Shown here: piece after piece, positions 1-56,363 of the stretch | How positions within the stretch are numbered: the stretch's first letter is position 1 | Layout of the letters: the number at the start of each line of letters is the position of its first letter | Assembly: GCF_900113615.1 (NCBI RefSeq) | Contig: NZ_FOPZ01000022.1 | Location: 1 to 56,363, forward strand | Length of the DNA stretch: 56,363 nucleotides | Direction of reading: 5' to 3' | From: Halorubrum aquaticum | GTDB taxonomy: Archaea; Halobacteriota; Halobacteria; Halobacteriales; Haloferacaceae | Position numbers and translations under genes: made by a program | The notes under the pieces: model-generated | Seen by the model: the letters and a program-made list of their open reading frames with translations, nothing else | Databases searched by the model: none | What the model was told of the DNA's origin: nothing

Positions 1-3
1 GTA

Positions 4-381
4 AAAGAGAATCGTTGCTGGCGGAGTGAACACCGCCAAAGCCCCAGCCACGAGGACTCGCGCGGCTCGTTGTGCTCCTCGTCGCTCACTTTGTTCGCTC
101 CTGCGGTGCTTACTTCGCCGGGCTTCGTCCTCGTGGCAGCGAGGCGCTCCGCGCCTCTGGCAGCCGGCGGCTCCGCCGCCGGCGACTGCCCCTTTGAGTC
201 CCACCCCGCACAGCACCGTAACCGCACCTCACGCCTCCCCAGCCTCGCGGCTCGTTCCACTCGCCGCGTCCCTCGCGGGCTCCTCGCGCCCGTTGGACGC
301 TCGGAGGCGCGCCACCGCAATCGATCGCCACTCCTTAGACTGTACTGAACGATTCGTGAGTCCTCTCCGAGTACTGGAGAT
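4..381. repeat. Dispersed intergenic repeat, copy 1
   Basis: This noncoding stretch matches 7047-7312 along most of its length. Shared blocks include the opening AGAGAATCGTTGCTGGCG (AGAGGATCGTTGCTGGCG in copy 2), CACGAGGACTC, a core of about 150 bases (194-346, roughly 90% identical by eye) and the closing CTGGAGAT. It starts with a hairpin, TGGCGG (19-24) pairing with CCGCCA (33-38). Copy 1 carries extra GC-rich sequence at about 62-170 and about 30 extra bases before the closing block. The ORFs here (for example 26-385) have repeat-like composition and no protein features, so I do not call a gene. Confidence 0.8.
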
Positions 382-419
382 TTAGCACTCTTATCGTTTT
401 GAAACGCTATGATTATGAT

Positions 420-611
420 TTACTTCACGTATTTTTGAAATAGGTCGAACTGATACACAAGTAAATACGCCAATACCAAGCCAATCGCTATTGAAGCGAG
501 TCCTATCTTAAAGTCGGTAGGGGCATGTAGTGGTCCAAACAGTGCGCCGAGGATGAACCCGGTGGTGGTGAGCACTGCCGCGACAACACCGAAGATAGCT
601 CCTTTATCCAT
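420..611 (-). CDS. Small two-helix membrane protein, unknown function
   Basis: This 63-residue protein starts with ATG at 611 and ends with TAA. Two hydrophobic stretches, about residues 6-26 and 35-54, make it a probable two-pass membrane protein with a basic C-terminus (FQKYVK). No catalytic motif or family is recognised. It lies 18 nt after a second small membrane gene on the same strand, so the two may be cotranscribed. Both are clearly AT-richer than the surrounding genes and sit next to repeat copy 1, which suggests a recently acquired accessory pair. Confidence 0.55.
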   Translation of the reverse strand: MDKGAIFGVVAAVLTTTGFILGALFGPLHAPTDFKIGLASIAIGLVLAYLLVYQFDLFQKYVK

Positions 612-629
612 CAGCTTCTTACACTCACT

Positions 630-851
630 TTAAGACTGCGTGTCGGTGGTACCCTCTTCTCGAAGGAACAACCGGTCAACGGCCACCATACAAATCAAAA
701 AGGTGATTACAAATACGACAATGACACCGACCACTCCGGGAAGGCCTCCGAGTCCTACCGTGGGGACGAGTGTCGCAGCAGCGCTCGCAATTGCGAACGA
801 TACTAACAAGAAACCAAGATTCTCGTTCCAAGTTGGTTCTCTATTCAACAC
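630..851 (-). CDS. Small membrane protein, unknown function
   Basis: This 73-residue protein is predicted to start with GTG at 851, since there is no in-frame ATG near the N-terminus. Two hydrophobic segments (about residues 13-32 and 37-58) are followed by a short charged tail (FLREEGTTDTQS). An AT-rich promoter-like stretch lies at 855-890 on the minus strand. The gene precedes the 63-residue membrane gene and shares its low GC. No family is recognised. The two-gene unit sits between repeat copy 1 and a palindrome cluster. The start is uncertain. Confidence 0.5.
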   Translation of the reverse strand: MLNREPTWNENLGFLLVSFAIASAAATLVPTVGLGGLPGVVGVIVVFVITFLICMVAVDRLFLREEGTTDTQS

Positions 852-923
852 ATCTCTTAATTTTCTTTAAACGCGAAGTGTACAAATAAGTTGCTCTGCC
901 GAGGCCCTGTCTTTCGTGATGTG

Positions 924-1109
924 GCCAGAACGCGTCGCGTTCTGGCTGCTAGCCAGAAATCAGAGACCTCTGGCGATGACGAAACGGCTCCGTCGTTTCG
1001 AACCACGAGCGATTCACCGCCGGCGAGGCGAACGCCGAGCCGGCGGCTTTTTCCCTCCAGGTTTTTCGAGGAGCGGTTCCCGAAGCGAACGTAGTGAGCG
1101 CCGGGAACC
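924..1109. repeat. Cluster of intergenic palindromes
   Basis: Four inverted repeats lie in tandem. GCCAGAACGCG/CGCGTTCTGGC at 924-946 is a perfect 11-bp stem around one base. CGAAACG/CGTTTCG is at 980-1000. A GCCGGC/GCCGGC pair flanks a nested GGCG/CGCC at about 1018-1047. GGTTCCCG/CGGGAACC is at 1075-1109, holding GCGAACGTAGTGAGC in its loop. No ORF here looks protein-like. The 852-1163 interval therefore holds a promoter for the low-GC pair and this structured DNA, which could be terminator-like, a REP-type element or a relic of a mobile element. Confidence 0.6.
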
Positions 1110-1163
1110 CGACGAGAAAAAGGTGGAACAAAGACCTAAGTGTCGCTCCCTCCGCCTTCACGC

Positions 1164-1379
1164 ATGAGCGAGGAGCGCAAGGGACTCTCGGACGGGCTCG
1201 AGGAGTCGAGCGGCGACCCGCGGGTGGTGCTCGCGCTGAACGCCGTCCTGTCGCTGTGGCTGGGGTGGACGGTCGTCTGGGGGCTCGACCTCCTCGAAGT
1301 GATGGAGTACGGGCTCACCACGGTCGCGGGCGTCGCGCTCGCGATCTTCGCGCTGACGTACGTGGTCGTGCTACAGTGA
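1164..1379 (+). CDS. Small haloarchaeal transmembrane protein
   Basis: This 71-residue protein starts at ATG 1164 (MSEERKGLSDGL). An upstream in-frame GTG at 1140 would add eight unlikely residues. A charged N-terminus of about 23 residues is followed by two hydrophobic helices (about 24-44 and 49-70) that run to the C-terminus. It lies 54 nt before upp on the same strand, but upp has its own TATA element. The function is unknown; it looks like one of the many conserved two-helix haloarchaeal microproteins. Confidence 0.6.
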   Translation: MSEERKGLSDGLEESSGDPRVVLALNAVLSLWLGWTVVWGLDLLEVMEYGLTTVAGVALAIFALTYVVVLQ

Positions 1380-1402
1380 TGACGCGCGCGACAGCGGTCA
1401 CC

Positions 1403-1409
1403 TTTTAAT
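1403..1409 (+). promoter_or_regulatory. TATA-like element for upp
   Basis: TTTTAAT is centred about 28 nt before the upp ATG. This is the spacing expected for a leaderless haloarchaeal transcript. Confidence 0.5.
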
Positions 1410-1433
1410 CCGAACGCGACTACCTCCCCGATA

Positions 1434-2111
1434 ATGACCATCGAAGACCGGGACACCGCGTACCTCATCACCCACGCGCTGGCGAAGGACACCCTCTCGC
1501 GGCTCCGCGACGTCGAGACCGAGCAGGTCGCCTTCCGAAAGGGGTTGGTGAAGCTCGGCCGGATCTGCGGCTACGAGGTCATCGACGGTGCGATGGGGAC
1601 CGAGTACGTGCCCGTCGAGACGCCGCTCGCGGAGACGACCGGCGAGCGCGTGAAGGGGATGGACGACGTGGTGATCGTCAACGTGCTCCGGGCGGCGACC
1701 CCGTTCGTCGAGGGACTCCTGAAGGCGTTCCCGCGGGCGAAACAGGGCGTGATCTCCGCCGGCCGCGACGAGGCCGCGGGCATGAACGAGAACGGGGAGT
1801 TCCCGATCACGATCGACTACGTGAAGCTGCCCGAGATCGGTCCCGACGACACCGTGATCGTCGCCGATCCGATGCTCGCGACCGGCTCGACGATGTGTGC
1901 CGTCCTCGAGCACATCCTCGCGGAGGCCGACGACTTCGAGGACCTGTTCGTGCTCTCCGCGGTCTCCGCGCCGGACGGCCTGATCCGCGTCGGGGAGGCC
2001 TTCCCCGAGGCCGACCTGCTGACGGTCGCCATCGACGACCGGCTCGACGACGACGGCTTCATCGTCCCCGGGCTCGGCGACGCCGGCGACCGCGCCTTCC
2101 GGACGACGTGA
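1434..2111 (+). CDS. upp: Uracil phosphoribosyltransferase
   Basis: The enzyme condenses uracil with PRPP to give UMP (pyrimidine salvage, cytosol). The protein has 225 residues, normal for the family. It carries the PRPP-binding loop DPMLATGST (about residues 143-151) after a beta strand rich in V/I, and the C-terminal uracil-binding region ending in [16 protein letters not shown]. The start at 1434 ([20 protein letters not shown]) is supported by the TATA-like TTTTAAT about 28 nt upstream, implying a leaderless mRNA. Nothing in the sequence suggests disruption. Confidence 0.95.
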
Positions 2112-2240
2112 ATCGAGCGAGCACACGCGCCGCTCGCACGTCACTCGCACCATCCGACCGCCGCTCGCCCGCCGCCCGCACACCACGCGCGTGCGTCGAC
2201 CGTGACGAGTTTTTAAGGGCACTCGCCGAGAGCGACCCGT

Positions 2241-2459
2241 ATGAGCGACGCGCCGACGACCGAACCCTGTGACGCCTGCGGGGAGCCGACGACGGACGCG
2301 CTCGCCCGAACGGTTCGACTCAGCGTCGACCGGGCGAACATCGACACCCAACGGCTCTGCCCCGAGTGTTTCGCCGAGTGGATCCAGCGCTATCAGGCGG
2401 AGATGGGCGGCGGGACCGGTCGGGACGACGGCTCCGACTCCGAGATCATCGTCGACTGA
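2241..2459 (+). CDS. Small CPxCG-type zinc finger protein
   Basis: This 72-residue acidic protein has two cysteine pairs, CDACG near residue 10 and CPECF near residue 41, which would bind one zinc ion. It matches the haloarchaeal group of short zinc-ribbon microproteins, most of unknown role. The middle resembles a truncated zinc-ribbon subunit and the tail is Asp/Gly-rich. A strong TATA-like TTTTTAAG (2210-2217) lies about 28 nt before the ATG, so the gene is probably leaderless and independently transcribed between upp and thrC. Confidence 0.75.
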   Translation: MSDAPTTEPCDACGEPTTDALARTVRLSVDRANIDTQRLCPECFAEWIQRYQAEMGGGTGRDDGSDSEIIVD

Positions 2460-2521
2460 TCCGGGGTCACCGTCGGTCCCCATCGGCCGGCTTAAGGTAC
2501 GGGGGAACCGACGATGGATCA

Positions 2522-3805
2522 ATGAGCCTCGCCATCGACGCCGCGACCCCCGACGCGCCCGACTGTGCGGACGACGGGACCTGGCTCGCCTGTATCGCCT
2601 GCGGCGAGACGTTCGCCCCGTTCGAGGAGGTCCGCTACACCTGCGACGACTGTGACGGCCTGCTCGAGGTCCGCTACGCCGACCCGCCGACGTTCGAGGA
2701 GTTCGGCGCGGGCGCGTCGACCGACGGCCCCGATCGCGGCGTGTGGCGCTACCGCGAGGGGCTTCCCTTCGACCTCGGCGTGACGCTGCCGGAGGGCGAC
2801 ACCCCGCTCCACCGCGTCCCCCGGATCGAGGAGTCGGTCGGGGTCGACGCGCTCCGGATCAAACACGAGGGGATGAATCCCACCGGTTCCTTCAAGGACC
2901 GCGGAATGACCGTCGGCGTCCGCGTCGCCCAGGAGCTCGGCGTCGGCGCGCTCGCCTGCGCGTCCACCGGCAACACCTCGGCCGCGCTCGCGGCCTACGG
3001 CGGCCGCGCCGACATGCCGACGCTCGTGCTCCTTCCGCAGGGGAAGGTCGCCGCCGGGAAGGTCGCGCAGGCGAGCCTCCACGGCGCGCGCATCCTCGAG
3101 GTCGACGGCAACTTCGACGCCTGCCTCGACATCGTCCAGGCGCTCGCCGCCCGCGGCGAGGCGTACCTGCTCAACTCGCTGAACCCGTTCCGTCTGGAGG
3201 GCCAGAAGACGATCGGCTTCGAGATCCTCGAGGAGTTCCACGCCGACCACGGGACGTACCCCGACCGGATCGTCCTCCCCGTCGGCAACGCGGGCAACAC
3301 CGCGGCGCTGTACAAGGGGTTCCGCGAGCTCGTCCAATCGGGCGCGCTCGCCGTCGACGACGTACCCAAGCTGACCGGCGTTCAGGCCGAGGGGGCCGCC
3401 CCGATGGTCGAGGCGATCGAGGCGGGCAACGACGAGATCCGGCGGTGGGAGGAGGTCGAGACGCGCGCGACCGCGATCCGCATCGGCAACCCGGTCAACG
3501 CGCCGAAGGCGATCCCCGGGATCCGGAACACGGGCGGCACCGCCGTCGCCGTGAGCGACACGGAGATCACCGACGCTCAGCGCCAGCTCGCGGGCGAGGG
3601 GGTCGGCGTCGAGCCCGCCTCCGCGGCGAGCCTGGCCGGGCTGAAGAAGCTCCGGCACGAGGGCGTCGTCGACGACGACGAGACCGTGGTCTGTCTCACG
3701 ACCGGCCACCTGCTGAAGGACCCCGACGCCGCCTACGAGGCCGGCGGCGACCCGGAACCCGTCCCCAACGACGTCGACGCGGTCATCGAGCACTTGGACG
3801 GGTAG
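2522..3805 (+). CDS. thrC: Threonine synthase
   Basis: The enzyme converts O-phosphohomoserine to threonine using PLP. The protein has 427 residues. An N-terminal zinc-ribbon-like part has CIACG (about 24) and CDDCDG (about 41). The PLP lysine lies in NPTGSFKDRG (K125), followed by a Thr/Ser-rich phosphate-contacting STGNTSAALA and the C-terminal glycine-rich VCLTTGH. ATG 2522 is preferred over longer in-frame starts because TTAAG at 2492-2496 lies at leaderless spacing. It is convergent with lysC, only 25 nt away. With lysC and hom also in the window, much of the aspartate-to-threonine route is encoded nearby, but not as one operon. Confidence 0.93.
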   Translation: MSLAIDAATPDAPDCADDGTWLACIACGETFAPFEEVRYTCDDCDGLLEVRYADPPTFEEFGAGASTDGPDRGVWRYREGLPFDLGVTLPEGDTPLHRVPRIEESVGVDALRIKHEGMNPTGSFKDRGMTVGVRVAQELGVGALACASTGNTSAALAAYGGRADMPTLVLLPQGKVAAGKVAQASLHGARILEVDGNFDACLDIVQALAARGEAYLLNSLNPFRLEGQKTIGFEILEEFHADHGTYPDRIVLPVGNAGNTAALYKGFRELVQSGALAVDDVPKLTGVQAEGAAPMVEAIEAGNDEIRRWEEVETRATAIRIGNPVNAPKAIPGIRNTGGTAVAVSDTEITDAQRQLAGEGVGVEPASAASLAGLKKLRHEGVVDDDETVVCLTTGHLLKDPDAAYEAGGDPEPVPNDVDAVIEHLDG

Positions 3806-3830
3806 TTCGCTCGGAACGGAATCGAGGGGC

Positions 3831-5012
3831 TCAGTCGAAACAGGACTGGACGATCTCCAGGGCCGCCTCGCGGTCGTCCCAGTCGACGAACACCGCGACG
3901 GAGGTCGCGCTCGTGATCAGGTCGATGATGTTGATACCCTCCTCGGCGAGCGGCCCGATGATGTCCTGGATGACGCCGGACTGGTTGGGGAGCTCGCCGC
4001 CGGTCACGCGGATGACCGCGATCGGATCGTCGACGGTCACCGACGAGAGCGTCTCGTCCTCGACGACCGTCTCGTGTAACACCGCCTCCGCGCGCTCGGC
4101 GACGTCGACGTCGACGTAGAAGGTGACGGAGTCCATCCCCGAGGCGACCGCGTCGATGTTGATCTCCTCGCGTTGGAGGCCGTCCGAGAGGTTCGAGAGG
4201 ATCCCGGGCCGGTTTCGGATCGCCCTGCCGGCGACCGTGAGACACGCGAGCGGCGTCTCCCGCATGTCGATGAGGTTCTCGAACTGCCCCTCGATCCGGG
4301 TCCCGCCCCTGAGCAGGTCGCCGTGTTGGTAGTGGACGACGCGGACCGCGAGCTTCTCGCTCTTGTACGAGAGCGCCGACGGGGCGACGACCTCCGCGCC
4401 GCGGAACGAGAGGTTCCGGAGCTCGTCGACGGTGATCCGGCCGACGTTTCGAGCGCCCTCGACGACCCGCGGGTCGCCGGTCATCACGCCCTCGACGTCG
4501 GTGACGATGACGACCTCGTCGGCGTCCATGTAGTTGCCGAGCATGACCGCCGTCGTGTCCGAGCCGCCGCGGCCGAGGGTGGTGACGTTCCCGTCGTGGT
4601 CCTCCGCGAGGAACCCGGTGATGATCGGGACGACGCCGTCGAGTCGGGCGGCGAGCGCCTCGGCGCGTCGACGCGTCTCCTCGACGTCGACCTCGCCGAG
4701 CTCGTTCGTGATGACCGGCCAGTCGGGGTGGCCGGGCTCGAGGAAGACCGCCTCGATGCCGCGGACCGAGAGGGCGGCCTTCAGCATCCGCACGCTGGTC
4801 CGTTCGCCCATCGACACGATCTCCGCGCGGTCCGCGTCGTCCGTCTCGAAGGTGATGTCGTCGAGGAGGTCGTCGGTGGTCGACCCCATCGCGCTCGCGA
4901 CCACGGCGATCTCGTGGCCGGCCTCGACCGCGTTGGCGACCGAGTCGGCCGCGCGGTCGATCCGGTCGCCGCTCCCGAGGCTCGTCCCGCCGAACTTCGC
5001 GACTACGCGCAT
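3831..5012 (-). CDS. lysC: Aspartate kinase
   Basis: The enzyme phosphorylates aspartate, the first step towards lysine, threonine and methionine. The 393-residue protein opens with the kinase signature VAKFGGTSLGS (residues 4-14) and contains the amino-acid-kinase fold with GFLAEDHDGNVTTLGRGGSD in the middle. Two ACT domains occupy about residues 255-393 (start near LACLTVAGRAI; the second near IAVIRVTGGEL), the usual site for threonine/lysine feedback. The start at 5012 is supported by a strong Shine-Dalgarno, GGAGG at 5019-5023 with 6 nt spacing, unusual among leaderless neighbours. A possible leader ORF (5003-5137) overlaps this start by 10 nt. Confidence 0.94.
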   Translation of the reverse strand: MRVVAKFGGTSLGSGDRIDRAADSVANAVEAGHEIAVVASAMGSTTDDLLDDITFETDDADRAEIVSMGERTSVRMLKAALSVRGIEAVFLEPGHPDWPVITNELGEVDVEETRRRAEALAARLDGVVPIITGFLAEDHDGNVTTLGRGGSDTTAVMLGNYMDADEVVIVTDVEGVMTGDPRVVEGARNVGRITVDELRNLSFRGAEVVAPSALSYKSEKLAVRVVHYQHGDLLRGGTRIEGQFENLIDMRETPLACLTVAGRAIRNRPGILSNLSDGLQREEINIDAVASGMDSVTFYVDVDVAERAEAVLHETVVEDETLSSVTVDDPIAVIRVTGGELPNQSGVIQDIIGPLAEEGINIIDLITSATSVAVFVDWDDREAALEIVQSCFD

Positions 5013-5137
5013 GCTCGCCCTCCGATCTCGTCGGCTTCGTCGTTCCCCGACGGTCGTCGTCGCACTCGCGGAGCGGCCGAGGAGCCCACGACGTCCCCCG
5101 GTCGGGGGCTCGAGACGGCGTGACTGTCACTAAACAT
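5003..5137 (-). CDS. Possible leaderless upstream ORF (44 aa) overlapping lysC
   Basis: A minus-strand ATG at 5137 sits about 28 nt after the TATA-like GTTATCC (5161-5167), so a transcript from that promoter would begin at or near this ATG. The frame runs 44 codons (MFSDSHAVSSPRPGD... to ...EIGGRACA) and stops with TAG at 5003-5005, inside the lysC coding region. It covers the lysC Shine-Dalgarno and start codon. Ribosomes translating it would therefore influence lysC initiation. It has no recognisable domain. Long frames are common at this GC, so the case rests on promoter spacing and the overlap. Confidence 0.35.
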   Translation of the reverse strand: MFSDSHAVSSPRPGDVVGSSAAPRVRRRPSGNDEADEIGGRACA

Positions 5138-5160
5138 GCGACCTCGTAACGGAGGGGACC

Positions 5161-5167
5161 GGATAAC
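5161..5167 (-). promoter_or_regulatory. TATA-like element of the lysC leader
   Basis: GTTATCC on the minus strand predicts transcription starting near 5137, about 125 nt before lysC. This would give lysC a long 5' leader, in contrast to most genes in the window. Confidence 0.4.
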
Positions 5168-5247
5168 TGTGTCCACTTCGACAAGGGTCGCCCCAAGCCG
5201 TCCGGCGACCGGGCTCGTTCCACCGGCGGTGACCCGAGGCGGTCGGC

Positions 5248-6183
5248 TCACTCGACTATCTCGTCGATCAACTGCCGCGCCGCGCGGCGGACCGCCTCGT
5301 CGCTCTCGATCGACGGCTCCCACCCGAGCGCGGCCAGCCGCTCGATCGACAGGCGCATCCGCGGTACGTCGCCCGTCCAGCCGCGGTCGCCGCCGGTGTA
5401 CTCGTACTCGGGGTCGACGCCGAGCTCCTCGCTCACGATGTCGGCGATCTCCGTCACCGAGGTCGTCGTCCGCGTCCCGAGGTTGTAGACGTTCAGGTCG
5501 TCGTCGGCGTGCTCGACGACGTGGCGGATCGCGTCGACGCACTCGGTGACGTGCATGTAGGACTTCTCCTGGCGGCCGTCGCCGAGGATCGTCAGCTCGG
5601 TCGGGTCGTCGTCGAGCTTCTCGATGAAGTCGGGGATCACGTTGCCGCGCTGGTGGGGGCCGACGATGTTCGCGAACCGGAACACCCACGACCGTACGCC
5701 GTAGGAGTGCGCGTACGTCGAGATCAGCGCCTCGTCGGCCAGCTTCGAGGAGCCGTAAATGGAGATGGGCTCGAGCGGCGCGTGGTCCTCGGGCGTCGGC
5801 CGGGGGGCCTCGCCGTAGACGGTCGAGGAGGAGGTGAACGCGAAGCGGTCGACGCCGACCTCGCGCATGCGTTCGAGGACGGCGTGCGTCATCGCGGTGT
5901 TCGCCTCGAACAGCTCGCGGTCGTCGTCGTAGTTCGTGTCCGTGTACGCCGCGAAGTGGAAGACGACGTCGAGGTCCGCGGTGACGACCTCGGCGACGTC
6001 GTCGGGGTCGGTCACGTCGGCTCGAACGAACTCCGCGCCGTCGGGAACGCGGTCGCGGTCGCCCTTCGAGAGGTCGTCGGCGACGCGGACGGTCGCGCCG
6101 GCCTCGAGGAGCCGGGCCGCGAGGTGGCTCCCGACGAGGCCGGCTCCACCCGTGATCAGCGCGTGTGAATCGGCGAGGTCCAT
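5248..6183 (-). CDS. NAD-dependent sugar-nucleotide epimerase/dehydratase (GalE-like)
   Basis: This 311-residue extended short-chain dehydrogenase/reductase has the dinucleotide-binding GGAGLVG (12-18), DV near 56 and FHFAAYTDT near 75-84. The catalytic SSS (118-120) comes with YGSSK (Y143, K147). The family interconverts or dehydrates nucleotide sugars such as UDP-glucose, and the exact substrate cannot be read from sequence. Such enzymes supply sugars for surface glycans, which fits the glycosyltransferases 5-10 kb away, but no operon links them. The ATG at 6183 has a weak TATA-like element (GTACTTAC) about 27 nt upstream. Confidence 0.88.
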   Translation of the reverse strand: MDLADSHALITGGAGLVGSHLAARLLEAGATVRVADDLSKGDRDRVPDGAEFVRADVTDPDDVAEVVTADLDVVFHFAAYTDTNYDDDRELFEANTAMTHAVLERMREVGVDRFAFTSSSTVYGEAPRPTPEDHAPLEPISIYGSSKLADEALISTYAHSYGVRSWVFRFANIVGPHQRGNVIPDFIEKLDDDPTELTILGDGRQEKSYMHVTECVDAIRHVVEHADDDLNVYNLGTRTTTSVTEIADIVSEELGVDPEYEYTGGDRGWTGDVPRMRLSIERLAALGWEPSIESDEAVRRAARQLIDEIVE

Positions 6184-6265
6184 ACGCGCTCGTGGCGGGT
6201 GTCGGGTAAGTACGTGTGGGATTCGGACGACCTCGGACGAACTCGGATGCTCTCGGACGAACGAG

Positions 6266-6865
6266 TCAGAAACCCCAGCGGATCCCGGACATGGTGGCGA
6301 CGATGGCGATCATCAAGACGAGCTCGACCATGCTCAACATGCCGTACTTCTTGTTCAACTCGGCGAGCCGTTCGTGGTCGGTCTCCTCGGCGGCGATCTC
6401 GTCGAACATCCCGGAGGTGAACGCGTGAAGCGGGCCGAACCCGAGAACGAGCAGCGCGACCGCGAGGACGAGCGCCGCCCACAGCGACGGGGTGGGAGAG
6501 GCCAACAGTCCCATCATGGCGGCGAGCCCGAGCCCGGAGCCGACGACGCCGACCGAGACCGGCTCCATGAGGATGTTCATCTTCGGGACGAACCCCGAGG
6601 CGAACTCGACGTTCGCCTCCTCGGAGAGCGAGCCCATGACGGGCCCCAAGACGACCGCGCCGAGCACCGCGGTGCCGAACCAGAACGCGCCGAGAAAGAG
6701 GTGGACGGTGAACATGACCCGGATATCGCCGGAGAGATACCCGAGGAGGGGCAAGAGGAGGGGAACCGCGACGGCACCGACCGCGAAGGGTCGGCTCGCC
6801 GCGTCGGCCATCAGTCGGTAGCGTTCGCGCCGGTTCGTCGGTCGGTGTGCGTCTACCAGTGACAT
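6266..6865 (-). CDS. Integral membrane protein with HxxxGxxWFG motif (CopD/DUF2269-like)
   Basis: This 199-residue protein has about five hydrophobic segments (near 28-46, 52-76, 100-122, 124-146 and 175-197). The second segment contains VHLFLGAFWFGT, the histidine-glycine-tryptophan pattern seen in CopD/DUF2269-type membrane proteins. Function is unknown; a redox or metal-related membrane role is only a family-level guess. The start at 6865 has TTAATAAC on the minus strand (6909-6917) as the likely TATA, which gives a leader of about 20 nt. A later ATG (6811) is possible. Confidence 0.6.
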   Translation of the reverse strand: MSLVDAHRPTNRRERYRLMADAASRPFAVGAVAVPLLLPLLGYLSGDIRVMFTVHLFLGAFWFGTAVLGAVVLGPVMGSLSEEANVEFASGFVPKMNILMEPVSVGVVGSGLGLAAMMGLLASPTPSLWAALVLAVALLVLGFGPLHAFTSGMFDEIAAEETDHERLAELNKKYGMLSMVELVLMIAIVATMSGIRWGF

Positions 6866-7046
6866 GTCGGATCGCTCTCAGTGACGGATCGACCGTGCGT
6901 CATCTGGTTATTAAGTGATGTGATAGTCACAAATACACGAGAGTGGCTCCGTTGCGATCCGGTCTTTCTAGACGTGTTTTCGTGTGAAACGCCCAGTCGT
7001 TGGAGCGTGCTTGTAGGACGGGTGTTTCGATGGGGATCGGGATGAG

Positions 7047-7312
7047 TGAAAGAGGATCGTTGCTGGCGCGGTGACTGTTTTCAAAGCGCCAGCCACGAGG
7101 ACTCACGGCTTCGTCGCCGGCGACTCCGCCGCCGGCGACTGCCCCTTTGAGTCCCACCCCGCACGGCCCCGTAACCGCACCTCACGCCTCCCCAGCCTCG
7201 CGGCTCGTTCCACTCGCCGCGTCCCTCGCGGGCTCCTCGTGCCCCTCCGGGGCACTCGGAGGCGCGCCACCGCAATCGATCGCTCACTCCTTAGACCGAC
7301 TGAACTGGAGAT
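7047..7312. repeat. Dispersed intergenic repeat, copy 2
   Basis: This is homologous to 4-381, from AAAGAGGATCGTTGCTGGCG to CTGGAGAT. Its opening hairpin is perfect: GCTGGCGC (7062-7069) with GCGCCAGC (7086-7093). A second perfect stem, GTGCCCC/GGGGCAC, lies near 7239-7256. Relative to copy 1, one base pair of the first stem is swapped from G-C to C-G with pairing kept. The interval 6866-7320 otherwise holds the promoter of the 6266-6865 gene and an AT-rich stretch near 6900-6950. I see no protein-like ORF in it. Confidence 0.8.
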
Positions 7313-7320
7313 CGAGAGGC

Positions 7321-8931
7321 TCACAGCCCCTCCTCGCCACCCTCCTGTGCGAGGATGACGACCATCGAGAGTCCGGAGATGACGAGCAGGATGAGCGTGG
7401 GCACGACGGCGTACTGGTAGAGCGCGGTCTCCTGTGCGCGCCAGATCTGGGTGACGATGGTCTCGAAACCGGACGGTCGGAGGATGAGCGTGACGGGTAG
7501 CTCCTTCATCGTCGTGAGGAAGACGAGGGCCGCGCCGGCGACGATCCCCGAGCGGGTGAGCGGGAACGTCACCCGCCGGAACGCGCCCATCGAGGACTCC
7601 CCGAGCGTGCGGCCCGCCTCGACCAACCGGGGATCGACCCCGAGGATCGACGTCCGGGTCGACCCCACGGCCTGCGGCAGGAACCGAACCACGTACGCGA
7701 ACACGAGGAGGGGAAGCGTCTGGTAGAGCCACGGCAGGTATCCCGATCCGAAGTAGACCAACGCGAGCGCCAACACGATCCCGGGGACGGCGAAGCCGAC
7801 GTAGGTCGCCCGCTCGAACAGCGTCGCGAGCGGCGAGTCGTGGGTGGCCGCGAAGTACGCGACGGGCAGGGCCGCGAGCGCGGCGACGACGGCGGCCGCG
7901 GCGGCGACGGACACCGAGTTGAGCACCTGTATCGGCTCGAAGGCCATCGAGGGGCGGCGGCCGGCGTCCGACCGGACCAGCCACAGCCCGAGGATCCAGA
8001 GCGGGACGAGGAGCGCGGTCGCGGCAACCGACGCGGGAGCCAGCGTCGCCGGCCAGCGCCACCGGCCGAGGCGCACGAGGTCGCCGGTGGTGCCCGCGTC
8101 GTCGCCGTGGGTGGTCCGGTTCGACCGGACGAGCCACTCCAGCGCGAGCACGACGAGCACGACGCCGAGCAGCTGTAAGGAGAGCAGCGCGGCGTAGTCA
8201 CGGCCGAACGCGTTGTACTCGACGTAGATCTGCCGGGTGAACACGGGCAGGCGCATGATCGAGGGCGTCCCGAAGTCGGAGACCGCGTACAGCGCCGCCA
8301 GGAGGGATCCGGCGGCGACCGCCGGACGGATCACGGGCAGCGTCACCCGCCGGAACGCCTCGGCGCGGCCGTGGTTCAGGGTCCGCGCCGCCTCGATCAG
8401 CGTCGTGTCGAAGGAAAGCAGCGCGGCCCGCGTCGAGAGGTAGACGTACGGATACGTGTACAGCGTGATCACGAGGATCGATCCGGGGAGGCCGTAGACG
8501 TCCGGGAGCCGCTCGATGCCGAGCGGCGCGAGCACGTCGTGGAACTCGCCGCGGGGACCGAACGCGGAGACGAACGCGAACGCCCCGACGTAGCTGGGGA
8601 CGACGAGCGGGAGCGCGACGACGACCGACCAGAACCGGCGGAACGGGAGGTCGGTCCGGACCGTCAGGTACGCGAGCGGCACGCCGAGCAGGATCGAGAG
8701 TCCCGTCACGCCCGCCATCAGGAGCAGGCTGTTGAGCAGCACCTCGACCGTTCCGGAACTGACGAGGAGCTCACGCGCGCGGTCCGGGTCCACGGTGACG
8801 GCCTCGATCACCAGCCACGCCAGCGGGAACACGAGCGTCGCGGCGATCGCGGCGGAAAGCAGCGTCAGCCCCGGCGGGAGTCGCCCGTCGCCGTCGGTCG
8901 CTCCGTCGATGATGCGCTGTATTCTGCTCAT
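7321..8931 (-). CDS. Iron(III)-type ABC transporter permease (FbpB/ThiP-like, fused double permease)
   Basis: This 536-residue membrane protein contains two binding-protein-dependent permease domains in one chain. Each has an EAA loop: EAARTLNHGRAEAFRRVTLP near residue 185 and EAGRTLGESSMGAFRRVTFP near residue 435. This is the FbpB architecture for ferric iron, also seen in ThiP. The iron reading is supported by the ferric-type binding protein at 14436-15569 and five iron boxes nearby. Two oddities stand out. It is about 5.5 kb from that binding protein, and no ABC ATPase is encoded anywhere in the window. The 3' end abuts repeat copy 2. Its own promoter shows only a degenerate iron-box half (8981-8994). 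Confidence 0.85.
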   Translation of the reverse strand: MSRIQRIIDGATDGDGRLPPGLTLLSAAIAATLVFPLAWLVIEAVTVDPDRARELLVSSGTVEVLLNSLLLMAGVTGLSILLGVPLAYLTVRTDLPFRRFWSVVVALPLVVPSYVGAFAFVSAFGPRGEFHDVLAPLGIERLPDVYGLPGSILVITLYTYPYVYLSTRAALLSFDTTLIEAARTLNHGRAEAFRRVTLPVIRPAVAAGSLLAALYAVSDFGTPSIMRLPVFTRQIYVEYNAFGRDYAALLSLQLLGVVLVVLALEWLVRSNRTTHGDDAGTTGDLVRLGRWRWPATLAPASVAATALLVPLWILGLWLVRSDAGRRPSMAFEPIQVLNSVSVAAAAAVVAALAALPVAYFAATHDSPLATLFERATYVGFAVPGIVLALALVYFGSGYLPWLYQTLPLLVFAYVVRFLPQAVGSTRTSILGVDPRLVEAGRTLGESSMGAFRRVTFPLTRSGIVAGAALVFLTTMKELPVTLILRPSGFETIVTQIWRAQETALYQYAVVPTLILLVISGLSMVVILAQEGGEEGL

Positions 8932-9030
8932 GGGTCGGAAGGGGGACCGGGTTCGATCCGGAAGGAAGGTGCTGTCTCGGTTAGGAATTCCGATCCGAGC
9001 GGCATCGAGTACGCGATCGACTCCGACGGG

Positions 9031-9054
9031 TATAAGGATTTAGGGTAGCCTAAA
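9031..9054 (+). promoter_or_regulatory. TATA box and iron box 1 (DtxR-type operator)
   Basis: TATAAGG (9031-9037) is followed by the palindrome TTTAGG-GTAG-CCTAAA (9039-9054) and then by ATG 9061. The operator lies exactly between TATA and the predicted leaderless start, the classical place for a repressor. The half-sites match the DtxR iron-box core TTAGG...CCTAA. Confidence 0.85.
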
Positions 9055-9060
9055 CCACGC

Positions 9061-9639
9061 ATGGAGCTGACGAGACGCGATGCCGTGGCCGCGCTGGCCG
9101 CCGTGGGTGCGGCGGGCGGGGTCGCCGTCGGCGTCCGTCACGCGGGAGGTGGCGGTCAGGACGCTGCGGGCGGCGAGGCGGACGGCGACGGCGGGCGGCA
9201 CGACGACGCCGACGGCGGCGCGGACGAGGAGACGGTTCGGTCGACGATGGTCGCGGTCGCGGCGGTCGTCTACCCGGACGCGGTCTCGAACGTCGAGGCG
9301 TTCGTCGACCGCTTCCTCGACGGGCGGCTGGACGGGTCCGCACACGCGGCGGGGCTCCGCGAGGCCGTCGCCGACCTCGAGGCGGCGTCCCGGTCCTGGT
9401 ACGACGCGCCGGTCGCTGAGCTGTCGGCGGCCGACCGCGAGGAGCTGCTCCGGGGGACCGGTGCCGACACCGCCGAGGAGGACCCCGACGGGACGACCGC
9501 CGAGCGAGTCCGGTACTACGTCGTCAACGACCTCCTCCTGGCGCTGTACGCCTCGCCGACGGGCGGGGAGCTGGTCGGTATCGAGAACCCGCAGGGACAC
9601 CCCGGCGGGGCGGAGAGCTATCGACGGGGGCCGAAATGA
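9061..9639 (+). CDS. Tat-exported gluconate-2-dehydrogenase subunit 3 family protein (dehydrogenase small subunit)
   Basis: This 192-residue protein has a twin-arginine-type N-terminus (LTRRDAVAALAAVGAAGG), then a low-complexity Asp/Gly linker to about residue 57. A helical domain follows (VYPDAVSNVEAFVDRFLDG... through ...YYVVNDLLLALYASP) typical of the small 'gamma' subunit of FAD-linked gluconate/glucose dehydrogenases. In those enzymes the small subunit carries the Tat signal and escorts the catalytic subunit across the membrane. Its stop overlaps the start of the GMC gene (ATGA), so the two are translationally coupled. Iron box 1 controls the unit. Confidence 0.8.
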   Translation: MELTRRDAVAALAAVGAAGGVAVGVRHAGGGGQDAAGGEADGDGGRHDDADGGADEETVRSTMVAVAAVVYPDAVSNVEAFVDRFLDGRLDGSAHAAGLREAVADLEAASRSWYDAPVAELSAADREELLRGTGADTAEEDPDGTTAERVRYYVVNDLLLALYASPTGGELVGIENPQGHPGGAESYRRGPK

Positions 9640-11246
9640 GTGGGGGGGACACCGAGACCCGGGATATCGACCGCAGCCCGGTCGCGAACGCGGACGTCTG
9701 CGTCGTGGGCGCGGGGCCGGCCGGCGCGCTCGTCGCCGACCGGCTGGCCGCCGACCGCGACGTGGTGGTGCTCGACGCCGGGCCGCGGTTCGACCCGGCG
9801 GACCGGCTCGCGAGACAAGAGCGGGCGATCCGCCCCTCCTACGACCGGCCGGACGTGTGGGACGTGGGCGGCGATCGCGACGCCCATGCCAGCTCCGGCG
9901 AGCGCTTCTACCCGCTGAACCACGCCCGCGTCAAGGGGGTCGGCGGGTCGACGCTCCACTGGCAGGGGATGGTGATGCGCCTGCACGAGGACGACTTCAA
10001 CTCCGGGACGGCTCGGGGCGTCGGTCCCGACTGGCCGATCGACTACGCGGACCTCCGGCCGTACTACGCCGAGGCCGAGCGCGAGCTGGGCGTCGCCGGC
10101 GCGTCGGACAACCCGTACGCGCCGCCCCGCGAGGAGCCGCACCCGATGCCGGCGTTCGAGCCCTCCTACAGCGACTCGCTGTTCGCGGAGGCCTGCGAGT
10201 CGCTGGGGATCGACATGCACTCGGTGCCGAACGCGCGCAATTCGGAGCCGTACGACGGCCGCTCGCCCTGCGTCGGGTACGGGACGTGCCAGCCGGTGTG
10301 TCCGAGCGGCGCGAAGTACGACGCGACGGTCCACGTCGACCGCGCGGAGTCGAACGGGGCGACCGTCATCGACCGCGCCCCGGTCCAGCGGCTGGAACAC
10401 GACGCCGACCGGGTGACCGCAGCGGTCTACGCGACGCCCGACGGCGAGGAGCACCGCCAGGCGGCCGACGCGTTCGTCGTCGCCTGCGGCGGCGTGGAGA
10501 CGCCACGGCTCCTCCTGCTCTCCGACTCCGAGCACTACCCGGACGGCCTCGCGAACTCCAGCGGGACGGTGGGGAGGTTCTTCATGGACCACCTGTTCGC
10601 GGGCGTCGGGGGCGTCCTCGACGAGCCGACCCGACAGAACCACGTCGGCTTCTACACGAGCGCCTGCGATCAGTTCTATGACGGGGCCGACGAGGATATC
10701 GCCCCGTTCAAACTCGAGTTCTTCAACTACGCCGGCCCCTCTCCGGTCGAGTCGGCGCTCTCCGGCGACGACTGGGGGGACGCGCTCCTCGACCGACTGC
10801 GCGAGGAGTACGGGAACCACGTCGCGGTCGGCGGGCTCGTCGAGCAGCGCCCGAGCGCCGACAGCTACGTCGGTCTCGATCCGGAGCGCACCGACGACCA
10901 CGGCAACCCCGTCCCCGACGTCCACTGGTCCGTCGACGACCGCGCACTCCGCACCATCGAGCGCGCGAACGGGATCCAGCGGTCGATCCTCGAGGAACTC
11001 GGCGCGGAGATCGAGTGGGTGACCGGCCCGGACGCGACCGGACCCGCCTACCACCACATGGGGACGACCCGGATGAGCGACGACCCCGATCGCGGCGTCG
11101 TCGATGCCGGCTGTCTGACCCACGACCTCGACAACTGCTGGATCGCCTCGAGTTCGGTCTTCCCGACGAGCGGGGCCATGAACCCGACGCTCACCATCGC
11201 CGCGTTGGCGCTGCGGGTCGCGGACCACGTCGAGTCGCGGGTCTGA
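9636..11246 (+). CDS. GMC-family FAD dehydrogenase with predicted 3Fe-4S cluster
   Basis: This is the 536-residue catalytic subunit. The FAD motif is VVGAGPAGAL (about 23-32), followed by the GMC region GVGGSTLHWQGMV and a C-terminal YHHMGTTRMS with NPTLTIAALA, which bears the catalytic His. Cys212, Cys218 and Cys222 (in CVGYGTCQPVC) have the C-x5-C-x3-C spacing known for the 3Fe-4S cluster of FAD-dependent glucose dehydrogenases. There is no signal peptide, so export probably depends on the Tat-bearing partner encoded just upstream. A cytochrome c subunit is absent. The substrate is probably a sugar or polyol but is not determined. Expression is predicted to be iron-controlled. Confidence 0.85.
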   Translation: MSGGDTETRDIDRSPVANADVCVVGAGPAGALVADRLAADRDVVVLDAGPRFDPADRLARQERAIRPSYDRPDVWDVGGDRDAHASSGERFYPLNHARVKGVGGSTLHWQGMVMRLHEDDFNSGTARGVGPDWPIDYADLRPYYAEAERELGVAGASDNPYAPPREEPHPMPAFEPSYSDSLFAEACESLGIDMHSVPNARNSEPYDGRSPCVGYGTCQPVCPSGAKYDATVHVDRAESNGATVIDRAPVQRLEHDADRVTAAVYATPDGEEHRQAADAFVVACGGVETPRLLLLSDSEHYPDGLANSSGTVGRFFMDHLFAGVGGVLDEPTRQNHVGFYTSACDQFYDGADEDIAPFKLEFFNYAGPSPVESALSGDDWGDALLDRLREEYGNHVAVGGLVEQRPSADSYVGLDPERTDDHGNPVPDVHWSVDDRALRTIERANGIQRSILEELGAEIEWVTGPDATGPAYHHMGTTRMSDDPDRGVVDAGCLTHDLDNCWIASSSVFPTSGAMNPTLTIAALALRVADHVESRV

Positions 11247-11251
11247 CACTG

Positions 11252-11269
11252 TTTTAGGCAAACCTAAAA
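11252..11269 (+). promoter_or_regulatory. Iron box 2 upstream of the GT2 gene
   Basis: TTTTAGG-CAAA-CCTAAAA is a perfect 7-bp inverted repeat. It overlaps the AT-rich TATA-like AAAAATTCAAG (11266-11276), which lies about 30 nt before ATG 11302. Confidence 0.85.
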
Positions 11270-11301
11270 ATTCAAGTGGGTGCGGTCGTTCTGCTTGCGT
11301 A

Positions 11302-12132
11302 ATGAGCGAGTCACTCACGCCGTCGGCGGTCGGGTCGGGAGACGACGCGACCGGGAGTCCCACCGTCGACGACGCGGCAGCCGACGATTCAGCTACCGAC
11401 GACGGGGCGGCCGAAACCGCGACGGACGGCGAGGACGGCACGGGCGACGCGTACACCTTCGAGGACGTCAGCGTCGTGATGGGGACGTACAACGAGGAGG
11501 CGGCGATCGGGACCGTCCTCTCGGACGTCGAGCGGGTCACGGACGGGAGGGCCGAGGTGGTCTGTGTCGACGGCTCCTCGGACCGGACGCCGGAGATCGC
11601 CCGCGAGCACGGCGCGCGCGTCATCGAACAGGAGCCGCAGGGGTACGGCGTCGCCGTCCGCGAGGCGATCCTCGCGCCCGACCGGCCGATCGTCGTCACG
11701 GCCGACTGCGACGACACCTACCCGATGGAGGCGCTGCCGGAGTTCCTCGAGGCGATCAACGCGGGCGCGGACGTGGTGAGCGGCGACCGGCTCTACCACG
11801 GGGCGAGCGCGATGCCCGCGTTCAACCGCCTCGGCAACCACGCGTTCGCGGCGATCGCGAGCCTGCTCATGGCGGAACGCGTCCATGACACCACGACGGG
11901 GATGCGCGCGTACCGCCGCGAGGTGGTCGAGGACATCGCGTGGACCGAGAACACCGGCCTCTCCGCCGAGCTCCTGATCCGGCCGCTGATGCGCGGCTAC
12001 GACGTACGCGAGCGCCCGATCGACTACGCCGAGCGCCTCGGCGAGACCAAACTCGACCCGATCGAGGGCGGCGCGGCCATCGCGAAGTCGATCGTCACAG
12101 TGTGTCTCGAGGAGCGGCTGCGGCGGCTCTGA
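11302..12132 (+). CDS. Family 2 glycosyltransferase (dolichyl-phosphate-sugar synthase-like)
   Basis: This 276-residue protein has a disordered acidic N-terminus of about 50 residues, then a GT2 fold. It shows VVMGTYNEEAAIGTVL (about 56-71), a nucleotide-sugar site CVDGSSDRTPEIA, the metal-binding VTADCDDTYPME and the helical TTTGMRAYRREV near residue 196. It resembles DPM1/AglD-type enzymes that load a sugar onto a polyprenyl phosphate on the cytosolic face. It lacks the C-terminal membrane helices of many members. It has its own iron box and is convergent (14 nt) with the GT39-like gene. Donor and lipid acceptor are inferred from family only. Confidence 0.85.
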   Translation: MSESLTPSAVGSGDDATGSPTVDDAAADDSATDDGAAETATDGEDGTGDAYTFEDVSVVMGTYNEEAAIGTVLSDVERVTDGRAEVVCVDGSSDRTPEIAREHGARVIEQEPQGYGVAVREAILAPDRPIVVTADCDDTYPMEALPEFLEAINAGADVVSGDRLYHGASAMPAFNRLGNHAFAAIASLLMAERVHDTTTGMRAYRREVVEDIAWTENTGLSAELLIRPLMRGYDVRERPIDYAERLGETKLDPIEGGAAIAKSIVTVCLEERLRRL

Positions 12133-12146
12133 GCGGTTCGAGAGTT

Positions 12147-14420
12147 CTACGCTTCGTCCGCCTCGACGTCGGTCCCGAAGACGACCCAGTCGGGGTGTGC
12201 GTCGGGGTCGTCCGGGAGGTAGGTCCCCTCGTTCCCGCACTCGATGACGAGCGGACAGACGGAGCGCTCCGGGGGCCACACGACCTCGACGCGGTCTCCG
12301 TCGGTCCGGACCGTCGCCTCCTGCCGGTAGGTGAACGTCGACCCAGCGGGGTCGACGAGCGTCACCGTGAGGACGACCGTGTCGGCCTCGACTTCCGTTC
12401 CGTTCCCGTCGCCGGCCCCGTCCGTGCCGCCGTTCCCGCCTTCCTCGACCTCGATCGGCACCGCCGTCCCCGGATCGCCGGCCAGCCGCGCTCCGTCGGC
12501 GTCGATCGACCAGTCGACCGCGATCGGATCGCCGGGGTCCTCGACGACGTAGCTCGCGCGACCCGTGGGCTCGCCGTCGACCGTCAGCCGGACCCGGGCG
12601 CGCTCGACGCGTTCCGGCGTCCCGACGGTCGTTTCGGCCGAGAGCGTCGCCCCCCGACGCACGTCGATCGGTTCGAGCTTCGGGGCGACGTGTCGGTCCG
12701 GGTTCGGCGTCCACTCGCCGCGGTACGCGTAGCGGTACGCGGTCCGGTTCGGGTACGCGTCGAGCACGGCGAAGTCCTCGCCCGGATCGCGGTCGAGCGC
12801 ATACACGACCTCGCCGTCGAATCCGGGATCGTTCCGCAGCGTCTGGAACGGGTGGTTCTGCCACTCCCCGTACGGGGTCGGGACGAGGACGAGCGCGTCC
12901 TCGAGCGACGTCGACTCGACCGGCTCGTAGGCCGCCTCGTACTTCTCGGCGTTCGCCGCGTTCCGGTCGAGCGGCGTCGCGAGGACGGCCGCGGCGGCGA
13001 CCCCGCCCGCGAGAAGGACGACCGCGACCGCGACGACGACGACCACCCTGGCCCGGTCCGGGGAGACGACCGCCGAGAGCCGCGCCCGGAGCCGCGGGAG
13101 CGCCCGCCACCCGGCGAGGAGCGCGACGCCGCCGAACACGGAGAACGGAACGAGGAGGTCGAAGTGGTAGAACGGGCCGAAGCCCGCGACGAGCCCGTCG
13201 GTCGGGTCGGAGAGCGTCGCGAGCAGGTTGTGGGTCCCCCAGAAGAACAGGTTGCCGACGACGACCGAGCCCGCCACGCCCGCGAGCAGGAGCCCCGCGG
13301 TGCGCTCGAAGCCGGCGTCGGCGTCGACCGCCCCTTCTCGACCCCCGGTCGACACGCGCTCGCCGCGCCGCCAGCGACGGACGGCGAGCGCGCCGCCGGC
13401 GAGCGCGAGCGCCGAGCCGATCGGCCCGGCCGTCACCCATCGGGTCGCGAGGAACCACAGGGCGTAGGCGTTCGATTCGAGCGCGAGCCCGAGCGTGTAG
13501 TCGGCCGAGTGGCCGAGGATCCGCCGCTCGCCGAAGCCGGGGCCGTCCATCGGGGCGAACGCCTGATACGGGAACGTCAGCGGCGACCCCGTCAGCCGGA
13601 GGTTGTACGCGAGCGTCAAGCCGACGAAGGCCGTCCCGAGAAGCGCCGTGAGCCCGTGTCGACGGACGGGACCGGGAACGGAGAGGGGGACGCCGGAGGA
13701 GCGGACGGAGCGGAGCCCGCTCGCCCGGAGGGACGACGCCACTCGAACGAGCGCGTGACAGATGAACGGGGCCGCGAACAGCACCGCGGTGTAGGGGCGC
13801 GCGAAGAACGCGAGCCCGACCGCGACGCCCGCGACGCCGGCGGCCGGCAGCGACCCGTCCCGGACGCTCCGGAGGTACGCGACCGCGAAACACAGGTTGA
13901 GGAACGTCGTCGGCGCGTACGGGAGGAACGTCGAGCCGGTCACGAGCGCGAGCGGCGACGCCGCGAACAGCACCGCGGCGGCGACGCCGACCCGCCGGTC
14001 CGCGACCATCGACCCGAGCAGGTACACGAGCGCGGCGTTGCCGGCGGCGACGACCGCGAGCGTGACCCGCGGCTCGCCGAGGATCCCCATGGAGACGGCG
14101 TACATCGCCGCGGGGACCGGCGTGTACTTCGGGTAGAGCCGGCCGCCGTCCTCGACGAAGAACCACGGGTGGAACGCGTCGGCGAGCGATCCGGCGTGTA
14201 ACTCCAGTTGCCCCGACAGCAACATCGCGGCCTGCGTGAGGTACACCGCCTCGTCGTGGTTGCTGGAGTGGTACGCGAAGACGGTCGCGGCGATCGCGAA
14301 AGTAAGGAGGCCGGCGACGCCGGCGACGAGAAGCGCCGCGAGCGTGACGCGATCGGCTCGGGCCAGTCGCTCGCGGGCGGCGCTCGCGAGCCGGATCGGA
14401 CGGAGGAGGCGGGACGACAC
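12147..14420 (-). CDS. GT39-like multi-pass membrane glycosyltransferase
   Basis: This 757-residue protein has about ten hydrophobic segments in residues 25-490 and an extracytoplasmic beta-rich domain of about 250 residues. The first outer loop has SSNHDEAVYL (about 52-61), the acidic motif of GT-C enzymes that use polyprenyl-phosphate sugars. The PKYTP and TFLPYAPTTF segments that follow also fit the ArnT/PMT-like superfamily. It would transfer a lipid-linked sugar to a protein, lipid or glycan outside the cell; the acceptor is unknown. It starts 15 nt after the ferric-binding lipoprotein gene, so iron box 3 should drive both. Confidence 0.8.
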   Translation of the reverse strand: MSSRLLRPIRLASAARERLARADRVTLAALLVAGVAGLLTFAIAATVFAYHSSNHDEAVYLTQAAMLLSGQLELHAGSLADAFHPWFFVEDGGRLYPKYTPVPAAMYAVSMGILGEPRVTLAVVAAGNAALVYLLGSMVADRRVGVAAAVLFAASPLALVTGSTFLPYAPTTFLNLCFAVAYLRSVRDGSLPAAGVAGVAVGLAFFARPYTAVLFAAPFICHALVRVASSLRASGLRSVRSSGVPLSVPGPVRRHGLTALLGTAFVGLTLAYNLRLTGSPLTFPYQAFAPMDGPGFGERRILGHSADYTLGLALESNAYALWFLATRWVTAGPIGSALALAGGALAVRRWRRGERVSTGGREGAVDADAGFERTAGLLLAGVAGSVVVGNLFFWGTHNLLATLSDPTDGLVAGFGPFYHFDLLVPFSVFGGVALLAGWRALPRLRARLSAVVSPDRARVVVVVAVAVVLLAGGVAAAAVLATPLDRNAANAEKYEAAYEPVESTSLEDALVLVPTPYGEWQNHPFQTLRNDPGFDGEVVYALDRDPGEDFAVLDAYPNRTAYRYAYRGEWTPNPDRHVAPKLEPIDVRRGATLSAETTVGTPERVERARVRLTVDGEPTGRASYVVEDPGDPIAVDWSIDADGARLAGDPGTAVPIEVEEGGNGGTDGAGDGNGTEVEADTVVLTVTLVDPAGSTFTYRQEATVRTDGDRVEVVWPPERSVCPLVIECGNEGTYLPDDPDAHPDWVVFGTDVEADEA

Positions 14421-14435
14421 GGGATCCGGGGGAGC

Positions 14436-15569
14436 TCAGACCTCGACGCCGGCGTCGCGCATGAGGTCGATCGTCGGTTCGAGGTCCGACAGCTGGGTCA
14501 GGTCGATGTCCGGGACGTCGAGCTCGTCGATGGTCGGCAGGTCGCCGATCGGCTCGACGTCGGGGATGAGCGGATACTCGAAGGTCGTCCGGGCGAAGTA
14601 GTCCTGTGCCTCCGCCGAGAGCAGGTGCCGGACGAAGTTCTCGGCGAGGGTGGCGTCCGACGCGGTGTCGACGACCGCGGCCCCCGCGACGTTGAACACC
14701 GCGCCGGCGTCGCCCTCGGTGAAGGCGGTCGCGATCGACGCCTCCGGGTTGCCGTCGAGGACGCGCTGGATGTAGTAGTGGTTCGTGAACGCGGCGTCGA
14801 TCTCCCCGTCGGCGATCGCCTGACAGGCGGCGAACTCGTCGGGGTAGCTCGCGATACCCGACTCGACGACCGCCTCGAGCCAGCTACGGGTCGCCTCCGG
14901 GCCCTCGATGAGCCGCATCGCGGTCACGAACGCCTGACAGGAGCCGTAGGAGGGGGCCCACCCGAGGTCGCCGGAGAACTCCTCCGGGTACGCCATGACG
15001 CTGCTCGGCAGGTCCTCCTCGGAGAACTCGTCGGTGTTGTACGGGACGGTGCGGGCGCGTCCCGAGGTGCCGATCCACTGGTCGGTGCGGAACTCCTCGC
15101 GGACCATCCCCGTGACCTCCTCGGAGAGCGCTTGGGTGCGCCCCGCGTCCGCGAGCGCGCCGAGCGACCCCGCGTTGACCGAGTAGAAGACGTCCGCGGG
15201 CGATCCCTCGCCCTCGTTCGCGATCTGGTTCACGAGGTCCGTCGAGCCGGCGTACCGGACGGTGAGCGAGAAGTCGTCGTACTGCTCGTCGATGTAGGAG
15301 ACGAGCTCGCCGACGAGGAACTCGCCACGGCCGGAGTAGACGGTGAGTTCGCCCTCGAGGTCCGGCATCTCGGCGATCGGGGTGCCGCCGGGGAGTCCGC
15401 GTCCCGCGCGGCCGGACCCGATCTGGCCGACCGTCGACTCGGTCGCGTCGTCGCCCCCGCCGGGAAGCCGGTCGAGGCAGCCGGCCGCGCCGAGCGCGCC
15501 GAGCGCGCCGGTCGCGGCGAGGAAGCGTCGTCTGTCGGTTCCGTCGGAAGAAGGATCGGTTTCTGGCAT
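14436..15569 (-). CDS. Ferric-type ABC transporter substrate-binding lipoprotein (Tat)
   Basis: This 377-residue protein has a twin-arginine signal (DRRRFLAATGALGALGAAGC) ending in a lipobox cysteine near residue 31. The mature part is an FbpA-like binding fold with LTVYSGRGEFLVGELVSYI, ADVFYSVNAGSLGALADAG, and the paired tyrosines in NHYYIQRV used for ferric iron in the family. It should capture Fe(III) or a ferric chelate at the outer membrane face. Iron box 3 lies only 5 nt before the ATG, overlapping the expected transcription start. The matching permease is probably the gene at 7321-8931. The ATPase is not in this window. Confidence 0.9.
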   Translation of the reverse strand: MPETDPSSDGTDRRRFLAATGALGALGAAGCLDRLPGGGDDATESTVGQIGSGRAGRGLPGGTPIAEMPDLEGELTVYSGRGEFLVGELVSYIDEQYDDFSLTVRYAGSTDLVNQIANEGEGSPADVFYSVNAGSLGALADAGRTQALSEEVTGMVREEFRTDQWIGTSGRARTVPYNTDEFSEEDLPSSVMAYPEEFSGDLGWAPSYGSCQAFVTAMRLIEGPEATRSWLEAVVESGIASYPDEFAACQAIADGEIDAAFTNHYYIQRVLDGNPEASIATAFTEGDAGAVFNVAGAAVVDTASDATLAENFVRHLLSAEAQDYFARTTFEYPLIPDVEPIGDLPTIDELDVPDIDLTQLSDLEPTIDLMRDAGVEV

Positions 15570-15573
15570 GTGT

Positions 15574-15589
15574 TTTAGGGCAGCCTAAA
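15574..15589 (-). promoter_or_regulatory. Iron box 3 upstream of the ferric-binding gene
   Basis: TTTAGG-GCAG-CCTAAA lies 5 nt before the minus-strand ATG at 15569. A repressor here would sit on the transcription start of a leaderless mRNA. Confidence 0.85.
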
Positions 15590-15608
15590 TGAACTTAGTC
15601 GTGTCGGT

Positions 15609-16790
15609 TCAGTCGTCCGCTACCGCCGGCGTCCGGTCGAGCGCCTCGAGACAGTCGAGCCAGTCGCGCATGTGCTCGCCGACGTGGACGAGGAACTCCC
15701 CGTTCCGGTACTCGTCGAACTCGCCGTCGGCGAGCCGGTCGGCCATCGCGTCGTACGCCTCGGCGTAGCCGGCGGCGTCCGCGCCGGCGTCGTGGACGAG
15801 CTCCCAGAGGTGCTCGTTGAGCTCCAAGCCCGCGACCTCGTTGTGGAGGTCGTCGAACGTCGAGCGCGCGGCCTTGTTGTGCTCACAGAGCGGCCAGCCG
15901 TTGTAGATCCGCTTGTCGAGCACGTCGCAGGCGCGTTTCAGGAAGACCCCCGACCAGATGTCGTCGAACCGGCCCACCTCCCACTCGTTGTCGTCCATCG
16001 GGAGCTGGTAGAACGCCGGGATCACCTCGCGGCGGAACGCGAGGTTCATCGAGCACACCGTGAGGTAGTTACCGCGCGCGGCGACGAAGTCCTCGCCGAA
16101 GTCGTCGGCGCTCGTCCGCGTCTGTGCCTGTCCCTCGAGGTCGCCGTCCATCAGGATCCGCACCGCGTCGAGGTCGGGCACGTTCGTCCAGAGCCCCTGT
16201 GAGGCGACGACCTCGCCGCCCTCGATCTCCACCGCGTCGGTCTCGACCGTCTCGTTCATCGCCGAGTACGGGTAGCCACGCGGATAGAGGCCGTGCTCGT
16301 CGGCGTTCTCGTAGAGGACGTTCACCCAGTTCTCGTCCGACCGGACGCGCGTCACCTCCCCCTCGAACGCGAGGTTCGCCATGTGTCGGCCGAAGTAGTC
16401 CTCGTCGTCGTGCGGGAGCGTGTCGTCGTCGATGAAGACTCCGTACTCGAACGCGGGGTTCGCCCACATGTACAGCAGGCCGAAGCTCGTCTCGGCGTGG
16501 CTGGCGGCCGGGACGACGTGGGCGTACTCCCCGACCCCGTTCTCCGCGTACCACTCCTCGCGACGGCTCCCGTCGAAGACCTCTCCCGACACGTCGAGCG
16601 CGTCGAGCATCGAGCGCATCTCCGCGACGTCACAGAAGTCCTCGGTGACCAACACGAAGTGTAGTCGCGACGTGTCGAACCCGTGTTCGCGCGCGTTCTC
16701 GACGTACGCGCGGACGCACTCGTACTCCCGGATCGTGGGGACGATCACACAGACGTCGGATCCGTCCCTCGCGTTACGGCGTTCGTCCAT
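15609..16790 (-). CDS. Reversibly glycosylated polypeptide-like protein (GT75 / alpha-1,4-glucan-protein synthase family)
   Basis: This 393-residue soluble protein opens with CVIVPTIREYECVRAYVENA and carries the acidic metal site FIDDDTLPHDDEDYFGRHM (about 138-156). Later come NLAFRREVIPAFYQLPMDDN and a VGRFDDIWSGVFLKRACD block typical of the RGP/UDP-arabinopyranose mutase group. Family members either self-glycosylate or interconvert pyranose and furanose forms of UDP-sugars, so here it may supply an activated sugar. It has its own iron box, which also overlaps the stop codon of the flippase-like gene just upstream. Confidence 0.82.
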   Translation of the reverse strand: MDERRNARDGSDVCVIVPTIREYECVRAYVENAREHGFDTSRLHFVLVTEDFCDVAEMRSMLDALDVSGEVFDGSRREEWYAENGVGEYAHVVPAASHAETSFGLLYMWANPAFEYGVFIDDDTLPHDDEDYFGRHMANLAFEGEVTRVRSDENWVNVLYENADEHGLYPRGYPYSAMNETVETDAVEIEGGEVVASQGLWTNVPDLDAVRILMDGDLEGQAQTRTSADDFGEDFVAARGNYLTVCSMNLAFRREVIPAFYQLPMDDNEWEVGRFDDIWSGVFLKRACDVLDKRIYNGWPLCEHNKAARSTFDDLHNEVAGLELNEHLWELVHDAGADAAGYAEAYDAMADRLADGEFDEYRNGEFLVHVGEHMRDWLDCLEALDRTPAVADD

Positions 16791-16800
16791 GTCCCCAAAT

Positions 16801-16818
16801 TTTTAGGCTGGCCTAAAA
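16801..16818 (-). promoter_or_regulatory. Iron box 4, overlapping the upstream gene's stop codon
   Basis: TTTTAGG-CTGG-CCTAAAA is a perfect 7-bp inverted repeat 11 nt before the ATG at 16790. The stop codon (TAG, 16813-16815) of the flippase-like gene is one of its half-sites, so an internal promoter and operator is embedded in the gene junction. Confidence 0.8.
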
Positions 16819-17943
16819 GCTTGGCGGTCCGGCGGCGGACGGGTCGCTCTCGCCGGTCGCGGGCTCGGCGTCTTCGGGATCGCCCGTCGGCAGGCGGTCG
16901 AACGCGAGCGCGGCCGCCCCGCCGCCGCCGAGCGTGACCGCGTTCTTCAGCGCGTGGTCGAGGACCGCCGCGACGACCGCCGTCTCGACGGGGATCGCGG
17001 TGGTGCCGACGACGAGCCCGACGAACGCGGCCTCGTAGAGGCCGATGCCGCCCTGCGAGAGCGGCAGCACCTTCGCGAGGTTCCCGGCGCTGACCGCGAG
17101 CGTCCCGACGGTCACGAGCGTCCACGCCGGAACCGTCCCGCCGAACCCTCCCACGAGCGCGGCGAGGACGAGCACCGCGGTGACGACGTCGAGCCCCCAC
17201 ACGAGGAGGCTCCCGGCGTAGACCCGGGCGAGCCCGCGCGGGGCCACGGCGACGACGCGGACGGCCGCGCCGAACCGCACGGCCGCGTCGACGACCCCCG
17301 AGAGGCGGGAACCCTCGACGCGAGCGCGGAGCGCGGGACCGAACGCCCGGTCGCTTCGTGCGACCCAGACCGTCGAGACGGCGAGGAGAAGCGCCGCGGC
17401 GGCGATCCCGGCCGCGGCCGCGAGCGGCGTCGAGGCACCCTCCGTCCCGACCGAGCGGCTTCCGAGCAGGAGGACCGCGAGGGCGGAGCCCCCGAGCGTG
17501 GCCACCGCCACGAGGTCGAAGCCGCGCTCGACCGCCAGCGAGGCGACGCCGGTGGGATAGGGCACGTCCCGCCGCCGCTTGAGGAGGTACGCCCGGACGC
17601 CGTCCCCGGCGCGCGCCGGCACGACGAGGTTCGCCGTCTGGCTCGCGAACACGGCGGCGGTGAGGAAGCCGACGCCGTGCCGCCGGTCCATCGGCGCGAG
17701 CACGTCCCCGTACCGCCGCCCCCGGAGCGGCCACGAGGCCAGGTACGCGAGGACGGCGAGCGCGAGGAACCGCGGGTCGGCCGCGGCGACCGCCGCGAGG
17801 AGCGCGTCCGTCTCGACGGTCCGTGAGAGCACCGCGACGCCGACTCCGAGGACGCCGACGGTGCCGAGGAGGGTGAGCCGACCGCGGGAGGGGCCGCTCG
17901 CCGCGATCCGGTCACGGACTCGACGGAGCCGGGACCCGCTCAT
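16813..17943 (-). CDS. Flippase-like membrane protein (UPF0104 / LPG synthase TM family)
   Basis: This 376-residue protein has about eight to nine hydrophobic helices. Family marks are the PLRGRRYGDVLAPMDRR loop, the conserved VVPARAGDGVRAYLLKRR and the LPLSQGGIGLYEAAFVGL near residue 285. The same fold forms the membrane half of AglD and the AglR-type proteins implicated in moving dolichol-phosphate sugars across the membrane. Next to a GT2 synthase and a GT39-like transferase, a lipid-linked-sugar flippase role is the natural inference. The ATG at 17943 has a Shine-Dalgarno (GGAGGGG, 17954-17960). A 28-codon upstream ORF ends on it (ATGA). Confidence 0.82.
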   Translation of the reverse strand: MSGSRLRRVRDRIAASGPSRGRLTLLGTVGVLGVGVAVLSRTVETDALLAAVAAADPRFLALAVLAYLASWPLRGRRYGDVLAPMDRRHGVGFLTAAVFASQTANLVVPARAGDGVRAYLLKRRRDVPYPTGVASLAVERGFDLVAVATLGGSALAVLLLGSRSVGTEGASTPLAAAAGIAAAALLLAVSTVWVARSDRAFGPALRARVEGSRLSGVVDAAVRFGAAVRVVAVAPRGLARVYAGSLLVWGLDVVTAVLVLAALVGGFGGTVPAWTLVTVGTLAVSAGNLAKVLPLSQGGIGLYEAAFVGLVVGTTAIPVETAVVAAVLDHALKNAVTLGGGGAAALAFDRLPTGDPEDAEPATGESDPSAAGPPSF

Positions 17944-18026
17944 CGTCCGGCGTCCCCTCCGGTCGCGGACTCCTCGGGGGCGGTCGTCGCGGATCGAGAG
18001 CGGTCACGCACGCGGTCGGCCGACAT
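17940..18026 (-). CDS. Possible leaderless upstream ORF (28 aa) coupled to the flippase gene
   Basis: The ATG at 18026 lies about 29 nt after TTATAT (18053-18058), with iron box 5 between them, so it is where a leaderless transcript should begin. The frame encodes MSADRVRDRSRSATTAPEES... and stops at TGA 17940-17942, overlapping the flippase ATG by four bases (ATGA). It contains the flippase Shine-Dalgarno. Its composition is unremarkable, so it may act through being translated and not through its product. It is too short to test by homology here. Confidence 0.4.
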   Translation of the reverse strand: MSADRVRDRSRSATTAPEESATGGDAGR

Positions 18027-18034
18027 ACAGTTCG

Positions 18035-18058
18035 TTTAGGTTGGCCTAAATCATATAA
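18035..18058 (-). promoter_or_regulatory. TATA box and iron box 5
   Basis: On the minus strand TTATAT (18053-18058) is followed by TTTAGG-CCAA-CCTAAA (18035-18050). The arrangement TATA, operator, start codon is the same as at iron box 1. Confidence 0.85.
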
Positions 18059-18116
18059 CGCTGGCGGTTCGTTCGGAGGCGGGACGACACGCGGGGAGAA
18101 AACACTCGCGTCGTCC

Positions 18117-18323
18117 GTGACGACGCCCGTGTCCCTCCCCGAAGCCGAGAAACGGCGCGAAGCGCGTCGCTCCGCCGACCGAGACGACGGTGACGGCGAC
18201 CGCGGAGCGACCGATGCGTCGACCTCCGCGGTCGGCGTTCCCCTCGTCGTCGCGCTCCTGGCACACGCCACGGGGGCCTTCGTCGGACTCCTCGCCGGGC
18301 GCGCGCGGCTGCTGGAGCGGTAG
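18117..18323 (+). CDS. Possible small single-pass membrane protein
   Basis: This GTG-initiated 68-codon frame has an acidic, charged first half (EAEKRREARRSADRDDGDGD) and a hydrophobic helix (about residues 38-60, VGVPLVVALLAHATGAFVGL) before a basic end. That charge pattern is plausible for a membrane microprotein. Frames on the opposite strand at this place look like noise. There is no convincing promoter at leaderless spacing and no family is recognised. Confidence 0.3.
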   Translation: MTTPVSLPEAEKRREARRSADRDDGDGDRGATDASTSAVGVPLVVALLAHATGAFVGLLAGRARLLER

Positions 18324-18424
18324 ACCCACTCGGAGCCGTGGCGCGGGTCCGGCATGAGTGACTGTGGATAGCAACGTGATATCTGAACGACGAGTTTATC
18401 TCGATCGGACGCCGAACGGCGCTA

Positions 18425-19453
18425 GTGGTAGGTTCGGATCGCACGCTACGCGACTACGTCGGCCGATCGTCGTCCGTTCTCTTGCTGGCTCCCTCGCAGG
18501 AGTCCCCCGACGACGGCGCCTGTATCGATCTGCTGACTCACGATCCGCCCGAACACACCAACGTGCTGAGCGTTACGCTTTCGGCATCCCCCGCCGAGCG
18601 CCTGTCGGTCTGGCAGCGTGAAGCCGGCAGCGAGCTCCCGACGAGGGTGACGATCGTCGACGGAAGGCGGGAGATGACGACCGATCGGCTCCCGGTCTCC
18701 GAATCGGGATCGATCTCCGTACGCGGACTTCCCGAGGACGCGGACCTCCACGACGTCGGGTTCGCGATCGCCAGCCAGCTCGGCGCGTGGAAGGACACCG
18801 ACGAGACGACGGTCCTGTGTCTTCACTCCGTGACGCGGCTGCTCGCCGCCTACGAGACCGACCGCGTGATCGCCCTGATCACCGCCCTCAACCGCCTCTG
18901 TGAGCGTCTCGGCGTGATCGCCCACAGCCACGTCGACCCGGACGCACACGACGAGGAGACGGTGGCGACCCTTCGACCGCTGTACGATACGGTCATCGAG
19001 CACACGCCGGCCGACGGCTGGATCCCGACGGAACGCGAGGAGACGACGCGGACTCCGTCGTTCCGTTCGACGACGCCGCCGCCGGGCGGGACCGCGAGAA
19101 CGGACCCGGACCGCCCCGAAACGGTGCCGATGCGCCACTCCTTCGATAGGATACTGGAACTGCTGTCGTGCCCACGCCGGCGCACGCTCCTGTATCACTT
19201 GAAGAACCAGCCGAATCAGACCGTCCCGCTCGACCGGCTGGTCGAGGAGATCCACGACATCGACCGGTCGCTGCCGATGCGCGACTCGTCCCCGCCGGAG
19301 GTGGTCCGCGAGGAACTCCTTGATACCCACCTCCCGATGCTTCAGGAGGCCGGGATCGTCCGGTACGACGCCGACGCCGAATCGGTCCACTACACCGAGA
19401 ATCGGGGCTTGGAGTCCTTCCTCCGGTACGTCGAAACGATCGAGTTGGGCTGA
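18425..19453 (+). CDS. RecA-like (DUF7504-type) protein with C-terminal winged helix (DUF7344-type)
   Basis: This 342-residue protein starts with GTG. The N-terminal half (SSVLLLAPSQESPDDGACIDLL, NVLSVTLSASPAERLSVWQ, VLCLHSVTRLLAAYE) has the degenerate ATPase-like layout of haloarchaeal DUF7504 proteins. After a Pro/Thr-rich linker (about 200-240) there is a winged-helix domain beginning RILELLSCPRRRTLLYHLK, as in DUF7344. Such proteins are probably signalling or transcription regulators near sensory genes, but no ligand or target is known. TTTAT near 18395 gives leaderless-like spacing. Family names are from memory and uncertain. Confidence 0.6.
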   Translation: MVGSDRTLRDYVGRSSSVLLLAPSQESPDDGACIDLLTHDPPEHTNVLSVTLSASPAERLSVWQREAGSELPTRVTIVDGRREMTTDRLPVSESGSISVRGLPEDADLHDVGFAIASQLGAWKDTDETTVLCLHSVTRLLAAYETDRVIALITALNRLCERLGVIAHSHVDPDAHDEETVATLRPLYDTVIEHTPADGWIPTEREETTRTPSFRSTTPPPGGTARTDPDRPETVPMRHSFDRILELLSCPRRRTLLYHLKNQPNQTVPLDRLVEEIHDIDRSLPMRDSSPPEVVREELLDTHLPMLQEAGIVRYDADAESVHYTENRGLESFLRYVETIELG

Positions 19454-19504
19454 GATACCGGTCGGTCCGAGACGGTCGAGGACGAACGACGCCGTCCGAC
19501 GTGA

Positions 19505-19538
19505 GAAACGAAAACGGAGAGCGTGGCGCGAACGCGCC
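19505..19538 (-). terminator. Probable terminator of the tuf-rpsJ unit
   Basis: On the minus strand, just after the rpsJ stop, GGCGCG-TTCGCGCC can form a tight hairpin (19525-19538). It is followed by the T-rich CCGTTTTCGTTTC (19505-19517). Confidence 0.4.
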
Positions 19539-19545
19539 TTAGCGC

Positions 19546-19854
19546 TTAGTCCTCGAGAACGATCTCGATGCTGACGTCGTTGGGCACCTGGACGCGCATG
19601 AGCTGGCGGAGCGCGCGTTCGTCGGCGTCGATGTCGATCAGCCGCTTGTGGACGCGCATCTCCCAGTGCTCCCACGTCGCCGTCCCCTCACCGTCCGGGG
19701 ACTTCCGCGACGGGATCTCCAGCGTCTTCGTCGGAAGCGGGATCGGGCCCGACAGGGCGACCCCCGTCGAGTCCGCGATCTCGCGGACGTCGTCGCAGAT
19801 GGCGTCGAGGTCCTCGGGGCTGGTACCGGCGAGGCGGACGCGTGCCTGCTGCAT
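19546..19854 (-). CDS. rpsJ: 30S ribosomal protein uS10
   Basis: This 102-residue protein is uS10 by length and sequence. It has the N-terminal [20 protein letters not shown], the central loop [20 protein letters not shown] and the [20 protein letters not shown] segment. It is part of the small-subunit head and in some systems has transcription roles. The ATG lies 3 nt after the tuf stop, so the two are cotranscribed in the usual archaeal tuf-rps10 order. Confidence 0.96.
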
Positions 19855-19857
19855 CGA

Positions 19858-21123
19858 TTATCGCTCGTTGACTTCGAGCACTTTCCCGGCCGCGATGGTC
19901 TGACCCATGTCGCGGATGGCGAAGCTGCCGAGTTCCGGGATCTCGCCGGACGGCTCGATGCTGAGCGGCTTCTGCGGGCGAACGGTGACGACCGCGGCGT
20001 CGCCCGACTTGATGAAGTCCGGGTTCTCCTCGGCGACCTCGCCCGAGGAGGGGTCGATCTTCTGGTCGATCGACTCGATCGTACAGGCGACCTGCGCCGT
20101 GTGCGCGTGGAAGACCGGGGTGTAGCCGGCCGTGATCACCGACGGGTGCTGCATGACGACGACCTGCGCCTTGAACGTCTCGGCGACGCTCGGCGGGTCG
20201 TCGGCGGGACCACACACGTCGCCGCGACGGATGTCGTCCTTGCCGAGACCGCGGACGTTGAACCCGACGTTGTCGCCGGGCTCGGCCTTGGGAACCTCCT
20301 CGTGGTGCATCTCGACCGTCTTCACCTCGCCGCCCACGTCGGACGGCTGGAAGGAGACGTTGTCCCCCGTGTTGAGGATGCCGGTCTCGACGCGTCCGAC
20401 GGGGACGGTCCCGATGCCGGAGATGGTGTAGACGTCCTGGATGGGGAGCCGGAGCGGCGCGTCCGTCGGCGGCTCGGACTCGGGCAGGTCGTTGAGCGAC
20501 TCCAGCAGGGTGGGGCCGTCGTACCAGCCGGTGTTCTCGGACTCCTCGGAGATGTTGTCGCCCTCGAACGCCGAGATCGGCACGAACGTCGTGTCGTCGG
20601 TCGCGAAGCGGACCTGGTTGAGCAGGTTCTTGACCTCCTCGACGACCTCGTCGTACGTGGACTCCTGGTAGTCGACCAGGTCCATCTTGTTGACGCCGAT
20701 GATGAGCTCGTTGATGCCCAGCGTGCGGGCCAGGAACACGTGCTCTCGGGTCTGGGGCGCGACGCCGTCGTCCGCCGCGACGACGAGGACCGCGTTGTCG
20801 GCCTGCGAGGCACCCGTGATCATGTTCTTCACGAAGTCACGGTGGCCCGGGCAGTCGACGATGGTGAAGTAGTAGGAATCCGTGTCGAACTCCTGGTGGG
20901 CGATGTCGATCGTGACGCCACGCTCGCGCTCCTCGGCGAGGTTGTCCATCACGTAGGCGAACTCGAAGCCGCCTTTGCCCTTCTCTTCTGCTTCCTCGCG
21001 ATGCTGCTCGATTACGTGCTCGGGGACGCTCCCCGTCTCGAAGAGGAGTCGACCCACGAGCGTACTCTTGCCGTGGTCGACGTGGCCGATAATGGCCAGA
21101 TTCTGGTGCGGTTTGTCACTCAT
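19858..21123 (-). CDS. tuf: Translation elongation factor EF-1A
   Basis: This 421-residue GTPase delivers aminoacyl-tRNA to the ribosome. G motifs are GHVDHGKS (13-20), DCPGHRDF and NKMD, followed by beta-barrel domains 2 and 3. The C-terminus [19 protein letters not shown] is typical. On the minus strand TTTTAG at 21175-21180 is the likely TATA, giving a leader of roughly 28 nt without a clear Shine-Dalgarno. It is followed directly by rpsJ. The 263-nt gap up to hom (21124-21386) holds this promoter and GC-rich sequence with short GTGA/TCAC inverted repeats, but no gene. Confidence 0.97.
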
Positions 21124-21386
21124 GGGGTAATCACGCGCTAAGGCGCTCTGTGAGTACGTTTTCGGTTGATTCCACTAAAACGGTTTCGATACGCACCACA
21201 GTCGAGAACGCCGCCGTCGGGTGATTCCCGTCACCGCGGGTCACGGCATCGCGACACACGGGCGGCTCGTGACGATCCTCCATCGTGGCGGCCGCCGCCG
21301 CCGGGACCGGGGAGAGAGGGCGGCTGAAGACGGAGACGGAGCGGGGACGGGGTGAGGATCGAGGCGGGACGGTGGCCGATCCGGGA

Positions 21387-22385
21387 TCAGCCGAGTCGAC
21401 CCACGTCGCCGAGGATCGCGCTCGCCGTCTCGGGGCCGCCCGCGCCGCGCCCCGAGATGTTGAGCCGACCCGCGTGCGTGGTCTCGATCTGGACGATGTT
21501 CTGCGTGCCCGAGACCGCGAGCGTCCCGTTCTCGTGGACGAGCCGCGGGGCGACGCGGACCGTCTCGCCCGTCGCCTCGCCGATCAGCCGGACGGTTCTG
21601 CCGTCCTCGGCGGCGAGCCGGAGGACGGACCCCGGCACGTCGCGGATCCCCTCGACCGACGCGTCCTCGAGCGAGAACTCCCGGGCGTCGGCCGGGTCGT
21701 CCGCCCCGCCGAAGGAGAGCACGTTCGCGAGGATGACGCACTTGAGCGCGGCGTCGGTCCCGTCGACGTCGAAGGACGGGTCCGCCTCCGCGACGCCGAG
21801 GTCCTGCGCCTCCGAGAGCACGTGGTCGTAGTCGAGCCCCTCCGCGGCCATGCGCGTGAGGATGAAGTTCGCGGTCCCGTTGAGCACGCCCCGTACCGCG
21901 GTGACGTGGCCCGGCTCGATGTCCTCGACCGTCGAGACCGCCGGGATCGCCCCGCCGACCGTCGCCTCGAAGCGCACGTCGCCGGCGCTGTCGGCGGCGA
22001 GCGCCTGGAGGTCGCCGTACCTCTCCGCGACCGGCCCCTTGTTCGCCAACACGACGTGGCGGTCCCGCTCGAGGGCGGTCCGAACGTGTGAGAAGCCCGG
22101 CTCGGCGTCGCCGAGCGTCGTGGGAGTGGCCTCGACGAGGACGTCGTAGTCGGCCGCGAGCGCGTCCGCCGGGTCGCCGTCGCCGACGATTCCGGTCTCC
22201 GCCTTGCGGGTCACGATCGCCTCGGCGTCGACGCCGAGTCCGTTCCCGGCGCTCGAATCGCTCGAGGCGTCAGCGACGACCGCGCTCGAGGAGTCCGCGA
22301 CTGCGACGACCTCGTGGCCGTACTCGCCGGCCAACTCGACGACTGAGCGGCCGACCGCGCCCGCGCCGATCACGGCGAGCCTCAC
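21387..22385 (-). CDS. hom: Homoserine dehydrogenase
   Basis: The enzyme reduces aspartate semialdehyde to homoserine with NAD(P)H. The 332-residue protein has the Rossmann motif VIGAGAVGR (5-13), VLANKGPVA near the nicotinamide site, and the catalytic-domain signature GGAIPAVSTV...RGVLNGTANFIL. Lys in EAQDLGVAEADPSFDVDGTD-type sequence completes the family pattern. There is no C-terminal ACT domain. The start is GTG at 22385, overlapping the stop of the ACT-protein gene (GTGA), so the ACT protein is probably its separate regulatory subunit, coupled 1:1 in translation. Confidence 0.94.
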   Translation of the reverse strand: MRLAVIGAGAVGRSVVELAGEYGHEVVAVADSSSAVVADASSDSSAGNGLGVDAEAIVTRKAETGIVGDGDPADALAADYDVLVEATPTTLGDAEPGFSHVRTALERDRHVVLANKGPVAERYGDLQALAADSAGDVRFEATVGGAIPAVSTVEDIEPGHVTAVRGVLNGTANFILTRMAAEGLDYDHVLSEAQDLGVAEADPSFDVDGTDAALKCVILANVLSFGGADDPADAREFSLEDASVEGIRDVPGSVLRLAAEDGRTVRLIGEATGETVRVAPRLVHENGTLAVSGTQNIVQIETTHAGRLNISGRGAGGPETASAILGDVGRLG

Positions 22386-22981
22386 GCGTCCACCCCCGCG
22401 AGCGGCGCGACCACGCGCAACTCCTTCTCCTCGGCGATCCCGCGAACCGCCGCGATCGCCTCGCTCGTCTCGCCCGACCGTGCCTCCAACCGAAGCCGGG
22501 CGCTCGAGACCTCCTCGGTGCCCTGGGGGGCCGCGAGCGACACGTCGGCGACCGACGCCGACGCGGACGCCTCGATCCGCGAGAGCGTGTCCGAGAGGTC
22601 GGTGTCGATGAGGTGGCCGAACAGGACGAGAGTGATCTCCTCGGCGTACCGCTCCGTTCCCGCCTGCATCACCGCGATCCCCTCCTCGCGCAGCGCCTCG
22701 ACTATCCCCTCGAAGCGTTCGGCCGTCGCCTCGAAGTCCACCTCGACCGGGATCCGGCCGCGCGGGGTCTTGTTCCCCCGCTCGTGGTAGATCGACAACA
22801 GGTTCCCGCCGTTGTTCGCGATCGGCTGGAGCGCCGCGAGCAGCTGTCCCGGCTCGTCGACGAGTTCGAGTCGAACCGTGTGCGTCGAGGGGGCGGGATC
22901 GTGGCCGCCGTCGGCCGCCGGGTCTGTCGAGTCCGCCGCGTCGGCCGCCTCCTCGGGCGCGCCGTCTCGAGTGTCGCTCAC
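22382..22981 (-). CDS. Double ACT-domain protein, probable regulator of homoserine dehydrogenase
   Basis: From GTG 22981 this encodes 199 residues. An acidic N-terminus of about 35 residues precedes ACT 1 (HTVRLELVDEPGQLLAALQP) and a second ACT-like half (ITLVLFGHLIDTDLSDTLSR to the end). ACT domains bind amino acids. Overlap with hom suggests a threonine sensor for that enzyme. GTG 22981 is preferred over longer in-frame starts because GGGGGTGATC (22984-22993) matches the anti-SD nearly perfectly, 7 nt from the GGGGG core. The predicted transcription start at about 23094 excludes starts further upstream. Confidence 0.8.
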   Translation of the reverse strand: MSDTRDGAPEEAADAADSTDPAADGGHDPAPSTHTVRLELVDEPGQLLAALQPIANNGGNLLSIYHERGNKTPRGRIPVEVDFEATAERFEGIVEALREEGIAVMQAGTERYAEEITLVLFGHLIDTDLSDTLSRIEASASASVADVSLAAPQGTEEVSSARLRLEARSGETSEAIAAVRGIAEEKELRVVAPLAGVDA

Positions 22982-23094
22982 GCGATCACCCCCGCGGGGT
23001 TCGTGGAGACCGTCCGGCACGTCCCTGTCGGCGCGGAGCGGCCGCTTGCTTGCTCCGTATCGATGCGCCGAGCGGGAGTCGTGCCCGTCTGCAT
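22978..23094 (-). CDS. Possible leaderless threonine-rich upstream ORF (38 aa) of the ACT-hom operon
   Basis: The ATG at 23094 lies about 28 nt after TTATA (23120-23124). The 38-codon frame (MQTGTTPARRIDTEQ... to ...STNPAGVIA) has eight threonines. It ends with TGA at 22978-22980, overlapping the ACT-gene GTG (GTGA) and including its Shine-Dalgarno. Position, threonine content and downstream genes recall a thr-operon leader peptide, but ACG/ACC codons are common in off-frames of high-GC DNA. Treat it as a candidate. Confidence 0.4.
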   Translation of the reverse strand: MQTGTTPARRIDTEQASGRSAPTGTCRTVSTNPAGVIA

Positions 23095-23117
23095 ACCCGA
23101 AAGGAGTCGGCGGGATC

Positions 23118-23126
23118 GGTATAAGC
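23118..23126 (-). promoter_or_regulatory. TATA box of the ACT-hom operon
   Basis: GCTTATACC on the minus strand sets a start near 23094, at the ATG of the 38-codon leader ORF. Confidence 0.5.
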
Positions 23127-23197
23127 CTTCGGCGATGGCAGTCGTTGCCTCCGTGTCGTGTGAACACGCTTGACGGTGCTTGATATACTGGGAAAAC

Positions 23198-23677
23198 TCA
23201 TCGAACTGCCTTCACCCGCGATACGAGCCGATCAACCGCTATCCCGGTGGGATATCCGATGAGTCCGAGAATAATGGCAAGCAAGAGACCGAATTGGACA
23301 CCATATTCGATTCCGCCGATTACCTCGGCGTGCGCAGAGGTATACCCGTAGCCCATCATTCTCGGATGGTTGTATCTGGTTGCCCCTGCCCAGTTACCTG
23401 AAAGGTACCCGACGATCGGTGGGAAAACGAACCACCAGAAGCCGATAAGCCACAGCGAACCGATGGTCGGTATGAGACCAGCACCGATGAATCCCGCCAC
23501 AGTAGCGATACCGAGCGCCAAGACGATCCAGCCGAGAGAAAGGCCGATATCCGTTCCGATCACGAAGCCACCGGAGGCGAGTAACAAGAGGACGATCACT
23601 AGTAATGGGAGGCGGCTCCTACCCGGGGATTCTCCGATGACGTGCGGCAAGACGCGGTGATCTTCGAGATCGGTCAT
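23198..23677 (-). CDS. Low-GC multi-pass membrane protein, unknown function
   Basis: From ATG 23677 this encodes 159 residues. An in-frame TTG at 23704 would add nine residues, but CTATTGAA near 23702-23709 sits at TATA spacing for the ATG. Four hydrophobic segments (about 24-44, 48-70, 74-95 and 126-148) alternate with short loops. There is a WWFVFPPIVGYLSG stretch and a GYGYTSAHAEVIGG loop. It is AT-richer than its neighbours and interrupts the translation cluster between aEF-2 and ACT-hom-tuf-rpsJ. No family is recognised; it is probably acquired. Confidence 0.55.
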   Translation of the reverse strand: MTDLEDHRVLPHVIGESPGRSRLPLLVIVLLLLASGGFVIGTDIGLSLGWIVLALGIATVAGFIGAGLIPTIGSLWLIGFWWFVFPPIVGYLSGNWAGATRYNHPRMMGYGYTSAHAEVIGGIEYGVQFGLLLAIILGLIGYPTGIAVDRLVSRVKAVR

Positions 23678-23800
23678 TACTGTCGAGTCTATTTCTGTGT
23701 TCAATAGTCGTTTGGGAGATAACAGCGATCACTTCGCACTCTTCAGCGATCGGCTGTTTCAGACGGAAAACATCTGAAAACAACGTGACTGCGGAGCCGG

Positions 23801-23868
23801 GAGAACGAAACCGACCGGAAAGCGGGGAGAACGAAACCGACCGGAAAGCGGAGAGAACGAGGAGACGG
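23801..23868. repeat. 26-bp tandem repeat downstream of aEF-2
   Basis: Units GAGAACGAAACCGACCGGAA followed by AGCGG(G/A) begin at 23801, 23827 and 23853. The first two are nearly identical and the third is partial and diverged. Confidence 0.8.
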
Positions 23869-23869
23869 G

Positions 23870-23898
23870 AAAAACGCGACCGCGACCGAATCGTCGCG
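23870..23898 (-). terminator. Probable terminator of aEF-2
   Basis: CGCGAC-CGAATC-GTCGCG (23881-23898) forms a perfect 6-bp hairpin just after the aEF-2 stop. On the minus strand it is followed by GTCGCGTTTTTCCC. Confidence 0.5.
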
Positions 23899-23903
23899 TC
23901 AGT

Positions 23904-26093
23904 TCAGATGTAGTCGATCGAGCTGGGCAGTTCGAGCTTCATTCCCTTGCGCTCGCGGATCTCCATGATCTTCTCGCGCTGGAGGTTGTCGACGAGCACG
24001 CGGAAGCCGGCGTTCTCCGTGTTCCAGGAGGCGCGGCCCTCGGTGGCCGAGCGGATGTCGGAGGAGAACCCGATCATCTCCTCGACGGGCGCGATGCCCT
24101 CGACGACCATCAGGTCGCCCTCCTGGTACATGTCGTCGACGCGACCGCGACGACCCTGGATCTCGCCCGAGGCCGCGCCCATGTGTTCGCTGGGCACGTC
24201 GATCCGGACGTCCTGGATCGGCTCGAGCAGGCGGACCTCGCCGTCGATCAGCGCGCGGTGGACCGCGTCGCGGACGGCGGGGATGACCTGTGCGGGACCG
24301 CGGTGGATGGTGTCCTCGTGGAGCTTCGCGTCGTGGAGGCGGAACAGCGACCCCTGAACCGGCTCGGCGGCCAGCGGGCCGTCGTCGAGCGCCTCCTGAA
24401 GCCCCTCTAAGACGAGTTCCATCGTCTCGTTGAGGTGCTGGATACCTTTCGTGTCGTCGATGAGGATGTTGGTCCGGTGGATGTCCTCGACGTTCTGGGA
24501 GGTGTCCTTGTCCATGCCGGCCTCCTGAAGCGCCTCGCGGCGCTCCAGTTCGGGCATGTCCATGGAGACCTCGCCGAGCTGGATGGCGTCGACGATGTCC
24601 TGGGCCATCGGCTCGACCGTGAGGTAGAACTTGTTGTGGCGGTTCGGCGACTGCCCCTCGACCTCGCGGGACGCCTCCTGGGGCTGTTCACGGAAGACGA
24701 CGATCGGTTCGCCGGTGATGACCGGGATGCCCTGGTTGTCGCGGATCCGCTGGGTGATCACTTCGAGGTGGAGCTCGCCCTGCCCGCTGATGAGGTGCTC
24801 GCCGGTGTCCTCGTTGATCTCGATCTGGATCGTCGGGTCCTCCTTGGCGACCTGCTGGAGCGTCTCGATGAGCTTCGGCAGGTCGTCCATGCTCTGGGCC
24901 TCGACGGACTTCGTGATGACCGGCTCGGAGATGTGCTCGATCGACTCGAACGGCGTCATCTCCACGGAGGAGACGGTCGAGCCGGCGATGGCGTCGCGCA
25001 GGCCGGTGACGGAGGCGATGTTCCCGGCGGGGACGTGCTCCACCTCCTCGCGTTCCGACCCCATGAAGAGGCCGACGCTCTGGATGCGGTTCTTGCCCGC
25101 GGTGCCGGAGACGTACAGCTCCTGCCCCTTCTCGAGGGTACCGGAGAAGACGCGACCCGTCGCGATCTCGCCCGCGTGCGGGTCCATCGAGATGTCGGTG
25201 ACCATGAAGACGACCTCGCCGTCCTCGTCGACCAGCTGCATCCCCTCGGCCAGCGTGGAGTCCGGGTCGCCGCGCCAGATGCGCGGGACGCGGCGGGGCT
25301 GTGCGTCGACCGGGTTCGGGAAGTGCTCACAGACCATGTCGAGCACGACGGTCGACAGCGGCGTGCGCTCGTGGAGCTCGTCGCGCTTGTCGTTCTGTTC
25401 GAGCTCCATGATGTCGCCGAAGTCCATGCCGGTCCGCTGCATCGACGGCATCGAGACGCCCCACTTGTACAGCGCGGAGCCGAACCCGACCGTGCCGTCC
25501 TCGACGGAGACGGTCCAGTCCTCGGGGATGTCGTCCATGTTCTCGGCCATCCCGCGGATGAGCTCGTTCACGTCGGCGATGACGGAGAGCAGCCGTTCCT
25601 GCATCTCCTGGGGTCCCTCCTGAAGCTCGCTGATGAGGCGGTCGACCTTGTTGATGAACAGCGTCGGCTTCACGCCCTCGCGCAGCGCCTGCCGGAGCAC
25701 GGTCTCCGTCTGGGGCATCGCGCCCTCGACGGCGTCGACGACCACGAGCGCGCCGTCGACCGCGCGCATAGCGCGGGTGACGTCGCCGCCGAAGTCGACG
25801 TGTCCCGGCGTGTCGATGAGGTTGATGAGGTGGTTGGTGTCCTCGTATTCGTGGGTCATCGAGACGTTCGCCGCGTCGATGGTGATCCCACGCTCCTGTT
25901 CGTCCTCCTTCGTGTCCATCGCGAGCTGCTCGCCCGCGGTGTCCTGGGAGATCATGCCGGCGCCGGCCAGCAGGTTGTCGGAGAGCGTCGTCTTCCCGTG
26001 ATCGACGTGGGCGGCGATGGCGATGTTCCGGATGTGCTCCGGGTTGTCCATCAGCCGCTCACACTCTTGAACGATCTTCTTGCGTCGGCCCAT
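23904..26093 (-). CDS. fusA: Translation elongation factor aEF-2
   Basis: This 729-residue ribosomal translocase starts at ATG 26093 ([15 protein letters not shown]), where TTTTGACC near 26123 gives leaderless spacing. G motifs are [18 protein letters not shown] and NKVD. The [10 protein letters not shown] and the C-terminal domain IV/V sequences are intact. The diphthamide loop region near the C-terminus includes the conserved His in the [18 protein letters not shown] block. Normally this gene sits with tuf and rps10. Here hom, the ACT protein and a low-GC insert separate them, and rps12/rps7 are not in the window. Confidence 0.97.
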
Positions 26094-26274
26094 TATACCG
26101 CGTGTTACCGACAGCAGGGTCAAAAGGGTAGTGTTTCTCCGCGGCCGTTTCGTGGAGGATCGGGGCCGATCCGCGCCGATTTCGTGTCGATCGCTCGCAC
26201 GGTTCGACGCCCGTCACCCCGCGGTTCCGAGCCGCCCCGCACGGATTTAAGTGACCGGTCGGAAAGGGGGAGAC

Positions 26275-26922
26275 ATGAACGAGACGCTCTCGCGGATCGT
26301 CGACAGCGGCGTCGTCGCGGTGTTGCGCGGCGTGCCGGCCGATCAGCTCATCGGGATCGCCGAGGCGCTACACGCCGGCGGAGTCACCGCCGTCGAGATC
26401 ACCGCCGACACGCCGGAGGTCGCCGACCTCATCGGCGACGTGGCCGGATCGTTCGACGACGACGAGGTCGTGGTCGGCACCGGTACCGTCCTCGATAGCG
26501 AGACCGCGAGAACCACCCTCATGGCCGGCGCGGAGTTCGTCGTCTCGCCGAGCCTCCACGAGGACGTCATCGAGACGTGTAACCGGTACGGGGCCGTGAG
26601 CGCGCCCGGGGTCATGACGCCGACGGAGGCGGTCCGCGGCTACGAGGCCGGCGCGGACTTCGTGAAGGTGTTCCCCGCGAAGACGGTCGGCCCCGCCCAC
26701 GTCGGCGCGATGAAGGGGCCGCTCGGCCAGATCCCGATGATGCCGACTGGCGGCGTCGGCCCGGACAACGCCGCTGACTTCATCGACGCCGGCGCGTTCG
26801 CCGTCGGCGCCGGCGGCGCGCTCGTCGACTACGACGCGGCCGCGCGCGCGGACTACGAGGCGATCACGGAGACCGCCCGCGAGTTCACGCGGATCGTCGA
26901 GGAGGCGCGCGCGGACGAGTAG
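26275..26922 (+). CDS. kdgA: 2-keto-3-deoxy-6-phosphogluconate (KDPG) aldolase
   Basis: This class I aldolase splits KDPG to pyruvate and glyceraldehyde-3-phosphate in the semiphosphorylated Entner-Doudoroff route. The 215-residue TIM barrel has AVLRGVPADQ, the catalytic Glu in VEITADTPE, the Schiff-base Lys in GADFVKVFPAK and the phosphate site MPTGGVGPDN. ATG 26275 is favoured over 26251: TTTAAG (26246-26251) is a TATA at the right distance and AAGGGGGAGA precedes the ATG. It is divergent from aEF-2. azf, 24 kb away, is another sugar-catabolic gene of the same organism. Confidence 0.88.
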   Translation: MNETLSRIVDSGVVAVLRGVPADQLIGIAEALHAGGVTAVEITADTPEVADLIGDVAGSFDDDEVVVGTGTVLDSETARTTLMAGAEFVVSPSLHEDVIETCNRYGAVSAPGVMTPTEAVRGYEAGADFVKVFPAKTVGPAHVGAMKGPLGQIPMMPTGGVGPDNAADFIDAGAFAVGAGGALVDYDAAARADYEAITETAREFTRIVEEARADE

Positions 26923-27033
26923 TCGGACCGAACGGGTACCCGGGCCGGACGAGTAGTCGGGTCGGAGGAGTCGCCCGGAACGTCATCCGCGACCGGAACG
27001 TTTTCCGAGCGGCCTTCGTAGCTTCGCCCGTCG

Positions 27034-27339
27034 ATGATCGTGTTACACGCCGTGTTTCCGATCGCATCGGAGAGGCTCGACGAGGCGCTCGACCACGCGG
27101 AGACGCTCGTCGAGGAGTCGAACGAGGAGGACGGCACCATCGAGTACCGCGCGGCCACGGACGTCGAGGACGGGACGACTCTCCGGTTCTTCGAGCAGTA
27201 CGAGGACGCGGCGGCGTTCGAGGCGCACACGGAGACCGACCACTTCAAAGCGTTCGAGGCCGCGCTTCCGGACCTGCTCGCCGGGGAACCGCGGGTGACG
27301 CGGTTCGAGGTCGACTCGGCGACGGAACTCGACCTGTGA
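27034..27339 (+). CDS. Antibiotic biosynthesis monooxygenase (ABM) fold protein
   Basis: This 101-residue dimeric ferredoxin-like fold protein has the ABM pattern. It opens MIVLHAVFPI, then has EESNEEDGTIEYRAATDVEDG, the strand TLRFFEQYEDAAAFEAHTET and DHFKAFEAALPDLL. Members range from quinol monooxygenases to small heme or chaperone-like proteins, and the activity here cannot be assigned. CGTTTTCC near 27000 gives leaderless spacing. It follows kdgA by 111 nt but has its own promoter. Confidence 0.8.
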   Translation: MIVLHAVFPIASERLDEALDHAETLVEESNEEDGTIEYRAATDVEDGTTLRFFEQYEDAAAFEAHTETDHFKAFEAALPDLLAGEPRVTRFEVDSATELDL

Positions 27340-27378
27340 GCCGGAGCGCGAGGTGACCGGTTCACCGGGCGGACCGTT

Positions 27379-27555
27379 TCTTACTCGCTGACGGTGCGGC
27401 GCACGGTGCCAAAGCCCCGGCCGAACCGCGACCACACCTCGCGCCTCCCCAGCCTCGTTGCTCGCGCTTTTCAAGCGCTCGCAACTCCCTCGCGCGCGAC
27501 TCGCGGCTCCGCCGCTCGTTCCGCGCGCGCCGACCGTCTCACGGAGTCACGCTCA
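27379..27555. repeat. Dispersed intergenic repeat, divergent copy 3
   Basis: This shares the order of blocks with copies 1 and 2: CGCTGACGG near the start, GCCAAAGCCCCGGCC, then CTCGCGCCTCCCCAGCCTCG (copies 1 and 2 have CTCACGCCTCCCCAGCCTCG). It is shorter and ends before the polC stop. A hairpin, GTGC-GGC-GCAC, sits where copies 1 and 2 have theirs (27394-27404). Like them it lies just downstream of genes, between the ABM gene and the end of polC. Confidence 0.65.
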
Positions 27556-27574
27556 CAGGGTCACGTTCACAGGA

Positions 27575-30500
27575 TCACATGAAGTCCGCGATGCCGGACT
27601 GCTTGTTGGTGTCGTCCTCGAAGATCGACTCCAGCGAGTCGTCCAACACCTTCAGCCGCTGTTTGGTGTAGGGCCGGCAGCCGAACCGCTCCGCGACCTC
27701 GATCGCGGTGTCGACGTACTTGCTCACGGAGCCCTCGTGGACGGTGAGGTTCACCCGGCCGCCGCACTCCCGGCAGTCGCCGGAAAGCGGCATCCGGCGG
27801 TACTTCTCGCCGCAGTCGAGACACCGCGTCTCCTGGCGGGAGAAGGCCCGCAGGTTCCCGATGATGTCGGGCAGGAAGTGGTACTCGATGACGCGCTCCG
27901 CGACGTCCGTCTCGTCGACCGCCCGGACCTTCCGGGCGAGTTCCAACTGGGCGTCCATCTTCTCCATCATGTCGCCGAGCGTCTTGTACGCCGACAGGTC
28001 CGGCCCCATCGCGATGTCGGTCGTGTCGTGGGTGTGGTCGAACCCGCGGTACTCGTCGTCGGTCCCGAGCGTGTCCTCGCCGAGTCTGATCCGGTCCTCG
28101 ACCGCCTCCGGGTCGGCCATCTCGCGGGTCGCCTCGTAGAACTCCAGCGGATAGCGTCGCACGACGTCCATGTTGTGCGCCTCGTCGTCGATCTCCGAGG
28201 GGTCGATCCGCGAAGACATCACGAGAGGCGCGTCCATCTTCCCGCCCCGCTGGTTCGGGAGAAAAGTTTTCGAAAAGTTGAGAAGACCGTCCATGAGAAG
28301 CATCACACAATCTTCGTCACCATCGCAGTTTCGACGCTTGGCGGCGTGAAAGTACGGATGAGCGTATCCTACCGCGGCCGAAGTGAATCCAATCACCCTC
28401 CCGACAGTTGCGGCGCTCGTGTGCGGGGCCATCCCGAAGACGAGCTCGCCGACGAGGTCGTCGCGCTCGTTCACCTCGTAGAAGCGGGGGAGGTCGTAGA
28501 ACTGCGCGAGGAGGTCGTCGACGAAGTCCGCGGTCTTCAGCATGTGTTCGGCCGCCCCGTCCGAGAGCACCACGTCCTGTACCTTCAGCTCGACCAGCTG
28601 GTCGTCGTGCCGGAGCGGGTCGCCGTCGATGTCCGTCTCGTAACCCAGCTCCCGGAAGTGGTCGGCGGTGACGTCGAGCTCCTCCGGGCGGACCGACGTG
28701 ACCGGGAGGTCGGTCATGTCGTACCGGACCGTCCCGTCCTTGAACGAGGTGACGCCGTTCTTCGCGCGGAGGATCCCCTTCTCGATGGCTTCAGGCGTCT
28801 TGTTCGTCGAGGTGAGCCCCTGAACCCCCTTCAGGATCTCGAAGGCGGACTCGCGCTCGCCGACGACCTCCATCGCCGAGCGGTAGGCGTCGTTGAGGTC
28901 GACCTCCTGATAGGTGGCCGCGGTCACCTCCCATTCACAGCGCGGACACTCGACGCGGCCGGCCTCGTCGGGCTCACAGACGGTCCCGCAGTCGCCGCAC
29001 TCGTAGTGGGGCTCGGTGTGGGTGCCGCAGTCGGGACACGCCGATCGGTAGGTGTGGGTGCCGCAGTCGGGACACGCCCGGTCGGCGACCTCGAGTTCAT
29101 GGTGGCCGCGTCGACCGCGGTCGTCCATCGTCGACGCGGCCTTCGCCACGTCGCGTTGGGGGCCGCCGGCCTCGTTGATCGGGAACAGCGTGTGGACCGC
29201 CGGCGAGAGGTCGCGGCTCTCCGACTTCTCCGGCCGGCCCATCCGGTTGCCGATCCGGACCGGCGCTCGCTCGCGGACCTCGAATGGCGCGACCGCGTCC
29301 ACGGCCTTCACGGCGTTGTCGCCGCCGTCCCACTCGCGGGCCTCCCGCGGGAGGTCCGCCCCCTCCCACTCCCTCCGGAGCCCGTCGTCGACCCCGAGCG
29401 ACCGCGCGAGCGGCCGCCACGTCGGGACCCGGAGCGCGTCGGGCGTGGCGGCGTGCTCGACGAGCAGGGTCTCGAGCGCGCGCGCGACTTCGTCCGTATG
29501 CTCGATCGCCAGCACGCCCTCGACGACCTCGCCGTCGGCGACGGCGGCCGCGAGCGTCTCGAAGGCGTCGACCGACACGTCGTGCCAGAGGTAGGTGTAC
29601 TCGGGGTGGAGCGGGCAGTCGTAGGACTCCGCCCACTCCAGCGCCTCGGCGGGGTCCGGGTGTTCGAGGTCGACGTTGGGGTCGTCGTCGAGCGCCTGGA
29701 CGTCGGCACCAGCCGCCTCGAACTCCTGGACCCACCACTCGTAGACGTACGACGCGGGCGCGAGCGGGTGGTTGTTCTCGACGAACTCGCCGTAGTTGAC
29801 GAGGTACTCGCCCAGATCGAGGATCTCCTCCACGCCGTTGCGCACCGCGAGCGCCTCCTCGGGGTCGTCGATCCGCCGGACCTCGCCGTTCGCGAGCTTC
29901 ACCGTCGGCCCCTCGATGGAGTCGACGGGGACGACGCCCGCGGCCTTCCCCGGACGCTCGGTCTTGATCTGCGTTCCGGTCGCCAGGAAGTCGTCCACGA
30001 GGTGCATCGTCGCCGGGTGGACGCCCGCGGTCGCGAACCCGTGGTTTCTCGCACGGCCGTATCTGAGCCTGAACCCGCCGTCCTCCGAGGGGTGCGTGAA
30101 CACCGGTCGCCCGGCGATCAGGTCCCGCAGGAACTTCTGTGAGGGCTTCGGACGGAGCGGCCCGGCGGGGGCGGAATCGTCGTCGCCCTCGTCGCCGTTC
30201 GCGTCCCCGGCCTGCTCGTCCTCACCGTTCGCGTCGTCGGTCTCCCCGTCCCCGTCGTCTCCGTCGTTGCTCCCCCCTTCCTCGCCGTCGGCTCCGTCCT
30301 TCCCGATCGTCCCGTCGATGAGGTCCTGAAGCCACGGCCAGTCGACCTCGTCGAGGTCGCGGGTGTACCGCTGGATCTTCGGGGCCTTCAACGCGATCCC
30401 CTCCGCGGCGACGAGACACATCCCGCCGCGCGGGGAGTTGGTGTCGACCCGCTCGAGGTCGCGGAACCCCGAGACCTCCTCGTCGCCGGTCGCCTCCCCG

Positions 30501-31141
30501 TCGAGCATGATGGGGAGGTTCTCCGCGATGAACTTCGATTCCTTATCCTTCGGCGTGTACTGGAGCCCGGTCTCGCGGTCGTAGAGCGCGATCTCCTCGG
30601 CGTACCGCTCGACCTCCTCGGTCCGTGCGTGGTACTCGTCGATACCCAAGAGCGCCCGCGCGTAGTCGGCGACGAGGACCGAGAGCGCCTGTGCGGTCCC
30701 GCCCGCCGACCGGATCGGTCCGGCGTAGTAGACGTTGATGAACTCCGTGCCGTCGTCGTTCTGTAACAGCTCGACGCGGTCGATCCCCTCGATCGGCGCG
30801 GCGACGACGCCCTCGGTGAGCAGCGCGACGGCGGTCCTGACCGCGCCCTCGATCTTGCCGGCCCGGGAGTCGTAGTCGCCGACGGTCCCCTCGACGAAGT
30901 CGGTGACGAGCTCGAGGGCGGCCTCCTCGCGGGACATCTCGCCTTCGAGCTCGCGGACGCGCTCGGCGACGCCGTCGATCCCGAGGATGTTCTCGACGCG
31001 GTCGGCCATGTCGCGGGCGACCGGGATCTCGATCTCCGGCTCGGGGTCCTTTCCCTGCGCCTTCGCGGTCTCCGCGACCTCGAACGCCTCGTCGAGCCGC
31101 TCCTCGAGCCGGGCGAAGTAGCGCTCGTCGTCCGGTCTCAT
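27575..31141 (-). CDS. polC: DNA polymerase D large (catalytic) subunit DP2
   Basis: This replicative polymerase, 1188 residues from ATG 31141, forms PolD with the exonuclease subunit. The N-terminal region has VYYAGPIRSAGGTAQALSVL. A glycine/aspartate-rich acidic insert lies near residues 305-350. Zinc ribbons are CPDCGTHTYRSACPDCG and CGDCGTVCEP...CPRCEW, plus a C-terminal CLDCG...CRECG. The active-site acidic motif is NCDGDED (N938). That is a known intein site, and no intein is present. The surrounding 28256-28410 is much AT-richer than the rest of the gene. Longer in-frame starts add arginine-rich sequence and are rejected. Confidence 0.94.
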   Translation of the reverse strand: MRPDDERYFARLEERLDEAFEVAETAKAQGKDPEPEIEIPVARDMADRVENILGIDGVAERVRELEGEMSREEAALELVTDFVEGTVGDYDSRAGKIEGAVRTAVALLTEGVVAAPIEGIDRVELLQNDDGTEFINVYYAGPIRSAGGTAQALSVLVADYARALLGIDEYHARTEEVERYAEEIALYDRETGLQYTPKDKESKFIAENLPIMLDGEATGDEEVSGFRDLERVDTNSPRGGMCLVAAEGIALKAPKIQRYTRDLDEVDWPWLQDLIDGTIGKDGADGEEGGSNDGDDGDGETDDANGEDEQAGDANGDEGDDDSAPAGPLRPKPSQKFLRDLIAGRPVFTHPSEDGGFRLRYGRARNHGFATAGVHPATMHLVDDFLATGTQIKTERPGKAAGVVPVDSIEGPTVKLANGEVRRIDDPEEALAVRNGVEEILDLGEYLVNYGEFVENNHPLAPASYVYEWWVQEFEAAGADVQALDDDPNVDLEHPDPAEALEWAESYDCPLHPEYTYLWHDVSVDAFETLAAAVADGEVVEGVLAIEHTDEVARALETLLVEHAATPDALRVPTWRPLARSLGVDDGLRREWEGADLPREAREWDGGDNAVKAVDAVAPFEVRERAPVRIGNRMGRPEKSESRDLSPAVHTLFPINEAGGPQRDVAKAASTMDDRGRRGHHELEVADRACPDCGTHTYRSACPDCGTHTEPHYECGDCGTVCEPDEAGRVECPRCEWEVTAATYQEVDLNDAYRSAMEVVGERESAFEILKGVQGLTSTNKTPEAIEKGILRAKNGVTSFKDGTVRYDMTDLPVTSVRPEELDVTADHFRELGYETDIDGDPLRHDDQLVELKVQDVVLSDGAAEHMLKTADFVDDLLAQFYDLPRFYEVNERDDLVGELVFGMAPHTSAATVGRVIGFTSAAVGYAHPYFHAAKRRNCDGDEDCVMLLMDGLLNFSKTFLPNQRGGKMDAPLVMSSRIDPSEIDDEAHNMDVVRRYPLEFYEATREMADPEAVEDRIRLGEDTLGTDDEYRGFDHTHDTTDIAMGPDLSAYKTLGDMMEKMDAQLELARKVRAVDETDVAERVIEYHFLPDIIGNLRAFSRQETRCLDCGEKYRRMPLSGDCRECGGRVNLTVHEGSVSKYVDTAIEVAERFGCRPYTKQRLKVLDDSLESIFEDDTNKQSGIADFM

Positions 31142-31175
31142 CGCCGCCGCCGGGTCGGAGCCCTCGGTCCCGAGA

Positions 31176-31595
31176 TCAGAGCCATAGGTCCAGGTCGGTG
31201 ACCGGGTCGTGTTCGCGCTCGAGCGGCTCCGCGAACGCCCGGAGGTGACACTCGCCGGCCCAGACGGTCGCCGAGTCGAGGTGGCCGGCGAGCGCCTGTC
31301 CGCTCGGTCGCGACACCACCGCGTGGGTGTGCGCGAAGACATCGTCCTCCAGAAGCGAGACGTTGCCGACGCAGGCGGCGACCTCGAGCGGCTCGTCGAA
31401 GGTCACCGAGCGATACTCCGTCTCCTCCTGGTCGTAGAACCAGACCTCCGCGTCCTGGACCGCGCCGAGCGCCGAGAACCACCCGGCGTCCACGCCCTCC
31501 TCGCGGGCGAGGTCCTCGATCTCCTCGCGCCAGTCGGCCCCCGTCTCGAACCGCGCGACGTACTCCGCCGTCGGTTCGACTTCGCGGTACTGCAT
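31176..31595 (-). CDS. PPC (DUF296) domain protein, putative DNA-binding
   Basis: From ATG 31595 (MQYREVEP) this encodes 139 residues forming one PPC/DUF296 domain. It has ADWREEIEDLAREEGVDAG, ALGAVQDAEVWFYD and the conserved metal-like signature FAHTHAVVSRPSGQALAGHL. Prokaryotic members form trimers; the domain is named for plant AT-hook proteins, but DNA binding in archaea is not established. CTTTTTG near 31620 gives leaderless spacing. It ends 34 nt before polC on the same strand, so the two could be cotranscribed. Confidence 0.82.
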   Translation of the reverse strand: MQYREVEPTAEYVARFETGADWREEIEDLAREEGVDAGWFSALGAVQDAEVWFYDQEETEYRSVTFDEPLEVAACVGNVSLLEDDVFAHTHAVVSRPSGQALAGHLDSATVWAGECHLRAFAEPLEREHDPVTDLDLWL

Positions 31596-31663
31596 AGGAA
31601 CCGGTGACGGGCCACGGGACAAAAAGCCTTCAGTCGAGCGGAATCGGCGCGGAGAGCGTTTTG

Positions 31664-31675
31664 ATATCGCGATAT
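31664..31675. promoter_or_regulatory. Perfect 12-bp palindrome ATATCGCGATAT
   Basis: This lies in an AT-rich intergenic stretch about 70 nt upstream of the PPC gene start and downstream of the NifU-like gene. It could be an operator of the PPC/polC unit. The rest of 31623-31795 shows no gene. Confidence 0.35.
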
Positions 31676-31795
31676 ACGATTTATCGGCTTGCGAAAGAGG
31701 GATTGACCGTCGAACGAAGTGGCACGAGAAACGTCGACGCCGTCGGCTATCGTGCGGGAAAACGCGAGAAGAACCGGTCTAGAGGGGTATCGAAC

Positions 31796-32167
31796 TCAGA
31801 AGGGGGCCTGCGGCCCCTCGTCGTCGTCGCCGTCGGTCGTCTCGCCGGGGAACGACGGGGACATCCCGCCGCCGGTGCCGCCGAGGTCGCCGTCCGCGCC
31901 CGCGCCCATCCCGGTGTCGGCGTGAACGGTCTCGATCTCGGGGATCTCCTTGACCATCCGGGACTTGATCGCCTGGATCGTCATCGGGGAGATGCCGCAG
32001 CCGGAACACGCGCCGCCGAGCTGGATCTGGACCTCGCCGGTCTCCCGGTCGAGGTGGCTGATCGCGGCGCTGCCGCCGTGCATCTGGATCTGCGGGAAGT
32101 TGCGCCGCAGGAAGTTGGTGACCCGCTCGCGAAGGTCGTTGTCCGCGTCGCTCGTTTCCGTGCTCAT
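31796..32167 (-). CDS. NifU C-terminal domain Fe-S scaffold protein
   Basis: This 123-residue protein has the NifU-like/NFU fold. It shows the helix VTNFLRRNFPQIQMHGGSA, the strand ISHLDRETGEVQIQLGGAC, the cluster-binding CSGCG (CxxC) and SRMVKEIPEIETV, then a Gly/Asp-rich tail. It would carry a 4Fe-4S or 2Fe-2S cluster and pass it to apo-enzymes. GGCATAAGCC (32187-32196) lies at TATA spacing for ATG 32167. It follows the DUF5783-like gene by 54 nt. Confidence 0.9.
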   Translation of the reverse strand: MSTETSDADNDLRERVTNFLRRNFPQIQMHGGSAAISHLDRETGEVQIQLGGACSGCGISPMTIQAIKSRMVKEIPEIETVHADTGMGAGADGDLGGTGGGMSPSFPGETTDGDDDEGPQAPF

Positions 32168-32221
32168 GCCTCCGAGTTGGTGGTCGGTCGGCTTATGCCT
32201 TTGGTTCGGGTGGATCGCCGG

Positions 32222-32548
32222 TCATTCGGGCGGTTCGACGCCGAGCGTCCGGTAGAGCTCCGTCTCGATCCGGTCGACGTACTCCTCGAGGGTGGCCTCG
32301 AACTTCTCGTCGTCGACGAGGACGCCCTGGAGTCGCTCGCGGGGGTTCTCGGGCAGTTGAACGCGGAACTTGCCGTCCTCGTACATCGGCTCGGACTCGT
32401 TGAGCACCATCTGGTCGATCCCGTGGACCAGCTCGGAGTCGTAGCGCTCGTTCATCTGGTTGAACGCGTTCTTGTACGCCCGCTGGAGCTCGGGGAAGTA
32501 GTGAGCGTACTTGTCCTCGAACTTCTCGGGGTCGAACTCGTCGGCCAT
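32222..32548 (-). CDS. Conserved haloarchaeal small protein (DUF5783-like)
   Basis: From ATG 32548 this encodes 108 residues, highly charged and predicted helical (MADEFDPEKFEDKYAHYFPE, LQRAYKNAFNQMNERYDSEL). It ends in an amphipathic stretch, YVDRIETELYRTLGV. It looks like the conserved haloarchaeal DUF5783 group, function unknown. An in-frame ATG at 32638 would add 30 arginine-rich residues and has an AT-rich element (32671-32700) at TATA distance. I prefer 32548 because the conserved sequence starts there and CTTTTTCC is about 28 nt upstream. Confidence 0.7.
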   Translation of the reverse strand: MADEFDPEKFEDKYAHYFPELQRAYKNAFNQMNERYDSELVHGIDQMVLNESEPMYEDGKFRVQLPENPRERLQGVLVDDEKFEATLEEYVDRIETELYRTLGVEPPE

Positions 32549-32676
32549 ATCGATGACGAGGGTTCGCCGGGGAAAAAGCCGGTCGATCCGCGGGAGCCGA
32601 CCGTCGTACGGCACTCTCGTCGACGAACGTGCCGGCATGCGTCGGTTCGGCCGGCCCGGTTGCCCGAAGGTGAATA

Positions 32677-32705
32677 AATCACATAACGCGATATGAAATG
32701 TGATT
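32677..32705. promoter_or_regulatory. Inverted repeat AATCACAT...ATGTGATT in AT-rich intergenic DNA
   Basis: A perfect 8-bp inverted repeat (32677-32684 and 32698-32705) flanks AACGCGATATGAA. It lies between the lpdA stop and the DUF5783-like gene, next to the TTTATT element on the minus strand. This looks like an operator around a promoter, regulator unknown. Confidence 0.45.
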
Positions 32706-32779
32706 CGCGTCGGACGACCAACATCGACCGCCGGCACGCGGAGGCGACGCTCACGGCGTCAGGAAGAAAGAGGACGGAA

Positions 32780-34207
32780 CTACCGATTCAGCGTGTGGAT
32801 CGCTTGGCCCTGCGCGTTCTCGGCGGCCTCCATCACGGCCTCCGAGAGCGTCGGGTGGGTGTGGACCGTCGCGGCGACGTCCTCGAGGGTGGCGCCGAGC
32901 TCGATGGCGAGTCCGACCTCCGCGATCAGTTCGGAGGCCTCGGGGCCGACGATCTGCGCGCCGAGGACGAACCCCTCGTCCGCGTCGGCGACGATCCGAA
33001 CGAAGCCGTCGGTGTGGCCGGTCGTCAGCGCGCGGCCGGAGGCGCGGAAGGGCATCTCGCCGACCGCGACGTCGAAGCCGGCCTCCTCGGCGTCCGCCCC
33101 GGTCATCCCGACGGTCCCGATCTCGGGATCCGTGAAGACGGCGGCGGGGATCGCCTGCTGGTCGAGCGCCGCCGGCTCGCCGGCGATCGTCTCGGCGGCG
33201 ACGATCCCCTCCTTCGAGGCGGCGTGCGCGAGCATCGGTTCGCCGGCGACGTCGCCCACGGCGTGGACGTGCTCGACGGCGCTCCGGGTCCGGTCGTCCG
33301 TCTCGATGAATCCTCGATCGTCGGTCTCGATCCCCGCCTTCTCGAGGTCGACCCCGCCGGTGACGGGTTCGCGACCGACCGCGACGAGGACCCTGTCGGC
33401 GGGGTAACTCGATTTCTCGCCGTCCTCGGTCTCCGTATGGACGAGGTGGCCGCCGTCTCCGGCCTCCGACCAGCCGGAGGCGCCCTCGCCGAAGTGGAAC
33501 TCGATCCCGAGGTCCTCGGCGCGCTTGCGGACGACGCGCTTCACGTCGTCCTCGTAGGGGTCGAGGACGTCCTCGAGCATCTCCACGACCGTGACCTCGG
33601 CTCCGAGCTTCGCGTAGACGGTTGCCAGTTCCATCCCGATGTAGCCGCCGCCGACGACGACGAGGCGGTCGGGGACGCTCTCGGCCGCGAGGGCCGCCTC
33701 GGAGCTCCAGACGTGGTCCTCGGCGAAGGAGAAGCCGGGGATCTCCACCGGCCGGGAGCCGGTGGCGACGATCGCGTGCTCGAACTCGATCGACTCCGAG
33801 CCCCGTCCGTCGCCGCCGTGGGCGACGCGGACGGTGTGGTCGTCGACGAAGCTCGCGGTCCCCTCGACGAGGTTCACGCCGTTGGCCTTACACAGCTTCT
33901 CGACCCCGCCGGTGAGCCGGTCGACGACCCCCTGCTTCCACTCGATCATGCGCGTGAGGTCGACGGCCGGGTCGGCGTGGATCCCCATCTCCTCGGCGGT
34001 GCCCGCCTCGTGGGCGAGCCCGCTCGCCGTGATGAGCGCCTTCGAGGGGATACAGCCGCGGTTGAGACACGCCCCGCCGTAGGCGTCCTTCTCGACCAGC
34101 GTCGTGTCCAGTCCCTTCTGTGCGGCGCGGATGGCGGCGACGTAGCCGCCCGGCCCCGCGCCGATCACCAGTACCTCCGTTCCCGTCGAGATGTCTCCGA
34201 CCACCAT
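32780..34207 (-). CDS. lpdA: Dihydrolipoyl dehydrogenase (E3)
   Basis: This 475-residue flavoprotein reoxidises dihydrolipoyl groups of E2 with NAD+. It has the FAD motif VIGAGPGGYVAAIRAAQ, the redox disulfide ACLNRGCIPSKAL, the NAD motif VVGGGYIGMELATVYAKLG, and the C-terminal interface with the catalytic HTHPTLSE His-Glu pair. The ATG at 34207 overlaps the E2 stop (TGATG); a GTG one codon upstream is possible. It is last gene of the E1a-E1b-E2-E3 operon. Confidence 0.95.
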   Translation of the reverse strand: MVVGDISTGTEVLVIGAGPGGYVAAIRAAQKGLDTTLVEKDAYGGACLNRGCIPSKALITASGLAHEAGTAEEMGIHADPAVDLTRMIEWKQGVVDRLTGGVEKLCKANGVNLVEGTASFVDDHTVRVAHGGDGRGSESIEFEHAIVATGSRPVEIPGFSFAEDHVWSSEAALAAESVPDRLVVVGGGYIGMELATVYAKLGAEVTVVEMLEDVLDPYEDDVKRVVRKRAEDLGIEFHFGEGASGWSEAGDGGHLVHTETEDGEKSSYPADRVLVAVGREPVTGGVDLEKAGIETDDRGFIETDDRTRSAVEHVHAVGDVAGEPMLAHAASKEGIVAAETIAGEPAALDQQAIPAAVFTDPEIGTVGMTGADAEEAGFDVAVGEMPFRASGRALTTGHTDGFVRIVADADEGFVLGAQIVGPEASELIAEVGLAIELGATLEDVAATVHTHPTLSEAVMEAAENAQGQAIHTLNR

Positions 34208-35952
34208 CACTCGTTCAACAACAGCAGCGGGTCTTCAAGGTGATCCATCACGGTATTCGCGAACCGGGCGGCGACCGCGCCGTCGACGACCCGGTGGTCT
34301 ATCGACAGCGACAGCGGCAGCGTCGGGGCCGGAACGACCTCGTAGCCCTCCTCGTCGTCGCCGAAGAACTCGTCGTCGATCGCGGACCGCTCCCGCACGA
34401 CGGGGCGTCTCTCGATCGCACCGAGTCCCAGGATGGCGGTCTCGGGGTAGTTGATGATCGGCGTCGCGTACTCGCCGCCGATCGCCCCGAAGTTGGTGAG
34501 CGTGAACGTGCCGCCGCGGAGCTCCGCGGGCGTGAGCGAGCGGTCGCGCGCCCGAGCGGCGAGGTCGGTCACCTCGGCGGCCAGCTCGAAGAGCCCCTTC
34601 TCGTCGACGTCCTCGACTACCGGGACCATCAGTCCCGCGTCGGTCGCCACCGCGACGCCGAAGTGGTACTCGTCCTTCAAGACGATCTCCTCGTTCTCCT
34701 CGCGCAGTTCGCTGTTGAGGATCGGGTACTCCCGTAACCCGGCGAGGACCGCCTTCATCACGAACGGCAGGTAGGTGAGGGACACTCCCTCCTCGGCCGC
34801 CTTGGGTTTCAGCCGATCGCGGGCCGCGACGAGCGCGTCGACCTCGGCGGTGTCGTGGTGCGTGACGTGTGGGGCCGTGAACTTCGACTCCTCCATGCGT
34901 TGGCCGATCGTCCGGCGGACGCCCCGGTACGGGATCGTCTCCCCGGGCGCGTCGGCCTCGTCCCCGGCAGCGACGGTATCCGGAGCGACGTCCGCAGCCG
35001 CGTCGTCGGCATCGGTCGACACCGTGGCCGCCGTCGACGTGGGCGCGTCGACCGAGGGGTCCGCGGGAGCCGGCTCGGACTCGACGCCCCCCGTGACCGT
35101 CGCGTCGGGTTCCGGCGACGCGTCGAGTTCCGGTGACGTGCCGGCCTCGACCGTCTCGACGTACGCGCGGACGCGTTCCTCGTCGACGAAGGCCTCGCCC
35201 TCGCGTGTCTCGTCGGTGGGTACCTCGTCGACGTCGACGCCGAGTTCGCGCGCGAGTTTCCGGGTCGCGGGCGTCGCGAGGGTCCGCTCTCGGTCGGCGG
35301 GGTCTGGCCCGGCTCCCGATTCCGCCATGGTCGTCGCGTCCGTCTCCTCCACGGAGCCACGCTTGCTCACCGCGGACTTCCGGTCGCCGGAGCCGACGTC
35401 GACCGGCTTCGGGGCCGGTGCGTCGGCCTCGTCGGCGCCCGAGTCTCCGGAGTCCCCGGAGTCCGCGTGCTCGCGTACGTCGCGTTCGGAGACCCGACCG
35501 CCGGAGCCACTCCCTTCGACGGCCCCGAGGTCGACCCCGAGTTCGCGAGCGAGGCGACGGACCGACGGCGGGGCGAACGTACGACCCGACGAGGTGTCCG
35601 GCTCGGCCTCGACGGAAGTCGGTTCGGCGTCGGCCGACCCCGCGCCGACCGAACCTGCGTCGGTCGGCTCTCCGTCAGCCGAGCCCGTGTCGGCCGACTC
35701 CTCGCCCGCCTCGTCGACGCGGAACGAGATGAGCACGTCGCCGACGGGAACGACGTCGCCCTCCTCGACGAACAGTTCCTCGACGATGCCGTCGTAGCTC
35801 GAGGGCACCTCGACGAGCGCCTTGTCGGTCTCGACCTCGGCGACGGGCTGATCCTCCTCGACGCGGTCGCCGGGCGCGACCAGCCACGAGACCAGTTCGC
35901 CCTCGGCGACTCCCTCGCCGACGTCCGGAAGTCGGAACTCCTCTATCGTCAT
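34207..35952 (-). CDS. 2-oxoacid dehydrogenase complex E2 (lipoyl acyltransferase) with two E3-binding-type domains
   Basis: This 581-residue protein starts at ATG 35952, overlapping the E1 beta stop (ATGA). A single lipoyl domain (about 3-78) has the lipoyl lysine in ETDKALVEV (K44). Long acidic/Thr-Ala linkers separate a canonical peripheral-subunit-binding domain (about 126-161, PSVRRLARELGVD...GSGGRVSERDV) from a second copy (about 225-266, PATRKLARELGVDVDEV). The second lacks the Gly-Arg-Val loop. The catalytic domain (about 338-581) carries SIDHRVVDGA (His553). The acyl substrate (pyruvate or branched-chain 2-oxoacid) cannot be told from sequence. Confidence 0.93.
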   Translation of the reverse strand: MTIEEFRLPDVGEGVAEGELVSWLVAPGDRVEEDQPVAEVETDKALVEVPSSYDGIVEELFVEEGDVVPVGDVLISFRVDEAGEESADTGSADGEPTDAGSVGAGSADAEPTSVEAEPDTSSGRTFAPPSVRRLARELGVDLGAVEGSGSGGRVSERDVREHADSGDSGDSGADEADAPAPKPVDVGSGDRKSAVSKRGSVEETDATTMAESGAGPDPADRERTLATPATRKLARELGVDVDEVPTDETREGEAFVDEERVRAYVETVEAGTSPELDASPEPDATVTGGVESEPAPADPSVDAPTSTAATVSTDADDAAADVAPDTVAAGDEADAPGETIPYRGVRRTIGQRMEESKFTAPHVTHHDTAEVDALVAARDRLKPKAAEEGVSLTYLPFVMKAVLAGLREYPILNSELREENEEIVLKDEYHFGVAVATDAGLMVPVVEDVDEKGLFELAAEVTDLAARARDRSLTPAELRGGTFTLTNFGAIGGEYATPIINYPETAILGLGAIERRPVVRERSAIDDEFFGDDEEGYEVVPAPTLPLSLSIDHRVVDGAVAARFANTVMDHLEDPLLLLNE

Positions 35953-36941
35953 GGGCTGAACCCCGCGACCTCCCTGATGCCCTCCTCGATACGCTTCGCG
36001 CTCGGGAGGTAGTAGTCCTCGAGCGCGTACAGCGGGTACGGCACGTCGAACCCGGTTATCCGCTCGATCGGGGCCTCTTGGTACAACAGCGCCTCCTCCT
36101 GGAGGATCGCCGTGATCTCCGCGGCGATCCCGGCCGTCCGCGGGGCCTCGTGGACCACGGCCGCGCGGCCGGTGCGTTCGAAGGCGTCGACGATCGCCTC
36201 CCGGTCGAGCGGCGAGATCGTCCGCAGGTCGAGCACCTCGCACTCGATCCCGTCCTCGGCGAGCGTCTCGGCCGCCTCGAGGGTCGGGCGGGTCATCGCG
36301 CCGTAGGTGAAGACGGCGACGTCGTCGCCCTCGCGTCTGGTCGCCGCCTCGCCGATCGGGACGGTGTAGGGCTCCTCGGGGACTTCCTCGCGGAACGCGC
36401 GGTAGATCAGCTTCGGCTCGAGGAAGATCACGGGGTCGGGGTCGCGGATCGACGCCGCGAGCAGTCCCTTCGTGTCGTAGGGGGTGGAGGGGGTCACGAC
36501 CTTCAACCCGGCCTCGTGGGCGTAGAAGGCCTCCTTTGACTCCGAGTGGTGTTCGGGCGCGCGGATCCCGCCCCCGTAGGGGGCCCGGAGGGTCATCGGC
36601 AGCGTGAACCGCCCCCGCGAGCGGGCTCGAAACCGGGCCATGTGCGAGACGATCTGGTCGTAGCCGGGATACATGAACCCGGAGAACTGGATCTCCGGGA
36701 CCGGCCGCATCCCCATGGCGGCCATCCCGACCGCGCAGCCGACGATGGCGGACTCCGCGAGCGGGGTGTCGACGACGCGGTCGCCGCCGAACTCGTCGTA
36801 CAGCCCCTCGGTCGCGCGGAAGACGCCGCCGTTCCTCCCGACGTCCTGTCCCATCACGACGACGTCCTCGTCCTCGCGGAGCTCGGTGGAAAGCCCGTCC
36901 CGGACCGCCTGTACCAGCGTGAGGTTCTGCGTGTCGCTCAT
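35949..36941 (-). CDS. 2-oxoacid dehydrogenase E1 component, beta subunit
   Basis: This 330-residue transketolase-like subunit has TLVQAVRDGLSTELREDEDV, GQDVGRNGGVFRATEGL, the TPLAESAIVGCAVGMA motif and the C-terminal DLRTISPLDREAIV with VVHEAPRTAGIAAEI. With E1 alpha it forms the thiamine-diphosphate decarboxylase of the complex. Its ATG abuts the E1 alpha stop with no gap, and its stop overlaps the E2 start, so expression is tightly coupled. Confidence 0.94.
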   Translation of the reverse strand: MSDTQNLTLVQAVRDGLSTELREDEDVVVMGQDVGRNGGVFRATEGLYDEFGGDRVVDTPLAESAIVGCAVGMAAMGMRPVPEIQFSGFMYPGYDQIVSHMARFRARSRGRFTLPMTLRAPYGGGIRAPEHHSESKEAFYAHEAGLKVVTPSTPYDTKGLLAASIRDPDPVIFLEPKLIYRAFREEVPEEPYTVPIGEAATRREGDDVAVFTYGAMTRPTLEAAETLAEDGIECEVLDLRTISPLDREAIVDAFERTGRAAVVHEAPRTAGIAAEITAILQEEALLYQEAPIERITGFDVPYPLYALEDYYLPSAKRIEEGIREVAGFSP

Positions 36942-38057
36942 TTATTCACCCAGAAACGCCGCGTCGCCGTGTTCCTCGCGGAGGGTCTCGACCTCCGCGT
37001 ACTGCGCTTCCAACTCGGACGGGAGCTCGGCGTAGGCGTGCTCGAACAGCGCCCGCGGCTCCGGGCGGGGAACCGACTCCGCCGTCTCGATGGCGTCGGC
37101 GACGCGCTTCTCGACCTCGGCTTCGATCGCGGCGACGCGGTCGTCGTCGAGGATCCCCTCCGAGCGGAGGTACCGCTCCAGCCGCGGGATCGGGTCCTTG
37201 CGCCGCCACTTCCGGACCTCGTCGTCGTCGCGGTAGACGGTCGGGTCGTCGGCAGTGGTGTGCGCGCCGAAGCGGTACTGTATCGCCTCGATCAGCGTCG
37301 GTCGGAGCCGGCCCTCCGGCGGGTCTCGCGCCTTCTCGACGGCCGCCTCCGTGACTTTGTACACCGCGAGCGGGTCCATTCCGTCGACCTGGAGGCCGTC
37401 GAAGCCGTACGCCTCCGCCTTCTGTGCCAGCGTCGCGCTCCTCGTCTGTCGCTCGCGCGGCACGGAGATCGCCCACCCGTTGTTGTTACAGAAGAACACC
37501 GTGGGGGTATCGAAGACGCCCGCGAAGTTACACCCCTCATGGAAGTCGCCCTCGCTCGTCGCGCCGTCGCCGAAGTAACAGACGAAGACGTCGTTCTCGC
37601 CCCGGAGCTTCGACGCCCACGCGCCCCCGACGGCGTGCGGCACCTGCGAGGCGATCGGCACCGCGATCGGGAACGCTCTGACGTCCTCAGGCGGTTTCGC
37701 ACCGTCACCGTGGCCCATCCAGTAGAGCAGCGTCTTTTCGGGGGGAAGTCCCCGAACGAACGCGGCACCGTGCTCGCGGTAGGAGGGGACGATCCAGTCG
37801 GTCTCGCCGAGCGCGGTCGCCGACCCGACCTGTGCGCCCTCCTGTCCGGACAGCGGCGGGTACGTCCCCATCCGTCCCTGTCTCTGGAGACTCACCGCCC
37901 GCTCGTCGAAGTGCCGGGCCAGCCGCATGTCGCGATAGATCCCGACCAGTTCGGCCTCGTCGAGGTCGGGCACGTCGCCGACGACCGTGCCGTCCTCGTC
38001 GAGGACGCGGACCGGGTCGTCGTACGCCCTGTCGAACACGCTCACGGTCGGAGCCAC
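36942..38057 (-). CDS. 2-oxoacid dehydrogenase E1 component, alpha subunit
   Basis: This subunit (371 residues from GTG 38057) carries the thiamine-diphosphate signature GDGATSEGDFHEGCNFAGVF...NNGWAIS. It also has the phosphorylation-loop region RFGAHTTADDPTVYRDDDEV seen in branched-chain/pyruvate E1 alpha. The start is uncertain: GTG 38045 (four codons later) has an SD-like AGGGGTGG before it and overlaps the stop of a 7-codon leader ORF. It heads the four-gene operon. Haloarchaea mainly use ferredoxin oxidoreductases for pyruvate, so the true substrate of these complexes is open. Confidence 0.92.
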   Translation of the reverse strand: MAPTVSVFDRAYDDPVRVLDEDGTVVGDVPDLDEAELVGIYRDMRLARHFDERAVSLQRQGRMGTYPPLSGQEGAQVGSATALGETDWIVPSYREHGAAFVRGLPPEKTLLYWMGHGDGAKPPEDVRAFPIAVPIASQVPHAVGGAWASKLRGENDVFVCYFGDGATSEGDFHEGCNFAGVFDTPTVFFCNNNGWAISVPRERQTRSATLAQKAEAYGFDGLQVDGMDPLAVYKVTEAAVEKARDPPEGRLRPTLIEAIQYRFGAHTTADDPTVYRDDDEVRKWRRKDPIPRLERYLRSEGILDDDRVAAIEAEVEKRVADAIETAESVPRPEPRALFEHAYAELPSELEAQYAEVETLREEHGDAAFLGE

Positions 38058-38065
38058 CCCTTCAT
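38042..38065 (-). CDS. Possible 7-codon leaderless upstream ORF before E1 alpha
   Basis: The ATG at 38065 is about 27 nt after the TATA-like ATATTA (38089-38094), so the mRNA should begin there. The frame reads MKGWLRP and stops with TGA at 38042-38044, out of frame with E1 alpha. The stop overlaps GTG 38045 of E1 alpha (GTGA). It is very short, so evidence is positional only. Confidence 0.25.
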   Translation of the reverse strand: MKGWLRP

Positions 38066-38319
38066 GTCAGTACAGTCCGACGCCCGGGTAATATCCTTTT
38101 CGTCGGTCGGTTTATAATGGACAGAAATCGGCAGGTAGTGCGAATATACATCTAGCATACTGCTCTATAACCAATGATTCGTAAACCATACGCCGCGAGA
38201 GCGGCAATCCTTTCGTCGAATCCCCGAGTTCGGCGAACATACTGAACAAACGTGATGGTTGGGGGGATCCGTCCGCGTAGCGACTGGAGACGGGGGAGAA
38301 GGTTCGGTCGGAGGGATCG
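38066..38319. promoter_or_regulatory. Intergenic region with the 2-oxoacid dehydrogenase operon promoter
   Basis: On the minus strand ATATTA (38089-38094) is the TATA-like element of the operon. The rest is AT-rich for this genome (38100-38190) and contains a perfect hairpin GCCGC-GAGA-GCGGC (38192-38205), which could terminate the RHH gene upstream. No gene is seen. Confidence 0.45.
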
Positions 38320-38724
38320 CTACCCGAGCCGGAAGGAGGGCTCGTCCGGCTCGCCGTCGAGGTCCTCCAGTTGGATCACGTCCTCGTCCTCGTCCTCGAG
38401 CTGCTCGCGGAGGTAGTTGACGTAGCGTTTGTGCTCCTCGAGCTGCTCGCGGAGGTGGTCGGCCTCGAGCTCCAGGCGTTCGTGCTCCCGGACGAAGCTC
38501 TTGGGAACCTCGATCTTCGGGGGGAACGACTCGTCGCTGTCGCCCATGCTCTCGAGCTCCGCCTCGGGGATGACGCGGACCTGTCCGTCGTGGGCAACGA
38601 GCGTATCCACGTAATCCCGGAAGACGGCCGAAAGCGAGATGTCCCGCTCCTCGGCGATGTCCCGGAGGGTCTCGAAGGCGTCCTCGTTGACGCGGAACGA
38701 GATCGTTTTGTTCTTGTTGCCCAT
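38320..38724 (-). CDS. Ribbon-helix-helix protein with C-terminal coiled coil
   Basis: This 134-residue protein starts at ATG 38724; a GTG one codon upstream is possible. The N-terminus NKNKTISFRVNEDAFETLRD followed by ISLSAVFRDYVDTLVAHDG fits a ribbon-helix-helix DNA-binding domain. Residues about 78-115 (FVREHERLELEADHLREQLE, HKRYVNYLREQLEDEDED) form a charged coiled coil, and the tail is acidic. It is probably a transcription regulator or chromosome-associated protein with unknown targets. TTAAG at 38750-38754 gives leaderless spacing. It is immediately upstream of the 2-oxoacid dehydrogenase operon on the same strand. Confidence 0.7.
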   Translation of the reverse strand: MGNKNKTISFRVNEDAFETLRDIAEERDISLSAVFRDYVDTLVAHDGQVRVIPEAELESMGDSDESFPPKIEVPKSFVREHERLELEADHLREQLEEHKRYVNYLREQLEDEDEDVIQLEDLDGEPDEPSFRLG

Positions 38725-38844
38725 CACCGTCCGATCGTCACGCGGACCACTTAAGCGTTTGTCAGACGGTCTCAGGCGTCCGTTGGCGTCGTTTCCGGGA
38801 GCCGAAACGTCGACGCGGCGTCGGATCTCGGTCGCCGTGGACCG

Positions 38845-39492
38845 TCAGATCCCGGCCGCGTCGGGCGCTTCCGCGTCGTCGGCCTCGGCGTCGTCGGCGC
38901 CGGCCTCGGGATCGAGCTCGTCGGTCTCGTCGAGGTCCTCGAGGGCCGCCAGCGCCGCGGCCTTGTACGTCTCGGGGTCGAGCTCGTACTCGTCGCGGGC
39001 CATCCGCGCGTACTCGTTCCCCTCGTCGTCGAAGGCGGCCACGCGCGCGATCGTCCGGTTCGCGGTCTCGGCGACCCAGCGGTCGCGGACGGTCGCGTCG
39101 ACCTCCGTGATCGACTCGGGGCGGACCGAGACGCGGACCGTCCCGTCGTCGGTCTCGTACGTCCGGGGCTTTCCGACGACCGCGACGTACGCGGGCGGCT
39201 CGAGGTCCCGGAGCTTCGAGGCGGCCTCTGGCTGGTACTGCCCGGCGTAGACGAAGAACGTCCCGGTGGGGTCGACGACCCGGCCCCGCCAGTACTCGCT
39301 GTCCTCGCCGACGTCCTCCTTCTCGGTGAGGGTACCGACGAAGAAGACGCGGTTGGCGGACTCGCCCGTCGGCAACAGCAGGTAGACGGGCGCGCGCTCG
39401 TCGTCGGACTCCTTGAACGTGTAGCCGGCGTCGTTGAACTCGCTCGCGAAGACGCGCCGGGCGACCTCTCGGGTGGGGGTTGACTGGCTCAT
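38845..39492 (-). CDS. RPA-associated protein (rpap3-like, COG3390 family)
   Basis: This 215-residue protein has an OB-fold-like N-terminal domain (PTREVARRVFASEFNDAGYT, VYLLLPTGESANRVFFVGTL, YWRGRVVDPTGTFFVYAGQY). A helical region and a very acidic Asp/Glu/Ala tail follow. In haloarchaea such proteins are encoded with, and bind, single-stranded-DNA-binding RPA proteins. The ATG is 1 nt after the rpa stop, so they are cotranscribed. Confidence 0.88.
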   Translation of the reverse strand: MSQSTPTREVARRVFASEFNDAGYTFKESDDERAPVYLLLPTGESANRVFFVGTLTEKEDVGEDSEYWRGRVVDPTGTFFVYAGQYQPEAASKLRDLEPPAYVAVVGKPRTYETDDGTVRVSVRPESITEVDATVRDRWVAETANRTIARVAAFDDEGNEYARMARDEYELDPETYKAAALAALEDLDETDELDPEAGADDAEADDAEAPDAAGI

Positions 39493-39493
39493 T

Positions 39494-40420
39494 TCAGATC
39501 GACCTCGCTTCGATCAGCGCGCTCTCGACGTCGACGGCACCGGGTTCCTCCATCTCGTCGACCAGGACGTACCGGCCGAACGTCGGCCCGGTGACGCGGT
39601 AGTAGCGGCCGAGGACGTCCTCGGCCATCTCCTCGGCGACGACGGTCGTGTCGAGCGCGTCCATCGCCATGTCCTTGGCCTCCTCGAGGCCCATCCCGGT
39701 GAGCTCCTCGGTGGCCTCGCGGTCGAAGATGACCTCGGTGACGGTCTCGCCGTCGTCGAGGACGCCCTTGATCCGGAGGTCGAACTCGCCCTCGACCTGG
39801 CCGTGCTCGGAACACCGCCCGTTCTGGAGGACGCGGGTACAGTCCTCCTCGGGACAGCGCTTGATCAGCCCGGAGCCGGACTGGATGTCGACGAGCGCGC
39901 CCTCGACGGTCTCGGCGTTGTCGCCGACCTCGATCTCCTCGTCGATCTCCGTGATCCCTGTCGTGCGGTTGAGCTTCACCGAGTAGCTCCCCTCGTACTC
40001 GTCGGTGACGACGTTCGAGAGCTCGTAGGACGCCCCCTCCTCCAGTTCGGGGAGGTCGGAGGTCTCGAAGGCGACGAACTTGATCGTGCCCGACTCGTCG
40101 CCGACGAGCCCGACCTGCGAGATCGAGTCGCTTCGGGGCTCCCAGAGGTCGACCAGCTTCACGCGCAGGTCGACCCACTGCTCGTCCTCGTCGATGTCGT
40201 TCACTTGAACTCGTTCCGTCCCGCCGCGGCCGAGCTCGTCGCGCTCCATCCCGGCGTCGTCGAGGTAGCTGTTAGTGACGCTCCGGCGCGCCTCCTCGAG
40301 CGGCACGCGGTACTCGTTGACGAGGTTCTCCAGCCGCTCTTCGATCTCGTCGGGACCCACCTCGAGGTGGTCCGAGAACTGTTCCGCTATCGCTTCCGCT
40401 TCCTGTCGCAGTTCGCTCAT
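39494..40420 (-). CDS. Single-stranded DNA-binding replication protein A (rpa3-like)
   Basis: This 308-residue protein has two OB folds (about 65-165, from VNDIDEDEQWVDLRVKLVDL; and about 170-275) and a zinc-finger-type CPEEDCTRVLQNGRC...H near residue 185. The size and the single rpap partner fit the haloarchaeal RPA3 type better than the longer RPA1. It coats ssDNA in replication and repair. It is leadered: TTTTAATA on the minus strand (40480-40487) gives a leader of about 37 nt with GGAGG at 40431-40435, 10 nt from the ATG. Confidence 0.9.
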   Translation of the reverse strand: MSELRQEAEAIAEQFSDHLEVGPDEIEERLENLVNEYRVPLEEARRSVTNSYLDDAGMERDELGRGGTERVQVNDIDEDEQWVDLRVKLVDLWEPRSDSISQVGLVGDESGTIKFVAFETSDLPELEEGASYELSNVVTDEYEGSYSVKLNRTTGITEIDEEIEVGDNAETVEGALVDIQSGSGLIKRCPEEDCTRVLQNGRCSEHGQVEGEFDLRIKGVLDDGETVTEVIFDREATEELTGMGLEEAKDMAMDALDTTVVAEEMAEDVLGRYYRVTGPTFGRYVLVDEMEEPGAVDVESALIEARSI

Positions 40421-40725
40421 GGGTGTCTCGCCTCCGGTCGTGTTTCAATGGGAGGCGTACGACGGTTGGTTCCTCATGCTATTAAAACGCGTGTGACCGC
40501 GGTGAAAGTGACCGCGCGACCGGCGTCGATCGGCCGTCATCCGGCGGTTATCGGTCGGTTTTCGACCGGGAGTCAGACAACCGTCAGACGCACGTCAGCC
40601 ACGCGCGGGCTCCGTTTCGAGTGGAACGCTCACACGGGTCGCGTTCACGGACGACGGTCGAGCCGTGGATAGTGGTGGGCTGCGGGCGGCAACGGACCTA
40701 TACTCCGGGCGGCCGAAGCCGGGGT
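40421..40725. promoter_or_regulatory. Intergenic region with divergent rpa3 and 40726 promoters
   Basis: It holds the rpa3 TATA (40480-40487) and Shine-Dalgarno on the minus strand, and CCTATACTCC (40695-40704) as TATA for the plus-strand gene at 40726. The middle is GC-rich with short repeats (GACCG, CGGTC) and no gene. Confidence 0.5.
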
Positions 40726-41028
40726 ATGGACGACCGGCTCGAACGGGTGATCCGCCAGCAGCTCCGGAAGGCCGGCCGGCAGTTCGAGGAGGCCAAGAAG
40801 GCGTACGCGGAGGGTCGGGGGGACCCCGACGGCGAGAACGCGGGCGCGGAGCTGTACGACCTGCCGACCGACGACGACGGCCGAGCGCGGATCGTCTGTC
40901 GACGGCACGCCGAGCGGCGGGCGGTCACCGTCGACGCCGAGGGCCGCCCGGACTGTTTCGAGTCGGGTCACGCCGACTGCGAGGGCTGTGCCGAGGACGT
41001 CCGGGACGGCTACGTCGAGACGTGGTGA
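40726..41028 (+). CDS. Small cysteine/histidine-rich haloarchaeal protein (DUF7091-like)
   Basis: This 100-residue protein opens with a charged helix (MDDRLERVIRQQLRKAGRQF) and ends with a C/H cluster: CRRHAERRAVTVD, then CFESGHADCEGCAEDV. These residues could bind one zinc ion. Function is unknown, and the DUF name is uncertain. ATG 40726 is at leaderless spacing from CTATACT. A longer in-frame start at 40621 is rejected. Confidence 0.65.
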   Translation: MDDRLERVIRQQLRKAGRQFEEAKKAYAEGRGDPDGENAGAELYDLPTDDDGRARIVCRRHAERRAVTVDAEGRPDCFESGHADCEGCAEDVRDGYVETW

Positions 41029-41071
41029 CCGGCGGGGGAGCTTTTATTCCTCCGTCGCGTGCGGGAGTGAC

Positions 41072-42322
41072 ATGCAACGGAAGACGGCCGCGGTCGCCCT
41101 GCTCCTCGTCGTCGGGGCGGGGCTGGTCCTCTCGGGGGTCCTCGGCGGGACCGCCCAGCAGCCGGGGCCCGGTGAAGTCCCCGAGGAGTCCCTGATCGCG
41201 GTCGAGGGCGACCACGAGCTGTGGCCGTACACGAGCCGACGCCGGTCGGTGTACGGACAGACGCTCGCGATCAACGTCGTGTTCCTGAACGACGCCGAGA
41301 CGGTCGAGCGGGCGCTCACCGCGGATCCGGAGACGGACTGGCAGGAGACGAACGCCTCGGAGGAGACGGACGAGTTCGGGCAGGGATACGGCGGCGACGA
41401 CGGGGCGGATCGAGTCTCGGAGACCCGCGACGGCAACGGGTCGGACCCCGTACGGGACATCGTCGAGGGCAACTGGGAGACCGCCACCGGGTCCGACCGG
41501 TACTCCTACTTCAGGGGACCCGACGGCGGCGTGTGGAAGGGCGTCACCTTCGAGGTCCACGACGGGACGTACCTCGGGACGCGCGACCACGTTCGGGCGT
41601 ACGAGTCCCCCGACGGCGAGTACACCGCGGTACAGGTCCACGAGGAGTACTACGACTGGTTCCGCCTGCGTCACACCGTCCCGAGCATCGACGAGCCGGC
41701 CACCCGGCTGGAGGACGAGTTCATCGACAACCCCACCGCCGCGGTGGTGAGCCGGGAGTACCGCGGGATCGACGGCGGCTGGAGCGACGGGTGGCTGTCG
41801 GTGATCGAACTCACGCTCCTGCTCCCGACGGTCGGAGCGCTCCTCAGCCGGCGAACCCGCGAGGCGGTCGCGGAGACGGCGAGGCGGCTACGCCGGGAGG
41901 CCGACCGCCACGCGAGCGACGTGGTCCTCGCCGTCGCACTCGCGGGGGTGTTCGTTTCGATCCGGCACGCGGGAGTCGCCCTGGAGGTCGCGTATCCCAC
42001 CCTCCCGCCGAAGGCGATCGCCGCGCCGCTGTACCTCGTCATCGCCGTCGGGCTGCCCGCGCTCGTCGTCTCCGGGACCGAACGGTCGGACCCGACCGCC
42101 GCGTTCCTCGCCGTCGTGCTGGGGCTCGGTGCCGGATTCGTCCTCGATTTCGCCGCGCTCGGCGTGGCGGTACCGCCCGGACTGATCGTTCACCGCGTGG
42201 CGGTCCTCGCCGCGCTCGGACTGGTCGCCGTGGGTCGGGCCACGACCGACCGTTCGGTTCTCGTCGCCGGCGCGCTCGCGTGGGTCCTCGGACTGGCGCT
42301 CCCGCTCGCGGACGTGATCTGA
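41072..42322 (+). CDS. Membrane protein with LssY-C-like exported domain
   Basis: This 416-residue protein has an N-terminal signal or anchor (about 5-27) and an extracytoplasmic domain to about residue 245. The domain has INVVFLNDAETVERAL, YSYFRGPDGGVWKG and YLGTRDHVRAYESPDGEYT...DWFRLRHTV, similar in layout to LssY C-terminal domains. About six to seven helices follow. In bacteria LssY-C domains occur with PAP2 phosphatases, and a PAP2 gene lies 2 kb downstream. The precise role is unknown. GCTTTTATT (41040-41048) gives leaderless spacing for ATG 41072. Confidence 0.55.
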   Translation: MQRKTAAVALLLVVGAGLVLSGVLGGTAQQPGPGEVPEESLIAVEGDHELWPYTSRRRSVYGQTLAINVVFLNDAETVERALTADPETDWQETNASEETDEFGQGYGGDDGADRVSETRDGNGSDPVRDIVEGNWETATGSDRYSYFRGPDGGVWKGVTFEVHDGTYLGTRDHVRAYESPDGEYTAVQVHEEYYDWFRLRHTVPSIDEPATRLEDEFIDNPTAAVVSREYRGIDGGWSDGWLSVIELTLLLPTVGALLSRRTREAVAETARRLRREADRHASDVVLAVALAGVFVSIRHAGVALEVAYPTLPPKAIAAPLYLVIAVGLPALVVSGTERSDPTAAFLAVVLGLGAGFVLDFAALGVAVPPGLIVHRVAVLAALGLVAVGRATTDRSVLVAGALAWVLGLALPLADVI

Positions 42323-42384
42323 GGTGGCTCGAACCGCCACCGGAACGGGACGCCGGCCGACGGATCGCGCGGGACGGCACCATA

Positions 42385-42399
42385 GAACTGATATAGTTC
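42385..42399. promoter_or_regulatory. Palindrome over the TATA box of the permuted binding-protein gene
   Basis: GAACT-GATAT-AGTTC has 5-bp arms enclosing the TATA-like GATATA, about 29 nt before ATG 42422. A regulator bound here would block TATA recognition directly. Confidence 0.4.
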
Positions 42400-42421
42400 C
42401 GGAGACGAATCCGGCTGGAGA

Positions 42422-44305
42422 ATGACGCGACGGATCAGTCGGCGCGGCGCGCTCGCGGGGATCGGTCTCGCGGTCGGGAGCGCCGGCTGTGCCGGGCGGG
42501 CCCGGAACATCGCCGGCCGCGAGGGCTCCTCACAGCTCGTGTTGGAGATCCGGACCACGCCGGCCGACGAGGACCCGAACGGTATCCGGATCGCGCGGGC
42601 GCTCGCGGAGAACCTGGACGCGGTCGGGATCGACGCGCGGGTCGAGACGATGAACGGGACCGACCTCCACCGGACGGTACTCCTCAACCACGACTTCGAC
42701 GTGTACGTCGGCCAGTACACCGAGGTGCTCCCGTTCGATCCCGACGTGCTCTACGGGCTCACTCACTCGCGGTTCACCGCCGAGGCGGGGTGGCAGAACC
42801 CGTTCGGATTCACCGACCTCGACGTCGACGAGCTCCTCGAGAAGCAACGGGCCGCGGGCGGCCCCGATCGGTCCGAGGTCGTCTCGGAGCTCCAGCGGTC
42901 GGTGTGTGAAAAACAGCCGTTCACCGTCGTCGCGTTCCCGGACGCGCTCGCGGCGGCGCGAACGGACCGGTTCGTCGGCTGGGAGACGGGACCGCCGATC
43001 TCGGCGAGCGGGCTACTCGGCATGGACTACGTCGACGAGGGGACGGAGGACGACGGCGAGCCGGTCACCCTCCGTCTCGCGACCACCGACGGACGCATCT
43101 CCGTGAACCGGAACCCGATCGCGGCGGAGTATCGCCGGTACGGGACGTTCATGTCGATGCTGTACGACCGGCTCGCGATCGCCGACGACGGGACCTCGGT
43201 CCCGTGGCTCGCCCGCGGGTGGGAGTGGCTCGGGCCGGAAACGCTCGAACTCGAACTGCGGGAGTCGACGTGGCACGACGGCGAGCCGTTGACCGCGGCG
43301 GACGTCGCGTTCACGTACGCCTTCCTCCGGGACACCTCGATGGGGAACGCGGAGACGCCGGTTCCGGCCCCGCAGTTCCGCGGACGCGGGTCGATCGTGG
43401 AGTCGGCGCTCCCCGTCGACGACTCGACCGTCCGACTGGTCGTCGACGAGACCGACGAGGCCGTGGCCGAGCGGGCGCTTCAGGTCCCGATACTGCCGAA
43501 ACACGTCTGGAGCGAGCGGGCCGAACCGGCGACCGTCGGCGGCTTCGAGTTCGACATCGAGACCACGGAGGCGCTCGTCACGGCCAACGAGAAGCCCGTC
43601 GGGAGCGGCCCGGTACGGTTCGTCGAATCGACCCCCGGCGAGCGGGTCGTCTTCGAGCGAAACCCCGACCACTTCCTCGCTCGCGACGGATCGGCCGACG
43701 CCGAGAGCGTCGATGACGGTGTGAGTGCCGAGGACGCAGGGAGCGACGGGGACCGGACCGACTCGACGGCCGAGACCGGGGGCGGGAGATCGCTCCCGGA
43801 ACGGTTCCTGGGGAAGCCGGCGTTCGACCGGCTCGAGGTCGCGGTCGTCGGATCGGACGTCGAGGCGGTACAGTGGGTCGCGGACGGGTACGCCGACGGG
43901 ACGGCCTCGAACCTCGGGCCCGACTCCGTTCCACGGATCGGTCGCGAGAGCGACACCCGTCTCGTGAGCACGCGGTCGGCCGCGTTCTACTACGTGGGGT
44001 ACAACGCGCGACGCGCGCCGCTCTCGAACCCGCGGTTCCGCGGGATCGTCGCGTCGCTTCTGGACAAGGCGACGGTCGTCGACGACGCGTTCGCCGGGTA
44101 CGCTCGGCCCGCGAGTTCCCCGCTCGCCGCCTCGACCGAGTGGGTTCCCGATGACCTCGAATGGGACGCCGACCGCGACGCGGACCCCGTACACCCGTTC
44201 CGCGGGGAGGACGGATCGGTCGACGTGGCGGAAGCGCGCGAGGCGTTGCGGGAGATCGGTTACCGGTTCGACGAGTCCGACAGGCTGCTCGCACGGGATC
44301 AATGA
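42422..44305 (+). CDS. SBP_bac_5-type substrate-binding lipoprotein, circularly permuted
   Basis: This 627-residue protein has a Tat lipoprotein signal (RRISRRGALAGIGLAVGSAGC, Cys23). The usual order of the peptide-binding-protein fold is inverted. Residues about 38-187 match what is normally the C-terminal lobe (IARALAENLDAVGIDARVET, DFDVYVGQYTEVLPFDPD, DVDELLEKQRAAG, ALAAARTDRFVGWE). From about 214 the normal N-terminal sequence begins (VTLRLATTDG, PWLARGWEWL, STWHDGEPLTAADVAFTYA, VPILPKHVWSE, GPVRFVESTPGERVVFERNP). It ends at DVAEAREALREIGYRFDESD, the usual junction. No permease or ATPase lies nearby. Its stop overlaps the PAP2 start. Confidence 0.85.
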   Translation: MTRRISRRGALAGIGLAVGSAGCAGRARNIAGREGSSQLVLEIRTTPADEDPNGIRIARALAENLDAVGIDARVETMNGTDLHRTVLLNHDFDVYVGQYTEVLPFDPDVLYGLTHSRFTAEAGWQNPFGFTDLDVDELLEKQRAAGGPDRSEVVSELQRSVCEKQPFTVVAFPDALAAARTDRFVGWETGPPISASGLLGMDYVDEGTEDDGEPVTLRLATTDGRISVNRNPIAAEYRRYGTFMSMLYDRLAIADDGTSVPWLARGWEWLGPETLELELRESTWHDGEPLTAADVAFTYAFLRDTSMGNAETPVPAPQFRGRGSIVESALPVDDSTVRLVVDETDEAVAERALQVPILPKHVWSERAEPATVGGFEFDIETTEALVTANEKPVGSGPVRFVESTPGERVVFERNPDHFLARDGSADAESVDDGVSAEDAGSDGDRTDSTAETGGGRSLPERFLGKPAFDRLEVAVVGSDVEAVQWVADGYADGTASNLGPDSVPRIGRESDTRLVSTRSAAFYYVGYNARRAPLSNPRFRGIVASLLDKATVVDDAFAGYARPASSPLAASTEWVPDDLEWDADRDADPVHPFRGEDGSVDVAEAREALREIGYRFDESDRLLARDQ

Positions 44306-45210
44306 ATCCGCTCCTGCCGGTCGTCACGAGCGTCCTGTTCTGGGTGGCCGCGATGTGTCTCGTTGCGGGGGTCGCCATCGTCGGCCCGCGGCGGCTGTAC
44401 GGGGTGGGCGGGAACCTCGTCCCGTATCTGCGCGAGTCGCGTCGGGAGGTCGCCGTCCTGCTCGTCGTGCTCGTCGTGAGCGGGGTCGGTCGGCCCGCGC
44501 TCCAGTCGGTCTCGGAGGTGTTCGGCCTGCGGCTGACCGGTGCCATCCTCGCGCTCGAGGGCGACTTCGTCGCGTGGCTTCAGGGGAACTTCCAGAGCCC
44601 ACGGCTGACGCTGTACTTCTCGTCGATCTACGTGTTCGGGTACGCGTTCCTGCTCGTGTTCCCGTTCATCGCGTACGCGGCGCTCCCGAGGTCGACGACC
44701 CTGAAGCGGCTGATCGTGGCGTACACGCTCAACTACGCGCTCGGGCTCGTGTTGTACACCGTCGTGTTGGCGTACGGTCCGCGAAACGTGATGCCCGACG
44801 CCGTGACCTCGCTTCTGTACACGTTCAACCCGAACTTCCAGACGCTCACCGGGGAGGTGAACGTCGAGACGAACGTGTTCCCTTCGCTTCACACCTCACT
44901 GTCCGTGACGGTCGCGACCTTCGCCGCGCTCACCCGCGAGGAGTATCCCGCGTGGACGCCGATCGCCTGGTGGATCGCCGGCTCAGTGGTCGTCTCGACG
45001 ATGTACCTCGGGATCCACTGGCTCACGGACGTGGTCTTCGGGACCGCGCTCGCGCTCGGCTGCGTGTACGCCGCCTACCGGTACGTGGACCCGGACGAGG
45101 AGGACGGATCCGACGGCACGGAACCGGACGACGGGGAATCCGATGACGGGGAATCCGACGACGCGGAACCCGACGAAACGGAACCCGAAAGCTGGGAGAC
45201 GAACGCCTGA
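44302..45210 (+). CDS. PAP2-family membrane phosphatase / phosphotransferase
   Basis: This 302-residue protein has about six helices. The active-site motifs are VFPSLHTSLSV and TMYLGIHWLTDVVFG (PSxHxx and HxxxD), closest to the inositol-phosphoceramide-synthase-like PAP2 subgroup. It may dephosphorylate or transfer a head group to or from lipid or polyprenyl phosphates. The start (ATG 44302) overlaps the SBP stop (ATGA), coupling the two. The acidic tail is built from a short tandem repeat. Confidence 0.82.
   Translation: MNPLLPVVTSVLFWVAAMCLVAGVAIVGPRRLYGVGGNLVPYLRESRREVAVLLVVLVVSGVGRPALQSVSEVFGLRLTGAILALEGDFVAWLQGNFQSPRLTLYFSSIYVFGYAFLLVFPFIAYAALPRSTTLKRLIVAYTLNYALGLVLYTVVLAYGPRNVMPDAVTSLLYTFNPNFQTLTGEVNVETNVFPSLHTSLSVTVATFAALTREEYPAWTPIAWWIAGSVVVSTMYLGIHWLTDVVFGTALALGCVYAAYRYVDPDEEDGSDGTEPDDGESDDGESDDAEPDETEPESWETNA
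45119..45191 (+). repeat. Tandem repeat encoding the acidic PAP2 tail
   Basis: Imperfect units such as GACGGGGAATCCGAT and CGCGGAACCCGACG encode the run around DDGESDDGESDDAEPDETEP at the C-terminus of the PAP2 protein. Confidence 0.7.
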
Positions 45211-45225
45211 CCGCGACGGACGGAG

Positions 45226-45867
45226 CTACGCGCCCTCGACGAGCCGGCGGAGGTGCTCGGGCGGGACCGCGCCGCGGGCGGCGTGGCCGTCGTACGCGAA
45301 CGTCGGAACCCCGGTGACGCCCCGGCGTTTCGCCTCCTCGAACAGTTCCGTGACCTCCTCGCGCAGCGTGTCGTCCGCGAGCGCGGAGCGGACCTCGTCG
45401 GGGTCGACGCCGGCGTCGTCGGCGAGCGAGACGAGGAGGTCGCGGTCGCCGATGTCCTCGCCCTCCTGCCACAGCGCGGCGAAGACGGACTCGTCGAACT
45501 CCAGCCACGCGTCGTAGGGGTAGTGCTCCTTCACGTAGTAGGAGACGACCTGCGCGTCGAGCGAGTCCACGTCGGTCGCGATCTCGAGGTCCATCTCGAC
45601 GTCGTACTCCTCCTGGAGCCGCCGGACGTTCTCCTTGGCCTGCGCGTAGTAGTCCTCGTCCTTGCCGTCGTCGACGTCGGTGTCGATGGTCCCGTCGGGT
45701 CGCCGCTTCCCGCTCCGGAGGTCGAACGGGTGCCAGTCGATCTCGAGGTCGCCCGCGTCCTCGTCGCGCGTCTCCCGGTACCCCTCGAGCGAGTGACGGC
45801 CCAGATAACAGAACGGGCAGACGTAGTCCGAGAAGACCGTGACGGTGACGGGGTCGGTGTCGGTCAT
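45226..45867 (-). CDS. DsbA-family (FrnE-like) thiol oxidoreductase
   Basis: This 213-residue thioredoxin-fold protein has the active site [20 protein letters not shown] (CPFC), a helical insertion and the cis-Pro region [13 protein letters not shown]. There is no signal peptide, which fits the cytosolic FrnE/2-hydroxychromene-isomerase-like branch. It may handle disulfides or thiol stress; substrate unknown. It is convergent with the PAP2 gene (15 nt). Start at ATG 45867 ([10 protein letters not shown]), longer frames rejected. Confidence 0.88.
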
Positions 45868-45924
45868 ACCCGTTCTCCGGCCTCGAGGCGGAAAGCCCGT
45901 TCGACGGCGACGATCGCCAGCCAC

Positions 45925-45935
45925 TAGTACAACTA
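45925..45935. promoter_or_regulatory. Possible thiD operator TAGT-ACA-ACTA
   Basis: An 11-bp palindrome in AT-rich DNA, 18-28 nt before the thiD ATG and overlapping the place expected for TATA. It could bind a thiamin regulator, but this is untested. Confidence 0.3.
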
Positions 45936-45952
45936 ATGAATACCACCGGAGC

Positions 45953-46831
45953 ATGACGCCTCCCTTCGATCCCGTCTCACCTCCCGTCGCCCTGACGATC
46001 GCCGGCAGCGACAGCGGCGGCGGGGCGGGGATACAGGCCGACTTGAAGGCGATGACGGCCCACGACGTCTTCGGCACGTCGGTCGTGACGGCGACGACCG
46101 CCCAGAACACCCGCGGGGTCCACGACGTGGTCCCGCTGTCGGCCGAGCACGTGACCGCCCAGTACGACGCGGTCGTCGAGGACTTCGCGCCCGCCGCGGT
46201 CAAGACCGGGATGTTGGCGACGCGCGAGGTCGTCGAGGCGACCACGCGGGCCCTCGAGACGTTCGACGGCCCCGTCGTCGTCGACCCCGTGATGGTGGCC
46301 GCGACCGGCGACCGACTGCTGTCGGCCGGGGCCGAGGCCGCCTACGACGACCTGATCGCGTCGGCGACGCTCGTCACGCCGAACGCCGACGAGGCGGCGA
46401 TCCTCGTCGACGGCGCGGTCGAGACGCCGACCGACGCCGAGCGTGCGGGTCGCGAACTCGTCGACCGCGGTGCCGACGCGGCGCTCGTGAAGGGCGGACA
46501 CCTCGCGGTCGAGGGCGACCCCGACCGCGCCGACGGTGACGACGCCGACGGTGACGCCGACCGCGACGTCGTCGACACGCTCGTGATCGCGGACGGGAGC
46601 GACGACGAGGACCCGCGCGTACGCCGGATCGAGAACCCCCGGATCGACACGGACGCGACCCACGGCTCCGGCTGTACCCTGTCGAGCGCGATCGCCGCGC
46701 GGCTGGCCCGCGGCGAGCCGCTCGAGGCGGCCGTCGCCGACGCCGTCGACGGGATGGGCGAGGCGATCCGGCGCGGCTACGACGTGGGCGAGGGGCCGGG
46801 GGCGGTGAACCCGACCGCGATGGACCCGTAG
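45953..46831 (+). CDS. thiD: Hydroxymethylpyrimidine/phosphomethylpyrimidine kinase
   Basis: The enzyme phosphorylates HMP and HMP-P for thiamin synthesis. The 292-residue ribokinase-like protein has [48 protein letters not shown] and the ATP/anion-hole motif [20 protein letters not shown]. There is an Asp-rich insert near residue 200. It lacks a C-terminal ThiN domain. ATG 45953 is chosen because upstream in-frame sequence is not protein-like. A small palindrome overlaps its promoter. Confidence 0.93.
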
Positions 46832-46862
46832 GGTTTTAGCCGCCGACGGCGGGAGTACGGGT

Positions 46863-49655
46863 ATGCCAACGGGGATCGTCGGGGAGTTCCTCGAACTCAA
46901 GGAGGGGACGGACGCGGACGTCCTCGCGATGCAGTGCGGCGACTTCTACGAGTTCTTCGCCGACGACGCCGAGCTGGTCGCCGACGAGCTCGACTTACAG
47001 GTCTCCCAGAAGTCCTCACACGGGTCGTCGTACCCGATGGCGGGCGTCCCGCTCTCGGAGCTGACGCCGTACCTGAAGGCGCTCGTCGAGCGCGGCTACC
47101 GGGTCGCGGTCGCGGACCAGTACGAGACCGACGACGGCGGCCACGCGAGGGAGGTCACGCGGGTGGTCACGCCCGGCACCCTCCTCGAGGCGAGCGACGA
47201 CGACGCGCGATACCTCGCGACCGTGGTGTCCGGCGACGGCGGAAGCGACGGCAGCCGCCGGGGCGGGAGCGGCGACGACGGACCCTACGGCGTCGCGTTC
47301 GCGGACGTCACCACCGGCCGGTTCCTCGCCACCGTCGTCGACGACCGGAGCGACCTCCGCGCGGAGCTGTACCGGTTCGATCCCGCGGAGGTGCTGCCCG
47401 GGCCCGACCTCCGGAACGACGACGCCTTCCTCGGGTCGGTCCGCGAGGACCTCACCGGCTCCGTCTCCGTCTTCGACGCCGAGGCGTTCGCGCCGGGACG
47501 GGCGGCCCACGCGGTCCGCGAGCAGTTCGGCGCGGAGACCGCGGACAGCGTCGGGCTCGACTCCACGCCCGCGACGCGGGCGGCCGGCGCGGCGCTGGCG
47601 TACGTCTCGGAGACGGGCGCGGGCGTGCTCGCGTCGATGACCCGGCTGACGACGTACGGCGCGGCGGACCACGTCGAGCTCGACGCGACCACCCAGCGCA
47701 ACCTCGAGTTGACCGAGACGATGCGCGGCGACGCCGACGGGACGCTGTTCGACGCGGTCGACCACACGGTCACCGCCGCGGGCGGGCGGCTGCTCCGCGA
47801 GTGGCTCACGCGCCCGAAGCGCGACCGCGAGGAGCTCGACCGCCGGCTCGACGCGGTGGAGTCGCTCGCGGCCGCGGCGCTCGCGCGCGACCGGCTCCGC
47901 GAGACGCTCGACGACGCCTACGACCTCGAGCGGCTGGCCGCCCGGACGACGAGCGGGAGCGCGGGCGCGCGGGAGCTCTCGTCGGTCCGGGACACCCTCG
48001 CGCTGCTGCCCGCGCTCGCGGAGGCGGTCGAGGGAACGCCGCTCGCGGACTCGCCCGTCGCCGAGGTCATCCGCCGGCCGGACCGCGACCGCGCCCGCGA
48101 CCTCCACGGGGAGCTCGCCGAGGCGATAGCCGAGGACCCGCCGAAGACCAAGACGGAGGGCGGGCTGTTCCGGAAGGGGTACGACGCGGAGCTCGACGAG
48201 CTCATCGAGCGCCACGAGGAGGCGGCCGAGTGGCTCGACACGCTCGCCGAGCGGGAGAAGCGGCGACACGGGCTCACCCACGTCACGGTCGACCGAAACA
48301 AGACGGACGGCTACTACATCCAGGTGGGCAAGTCGGTGGCGGACGAGGTGCCCGAGGGCTACCGGGAGATCAAGACGCTGAAGAACTCGAAGCGGTTCGT
48401 CACGGAGGAGCTGGAGGAACGGGAACGCGAGGTGCTCCGTCTGGAGGAGGCGCGCGGCGACCTGGAGTACGAGCTGTTCGAGGAGTTGCGCGAGCGGGTC
48501 GCGGAGGCGGCGACGCTGCTCCAGGACGTCGGCCGGGCGTTCGCGGAACTGGACGCGCTCGCGTCGCTCGCGACGCACGCGGCCGGGAACGATTGGACCC
48601 GGCCGACGCTGACCGAGTCGCGAACGCTCTCGATCGAGGCGGGCCGCCACCCGGTGGTCGAGCGGACGACCGACTTCGTGCCGAACGACCTCGAACTCGA
48701 CGACGAGCGCGGCTTCCTGATCGTCACGGGCCCGAACATGAGCGGGAAGTCGACGTACATGCGGCAGGCGGCGCTGATCCAGCTGCTCGCGCAGGCGGGA
48801 TCGTTCGTCCCGGCGCGCTCGGCCGAGGTCGGCGTCGTCGACGGGATCTACACCCGGGTGGGCGCGCTCGACGAGCTGGCACAGGGCCGGTCGACGTTCA
48901 TGGTGGAGATGCAGGAGCTGTCGAACATCCTCCACTCGGCGACCGAGGACTCGCTCGTGATCTTAGACGAGGTCGGCCGCGGCACCGCGACCTACGACGG
49001 GATCTCCATCGCGTGGGCGGCGACCGAGTACCTCCACAACGAGGTGCGCGCCCGCACCCTCTTTGCGACCCACTACCACGAGCTGACGACGCTCGCGGAC
49101 CACCTCCCCCGCGTCGCGAACGTCCACGTCGCGGTCGACGAGCGCGACGGCGACGTGACGTTCCTTCGGACGGTGCGGGACGGACCGACGAACCGGTCGT
49201 ACGGCGTCCACGTCGCCGACCTCGCGGGCGTCCCCGAGCCGGTGGTCGACCGCGCGGACCGGGTGCTCGACCGGCTGCGCGAGGAGAAGGCGATCGAGGC
49301 GAAGGGCGGCTCGAATGGAGGAGACGGCGGATCGGCGACGAAACAGGCCGTCTTCGACCTCTCGACCGGGTCGTTCGCGGGGGGCGGACCCGCCTCGAAC
49401 GGCGCGGACGCCGAGACTGGAAGCGACCGTGCGGAAACCGGGAGCGATCGCGTCGACCGATCCGCCGGCGGAACCGCCGCTGTCGAGGAGGATCGGTCGA
49501 AGGAGGACCGGTCGAGGGAAGGTCGGTCGGAACTCGACACGGAGACCCGCGCGGTGATCGAGGAACTGGCCGACGTCGACGTCGCGGCGACCGCGCCGGT
49601 GGAGTTGCTGTCGCGGGTCCAGGAGTGGCAGGAGCGACTCGACGGGGGCGACTGA
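46863..49655 (+). CDS. mutS: DNA mismatch repair protein MutS
   Basis: This 930-residue ATPase recognises mismatches. The N-terminal mismatch-binding domain has QCGDFYEFFADDAEL with the Phe-x-Glu wedge motif. Core and clamp domains follow, then the ATPase with GPNMSGKSTYMRQAALIQ (Walker A), VEMQELSNILHSATEDSLVI, DEVGRGTATYDGISIAWA (Walker B) and ATHYHEL. A long repetitive charged linker (DRAETGSDRVDRS, EEDRSKEDRSREGRS, about 830-890) leads to a C-terminal helical domain. GTTTTAGCC (46833-46841) gives leaderless spacing. Confidence 0.95.
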   Translation: MPTGIVGEFLELKEGTDADVLAMQCGDFYEFFADDAELVADELDLQVSQKSSHGSSYPMAGVPLSELTPYLKALVERGYRVAVADQYETDDGGHAREVTRVVTPGTLLEASDDDARYLATVVSGDGGSDGSRRGGSGDDGPYGVAFADVTTGRFLATVVDDRSDLRAELYRFDPAEVLPGPDLRNDDAFLGSVREDLTGSVSVFDAEAFAPGRAAHAVREQFGAETADSVGLDSTPATRAAGAALAYVSETGAGVLASMTRLTTYGAADHVELDATTQRNLELTETMRGDADGTLFDAVDHTVTAAGGRLLREWLTRPKRDREELDRRLDAVESLAAAALARDRLRETLDDAYDLERLAARTTSGSAGARELSSVRDTLALLPALAEAVEGTPLADSPVAEVIRRPDRDRARDLHGELAEAIAEDPPKTKTEGGLFRKGYDAELDELIERHEEAAEWLDTLAEREKRRHGLTHVTVDRNKTDGYYIQVGKSVADEVPEGYREIKTLKNSKRFVTEELEEREREVLRLEEARGDLEYELFEELRERVAEAATLLQDVGRAFAELDALASLATHAAGNDWTRPTLTESRTLSIEAGRHPVVERTTDFVPNDLELDDERGFLIVTGPNMSGKSTYMRQAALIQLLAQAGSFVPARSAEVGVVDGIYTRVGALDELAQGRSTFMVEMQELSNILHSATEDSLVILDEVGRGTATYDGISIAWAATEYLHNEVRARTLFATHYHELTTLADHLPRVANVHVAVDERDGDVTFLRTVRDGPTNRSYGVHVADLAGVPEPVVDRADRVLDRLREEKAIEAKGGSNGGDGGSATKQAVFDLSTGSFAGGGPASNGADAETGSDRAETGSDRVDRSAGGTAAVEEDRSKEDRSREGRSELDTETRAVIEELADVDVAATAPVELLSRVQEWQERLDGGD

Positions 49656-49742
49656 CGGCCTTTCCGACCGTCCCGCCCGGCGAGGTCCTCGGCGACCGCG
49701 TCTGACGTAAGAACTAATGTCCGACCTCGTCGTAACTGCGGT

Positions 49743-50096
49743 ATGGGTATTATGAGCAAGATCCTCGGCGGGGGCGGTCAGCGCTCCGTCGACGACTACG
49801 TCGAACTCGACATAGACGACTTCGCCGAGGCGAGCGCGGAGACGGGAATGAAGGTACACATCGCCGAGATCGGCGACCAGAGCGACGTCATCCCGATCAA
49901 GGACGCGGTCTACGACGGCGACTTCGTCATCGCCGACATCACCCGGCACTCCACGTCGGACCGGACCGTCGAACACATCATCGACGAGCTCCGTCAGGTG
50001 GCCGATGAGGTCGACGGCGACATCGTCCAGAAGGGCGATGACCAGCTCGTGGTGGCGCCGACCGGCGTGACCGTCTCGCGCCAGAAGCTCTCGTAG
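49743..50096 (+). CDS. sepF: Cell division protein SepF (FtsZ membrane anchor)
   Basis: This 117-residue protein has the archaeal SepF layout. An N-terminal membrane-targeting helix (MGIMSKILGGGG) and short acidic linker precede a DUF552 core (MKVHIAEIGDQSDVIPIKDA, YDGDFVIADITRH, VEHIIDELRQVADEVDGDIV). It tethers FtsZ to the membrane at midcell. The start may be M1 (49743) or M4 (49752). AACTAATG (49712-49719) is a weak TATA. Confidence 0.93.
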   Translation: MGIMSKILGGGGQRSVDDYVELDIDDFAEASAETGMKVHIAEIGDQSDVIPIKDAVYDGDFVIADITRHSTSDRTVEHIIDELRQVADEVDGDIVQKGDDQLVVAPTGVTVSRQKLS

Positions 50097-50172
50097 GGGC
50101 GCGAGCCGGTCGTCGACGTCTCGGCGGCCGAACCGTGTCATATATGCCGTCCTCGCGTCCATAGTAGGCTGA

Positions 50173-50979
50173 ATGGACGATCCGGTCCTACTCACAGGCG
50201 CGGGCGGGCGGGTCGGCCAGGCCATCCTCGATGGCATCGGCGAGGAGTACGACTGGCGGCTCCTCGACCGCGAGCCGATCCCGGCCGCGAAGGTTCCCGA
50301 CCGGGTGACCGACGCCGACCAGTACGTCGCGGACATCACCGACGAGCGCGCCGTCCGCGAGGCCATGACCGGCGTGAACGCGGTCGTCCACCTCGCGGGC
50401 GACCCGCGGAAGACCGCGCCGTGGGAGTCCGTCCTCCGGAACAACATCGACGGGACGCAGGTGGTGATGCGCGCCGCCGCCCGGGCCGGCGTCGACCGCT
50501 TCGCGTTCGCCTCCTCGAACCACGCCGTCGGCGGCTACGAGACCGACGACCGGACCCCCGACCTCTACCGCCCGGACGACGACTACCGGCTCGACGGCGA
50601 GGAACTCCCCCGGCCGGGCAACCTCTACGGCGTCTCCAAGGCGACCGGCGAGTTCCTGGGCCGGTACTACCACGACGAGACCGGGATGTCCGTCGTCTGC
50701 GTCCGCATCGGCAACCTCACCAAGGACCACCCGCCGCGCGAGTACGAGCGCGGACAGGCGATGTGGCTCTCACACGGCGACTGCGCGCACCTCTTCGACC
50801 GCTGTCTCCGGGCCGACTACGGCTTCGAGATCGTCTACGGCATCTCCGATAACGACCGGAAGTACTACTCGATCGACCGCGCCCGCGAGGTCCTCGGATA
50901 CGACCCGCAGGACAACTCCGCGAACTACACCTTCGAGGGCGAACCGATCGCCGAGGACCCGCCGACCGACGAGCCCTGA
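50173..50979 (+). CDS. azf: NAD-dependent glucose-6-phosphate dehydrogenase (Azf-like)
   Basis: This 268-residue extended SDR has LLTGAGGRVGQAILDGIGEE, VVHLAGDPRKTAPWES, FASSNHAVGGYETD and the catalytic YGVSKATGEFLGRY. This is the haloarchaeal Azf type, which oxidises glucose-6-phosphate with NAD+ at the head of an oxidative pentose route, in place of the bacterial enzyme. Closely related uronate dehydrogenases cannot be fully excluded by eye. CATATATG (50138-50145) is the TATA. Confidence 0.82.
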   Translation: MDDPVLLTGAGGRVGQAILDGIGEEYDWRLLDREPIPAAKVPDRVTDADQYVADITDERAVREAMTGVNAVVHLAGDPRKTAPWESVLRNNIDGTQVVMRAAARAGVDRFAFASSNHAVGGYETDDRTPDLYRPDDDYRLDGEELPRPGNLYGVSKATGEFLGRYYHDETGMSVVCVRIGNLTKDHPPREYERGQAMWLSHGDCAHLFDRCLRADYGFEIVYGISDNDRKYYSIDRAREVLGYDPQDNSANYTFEGEPIAEDPPTDEP

Positions 50980-51074
50980 CGTCCCGTCCGTTCGATCGCT
51001 CTGCCCGTTCGACTGCTCTGCCCGTTCGATCGCTCCCGATGCGGCCGCTCGCTCGACGAATTCCTCCCTCCCGT

Positions 51075-51866
51075 TCACTCGAAGAGTCCCGACACGTCCC
51101 GTTGCTCGCGGCGGTCGAGGTCGACGTGGTCGGCGATCCGCGCCGCGATCTGCGGGCGCGCTTCAGGTCGTCGGAGGAACGCGAACACGAGCTCCGTGAC
51201 CTGCGTCCGGCCCGTCCCGCGTTCCTCGCGCGCGAGCCTCGCCGCCGCCGACAGCGTCCCCTCGTCCCCGGCGTCGACCGCGGTCGCCAGCGCGGGTGCG
51301 GCGGAGAGCGTCGCCGCCAGATCGAGGTCCTCGAACCCGACCGCGACGCCGTGGACCCGGATCGGCGGCGGCTCGGTGGCGGCCGTCTCGGACGTTATAT
51401 CGGCCGCCCCGGGATCGGCGACGAGCCGGCGACATCGCTCTCGCATCGGCTCGACCGCGATGCCGCGATACCCCTCATCGATCCCCTCGAGGAGGCTCAC
51501 GGCGCGGCCGCCGTGGTCCGCGGCCTCGGATCGGTCCCCGTCTCGCGCGTGATCGGTCGCGGTCGCGACCACGGCCAGCCCCCGAAGGAGCCGGTCGTCC
51601 CCGTGCTTGGTGTCGTCACCGTCGGCGTCGGTGTTGGGTTCGCGCCGGTCGAGACCCGGCCCGTCCCGATCGGTGAGCGCGCCCCGCGTCGACTCCCACA
51701 GACCGCGGGCCGCGAGGACGTGCCCGGCGTTGTACAGGGCGGCTCCCGCCTCGATCGCGGCGACGACCGGCCCCTCACGGTCGTCGTCACTGGCCTCGTG
51801 ATCGTCGCGGACGTCATCGCCACGGTCGCCACGGTTGCCACGGTCGCCACGGTCGTCGCGCGTCAC
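51075..51866 (-). CDS. DUF309-like haloarchaeal protein
   Basis: This encodes 263 residues from GTG 51866, which lies about 27 nt after ATTTATTCG and is therefore preferred over a start at 51995. A hydrophilic repeat (DDRGDRGNRGDRGDD) opens the protein. A helical domain follows containing EAGAALYNAGHVLAARGLWE, the DUF309 hallmark of uncertain function. The second half is helical and Ala/Arg-rich with no known motif. It is divergent from the antiporter and shares its promoter region. Confidence 0.6.
   Translation of the reverse strand: MTRDDRGDRGNRGDRGDDVRDDHEASDDDREGPVVAAIEAGAALYNAGHVLAARGLWESTRGALTDRDGPGLDRREPNTDADGDDTKHGDDRLLRGLAVVATATDHARDGDRSEAADHGGRAVSLLEGIDEGYRGIAVEPMRERCRRLVADPGAADITSETAATEPPPIRVHGVAVGFEDLDLAATLSAAPALATAVDAGDEGTLSAAARLAREERGTGRTQVTELVFAFLRRPEARPQIAARIADHVDLDRREQRDVSGLFE
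51820..51855 (-). repeat. 9-bp tandem repeat within the DUF309-like gene
   Basis: Four units of CCACGGT(C/T)G at nine-base period encode the Arg-Gly-Asp/Asn-rich N-terminus. Changes in unit number stay in frame. Confidence 0.8.
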
Positions 51867-51888
51867 GCCCGTCTCTCGGGCCGGGAGA

Positions 51889-51897
51889 CGAATAAAT
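51889..51897. promoter_or_regulatory. Shared divergent TATA element
   Basis: AATAAAT on the plus strand reads ATTTATT on the minus strand. It lies about 27 nt from GTG 51866 and about 38 nt from ATG 51931. Confidence 0.45.
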
Positions 51898-51930
51898 CCC
51901 GAGTTCGGCCGCCGCCGAACCAACACGGTA

Positions 51931-53817
51931 ATGTGCGGTGGGTACAATAATCGGATAGACGTGTCAAGTAGCCTCCTGCCGATCGTCGCGATCATCCTCG
52001 TTTCGGGGCTCGGCGTACAGCTGCTCGCACACCGGCTGAAGGTCCCGAGCGTGGTGTTCTATCTCCTGATCGGTGTCGTTCTGGGTCCGGAAGTGCTCGG
52101 ACTCGTGACGCTGGACACGTTCGGGGACGGCCTCGAGATCATCGTCGGCCTCAGCGTCGCGATCATCGTCTTCGAGGGGGCGTTCGCGCTGCGGATCGAC
52201 CGGATCCGACGTGCCTCGACGGTGTCGCTCCGGCTGGTCACGGTCAGCGCGGCCGTGATGTTCCTCGGAACCGCGGTCGCGGTCCGCACCCTCGAGGGGG
52301 CCACTTGGGAGATCGCGCTGCTCATCGGGGCGCTGCTCGTCGCGACCGGCCCGACGGTGATCACGCCGATACTCGAGGTCGTCCGGGTTAGAGACCACGT
52401 CGCGACCGCCTTGGAGACCGAGGGGATCGTCAACGACGTGACTGCGGCGATCGTCGCGGTGGTCGTCTTCGAGACGCTGCTGCTCGACGACCTCGGCGTG
52501 CCCGCGACGCTCGTGTCGTTCGTCCAGCGGTTCGGCACCGGCGTCGCCGCGGGGGTCCTCGCGACGGTCGTCATCTACCTCCTCCTGGACAGCGAGTTGG
52601 TTCCCGAACGCGACGTTCAGGCGTCGCAGTTCCTCGTGTTGGCCGCGGCGGTCGGGTCGTTCGCGGCCGCCGAGGCCGTCGCGGCCGAGGCGGGGATCGC
52701 CGCGGCGGCGACGAGCGGGATGCTGCTCGGGAACGCCGACATCGACAACAGGGAGGAGATCGAGCGGTTCGCACAGAACACGACGCTCATCGTGCTCTCG
52801 TTCGTGTTCATCTCGCTTGCCGCCCTGATCGACGTGGAGGCGATACTCGGGCTCGGCGTCGGCGCGATCGGGCTAGTCCTCGTGATCATGCTCGTGTTGC
52901 GTCCGCTGGGGGCGTTCATCGCCACCTTCGGCGTCGAGCGGTTCACGCGGGCGGAGCGGCTGTTCGTCGCGGCCGTCGGCCCGCGCGGGATCATCCCGGC
53001 GAGCGTGGCGACGCTCTTCGCCATCGAGCTGGAGCTGGCGGGGAACATCGCGGCCGGGCAGCTGCTCGTCGGGACGGTGTTCGCCGTCATCTTCGCGACG
53101 GTCGCGGTCGAGGCGGGGCTGGCGCGGCAGATCGGCGAGTACCTCGGAGTGTCACCAATGCGAACGATAATCATCGGCGGGGGTCGGATCGGCCGAGCGC
53201 TCGCCACACGACTGGAGAACAGGGGCGAGTTCGTCGTCATCGTCGAGTCCGACGAGGACGTGGTCGAGCAGGCGCGCGCGGAGGGGTACACGGTCCACGA
53301 GGGTGACGGAAACGAGACGGAGACGTTGCGCAAAGCCGGGATCGAGGACGCCAAGCGGGTGATCACGACGACCGGCGACGACGACATCAACCTCCTCGCG
53401 TGTCAGCTCGCGATCACCAAGTTCGACGTCGAGTCGGTGTACTCGCGAGTGAACGACCCCGACAACGTCGGCGCGTTCGAGAGCATCGGCGTCGAGGCCA
53501 TCGACGCCTCGACGGCGACGGCAGTGGCCATCGACGACGAGATCGAGCGCCCGGCGCTCACCCACTGGATGAACGAACTCGGCGACAGCCACGACGTCCA
53601 GGAGGTCGAGGTGACCTCAGAGGCGTTCGCCGGCAAGAGCATTCGGGACCTCAACTCGGACATCCCCGACGGGGTGTTCGTCGCCGTCGTCAGCCGGGAC
53701 GGCGAGAACCACGTGCCGTCGGCGGACAGCGTGCTCGAGTACGGCGACCGCGTCACGTTCATCGGCAACGCCGACGGCGTCAAGCGGGCGATGAACCGGT
53801 TCCATCCACACGACTAG
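51931..53817 (+). CDS. Na+(K+)/H+ antiporter with C-terminal TrkA-N/TrkA-C (RCK) domains
   Basis: This 628-residue protein (an alternative GTG start is at 51961) has about 12 membrane helices. They begin LLPIVAIILVSGLGVQLLAH and carry the CPA-type motifs GPTVITPILEVVRVRDHVAT, NDVTAAIVAVVVFE and RPLGAFIATFGVERF. From about residue 409 an RCK_N domain follows (RTIIIGGGRIGRALATRLEN, EGDGNETETLRKAGIEDAKR), then RCK_C (EVEVTSEAFAGKSIRDLNSD). The Rossmann part should bind NAD(H) or nucleotides and gate transport. It is important for ion and pH balance in salt. Confidence 0.9.
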   Translation: MCGGYNNRIDVSSSLLPIVAIILVSGLGVQLLAHRLKVPSVVFYLLIGVVLGPEVLGLVTLDTFGDGLEIIVGLSVAIIVFEGAFALRIDRIRRASTVSLRLVTVSAAVMFLGTAVAVRTLEGATWEIALLIGALLVATGPTVITPILEVVRVRDHVATALETEGIVNDVTAAIVAVVVFETLLLDDLGVPATLVSFVQRFGTGVAAGVLATVVIYLLLDSELVPERDVQASQFLVLAAAVGSFAAAEAVAAEAGIAAAATSGMLLGNADIDNREEIERFAQNTTLIVLSFVFISLAALIDVEAILGLGVGAIGLVLVIMLVLRPLGAFIATFGVERFTRAERLFVAAVGPRGIIPASVATLFAIELELAGNIAAGQLLVGTVFAVIFATVAVEAGLARQIGEYLGVSPMRTIIIGGGRIGRALATRLENRGEFVVIVESDEDVVEQARAEGYTVHEGDGNETETLRKAGIEDAKRVITTTGDDDINLLACQLAITKFDVESVYSRVNDPDNVGAFESIGVEAIDASTATAVAIDDEIERPALTHWMNELGDSHDVQEVEVTSEAFAGKSIRDLNSDIPDGVFVAVVSRDGENHVPSADSVLEYGDRVTFIGNADGVKRAMNRFHPHD

Positions 53818-53870
53818 GACGTCGAGAGTCGGCGTTCCAAGGCTTAACCCTCTTCAGGGCGGGGAGGACG

Positions 53871-54461
53871 TCAACCGCCGGTTTCGGCGTCGGTAGGGAT
53901 CTCGAATTCGAGTCGGCCGTCGAGGACGTGTGTTCGGTCGGTTAGTCCCGGTTCGACGAGTTCGACGGTGTTTTCGACGACACAGCGATGGGCTGACTCC
54001 GGCCATCGGGTGACCGGAAGATCGATGAATACGGTCTCGTCGGCGATCTCGCCGAACCGGTGGACTTCGACGACCGCGGCCGTCCCCTCTCGGAACAGCG
54101 ACACGGACGGATGTGGTTCGTGATCACCCATGAACGGGCCTTGAAGCGAGACCCGTGGCGGGGTGCCGTCGCCGCCGAGTGCCACGAACCGCTGTGTGAG
54201 CGACTGGAGTTCGGTCCCTTCAGGATGCGAGATCGACGTGTGGAAGTGTTTCGGCAGTGGGGTGAACCTCGGGTCAACGCCCACCGTGGCGAGATCGTCG
54301 CCGTCTCCGCGAAACTCGAGATACTTCCCGTCATCCCGGGGATCGTCGTCGGTCTGTACCGTCGGATCCGCGTGTTCGATCCGGGGTTCGACGGCACTAC
54401 ACCCCGCAGCGGTGGTGGAGGCGGCGGTCAGGGCGGACGCGAGGAATGCGCGACGGCGCAT
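53871..54461 (-). CDS. Secreted lipoprotein, unknown function
   Basis: From ATG 54461 this encodes 196 residues with an arginine-rich signal and lipobox (MRRRAFLASALTAASTTAAGC). The mature domain is probably all-beta (YLEFRGDGDDLATVGVDPRF, FVALGGDGTPPRVSLQGPFM, SVSLFREGTAAVVEVHRFGE) and resembles no family I recognise. The GC is slightly lower than in central genes. The interval 54462-54693 upstream is AT-rich, with no further gene seen. Confidence 0.65.
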   Translation of the reverse strand: MRRRAFLASALTAASTTAAGCSAVEPRIEHADPTVQTDDDPRDDGKYLEFRGDGDDLATVGVDPRFTPLPKHFHTSISHPEGTELQSLTQRFVALGGDGTPPRVSLQGPFMGDHEPHPSVSLFREGTAAVVEVHRFGEIADETVFIDLPVTRWPESAHRCVVENTVELVEPGLTDRTHVLDGRLEFEIPTDAETGG

Positions 54462-54693
54462 AGCCGGCGGTTTCGATCGTAGCAGTAATGGCTTTGTTGA
54501 AATCCTATCCTTCGGATGTAACACGAACTGAAACGGCCGGTATACCTCGAGTGCGTATTGACTGCCGAAAATTCTGCCAGCTCAAAGAGAGGTTCAGCTA
54601 CCTGTGCGAGATACAGGGCGCTTATCTCGTACACCCTGCGCTCAGTAGGTGAGGTCGCACTTCCCAGTCATGGGTTGAGCATTGTCTAAACAC

Positions 54694-56130
54694 TCACACG
54701 AACTCTCCCTGTTCAGACATCTCGAACTCAAACCGTGCTCCACCATCGGTTCCATCGGCTACAGACAGCTCCCAGCCGTGGGCTTCCACGATTCGTTTTA
54801 CGATAGTCAACCCGAAACCAGTGCCACCCTGTGCCGACGAATGTCCCGGTTCGAATACCTCGTCACGCTTTTCGACTGGAATTCCTGGTCCATTGTCTTC
54901 GACGTAGATCCCAAGTTCGTTGTGACAGCCGACACGAACGATCACGTCGGATCCACCGTGTTCAACAGCGTTTCGGAACAGGTTCTCGAACACGTGGCGT
55001 AACCGGCCAGGGTCAGCTTGAAAGGTCATCTCATCGACGATCTCGATAGTTGCGTCATCCGTGTCTACTGTCGCCCAGCATTTCCCGACGAGGTTAGTCA
55101 AACTGACCGACTCCGTTTCGCTTATCGTATCGCCTTGGCGAGCAAGCGTCAACGTATCCTCGACGATCGCCTCCATCCGGTCAAGCGCTTGTAGTAGTGG
55201 ATCAAGATGCTCGCTTTCTCCCTGCTCAGCAAGGAGTGCGGCGCGACCCTGTGCGACGTTGAGCGGACTGCGCAAATCGTGGGAGATAACACTCGCAAAC
55301 TCTCCGAGCCGCTCGTTCTGCTGACGCAGTTGTCGCTCACGTTCGACACGCTCAGTCACGTTCCGAGTGACCCCAACGAGACGAGTTATCTCACCATCGG
55401 AGACTACCGGCGCAAGTTTCGTCTGCCAGAAGCGTGCTACTTCGCTGACCCGGAGTTCCTCCTGATACGAGATCGGTTCGCCGGTCTTGACACAGCGGTG
55501 ATAGTTCACCGCTAACTCAGAGCCCTGTTCTTCACCGAACACGGCTTGTGGTGTCTGGCCCTGTACTTCCTCGGTAGTAATCCCAGTCTGGCGCTCGTAG
55601 GAGGGACTGAGGCGCTCAAACTCGAATCGGACACTATTTCCATCTTCCTCAACATTCATCAGAAAGATGGCGTCCTCCACGCTGTTCAAAAGGGCCTCAT
55701 ACTCTTCGGCAAGCTCTCGCGCTTCGCGTTCGTACTCTTTTCGCTCAGTGATGTCTCGACTGCTAAGCAGAACCCCATCGATGATGTCGTCGTCAACTCG
55801 ATTCCGCATTGTGGCCTCAATCCAGCGCCACGAGCCGTCGGCGTGGCGGAATCGGACTTCGACAGTCTCGGATTCGGAAGGATTCGAGAGAACAGCCTCC
55901 AGCGCGTCGGCGTTTCGCTCCCGGTCCTCGGGATGGACGAACTCGAATCCCTCGTGGCCAACCAATTCGCCGGGGTCGTAGCCGAGAATCCGTGTGATGG
56001 CCGGACTGACGTAGGTTATCGTTCCGTCGGTATCGACGACTGTCGCGAGATCATTTACCTCCTCAACGAGCGTCCGATACCAGTCAGACTTGCGTTTATT
56101 ATTTTCTCGGTGGGTCGCATCGTCATCCAT
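54694..56130 (-). CDS. PAS-domain sensor histidine kinase
   Basis: This 478-residue cytosolic kinase has two PAS domains (about 17-130, with VVDTDGTITYVSPAITRILG; and about 145-262). The HisKA motif is ASVISHDLRSPLN (His284), and a HATPase_c follows with NLFRNAVEHGG, YVEDNGPGIP and GTGFGLTIVKRI. There is no membrane segment, so it senses an internal cue. No response regulator is adjacent. It is distinctly AT-richer than the window average, so it is probably an accessory gene. TTACAC near 56158 is at leaderless spacing for ATG 56130. Confidence 0.88.
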   Translation of the reverse strand: MDDDATHRENNKRKSDWYRTLVEEVNDLATVVDTDGTITYVSPAITRILGYDPGELVGHEGFEFVHPEDRERNADALEAVLSNPSESETVEVRFRHADGSWRWIEATMRNRVDDDIIDGVLLSSRDITERKEYEREARELAEEYEALLNSVEDAIFLMNVEEDGNSVRFEFERLSPSYERQTGITTEEVQGQTPQAVFGEEQGSELAVNYHRCVKTGEPISYQEELRVSEVARFWQTKLAPVVSDGEITRLVGVTRNVTERVERERQLRQQNERLGEFASVISHDLRSPLNVAQGRAALLAEQGESEHLDPLLQALDRMEAIVEDTLTLARQGDTISETESVSLTNLVGKCWATVDTDDATIEIVDEMTFQADPGRLRHVFENLFRNAVEHGGSDVIVRVGCHNELGIYVEDNGPGIPVEKRDEVFEPGHSSAQGGTGFGLTIVKRIVEAHGWELSVADGTDGGARFEFEMSEQGEFV

Positions 56131-56363
56131 CGATTATGATGAGTCCAGCACACGTGTAAGCATGTTGGAATTGTGTACCATCTCCAGTGAAAGCACCACT
56201 CTTTGTAGCATATATGGGTGTGGTGGCCAAGATCTTGGTGAGTGTACCCTCTGTATCTCGCACGACTTTCCTGACAGGTAGCGGGGAAGTACGCGATCGG
56301 TACATGAATTCCCTGTAGTGAGCGATCTGGTCCCACGGAGAACGTGCGCGAGTTGTTCTATAG
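56131..56363. other. AT-rich right end, no gene supported
   Basis: It contains the kinase promoter. The minus-strand frame 56055-56336 overlaps the kinase start and has a Cys/His/Trp-rich composition unlike a real protein. No insertion-sequence end or tRNA was recognised. Confidence 0.4.

Follow-up and report, generated by a model that had tools for sequence, protein, structure and literature searches.

A short frame rich in threonine codons precedes the ACT-domain protein gene and hom in Halorubrum aquaticum, and we asked whether it acts as a leader peptide through which the translating ribosome controls this operon. Amino-acid leader peptides are, to our knowledge, a bacterial device, and the homoserine branch to which hom belongs serves two end products, threonine and, via threonine, isoleucine. 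We analyzed contig NZ_FOPZ01000022.1 over its full length of 56,363 nucleotides (the window) together with 391 genomes of the class, in 389 of which relatives of the ACT gene are present.

The leader frame in the window

The leader lies on the minus strand (Table 1). Its ATG at 23094 is 30 nt from the first T of the upstream TATA box TTATA (23124–23120), a spacing that puts the likely transcript start at or beside the ATG, and the 38-codon frame translates as MQTGTTPARRIDTEQASGRSAPTGTCRTVSTNPAGVIA. The frame ends on a TGA (22980–22978) that has the letters GTGA in common with the ACT start codon GTG (22981–22979), and it contains the Shine-Dalgarno (SD) sequence GGGGGTGAT of the ACT gene. The initial annotation had described the TATA element, the ATG frame with eight threonines, the overlap with the ACT start and the SD covered by the frame, and all of these were recovered. 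The block GAAGGCTTATA of the window promoter is also found ahead of leaders in other genera. The gene downstream of ACT is hom (PF00742, E = 9e-47), and the ACT domain itself scores slightly below the cut-off (PF01842: 24.1 bits, cut-off 27).

Table 1 Features of the leader and the ACT-hom operon in the window
Feature	Coordinates	Strand	Basis
hom, homoserine dehydrogenase; overlaps ACT end	21387–22385	−	PF00742
ACT-domain protein gene; GTG start in GTGA overlap with leader stop	22382–22981	−	Sequence, Pfam
38-codon leader frame with 8 Thr, 2 Ile; probable leaderless start	22978–23094	−	Sequence and conserved frame/stop overlap
SD GGGGGTGAT of ACT, within leader frame	22985–22993	−	Sequence
Thr28 codon ACG, 32 nt before ACT start, within conserved 30–38 nt zone	23011–23013	−	Codon positions
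Outer stem 3′ arm CGTGCC	23016–23021	−	Single-sequence fold; arm-swap test
Thr-Gly-Thr codons ACA GGG ACG; equivalent of the Thr-Thr or Ile-Thr-Ile-Ile run of other genera	23020–23028	−	Leader alignment, codon lists
Inner stem 3′ arm GCTCC	23035–23039	−	Single-sequence fold; inner-stem alignment count
Inner stem 5′ arm GGAGC	23052–23056	−	Single-sequence fold; inner-stem alignment count
Outer stem 5′ arm GGCACG = Thr3-Gly-Thr5 codons	23080–23085	−	Single-sequence fold; arm-swap test over 54 leaders
Promoter core GAAGGCTTATAC: BRE-like GAAGG and TATA	23119–23130	−	Sequence

Between an EF-2-like gene and the leader lies a 168-codon frame with no Pfam match (23198–23704, minus strand). The window also carries a PALP-family gene (2780–3706, plus strand; threonine-synthase-like by family only) and an aspartokinase gene (3831–5012, minus strand); these two genes and hom are not arranged as a single operon.

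Short frames ahead of other genes

A mechanical scan for a TATA element, an ATG and a short frame overlapping a gene of at least 150 aa returned four cases in the 56-kb window, so that the bare architecture alone is weak evidence. A 44-codon frame (5003–5137, minus strand) ends about 10 nt inside the aspartokinase gene, and this leader is conserved in 22 of 30 Haloferacaceae loci (L292–L321), where it has 15–45 codons, is not rich in threonine, begins with an ATG invariably spaced 29 nt from a TATA-like motif and usually ends 7–10 nt inside the gene. It is another conserved starter frame belonging to the pathway of hom. No overlapping leader other than that of aspartokinase (L290) was found at 16 amino-acid loci of the same genome (L276–L291; trpE-, ilvB-, leuA- and PALP-type), a scan in which 8 of 14 PALP matches had loci and which would miss gene starts outside the loci. 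Two more leaderless short frames, near 18026 (28 codons) and 9005 (25 codons) on the minus strand, precede genes of 376 and 536 aa with a 4-nt overlap.

Haloarchaeal ribosomes initiate well on leaderless ATGs, and a starter frame of this leaderless kind, overlapping a gene led by an SD, is a recurring haloarchaeal device. The frame ahead of ACT could accordingly be a mere starter that brings ribosomes to an SD-led gene by termination-reinitiation, its Thr and Ile codons being incidental. The fourfold occurrence of the architecture in the window and its conservation ahead of aspartokinase favor this explanation, as does termination-reinitiation itself, which has been shown for nine overlapping gene pairs in Haloferax volcanii (PMC6728339, available text). 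Because such frames recur, it is the features particular to the hom leader that need explaining.

Conservation of the leader across haloarchaea

Alignment across haloarchaea had been named in the initial annotation as a check on the frame, and the frame proved conserved. By our rule, which demands overlap with the ACT start, a leader frame ends at that start in 47 of the 49 named loci and in 176 of 208 non-Natrialbaceae loci, several of the 208 being one species taken from two collections. Counted by genus label, a leader is present in 26 of 27 genera of Haloferacaceae, among which g17 is doubtful as a positive, and in 6 of 7 genera of Halobacteriaceae, among which g53 is a false positive, the ACT gene of L120 being itself leaderless. 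Locus L176 is missed by the rule and has an intact frame when read by eye. The rule gives 114 distinct leaders in these two families, 13–70 codons long; the first T of TTATA stands exactly 30 nt before the ATG in 87 of them, and 95 end with a 4-nt overlap. That spacing and overlap are held constant despite such variation in length argues that the conservation is not due to chance. Two distinct leaders, L069 and L101, have a broken frame and were excluded from the codon lists; L160 and L101 stem from one place in one genome.

A covariance model of the leader found matches in 110 of the 391 genomes at E = 0.01 or better (99 below 1e-6), and the best 30 of the matches all lie directly upstream of ACT by coordinates. 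This sequence type is confined to Haloferacaceae and Halobacteriaceae, plus a few weak matches elsewhere (E = 0.002 or worse). Natrialbaceae have a leader frame in all 33 loci examined; their leaders are short, begin differently, lack the hairpin described below and mostly overlap ACT by 8 nt. Haloarculaceae ACT genes often have frames of 9–16 codons that are not Thr-rich. The frames in every Natrialbaceae locus and the short, Thr-poor ones ahead of ACT in several Haloarculaceae are both what a mere starter function would lead one to expect.

Contig 1 of one genome (G068) carries two ACT genes 2.3 kb apart (2657795–2658292 and 2660115–2660606; L180 and L204), and a second full-length ACT copy is also present in a few other genomes.

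Threonine and isoleucine codons

We set 30 leader frames, one per genus, against their own dinucleotide shuffles. The two highest z values among the 20 residues belonged to Thr (178 observed, 113 expected; z = +7.9) and Ile (42 observed, 16 expected; z = +7.8), followed by Glu (z = 4.9); genus representatives share ancestry, so these values are inflated and are not independent-sample statistics. In-frame stops numbered 0 vs. about 16 expected in the 30 leaders. Thr makes up 15.4% of the leader frame vs. 6.4% and 7.9% of the other two frames, and Thr is written as ACA 59 times out of 178 in the leaders vs. 14 out of 208 in ACT genes. Several genera have Ile-Thr-Ile-Ile-Thr, Ile-Thr-Ile-Ile, Ile-Thr-Ile or Thr-Thr-Ile in place of Thr runs. 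Given their number, Thr and Ile codons were not significantly clustered (47 vs. 38 ± 5, 270 of 5000 shuffles, a test for which two named genera were pooled with their genus labels). No enrichment was observed in the aspartokinase leaders (22 Haloferacaceae frames: Thr z = −2.4, Ile z = −1.7), which argues that the Thr/Ile signature is not a general property of haloarchaeal leader frames and speaks against the codons being incidental to a starter.

Thr/Ile codons peak 10–12 codons (30–38 nt) upstream of the ACT start. Thr or Ile occupies 43 of the 90 codons there in Haloferacaceae and Halobacteriaceae (expected 17.2 ± 3.5, 0 of 2000 codon shuffles), and 35 of 76 in 28 Natrialbaceae leaders (expected 9.5 ± 2.6, 0 of 2000). 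This zone, which was picked after the constant distances had been seen, has at least one Thr/Ile codon in 24 of 30 leaders of Haloferacaceae and Halobacteriaceae, 21 of 28 of Natrialbaceae and 4 of 22 of aspartokinase; when all three-codon windows were scanned, the maximum fell on the same zone in the first group and one codon further upstream (11–13 codons) in Natrialbaceae. A Haloferacaceae genus with a 17-codon leader that has lost the hairpin keeps Thr-Thr at −38/−35. The Natrialbaceae run comes directly after the start codon, and Thr as second or third codon may reflect a start-context preference. Thr/Ile codons fixed in place in two kinds of leader are again not what a mere starter would require. 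The initial annotation had stressed threonine; Thr is enriched as it suggested, and the signal is one of Thr plus Ile, mainly about 35 nt before ACT.

Halorubrum, including the window, departs from this pattern: the run has moved away, and the window has Thr at −47, −41 and −32. Lengthening of the 3′ part of the leader in this genus has shifted the Thr run from its usual place. With its drifted control codons, the window is a weak example of a strong family, and the response in Halorubrum may be weaker or different. The leaders of Halorubrum laminariae (L029) and H. salinum (L030) are reduced to 22 and 19 codons; the hairpin region is gone, and the frame, the Thr codons and the stop overlap are retained.

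Codon positions 1, 2 and 3 change about equally (2750, 3084 and 3150, a count that still took in the two frame-broken leaders), which is no ordinary protein-coding signature. A functional microprotein encoded by the frame would account for the recurring N-terminal M-Q/R-T-G-T and I/V-x-T-E residues, but it would have to tolerate leaders of 13–70 codons, a last third that cannot be aligned and no third-position excess, and the window frame has no Pfam match; we regard this explanation as very improbable.

A conserved RNA hairpin

In the longer leaders, single-sequence folds give a long hairpin, whose outer stem pairs codons 3–7 with the stretch before the SD, and which has an inner stem besides; the Thr/Ile codons sit on its 3′ side, between the two stems. 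In an unfitted alignment of 43 leaders, 79.9% of the inner-stem cells were paired, a share that never exceeded 45% once the stem was slid. Double changes numbered 21 vs. 10.4 in shuffles, and the covariation was matched in 0 of 500 shuffles; the stem was taken from single-sequence folds, which biases the paired percentage its way and the covariation measures less so. The inner stem is partly re-registered in Halorubrum. In the outer stem, arms pair more favorably with their own partner than with a foreign one (−21.9 vs. −18.4 kcal/mol, P about 1e-6, 54 leaders), and the folding z averages −1.38 in leaders (19 of 64 below −2) vs. −0.56 in ACT coding stretches (4 of 42). RNAalifold on the same alignment in its raw form (A2) returned only a trivial 3-pair hairpin because indels shift the registers.

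A permissive Rfam search (to E = 5) of the window and 10 related loci gave no leader match: the 10 loci returned nothing, and the sole returns for the window were msiK (21.3 bits, cut-off 33, opposite strand) and narK (13, cut-off 43.2). We therefore rejected membership of an Rfam cis-regulatory leader family, including Thr_leader (presumably RF00506), for which no covariance-model match was obtained at E up to 5.

The leader might also be a structured regulatory RNA that binds a ligand or a protein, with the frame and the Thr codons following from the RNA sequence. The conserved hairpin and the flat codon-position pattern are consistent with this, and so is the lack of a match to any known Rfam family; moreover, the outer stem has the N-terminal Thr-Gly-Thr codons as its 5′ arm, so these codons may be kept for pairing. 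However, frame and stop overlap survive many length changes, the hairpin-free leaders of Natrialbaceae and of one Haloferacaceae genus keep their Thr codons in place, and stem sequences differ among genera with the Thr/Ile coding kept, all of which makes such an RNA quite improbable as the explanation. A mere starter frame, for its part, has no need of a conserved hairpin, and in view of this and of the Thr/Ile evidence we consider it unlikely that the leader is nothing else.

Models of ribosome-mediated control

A control-codon leader peptide, as in thr- and trp-type attenuators, is present, with Thr and Ile in a fixed place, and so is the arrangement expected for termination-reinitiation, with a stop/start overlap and an SD within the upstream frame. 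No terminator hairpin with a U-run was found ahead of ACT in the window stretch, and of 123 distinct leaders, 122 have no T run longer than 3, which makes it unlikely that transcription is attenuated in the classical way, by an intrinsic terminator. The likeness to a thr-operon leader peptide drawn in the initial annotation thus holds for the conserved frame, the Thr/Ile enrichment and the fixed position in two leader builds; it does not extend to a terminator or to an Rfam Thr_leader match.

In folding models, a stalled ribosome left the pairing of SD and start codon unchanged (0.375 vs. 0.384 unpaired, P = 0.47). With the Thr/Ile codons blocked, the ACT start region (30S footprint) became 2.2 kcal/mol cheaper to open than in free RNA (P = 0.002, uncorrected for the SD pairing, the opening cost being the second measure taken). 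This cost was 22.9 for free RNA, 21.7 with an initiating ribosome and 20.7 with a stalled one, and the gain from the stall did not differ significantly from the gain produced by a ribosome at the first codons (P = 0.22). The models weakly back ribosome-read control. The fixed distance of the Thr/Ile codons would place a pausing ribosome just upstream of the space needed for the ACT start, which favors control by ribosome position.

We judge it somewhat probable, on the sequence evidence, that a ribosome-read Thr/Ile leader controls ACT-hom translation. A leaderless ribosome would read the short frame from a transcript begun at or next to the leader ATG, and ribosomes finishing the leader would restart on ACT by way of the stop on the ACT start and the SD in the last codons. 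The sensor would be the Thr/Ile codons, which usually form a run of two or three some 35 nt ahead of the ACT start, and at which the ribosome would pause when charged Thr-tRNA or Ile-tRNA is scarce; from the size of the ribosome footprint, the front edge of the paused ribosome would lie about 20 nt before the ACT start, holding the hairpin open and leaving the SD uncovered. The pause would then alter the frequency of ACT-hom starts. Physiologically, one would expect ACT-hom to rise when Thr or Ile runs short, a sign that we infer as we do the pausing and the regulation; the sign may also be the reverse, with fewer restarts. SD motifs do not recruit 30S subunits de novo in H. volcanii, according to the available text of PMC6728339; on that basis a pause should lower restart-dependent expression, or a restart-based variant would have to apply.

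Relation to known leader peptides

The leader of the enterobacterial thr operon, thrL, is a short frame with Thr and Ile codons before homoserine-pathway genes. The haloarchaeal leader resembles it in this and in a hairpin that embraces the control codons; in contrast to thrL, it is archaeal and leaderless, ends on the start of the next gene, lacks a terminator or U-run and is unrelated in codon and nucleotide sequence.

Mycobacterial poly-cysteine leader frames, which are short and leaderless, are probably the best functional analog. Like the haloarchaeal leader, they have codon runs for one amino acid near the stop and no terminator, but they are bacterial and specific for Cys, whereas the haloarchaeal leader has Thr/Ile codons and a conserved hairpin. 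The available text of PMC1262725 reports candidate leader peptides with Cys codons that precede cys operons in mycobacteria. It also describes the LEU element of Actinobacteria, which similarly has a control-codon frame and an RNA fold before a biosynthetic gene; its Leu codons were proposed to pair with the SD, whereas the modeled Thr/Ile stall does not free the SD in the haloarchaeal leader. The H. volcanii termination-reinitiation pairs, as presented in the available text of PMC6728339, share the NTGA overlap and the SD inside the upstream frame, but the upstream frame of haloarchaeal hom is a short leader with sensor-like codons and not a gene.

Our search of the open-licence PMC literature turned up no archaeal case of leader-peptide attenuation. 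The accessible portions of PMC12482152, PMC12186497, PMC11456600 and PMC11481537 report no amino-acid leader peptide of archaea, and that of PMC11456600 mentions uORFs in Methanosarcina in general terms.

The frame ahead of ACT is a real, conserved, Thr/Ile-marked leader of the haloarchaeal hom operon, with an anatomy that would work like that of a bacterial leader-peptide sensor. Whether it is an archaeal leader-peptide sensor of charged Thr- and Ile-tRNA seems to us an evenly balanced proposition; such a sensor would exert ribosome-mediated operon control via leaderless initiation and stop-start overlap, with Thr/Ile codons positioned some 35 nt ahead of the start it regulates, across no fewer than three families of haloarchaea and in versions with and without the hairpin. 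If it is one, archaea would sense amino-acid supply by the ribosome itself, as some bacteria do, and leaderless initiation and the restart at overlapping genes would be tied to metabolic sensing. A conserved Thr/Ile leader in the tractable genera Haloferax and Halobacterium would open ribosome-mediated control in archaea to direct testing.

Follow-up and report, generated by a model that had tools for sequence, protein, structure and literature searches.

Within the cluster C substrate-binding proteins (SBPs) of the Opp/Dpp/AppA type (Pfam SBP_bac_5, PF00496), MppA of Escherichia coli lacks a permease of its own and shares OppBCDF, and the mycobacterial lipoprotein LpqW, rather than being part of a transporter, acts as a factor in lipid-linked glycan synthesis. 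We know of no coupling of LpqW to a PAP2 protein. The nearest precedent for the protein described here belongs to another SBP class: in TpMglB-2 (Tp0684) of Treponema pallidum, a cluster B SBP, circular permutation has occurred naturally; a "cluster Bc" was proposed for it, and the authors suggested an advantage in tethering (PMC4990184).

The window analysed in this study, a stretch of 56,363 nucleotides from Halorubrum aquaticum (contig NZ_FOPZ01000022.1), encodes an SBP of the same family as the canonical cluster C proteins, as judged from Pfam and PDB sequence matches, but with a rotated chain order. Similar to TpMglB-2, the permutation lies within one SBP class and is common to many relatives; unlike it, TpMglB-2 is a sugar-binding protein whose C-terminus carries what were the first three N-lobe strands (PMC4990184), and the two events are unrelated. 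LpqW shares the OppA-like fold of the window protein but has the canonical order. MppA likewise has no permease of its own but differs in its canonical order, its use of OppBCDF, and the absence of a PAP2 partner. A description of a permuted SBP_bac_5 protein was not found in the open-licence literature (wider absence is unproven), and none of the PDB matches listed had its chain in the permuted order.

Domain order of the window protein

The open reading frame (ORF) started with ATG and encoded 627 amino acids without internal stops. The features of the locus were as follows:

41072..42322, + strand: upstream gene, membrane-anchored (predicted by eye), conserved next to the SBP within the genus and also in certain other families
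42422..44305, + strand: circularly permuted SBP_bac_5 lipoprotein, 627 amino acids (Pfam, rotation, and structural model)
42422..42490, + strand: Tat-type signal and lipobox (MTRRISRRGALAGIGLAVGSAGC) with predicted lipidated Cys23 (sequence pattern)
42533..43036, + strand: moved block, residues 38 to approximately 205, corresponding to the C-terminal third of canonical proteins (Pfam profile positions 287–364; fold of the block alone)
43019..43057, + strand: junction of the old C-terminus and old N-terminus, residues approximately 200–212 (alignment; low pLDDT at model residues approximately 181–190)
43058..44302, + strand: old N-terminal two thirds, residues 213–627 (match to AppA and DppA structures)
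43691..43783, + strand: acidic low-confidence insertion, residues 424–454, variable within the genus (pLDDT below 50; alignment)
44302..45210, + strand: PAP2_3 membrane phosphatase or transferase (PF14378, 57.5 bits; motifs), overlapping the SBP stop

Analysis with the SBP_bac_5 profile gave 147 bits (curated cut-off 32.4) and two matches in swapped order, with profile positions 3–279 on residues 260–615 and positions 287–364 on residues 38 to approximately 117. When the protein was rotated by hand, a single match over profile positions 3–364 was obtained and the score rose to 159.2 bits. The cut lay near profile position 287/288, with the old termini joined. The cut point was also scanned over all possible start points using an HMM built from non-haloarchaeal canonical relatives. 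The native order scored 212.6 bits (HMM positions 5–314), while restarting the protein anywhere in residues 200–224 gave 285.3 bits (positions 5–465 of 474). A canonical protein from the same genome (L040), used as a control, peaked at its own native start, and three other permuted proteins behaved in the scan like the window protein. The cut point was shared by most SBP_bac_5 paralogs of the window genome and by permuted relatives in haloarchaea and bacteria. The original prediction had placed the last quarter of a peptide-binding protein at the front; the swap was borne out, with the moved block running to approximately residue 205 rather than 187. At the other end, the chain stopped as predicted where the moved block would normally start, with the helix AREALREIGY followed by a short tail and the stop codon.

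In terms of three HMM blocks, the order of the window protein was C-N-M instead of the canonical N-M-C, and it was therefore classified as a permuted variant rather than as a canonical cluster C member. The junction differed in length among aligned relatives: some had a short connection, others a long acidic linker. Pattern matching identified an RR motif together with a lipobox; the TIGR01409 TAT model scored below its cut-off on the window protein, and no NCBIfam equivalog exceeded its cut-off for the permuted proteins.

Predicted structure

The protein was modelled with AlphaFold2 from an alignment of 28 permuted relatives (model residue 1 corresponds to protein residue 25), which resulted in a pLDDT of 85.3 and a pTM of 0.85. 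Model residues of approximately 189–603 superposed on residues 17–358 of AppA (1xoc) with Z 22.0 and rmsd 3.2 over 332 aligned residues (VIA-align), and the same part, about protein residues 210–627, matched DppA residues 1–346 with Z 19.6. The moved block was left unaligned in the structure search with the full model, as expected from a sequential aligner. Folded alone, it matched residues 343–507 of DppA (1dpp; Z 9.3, rmsd 6.0, 161 aligned) and 359–520 of AppA (Z 9.2, rmsd 5.7, 159 aligned), the superpositions of the block alone having an rmsd of 4–7 Å overall. The two parts of the chain thus tiled DppA and AppA with ranges that met nearly without gap or overlap, and NikZ structures were likewise matched by both parts. 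Residues 38 to approximately 205 hence fold like the C-terminal third of canonical members.

The better rotated alignment, the fitting model, the fold of the block, and the abundance of homologs (see below) agreed with one another, and neither of the outcomes named beforehand as contradicting a permutation, i.e., rotation without improvement or an unrelated fold at the N-terminal end, was observed. The claim of a circular permutation within the SBP_bac_5 family consequently held, and the window protein is confirmed as an SBP_bac_5 (OppA/DppA, cluster C) lipoprotein in which the last third stands first.

We take the cut site to lie inside lobe II of DppA and both canonical termini to lie in lobe I. 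On the predicted fold, the chain would have been reopened inside lobe II while the old ends, in lobe I, were joined, so that lobe I would be continuous and lobe II would be assembled from both chain ends. The N-terminal lipid anchor would thereby shift from lobe I to lobe II, with the cleft and the docking face retained.

Distribution of the permuted form

Homologs in the same order, which the original prediction proposed to search for, were abundant in many haloarchaeal genomes and occurred in some bacteria. Classification by the three blocks yielded 142 permuted and 78 canonical ORFs, and none in any other order. In the window genome, five of the six SBP_bac_5 proteins were permuted, and across ten haloarchaeal genomes approximately 21 of 50 were, ranging from none (two genomes) to 6 of 7, as judged mainly by the end point of the Pfam match. 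Among bacteria, the permuted form was present in at least 8 of 101 genomes of the Aliihoeflea family, at least 1 of 249 genomes of the Aliihoeflea phylum (the query's own genome), at least 10 of 101 genomes of the phylum that includes Trueperaceae, and at least 4 of 118 genomes of the phylum to which a Desulfobacteraceae bin belongs; these minimum fractions vary with the query and the threshold used. Permuted SBP_bac_5 proteins are an old subclass, spread across haloarchaea and sporadic in bacteria. The paralogs and the other phyla with the same order ruled out a one-off in the window protein.

An accidental fusion, an assembly error, or an unrelated domain in the place of the moved block would be the trivial explanations for the unusual order; nothing was found in their favour. 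Since the identical order recurred across many genomes of several phyla and the block folds like the canonical C-terminal third, we consider the chance that any of these applies to be negligible; assembly error, coincidence, and an unrelated domain were ruled out by the homologs, the rotation scan, and the model of the block.

Almost all haloarchaeal permuted relatives carried an RR motif and a lipobox, while the bacterial members mostly had plain signal peptides without a lipobox. This difference bears on the proposal made for TpMglB-2 (PMC4990184) that the permuted order is adaptive for a lipid-tethered protein. The near-universal lipobox of the haloarchaeal permuted members would fit such a cause, but the bacterial members without one weaken it, and the canonical haloarchaeal SBP L040 carries a lipobox as well, making tethering an improbable origin of the permuted order.

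Genomic context and possible function

The permuted paralogs in the window genome were located in Dpp/Opp operons that also encoded two BPD_transp_1 permeases together with ATPases matching ABC_tran and oligo_HPY, as assigned by Pfam for ten genes and by similarity for the remainder. Most bacterial permuted genes were followed by a DppB homolog, and a few had an ATPase gene or nothing in the short stretch covered. Because permuted relatives outside the window family mostly adjoin Dpp-type permeases, the permuted form very probably works in transport, as part of ordinary importers.

The window protein itself had no adjacent ABC genes and was coupled to a PAP2 phosphatase, both as originally predicted: its stop codon and the start of the PAP2 gene overlapped by 4 bp (ATGA, 44302–44305), an arrangement that was usual within the genus. 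The PAP2 motifs YGPRN, FPSLHTSLS, and TMYLGIHWLTDV were largely conserved in 11 aligned proteins, including the catalytic motifs PSxH (FPSLH) and HxxxD (GIHW..D, with AIHW in one protein). For 63 of the 67 window-family ORFs, a PAP2 homolog lay no more than 1.5 kb away and in the same orientation; loci overlapped between searches, so that fewer than 67 cases are independent. Two of the four ORFs without it (L037 and L056) were cut by the locus ends, and two (L052 and L055) were real exceptions. Outside the family, PAP2 stood beside no permuted ORF except L054, which the tree placed as a divergent family member. The coupling spanned many haloarchaeal families.

In Natrinema-type genomes (L046, L047, L092, and L094–L097), two permuted SBP genes flanked a single phosphatase gene in the order SBP-PAP2-SBP. 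The gene upstream of the window SBP (41072–42322) gave no Pfam or NCBIfam match and was also located beside the SBP in L049, L093, L098, and L099. By eye, we consider it a candidate relative of the LssY C-terminal domain, a domain associated with some PAP2 proteins.

A comparison of SBP and DppB numbers in five genomes (6/5, 7/6, 5/4, 3/2, and 5/4) revealed that every DppB adjoined another SBP, the window-family SBP being the one left over. All five DppB genes of the window genome stood beside other SBPs, and a dedicated permease for the window SBP was absent among them. The window protein could work as a conventional transport SBP by using the permease of a different Dpp operon, with PAP2 as a mere neighbour or a supplier of ligand. 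The complete cluster C fold in the model and the five Dpp systems of the window genome are in line with this; the PAP2 coupling in 63 of 67 ORFs, often with the 4-bp overlap and over many haloarchaeal families, argues against it, as does the retention of the protein in genomes with very different permease sets. We regard a shared permease as somewhat unlikely.

By guilt by association, we tentatively favour a role in which the window protein serves or regulates the PAP2_3 enzyme rather than a dedicated importer. The window protein belongs to a haloarchaeal branch that lacks its own permease and became fixed beside the PAP2_3 enzyme; it probably binds a ligand outside the membrane and may in this way serve or regulate an enzyme of lipid phosphates. 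The acidic residue that precedes the DPD motif in the C block, which we take to hold the peptide N-terminus in DppA, was apparently not kept in the window family, where HPGxxDPD or QYTEVLPFDPD occurs at this stretch; its seeming loss would make a classical peptide ligand slightly less likely. LpqW (PDB 2grv) matched the window model with Z 19.7 (residues 213–627 on chain residues 25–391) and, by analogy, appears to be best read as a precedent for an accessory of an enzyme outside transport. More speculatively, and with some doubt on our part, the PAP2-coupled permuted SBPs as a group might serve no ABC importer at all; together with the PAP2_3 enzyme they would make up a unit that acts as a lipid-phosphate phosphatase or head-group transferase under ligand control at the outer face of the haloarchaeal membrane.

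Origin of the permutation

A quick tree was built from 110 sequences after rotation. It united 51 of the 52 permuted sequences in one clade (SH-aLRT 96), whose neighbours were canonical proteins from Chloroflexota, Actinomycetota, and methanogens. The remaining permuted sequence, L032 (with L220 as a near-copy), was placed among canonical haloarchaeal proteins in both quick trees, which is what would be expected if the permutation had two origins at nearly one position, one in the large clade and the other in this haloarchaeal lineage. Its branch was long (1.67 changes per column), and forcing all permuted sequences together lowered the fit by just 6.3 log units (AU test on 59 rows, p-AU 0.346), a result by which a single origin is neither rejected nor proved. 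We consider two origins rather unlikely and a single, old event probable.

L032, L043 (region of G000:C21:23263-24129), and L220 each encoded a very divergent permuted SBP at the head of a Dpp operon, and a second permutation event is possible for these three.

The permuted gene probably arose when an Opp/Dpp-type gene was duplicated in tandem and the copies were fused and trimmed. A 1259-amino-acid ORF in an alphaproteobacterial bin (L160:5785-9564) contained two tandem canonical SBP_bac_5 units in the order N-M-C-N-M-C, and a haloarchaeal open frame of 1582 amino acids with two SBP_bac_5 matches was observed at G037:C1:2362605-2365421 (L221 and L228); tandem canonical ORFs of this kind represent the type of intermediate that such a route would need. 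The account as a whole, i.e., a permuted cluster C lipoprotein derived from an old and probably single event, with a PAP2_3-coupled branch that lacks a permease, is in our judgement likely to be correct.

Significance

With these results, one of the largest SBP families gains a subclass in which the chain is circularly permuted. The permuted form constitutes the majority in some haloarchaea and is located beside Dpp permeases in bacteria too, while automatic annotation hides the permutation because Pfam just reports two stretches. Natural pairs in which a permuted and a canonical SBP go with similar permeases would allow the effects of topology, anchor position, and folding order on binding and docking to be tested. 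For the haloarchaea, the window family points to a conserved SBP-PAP2 unit.
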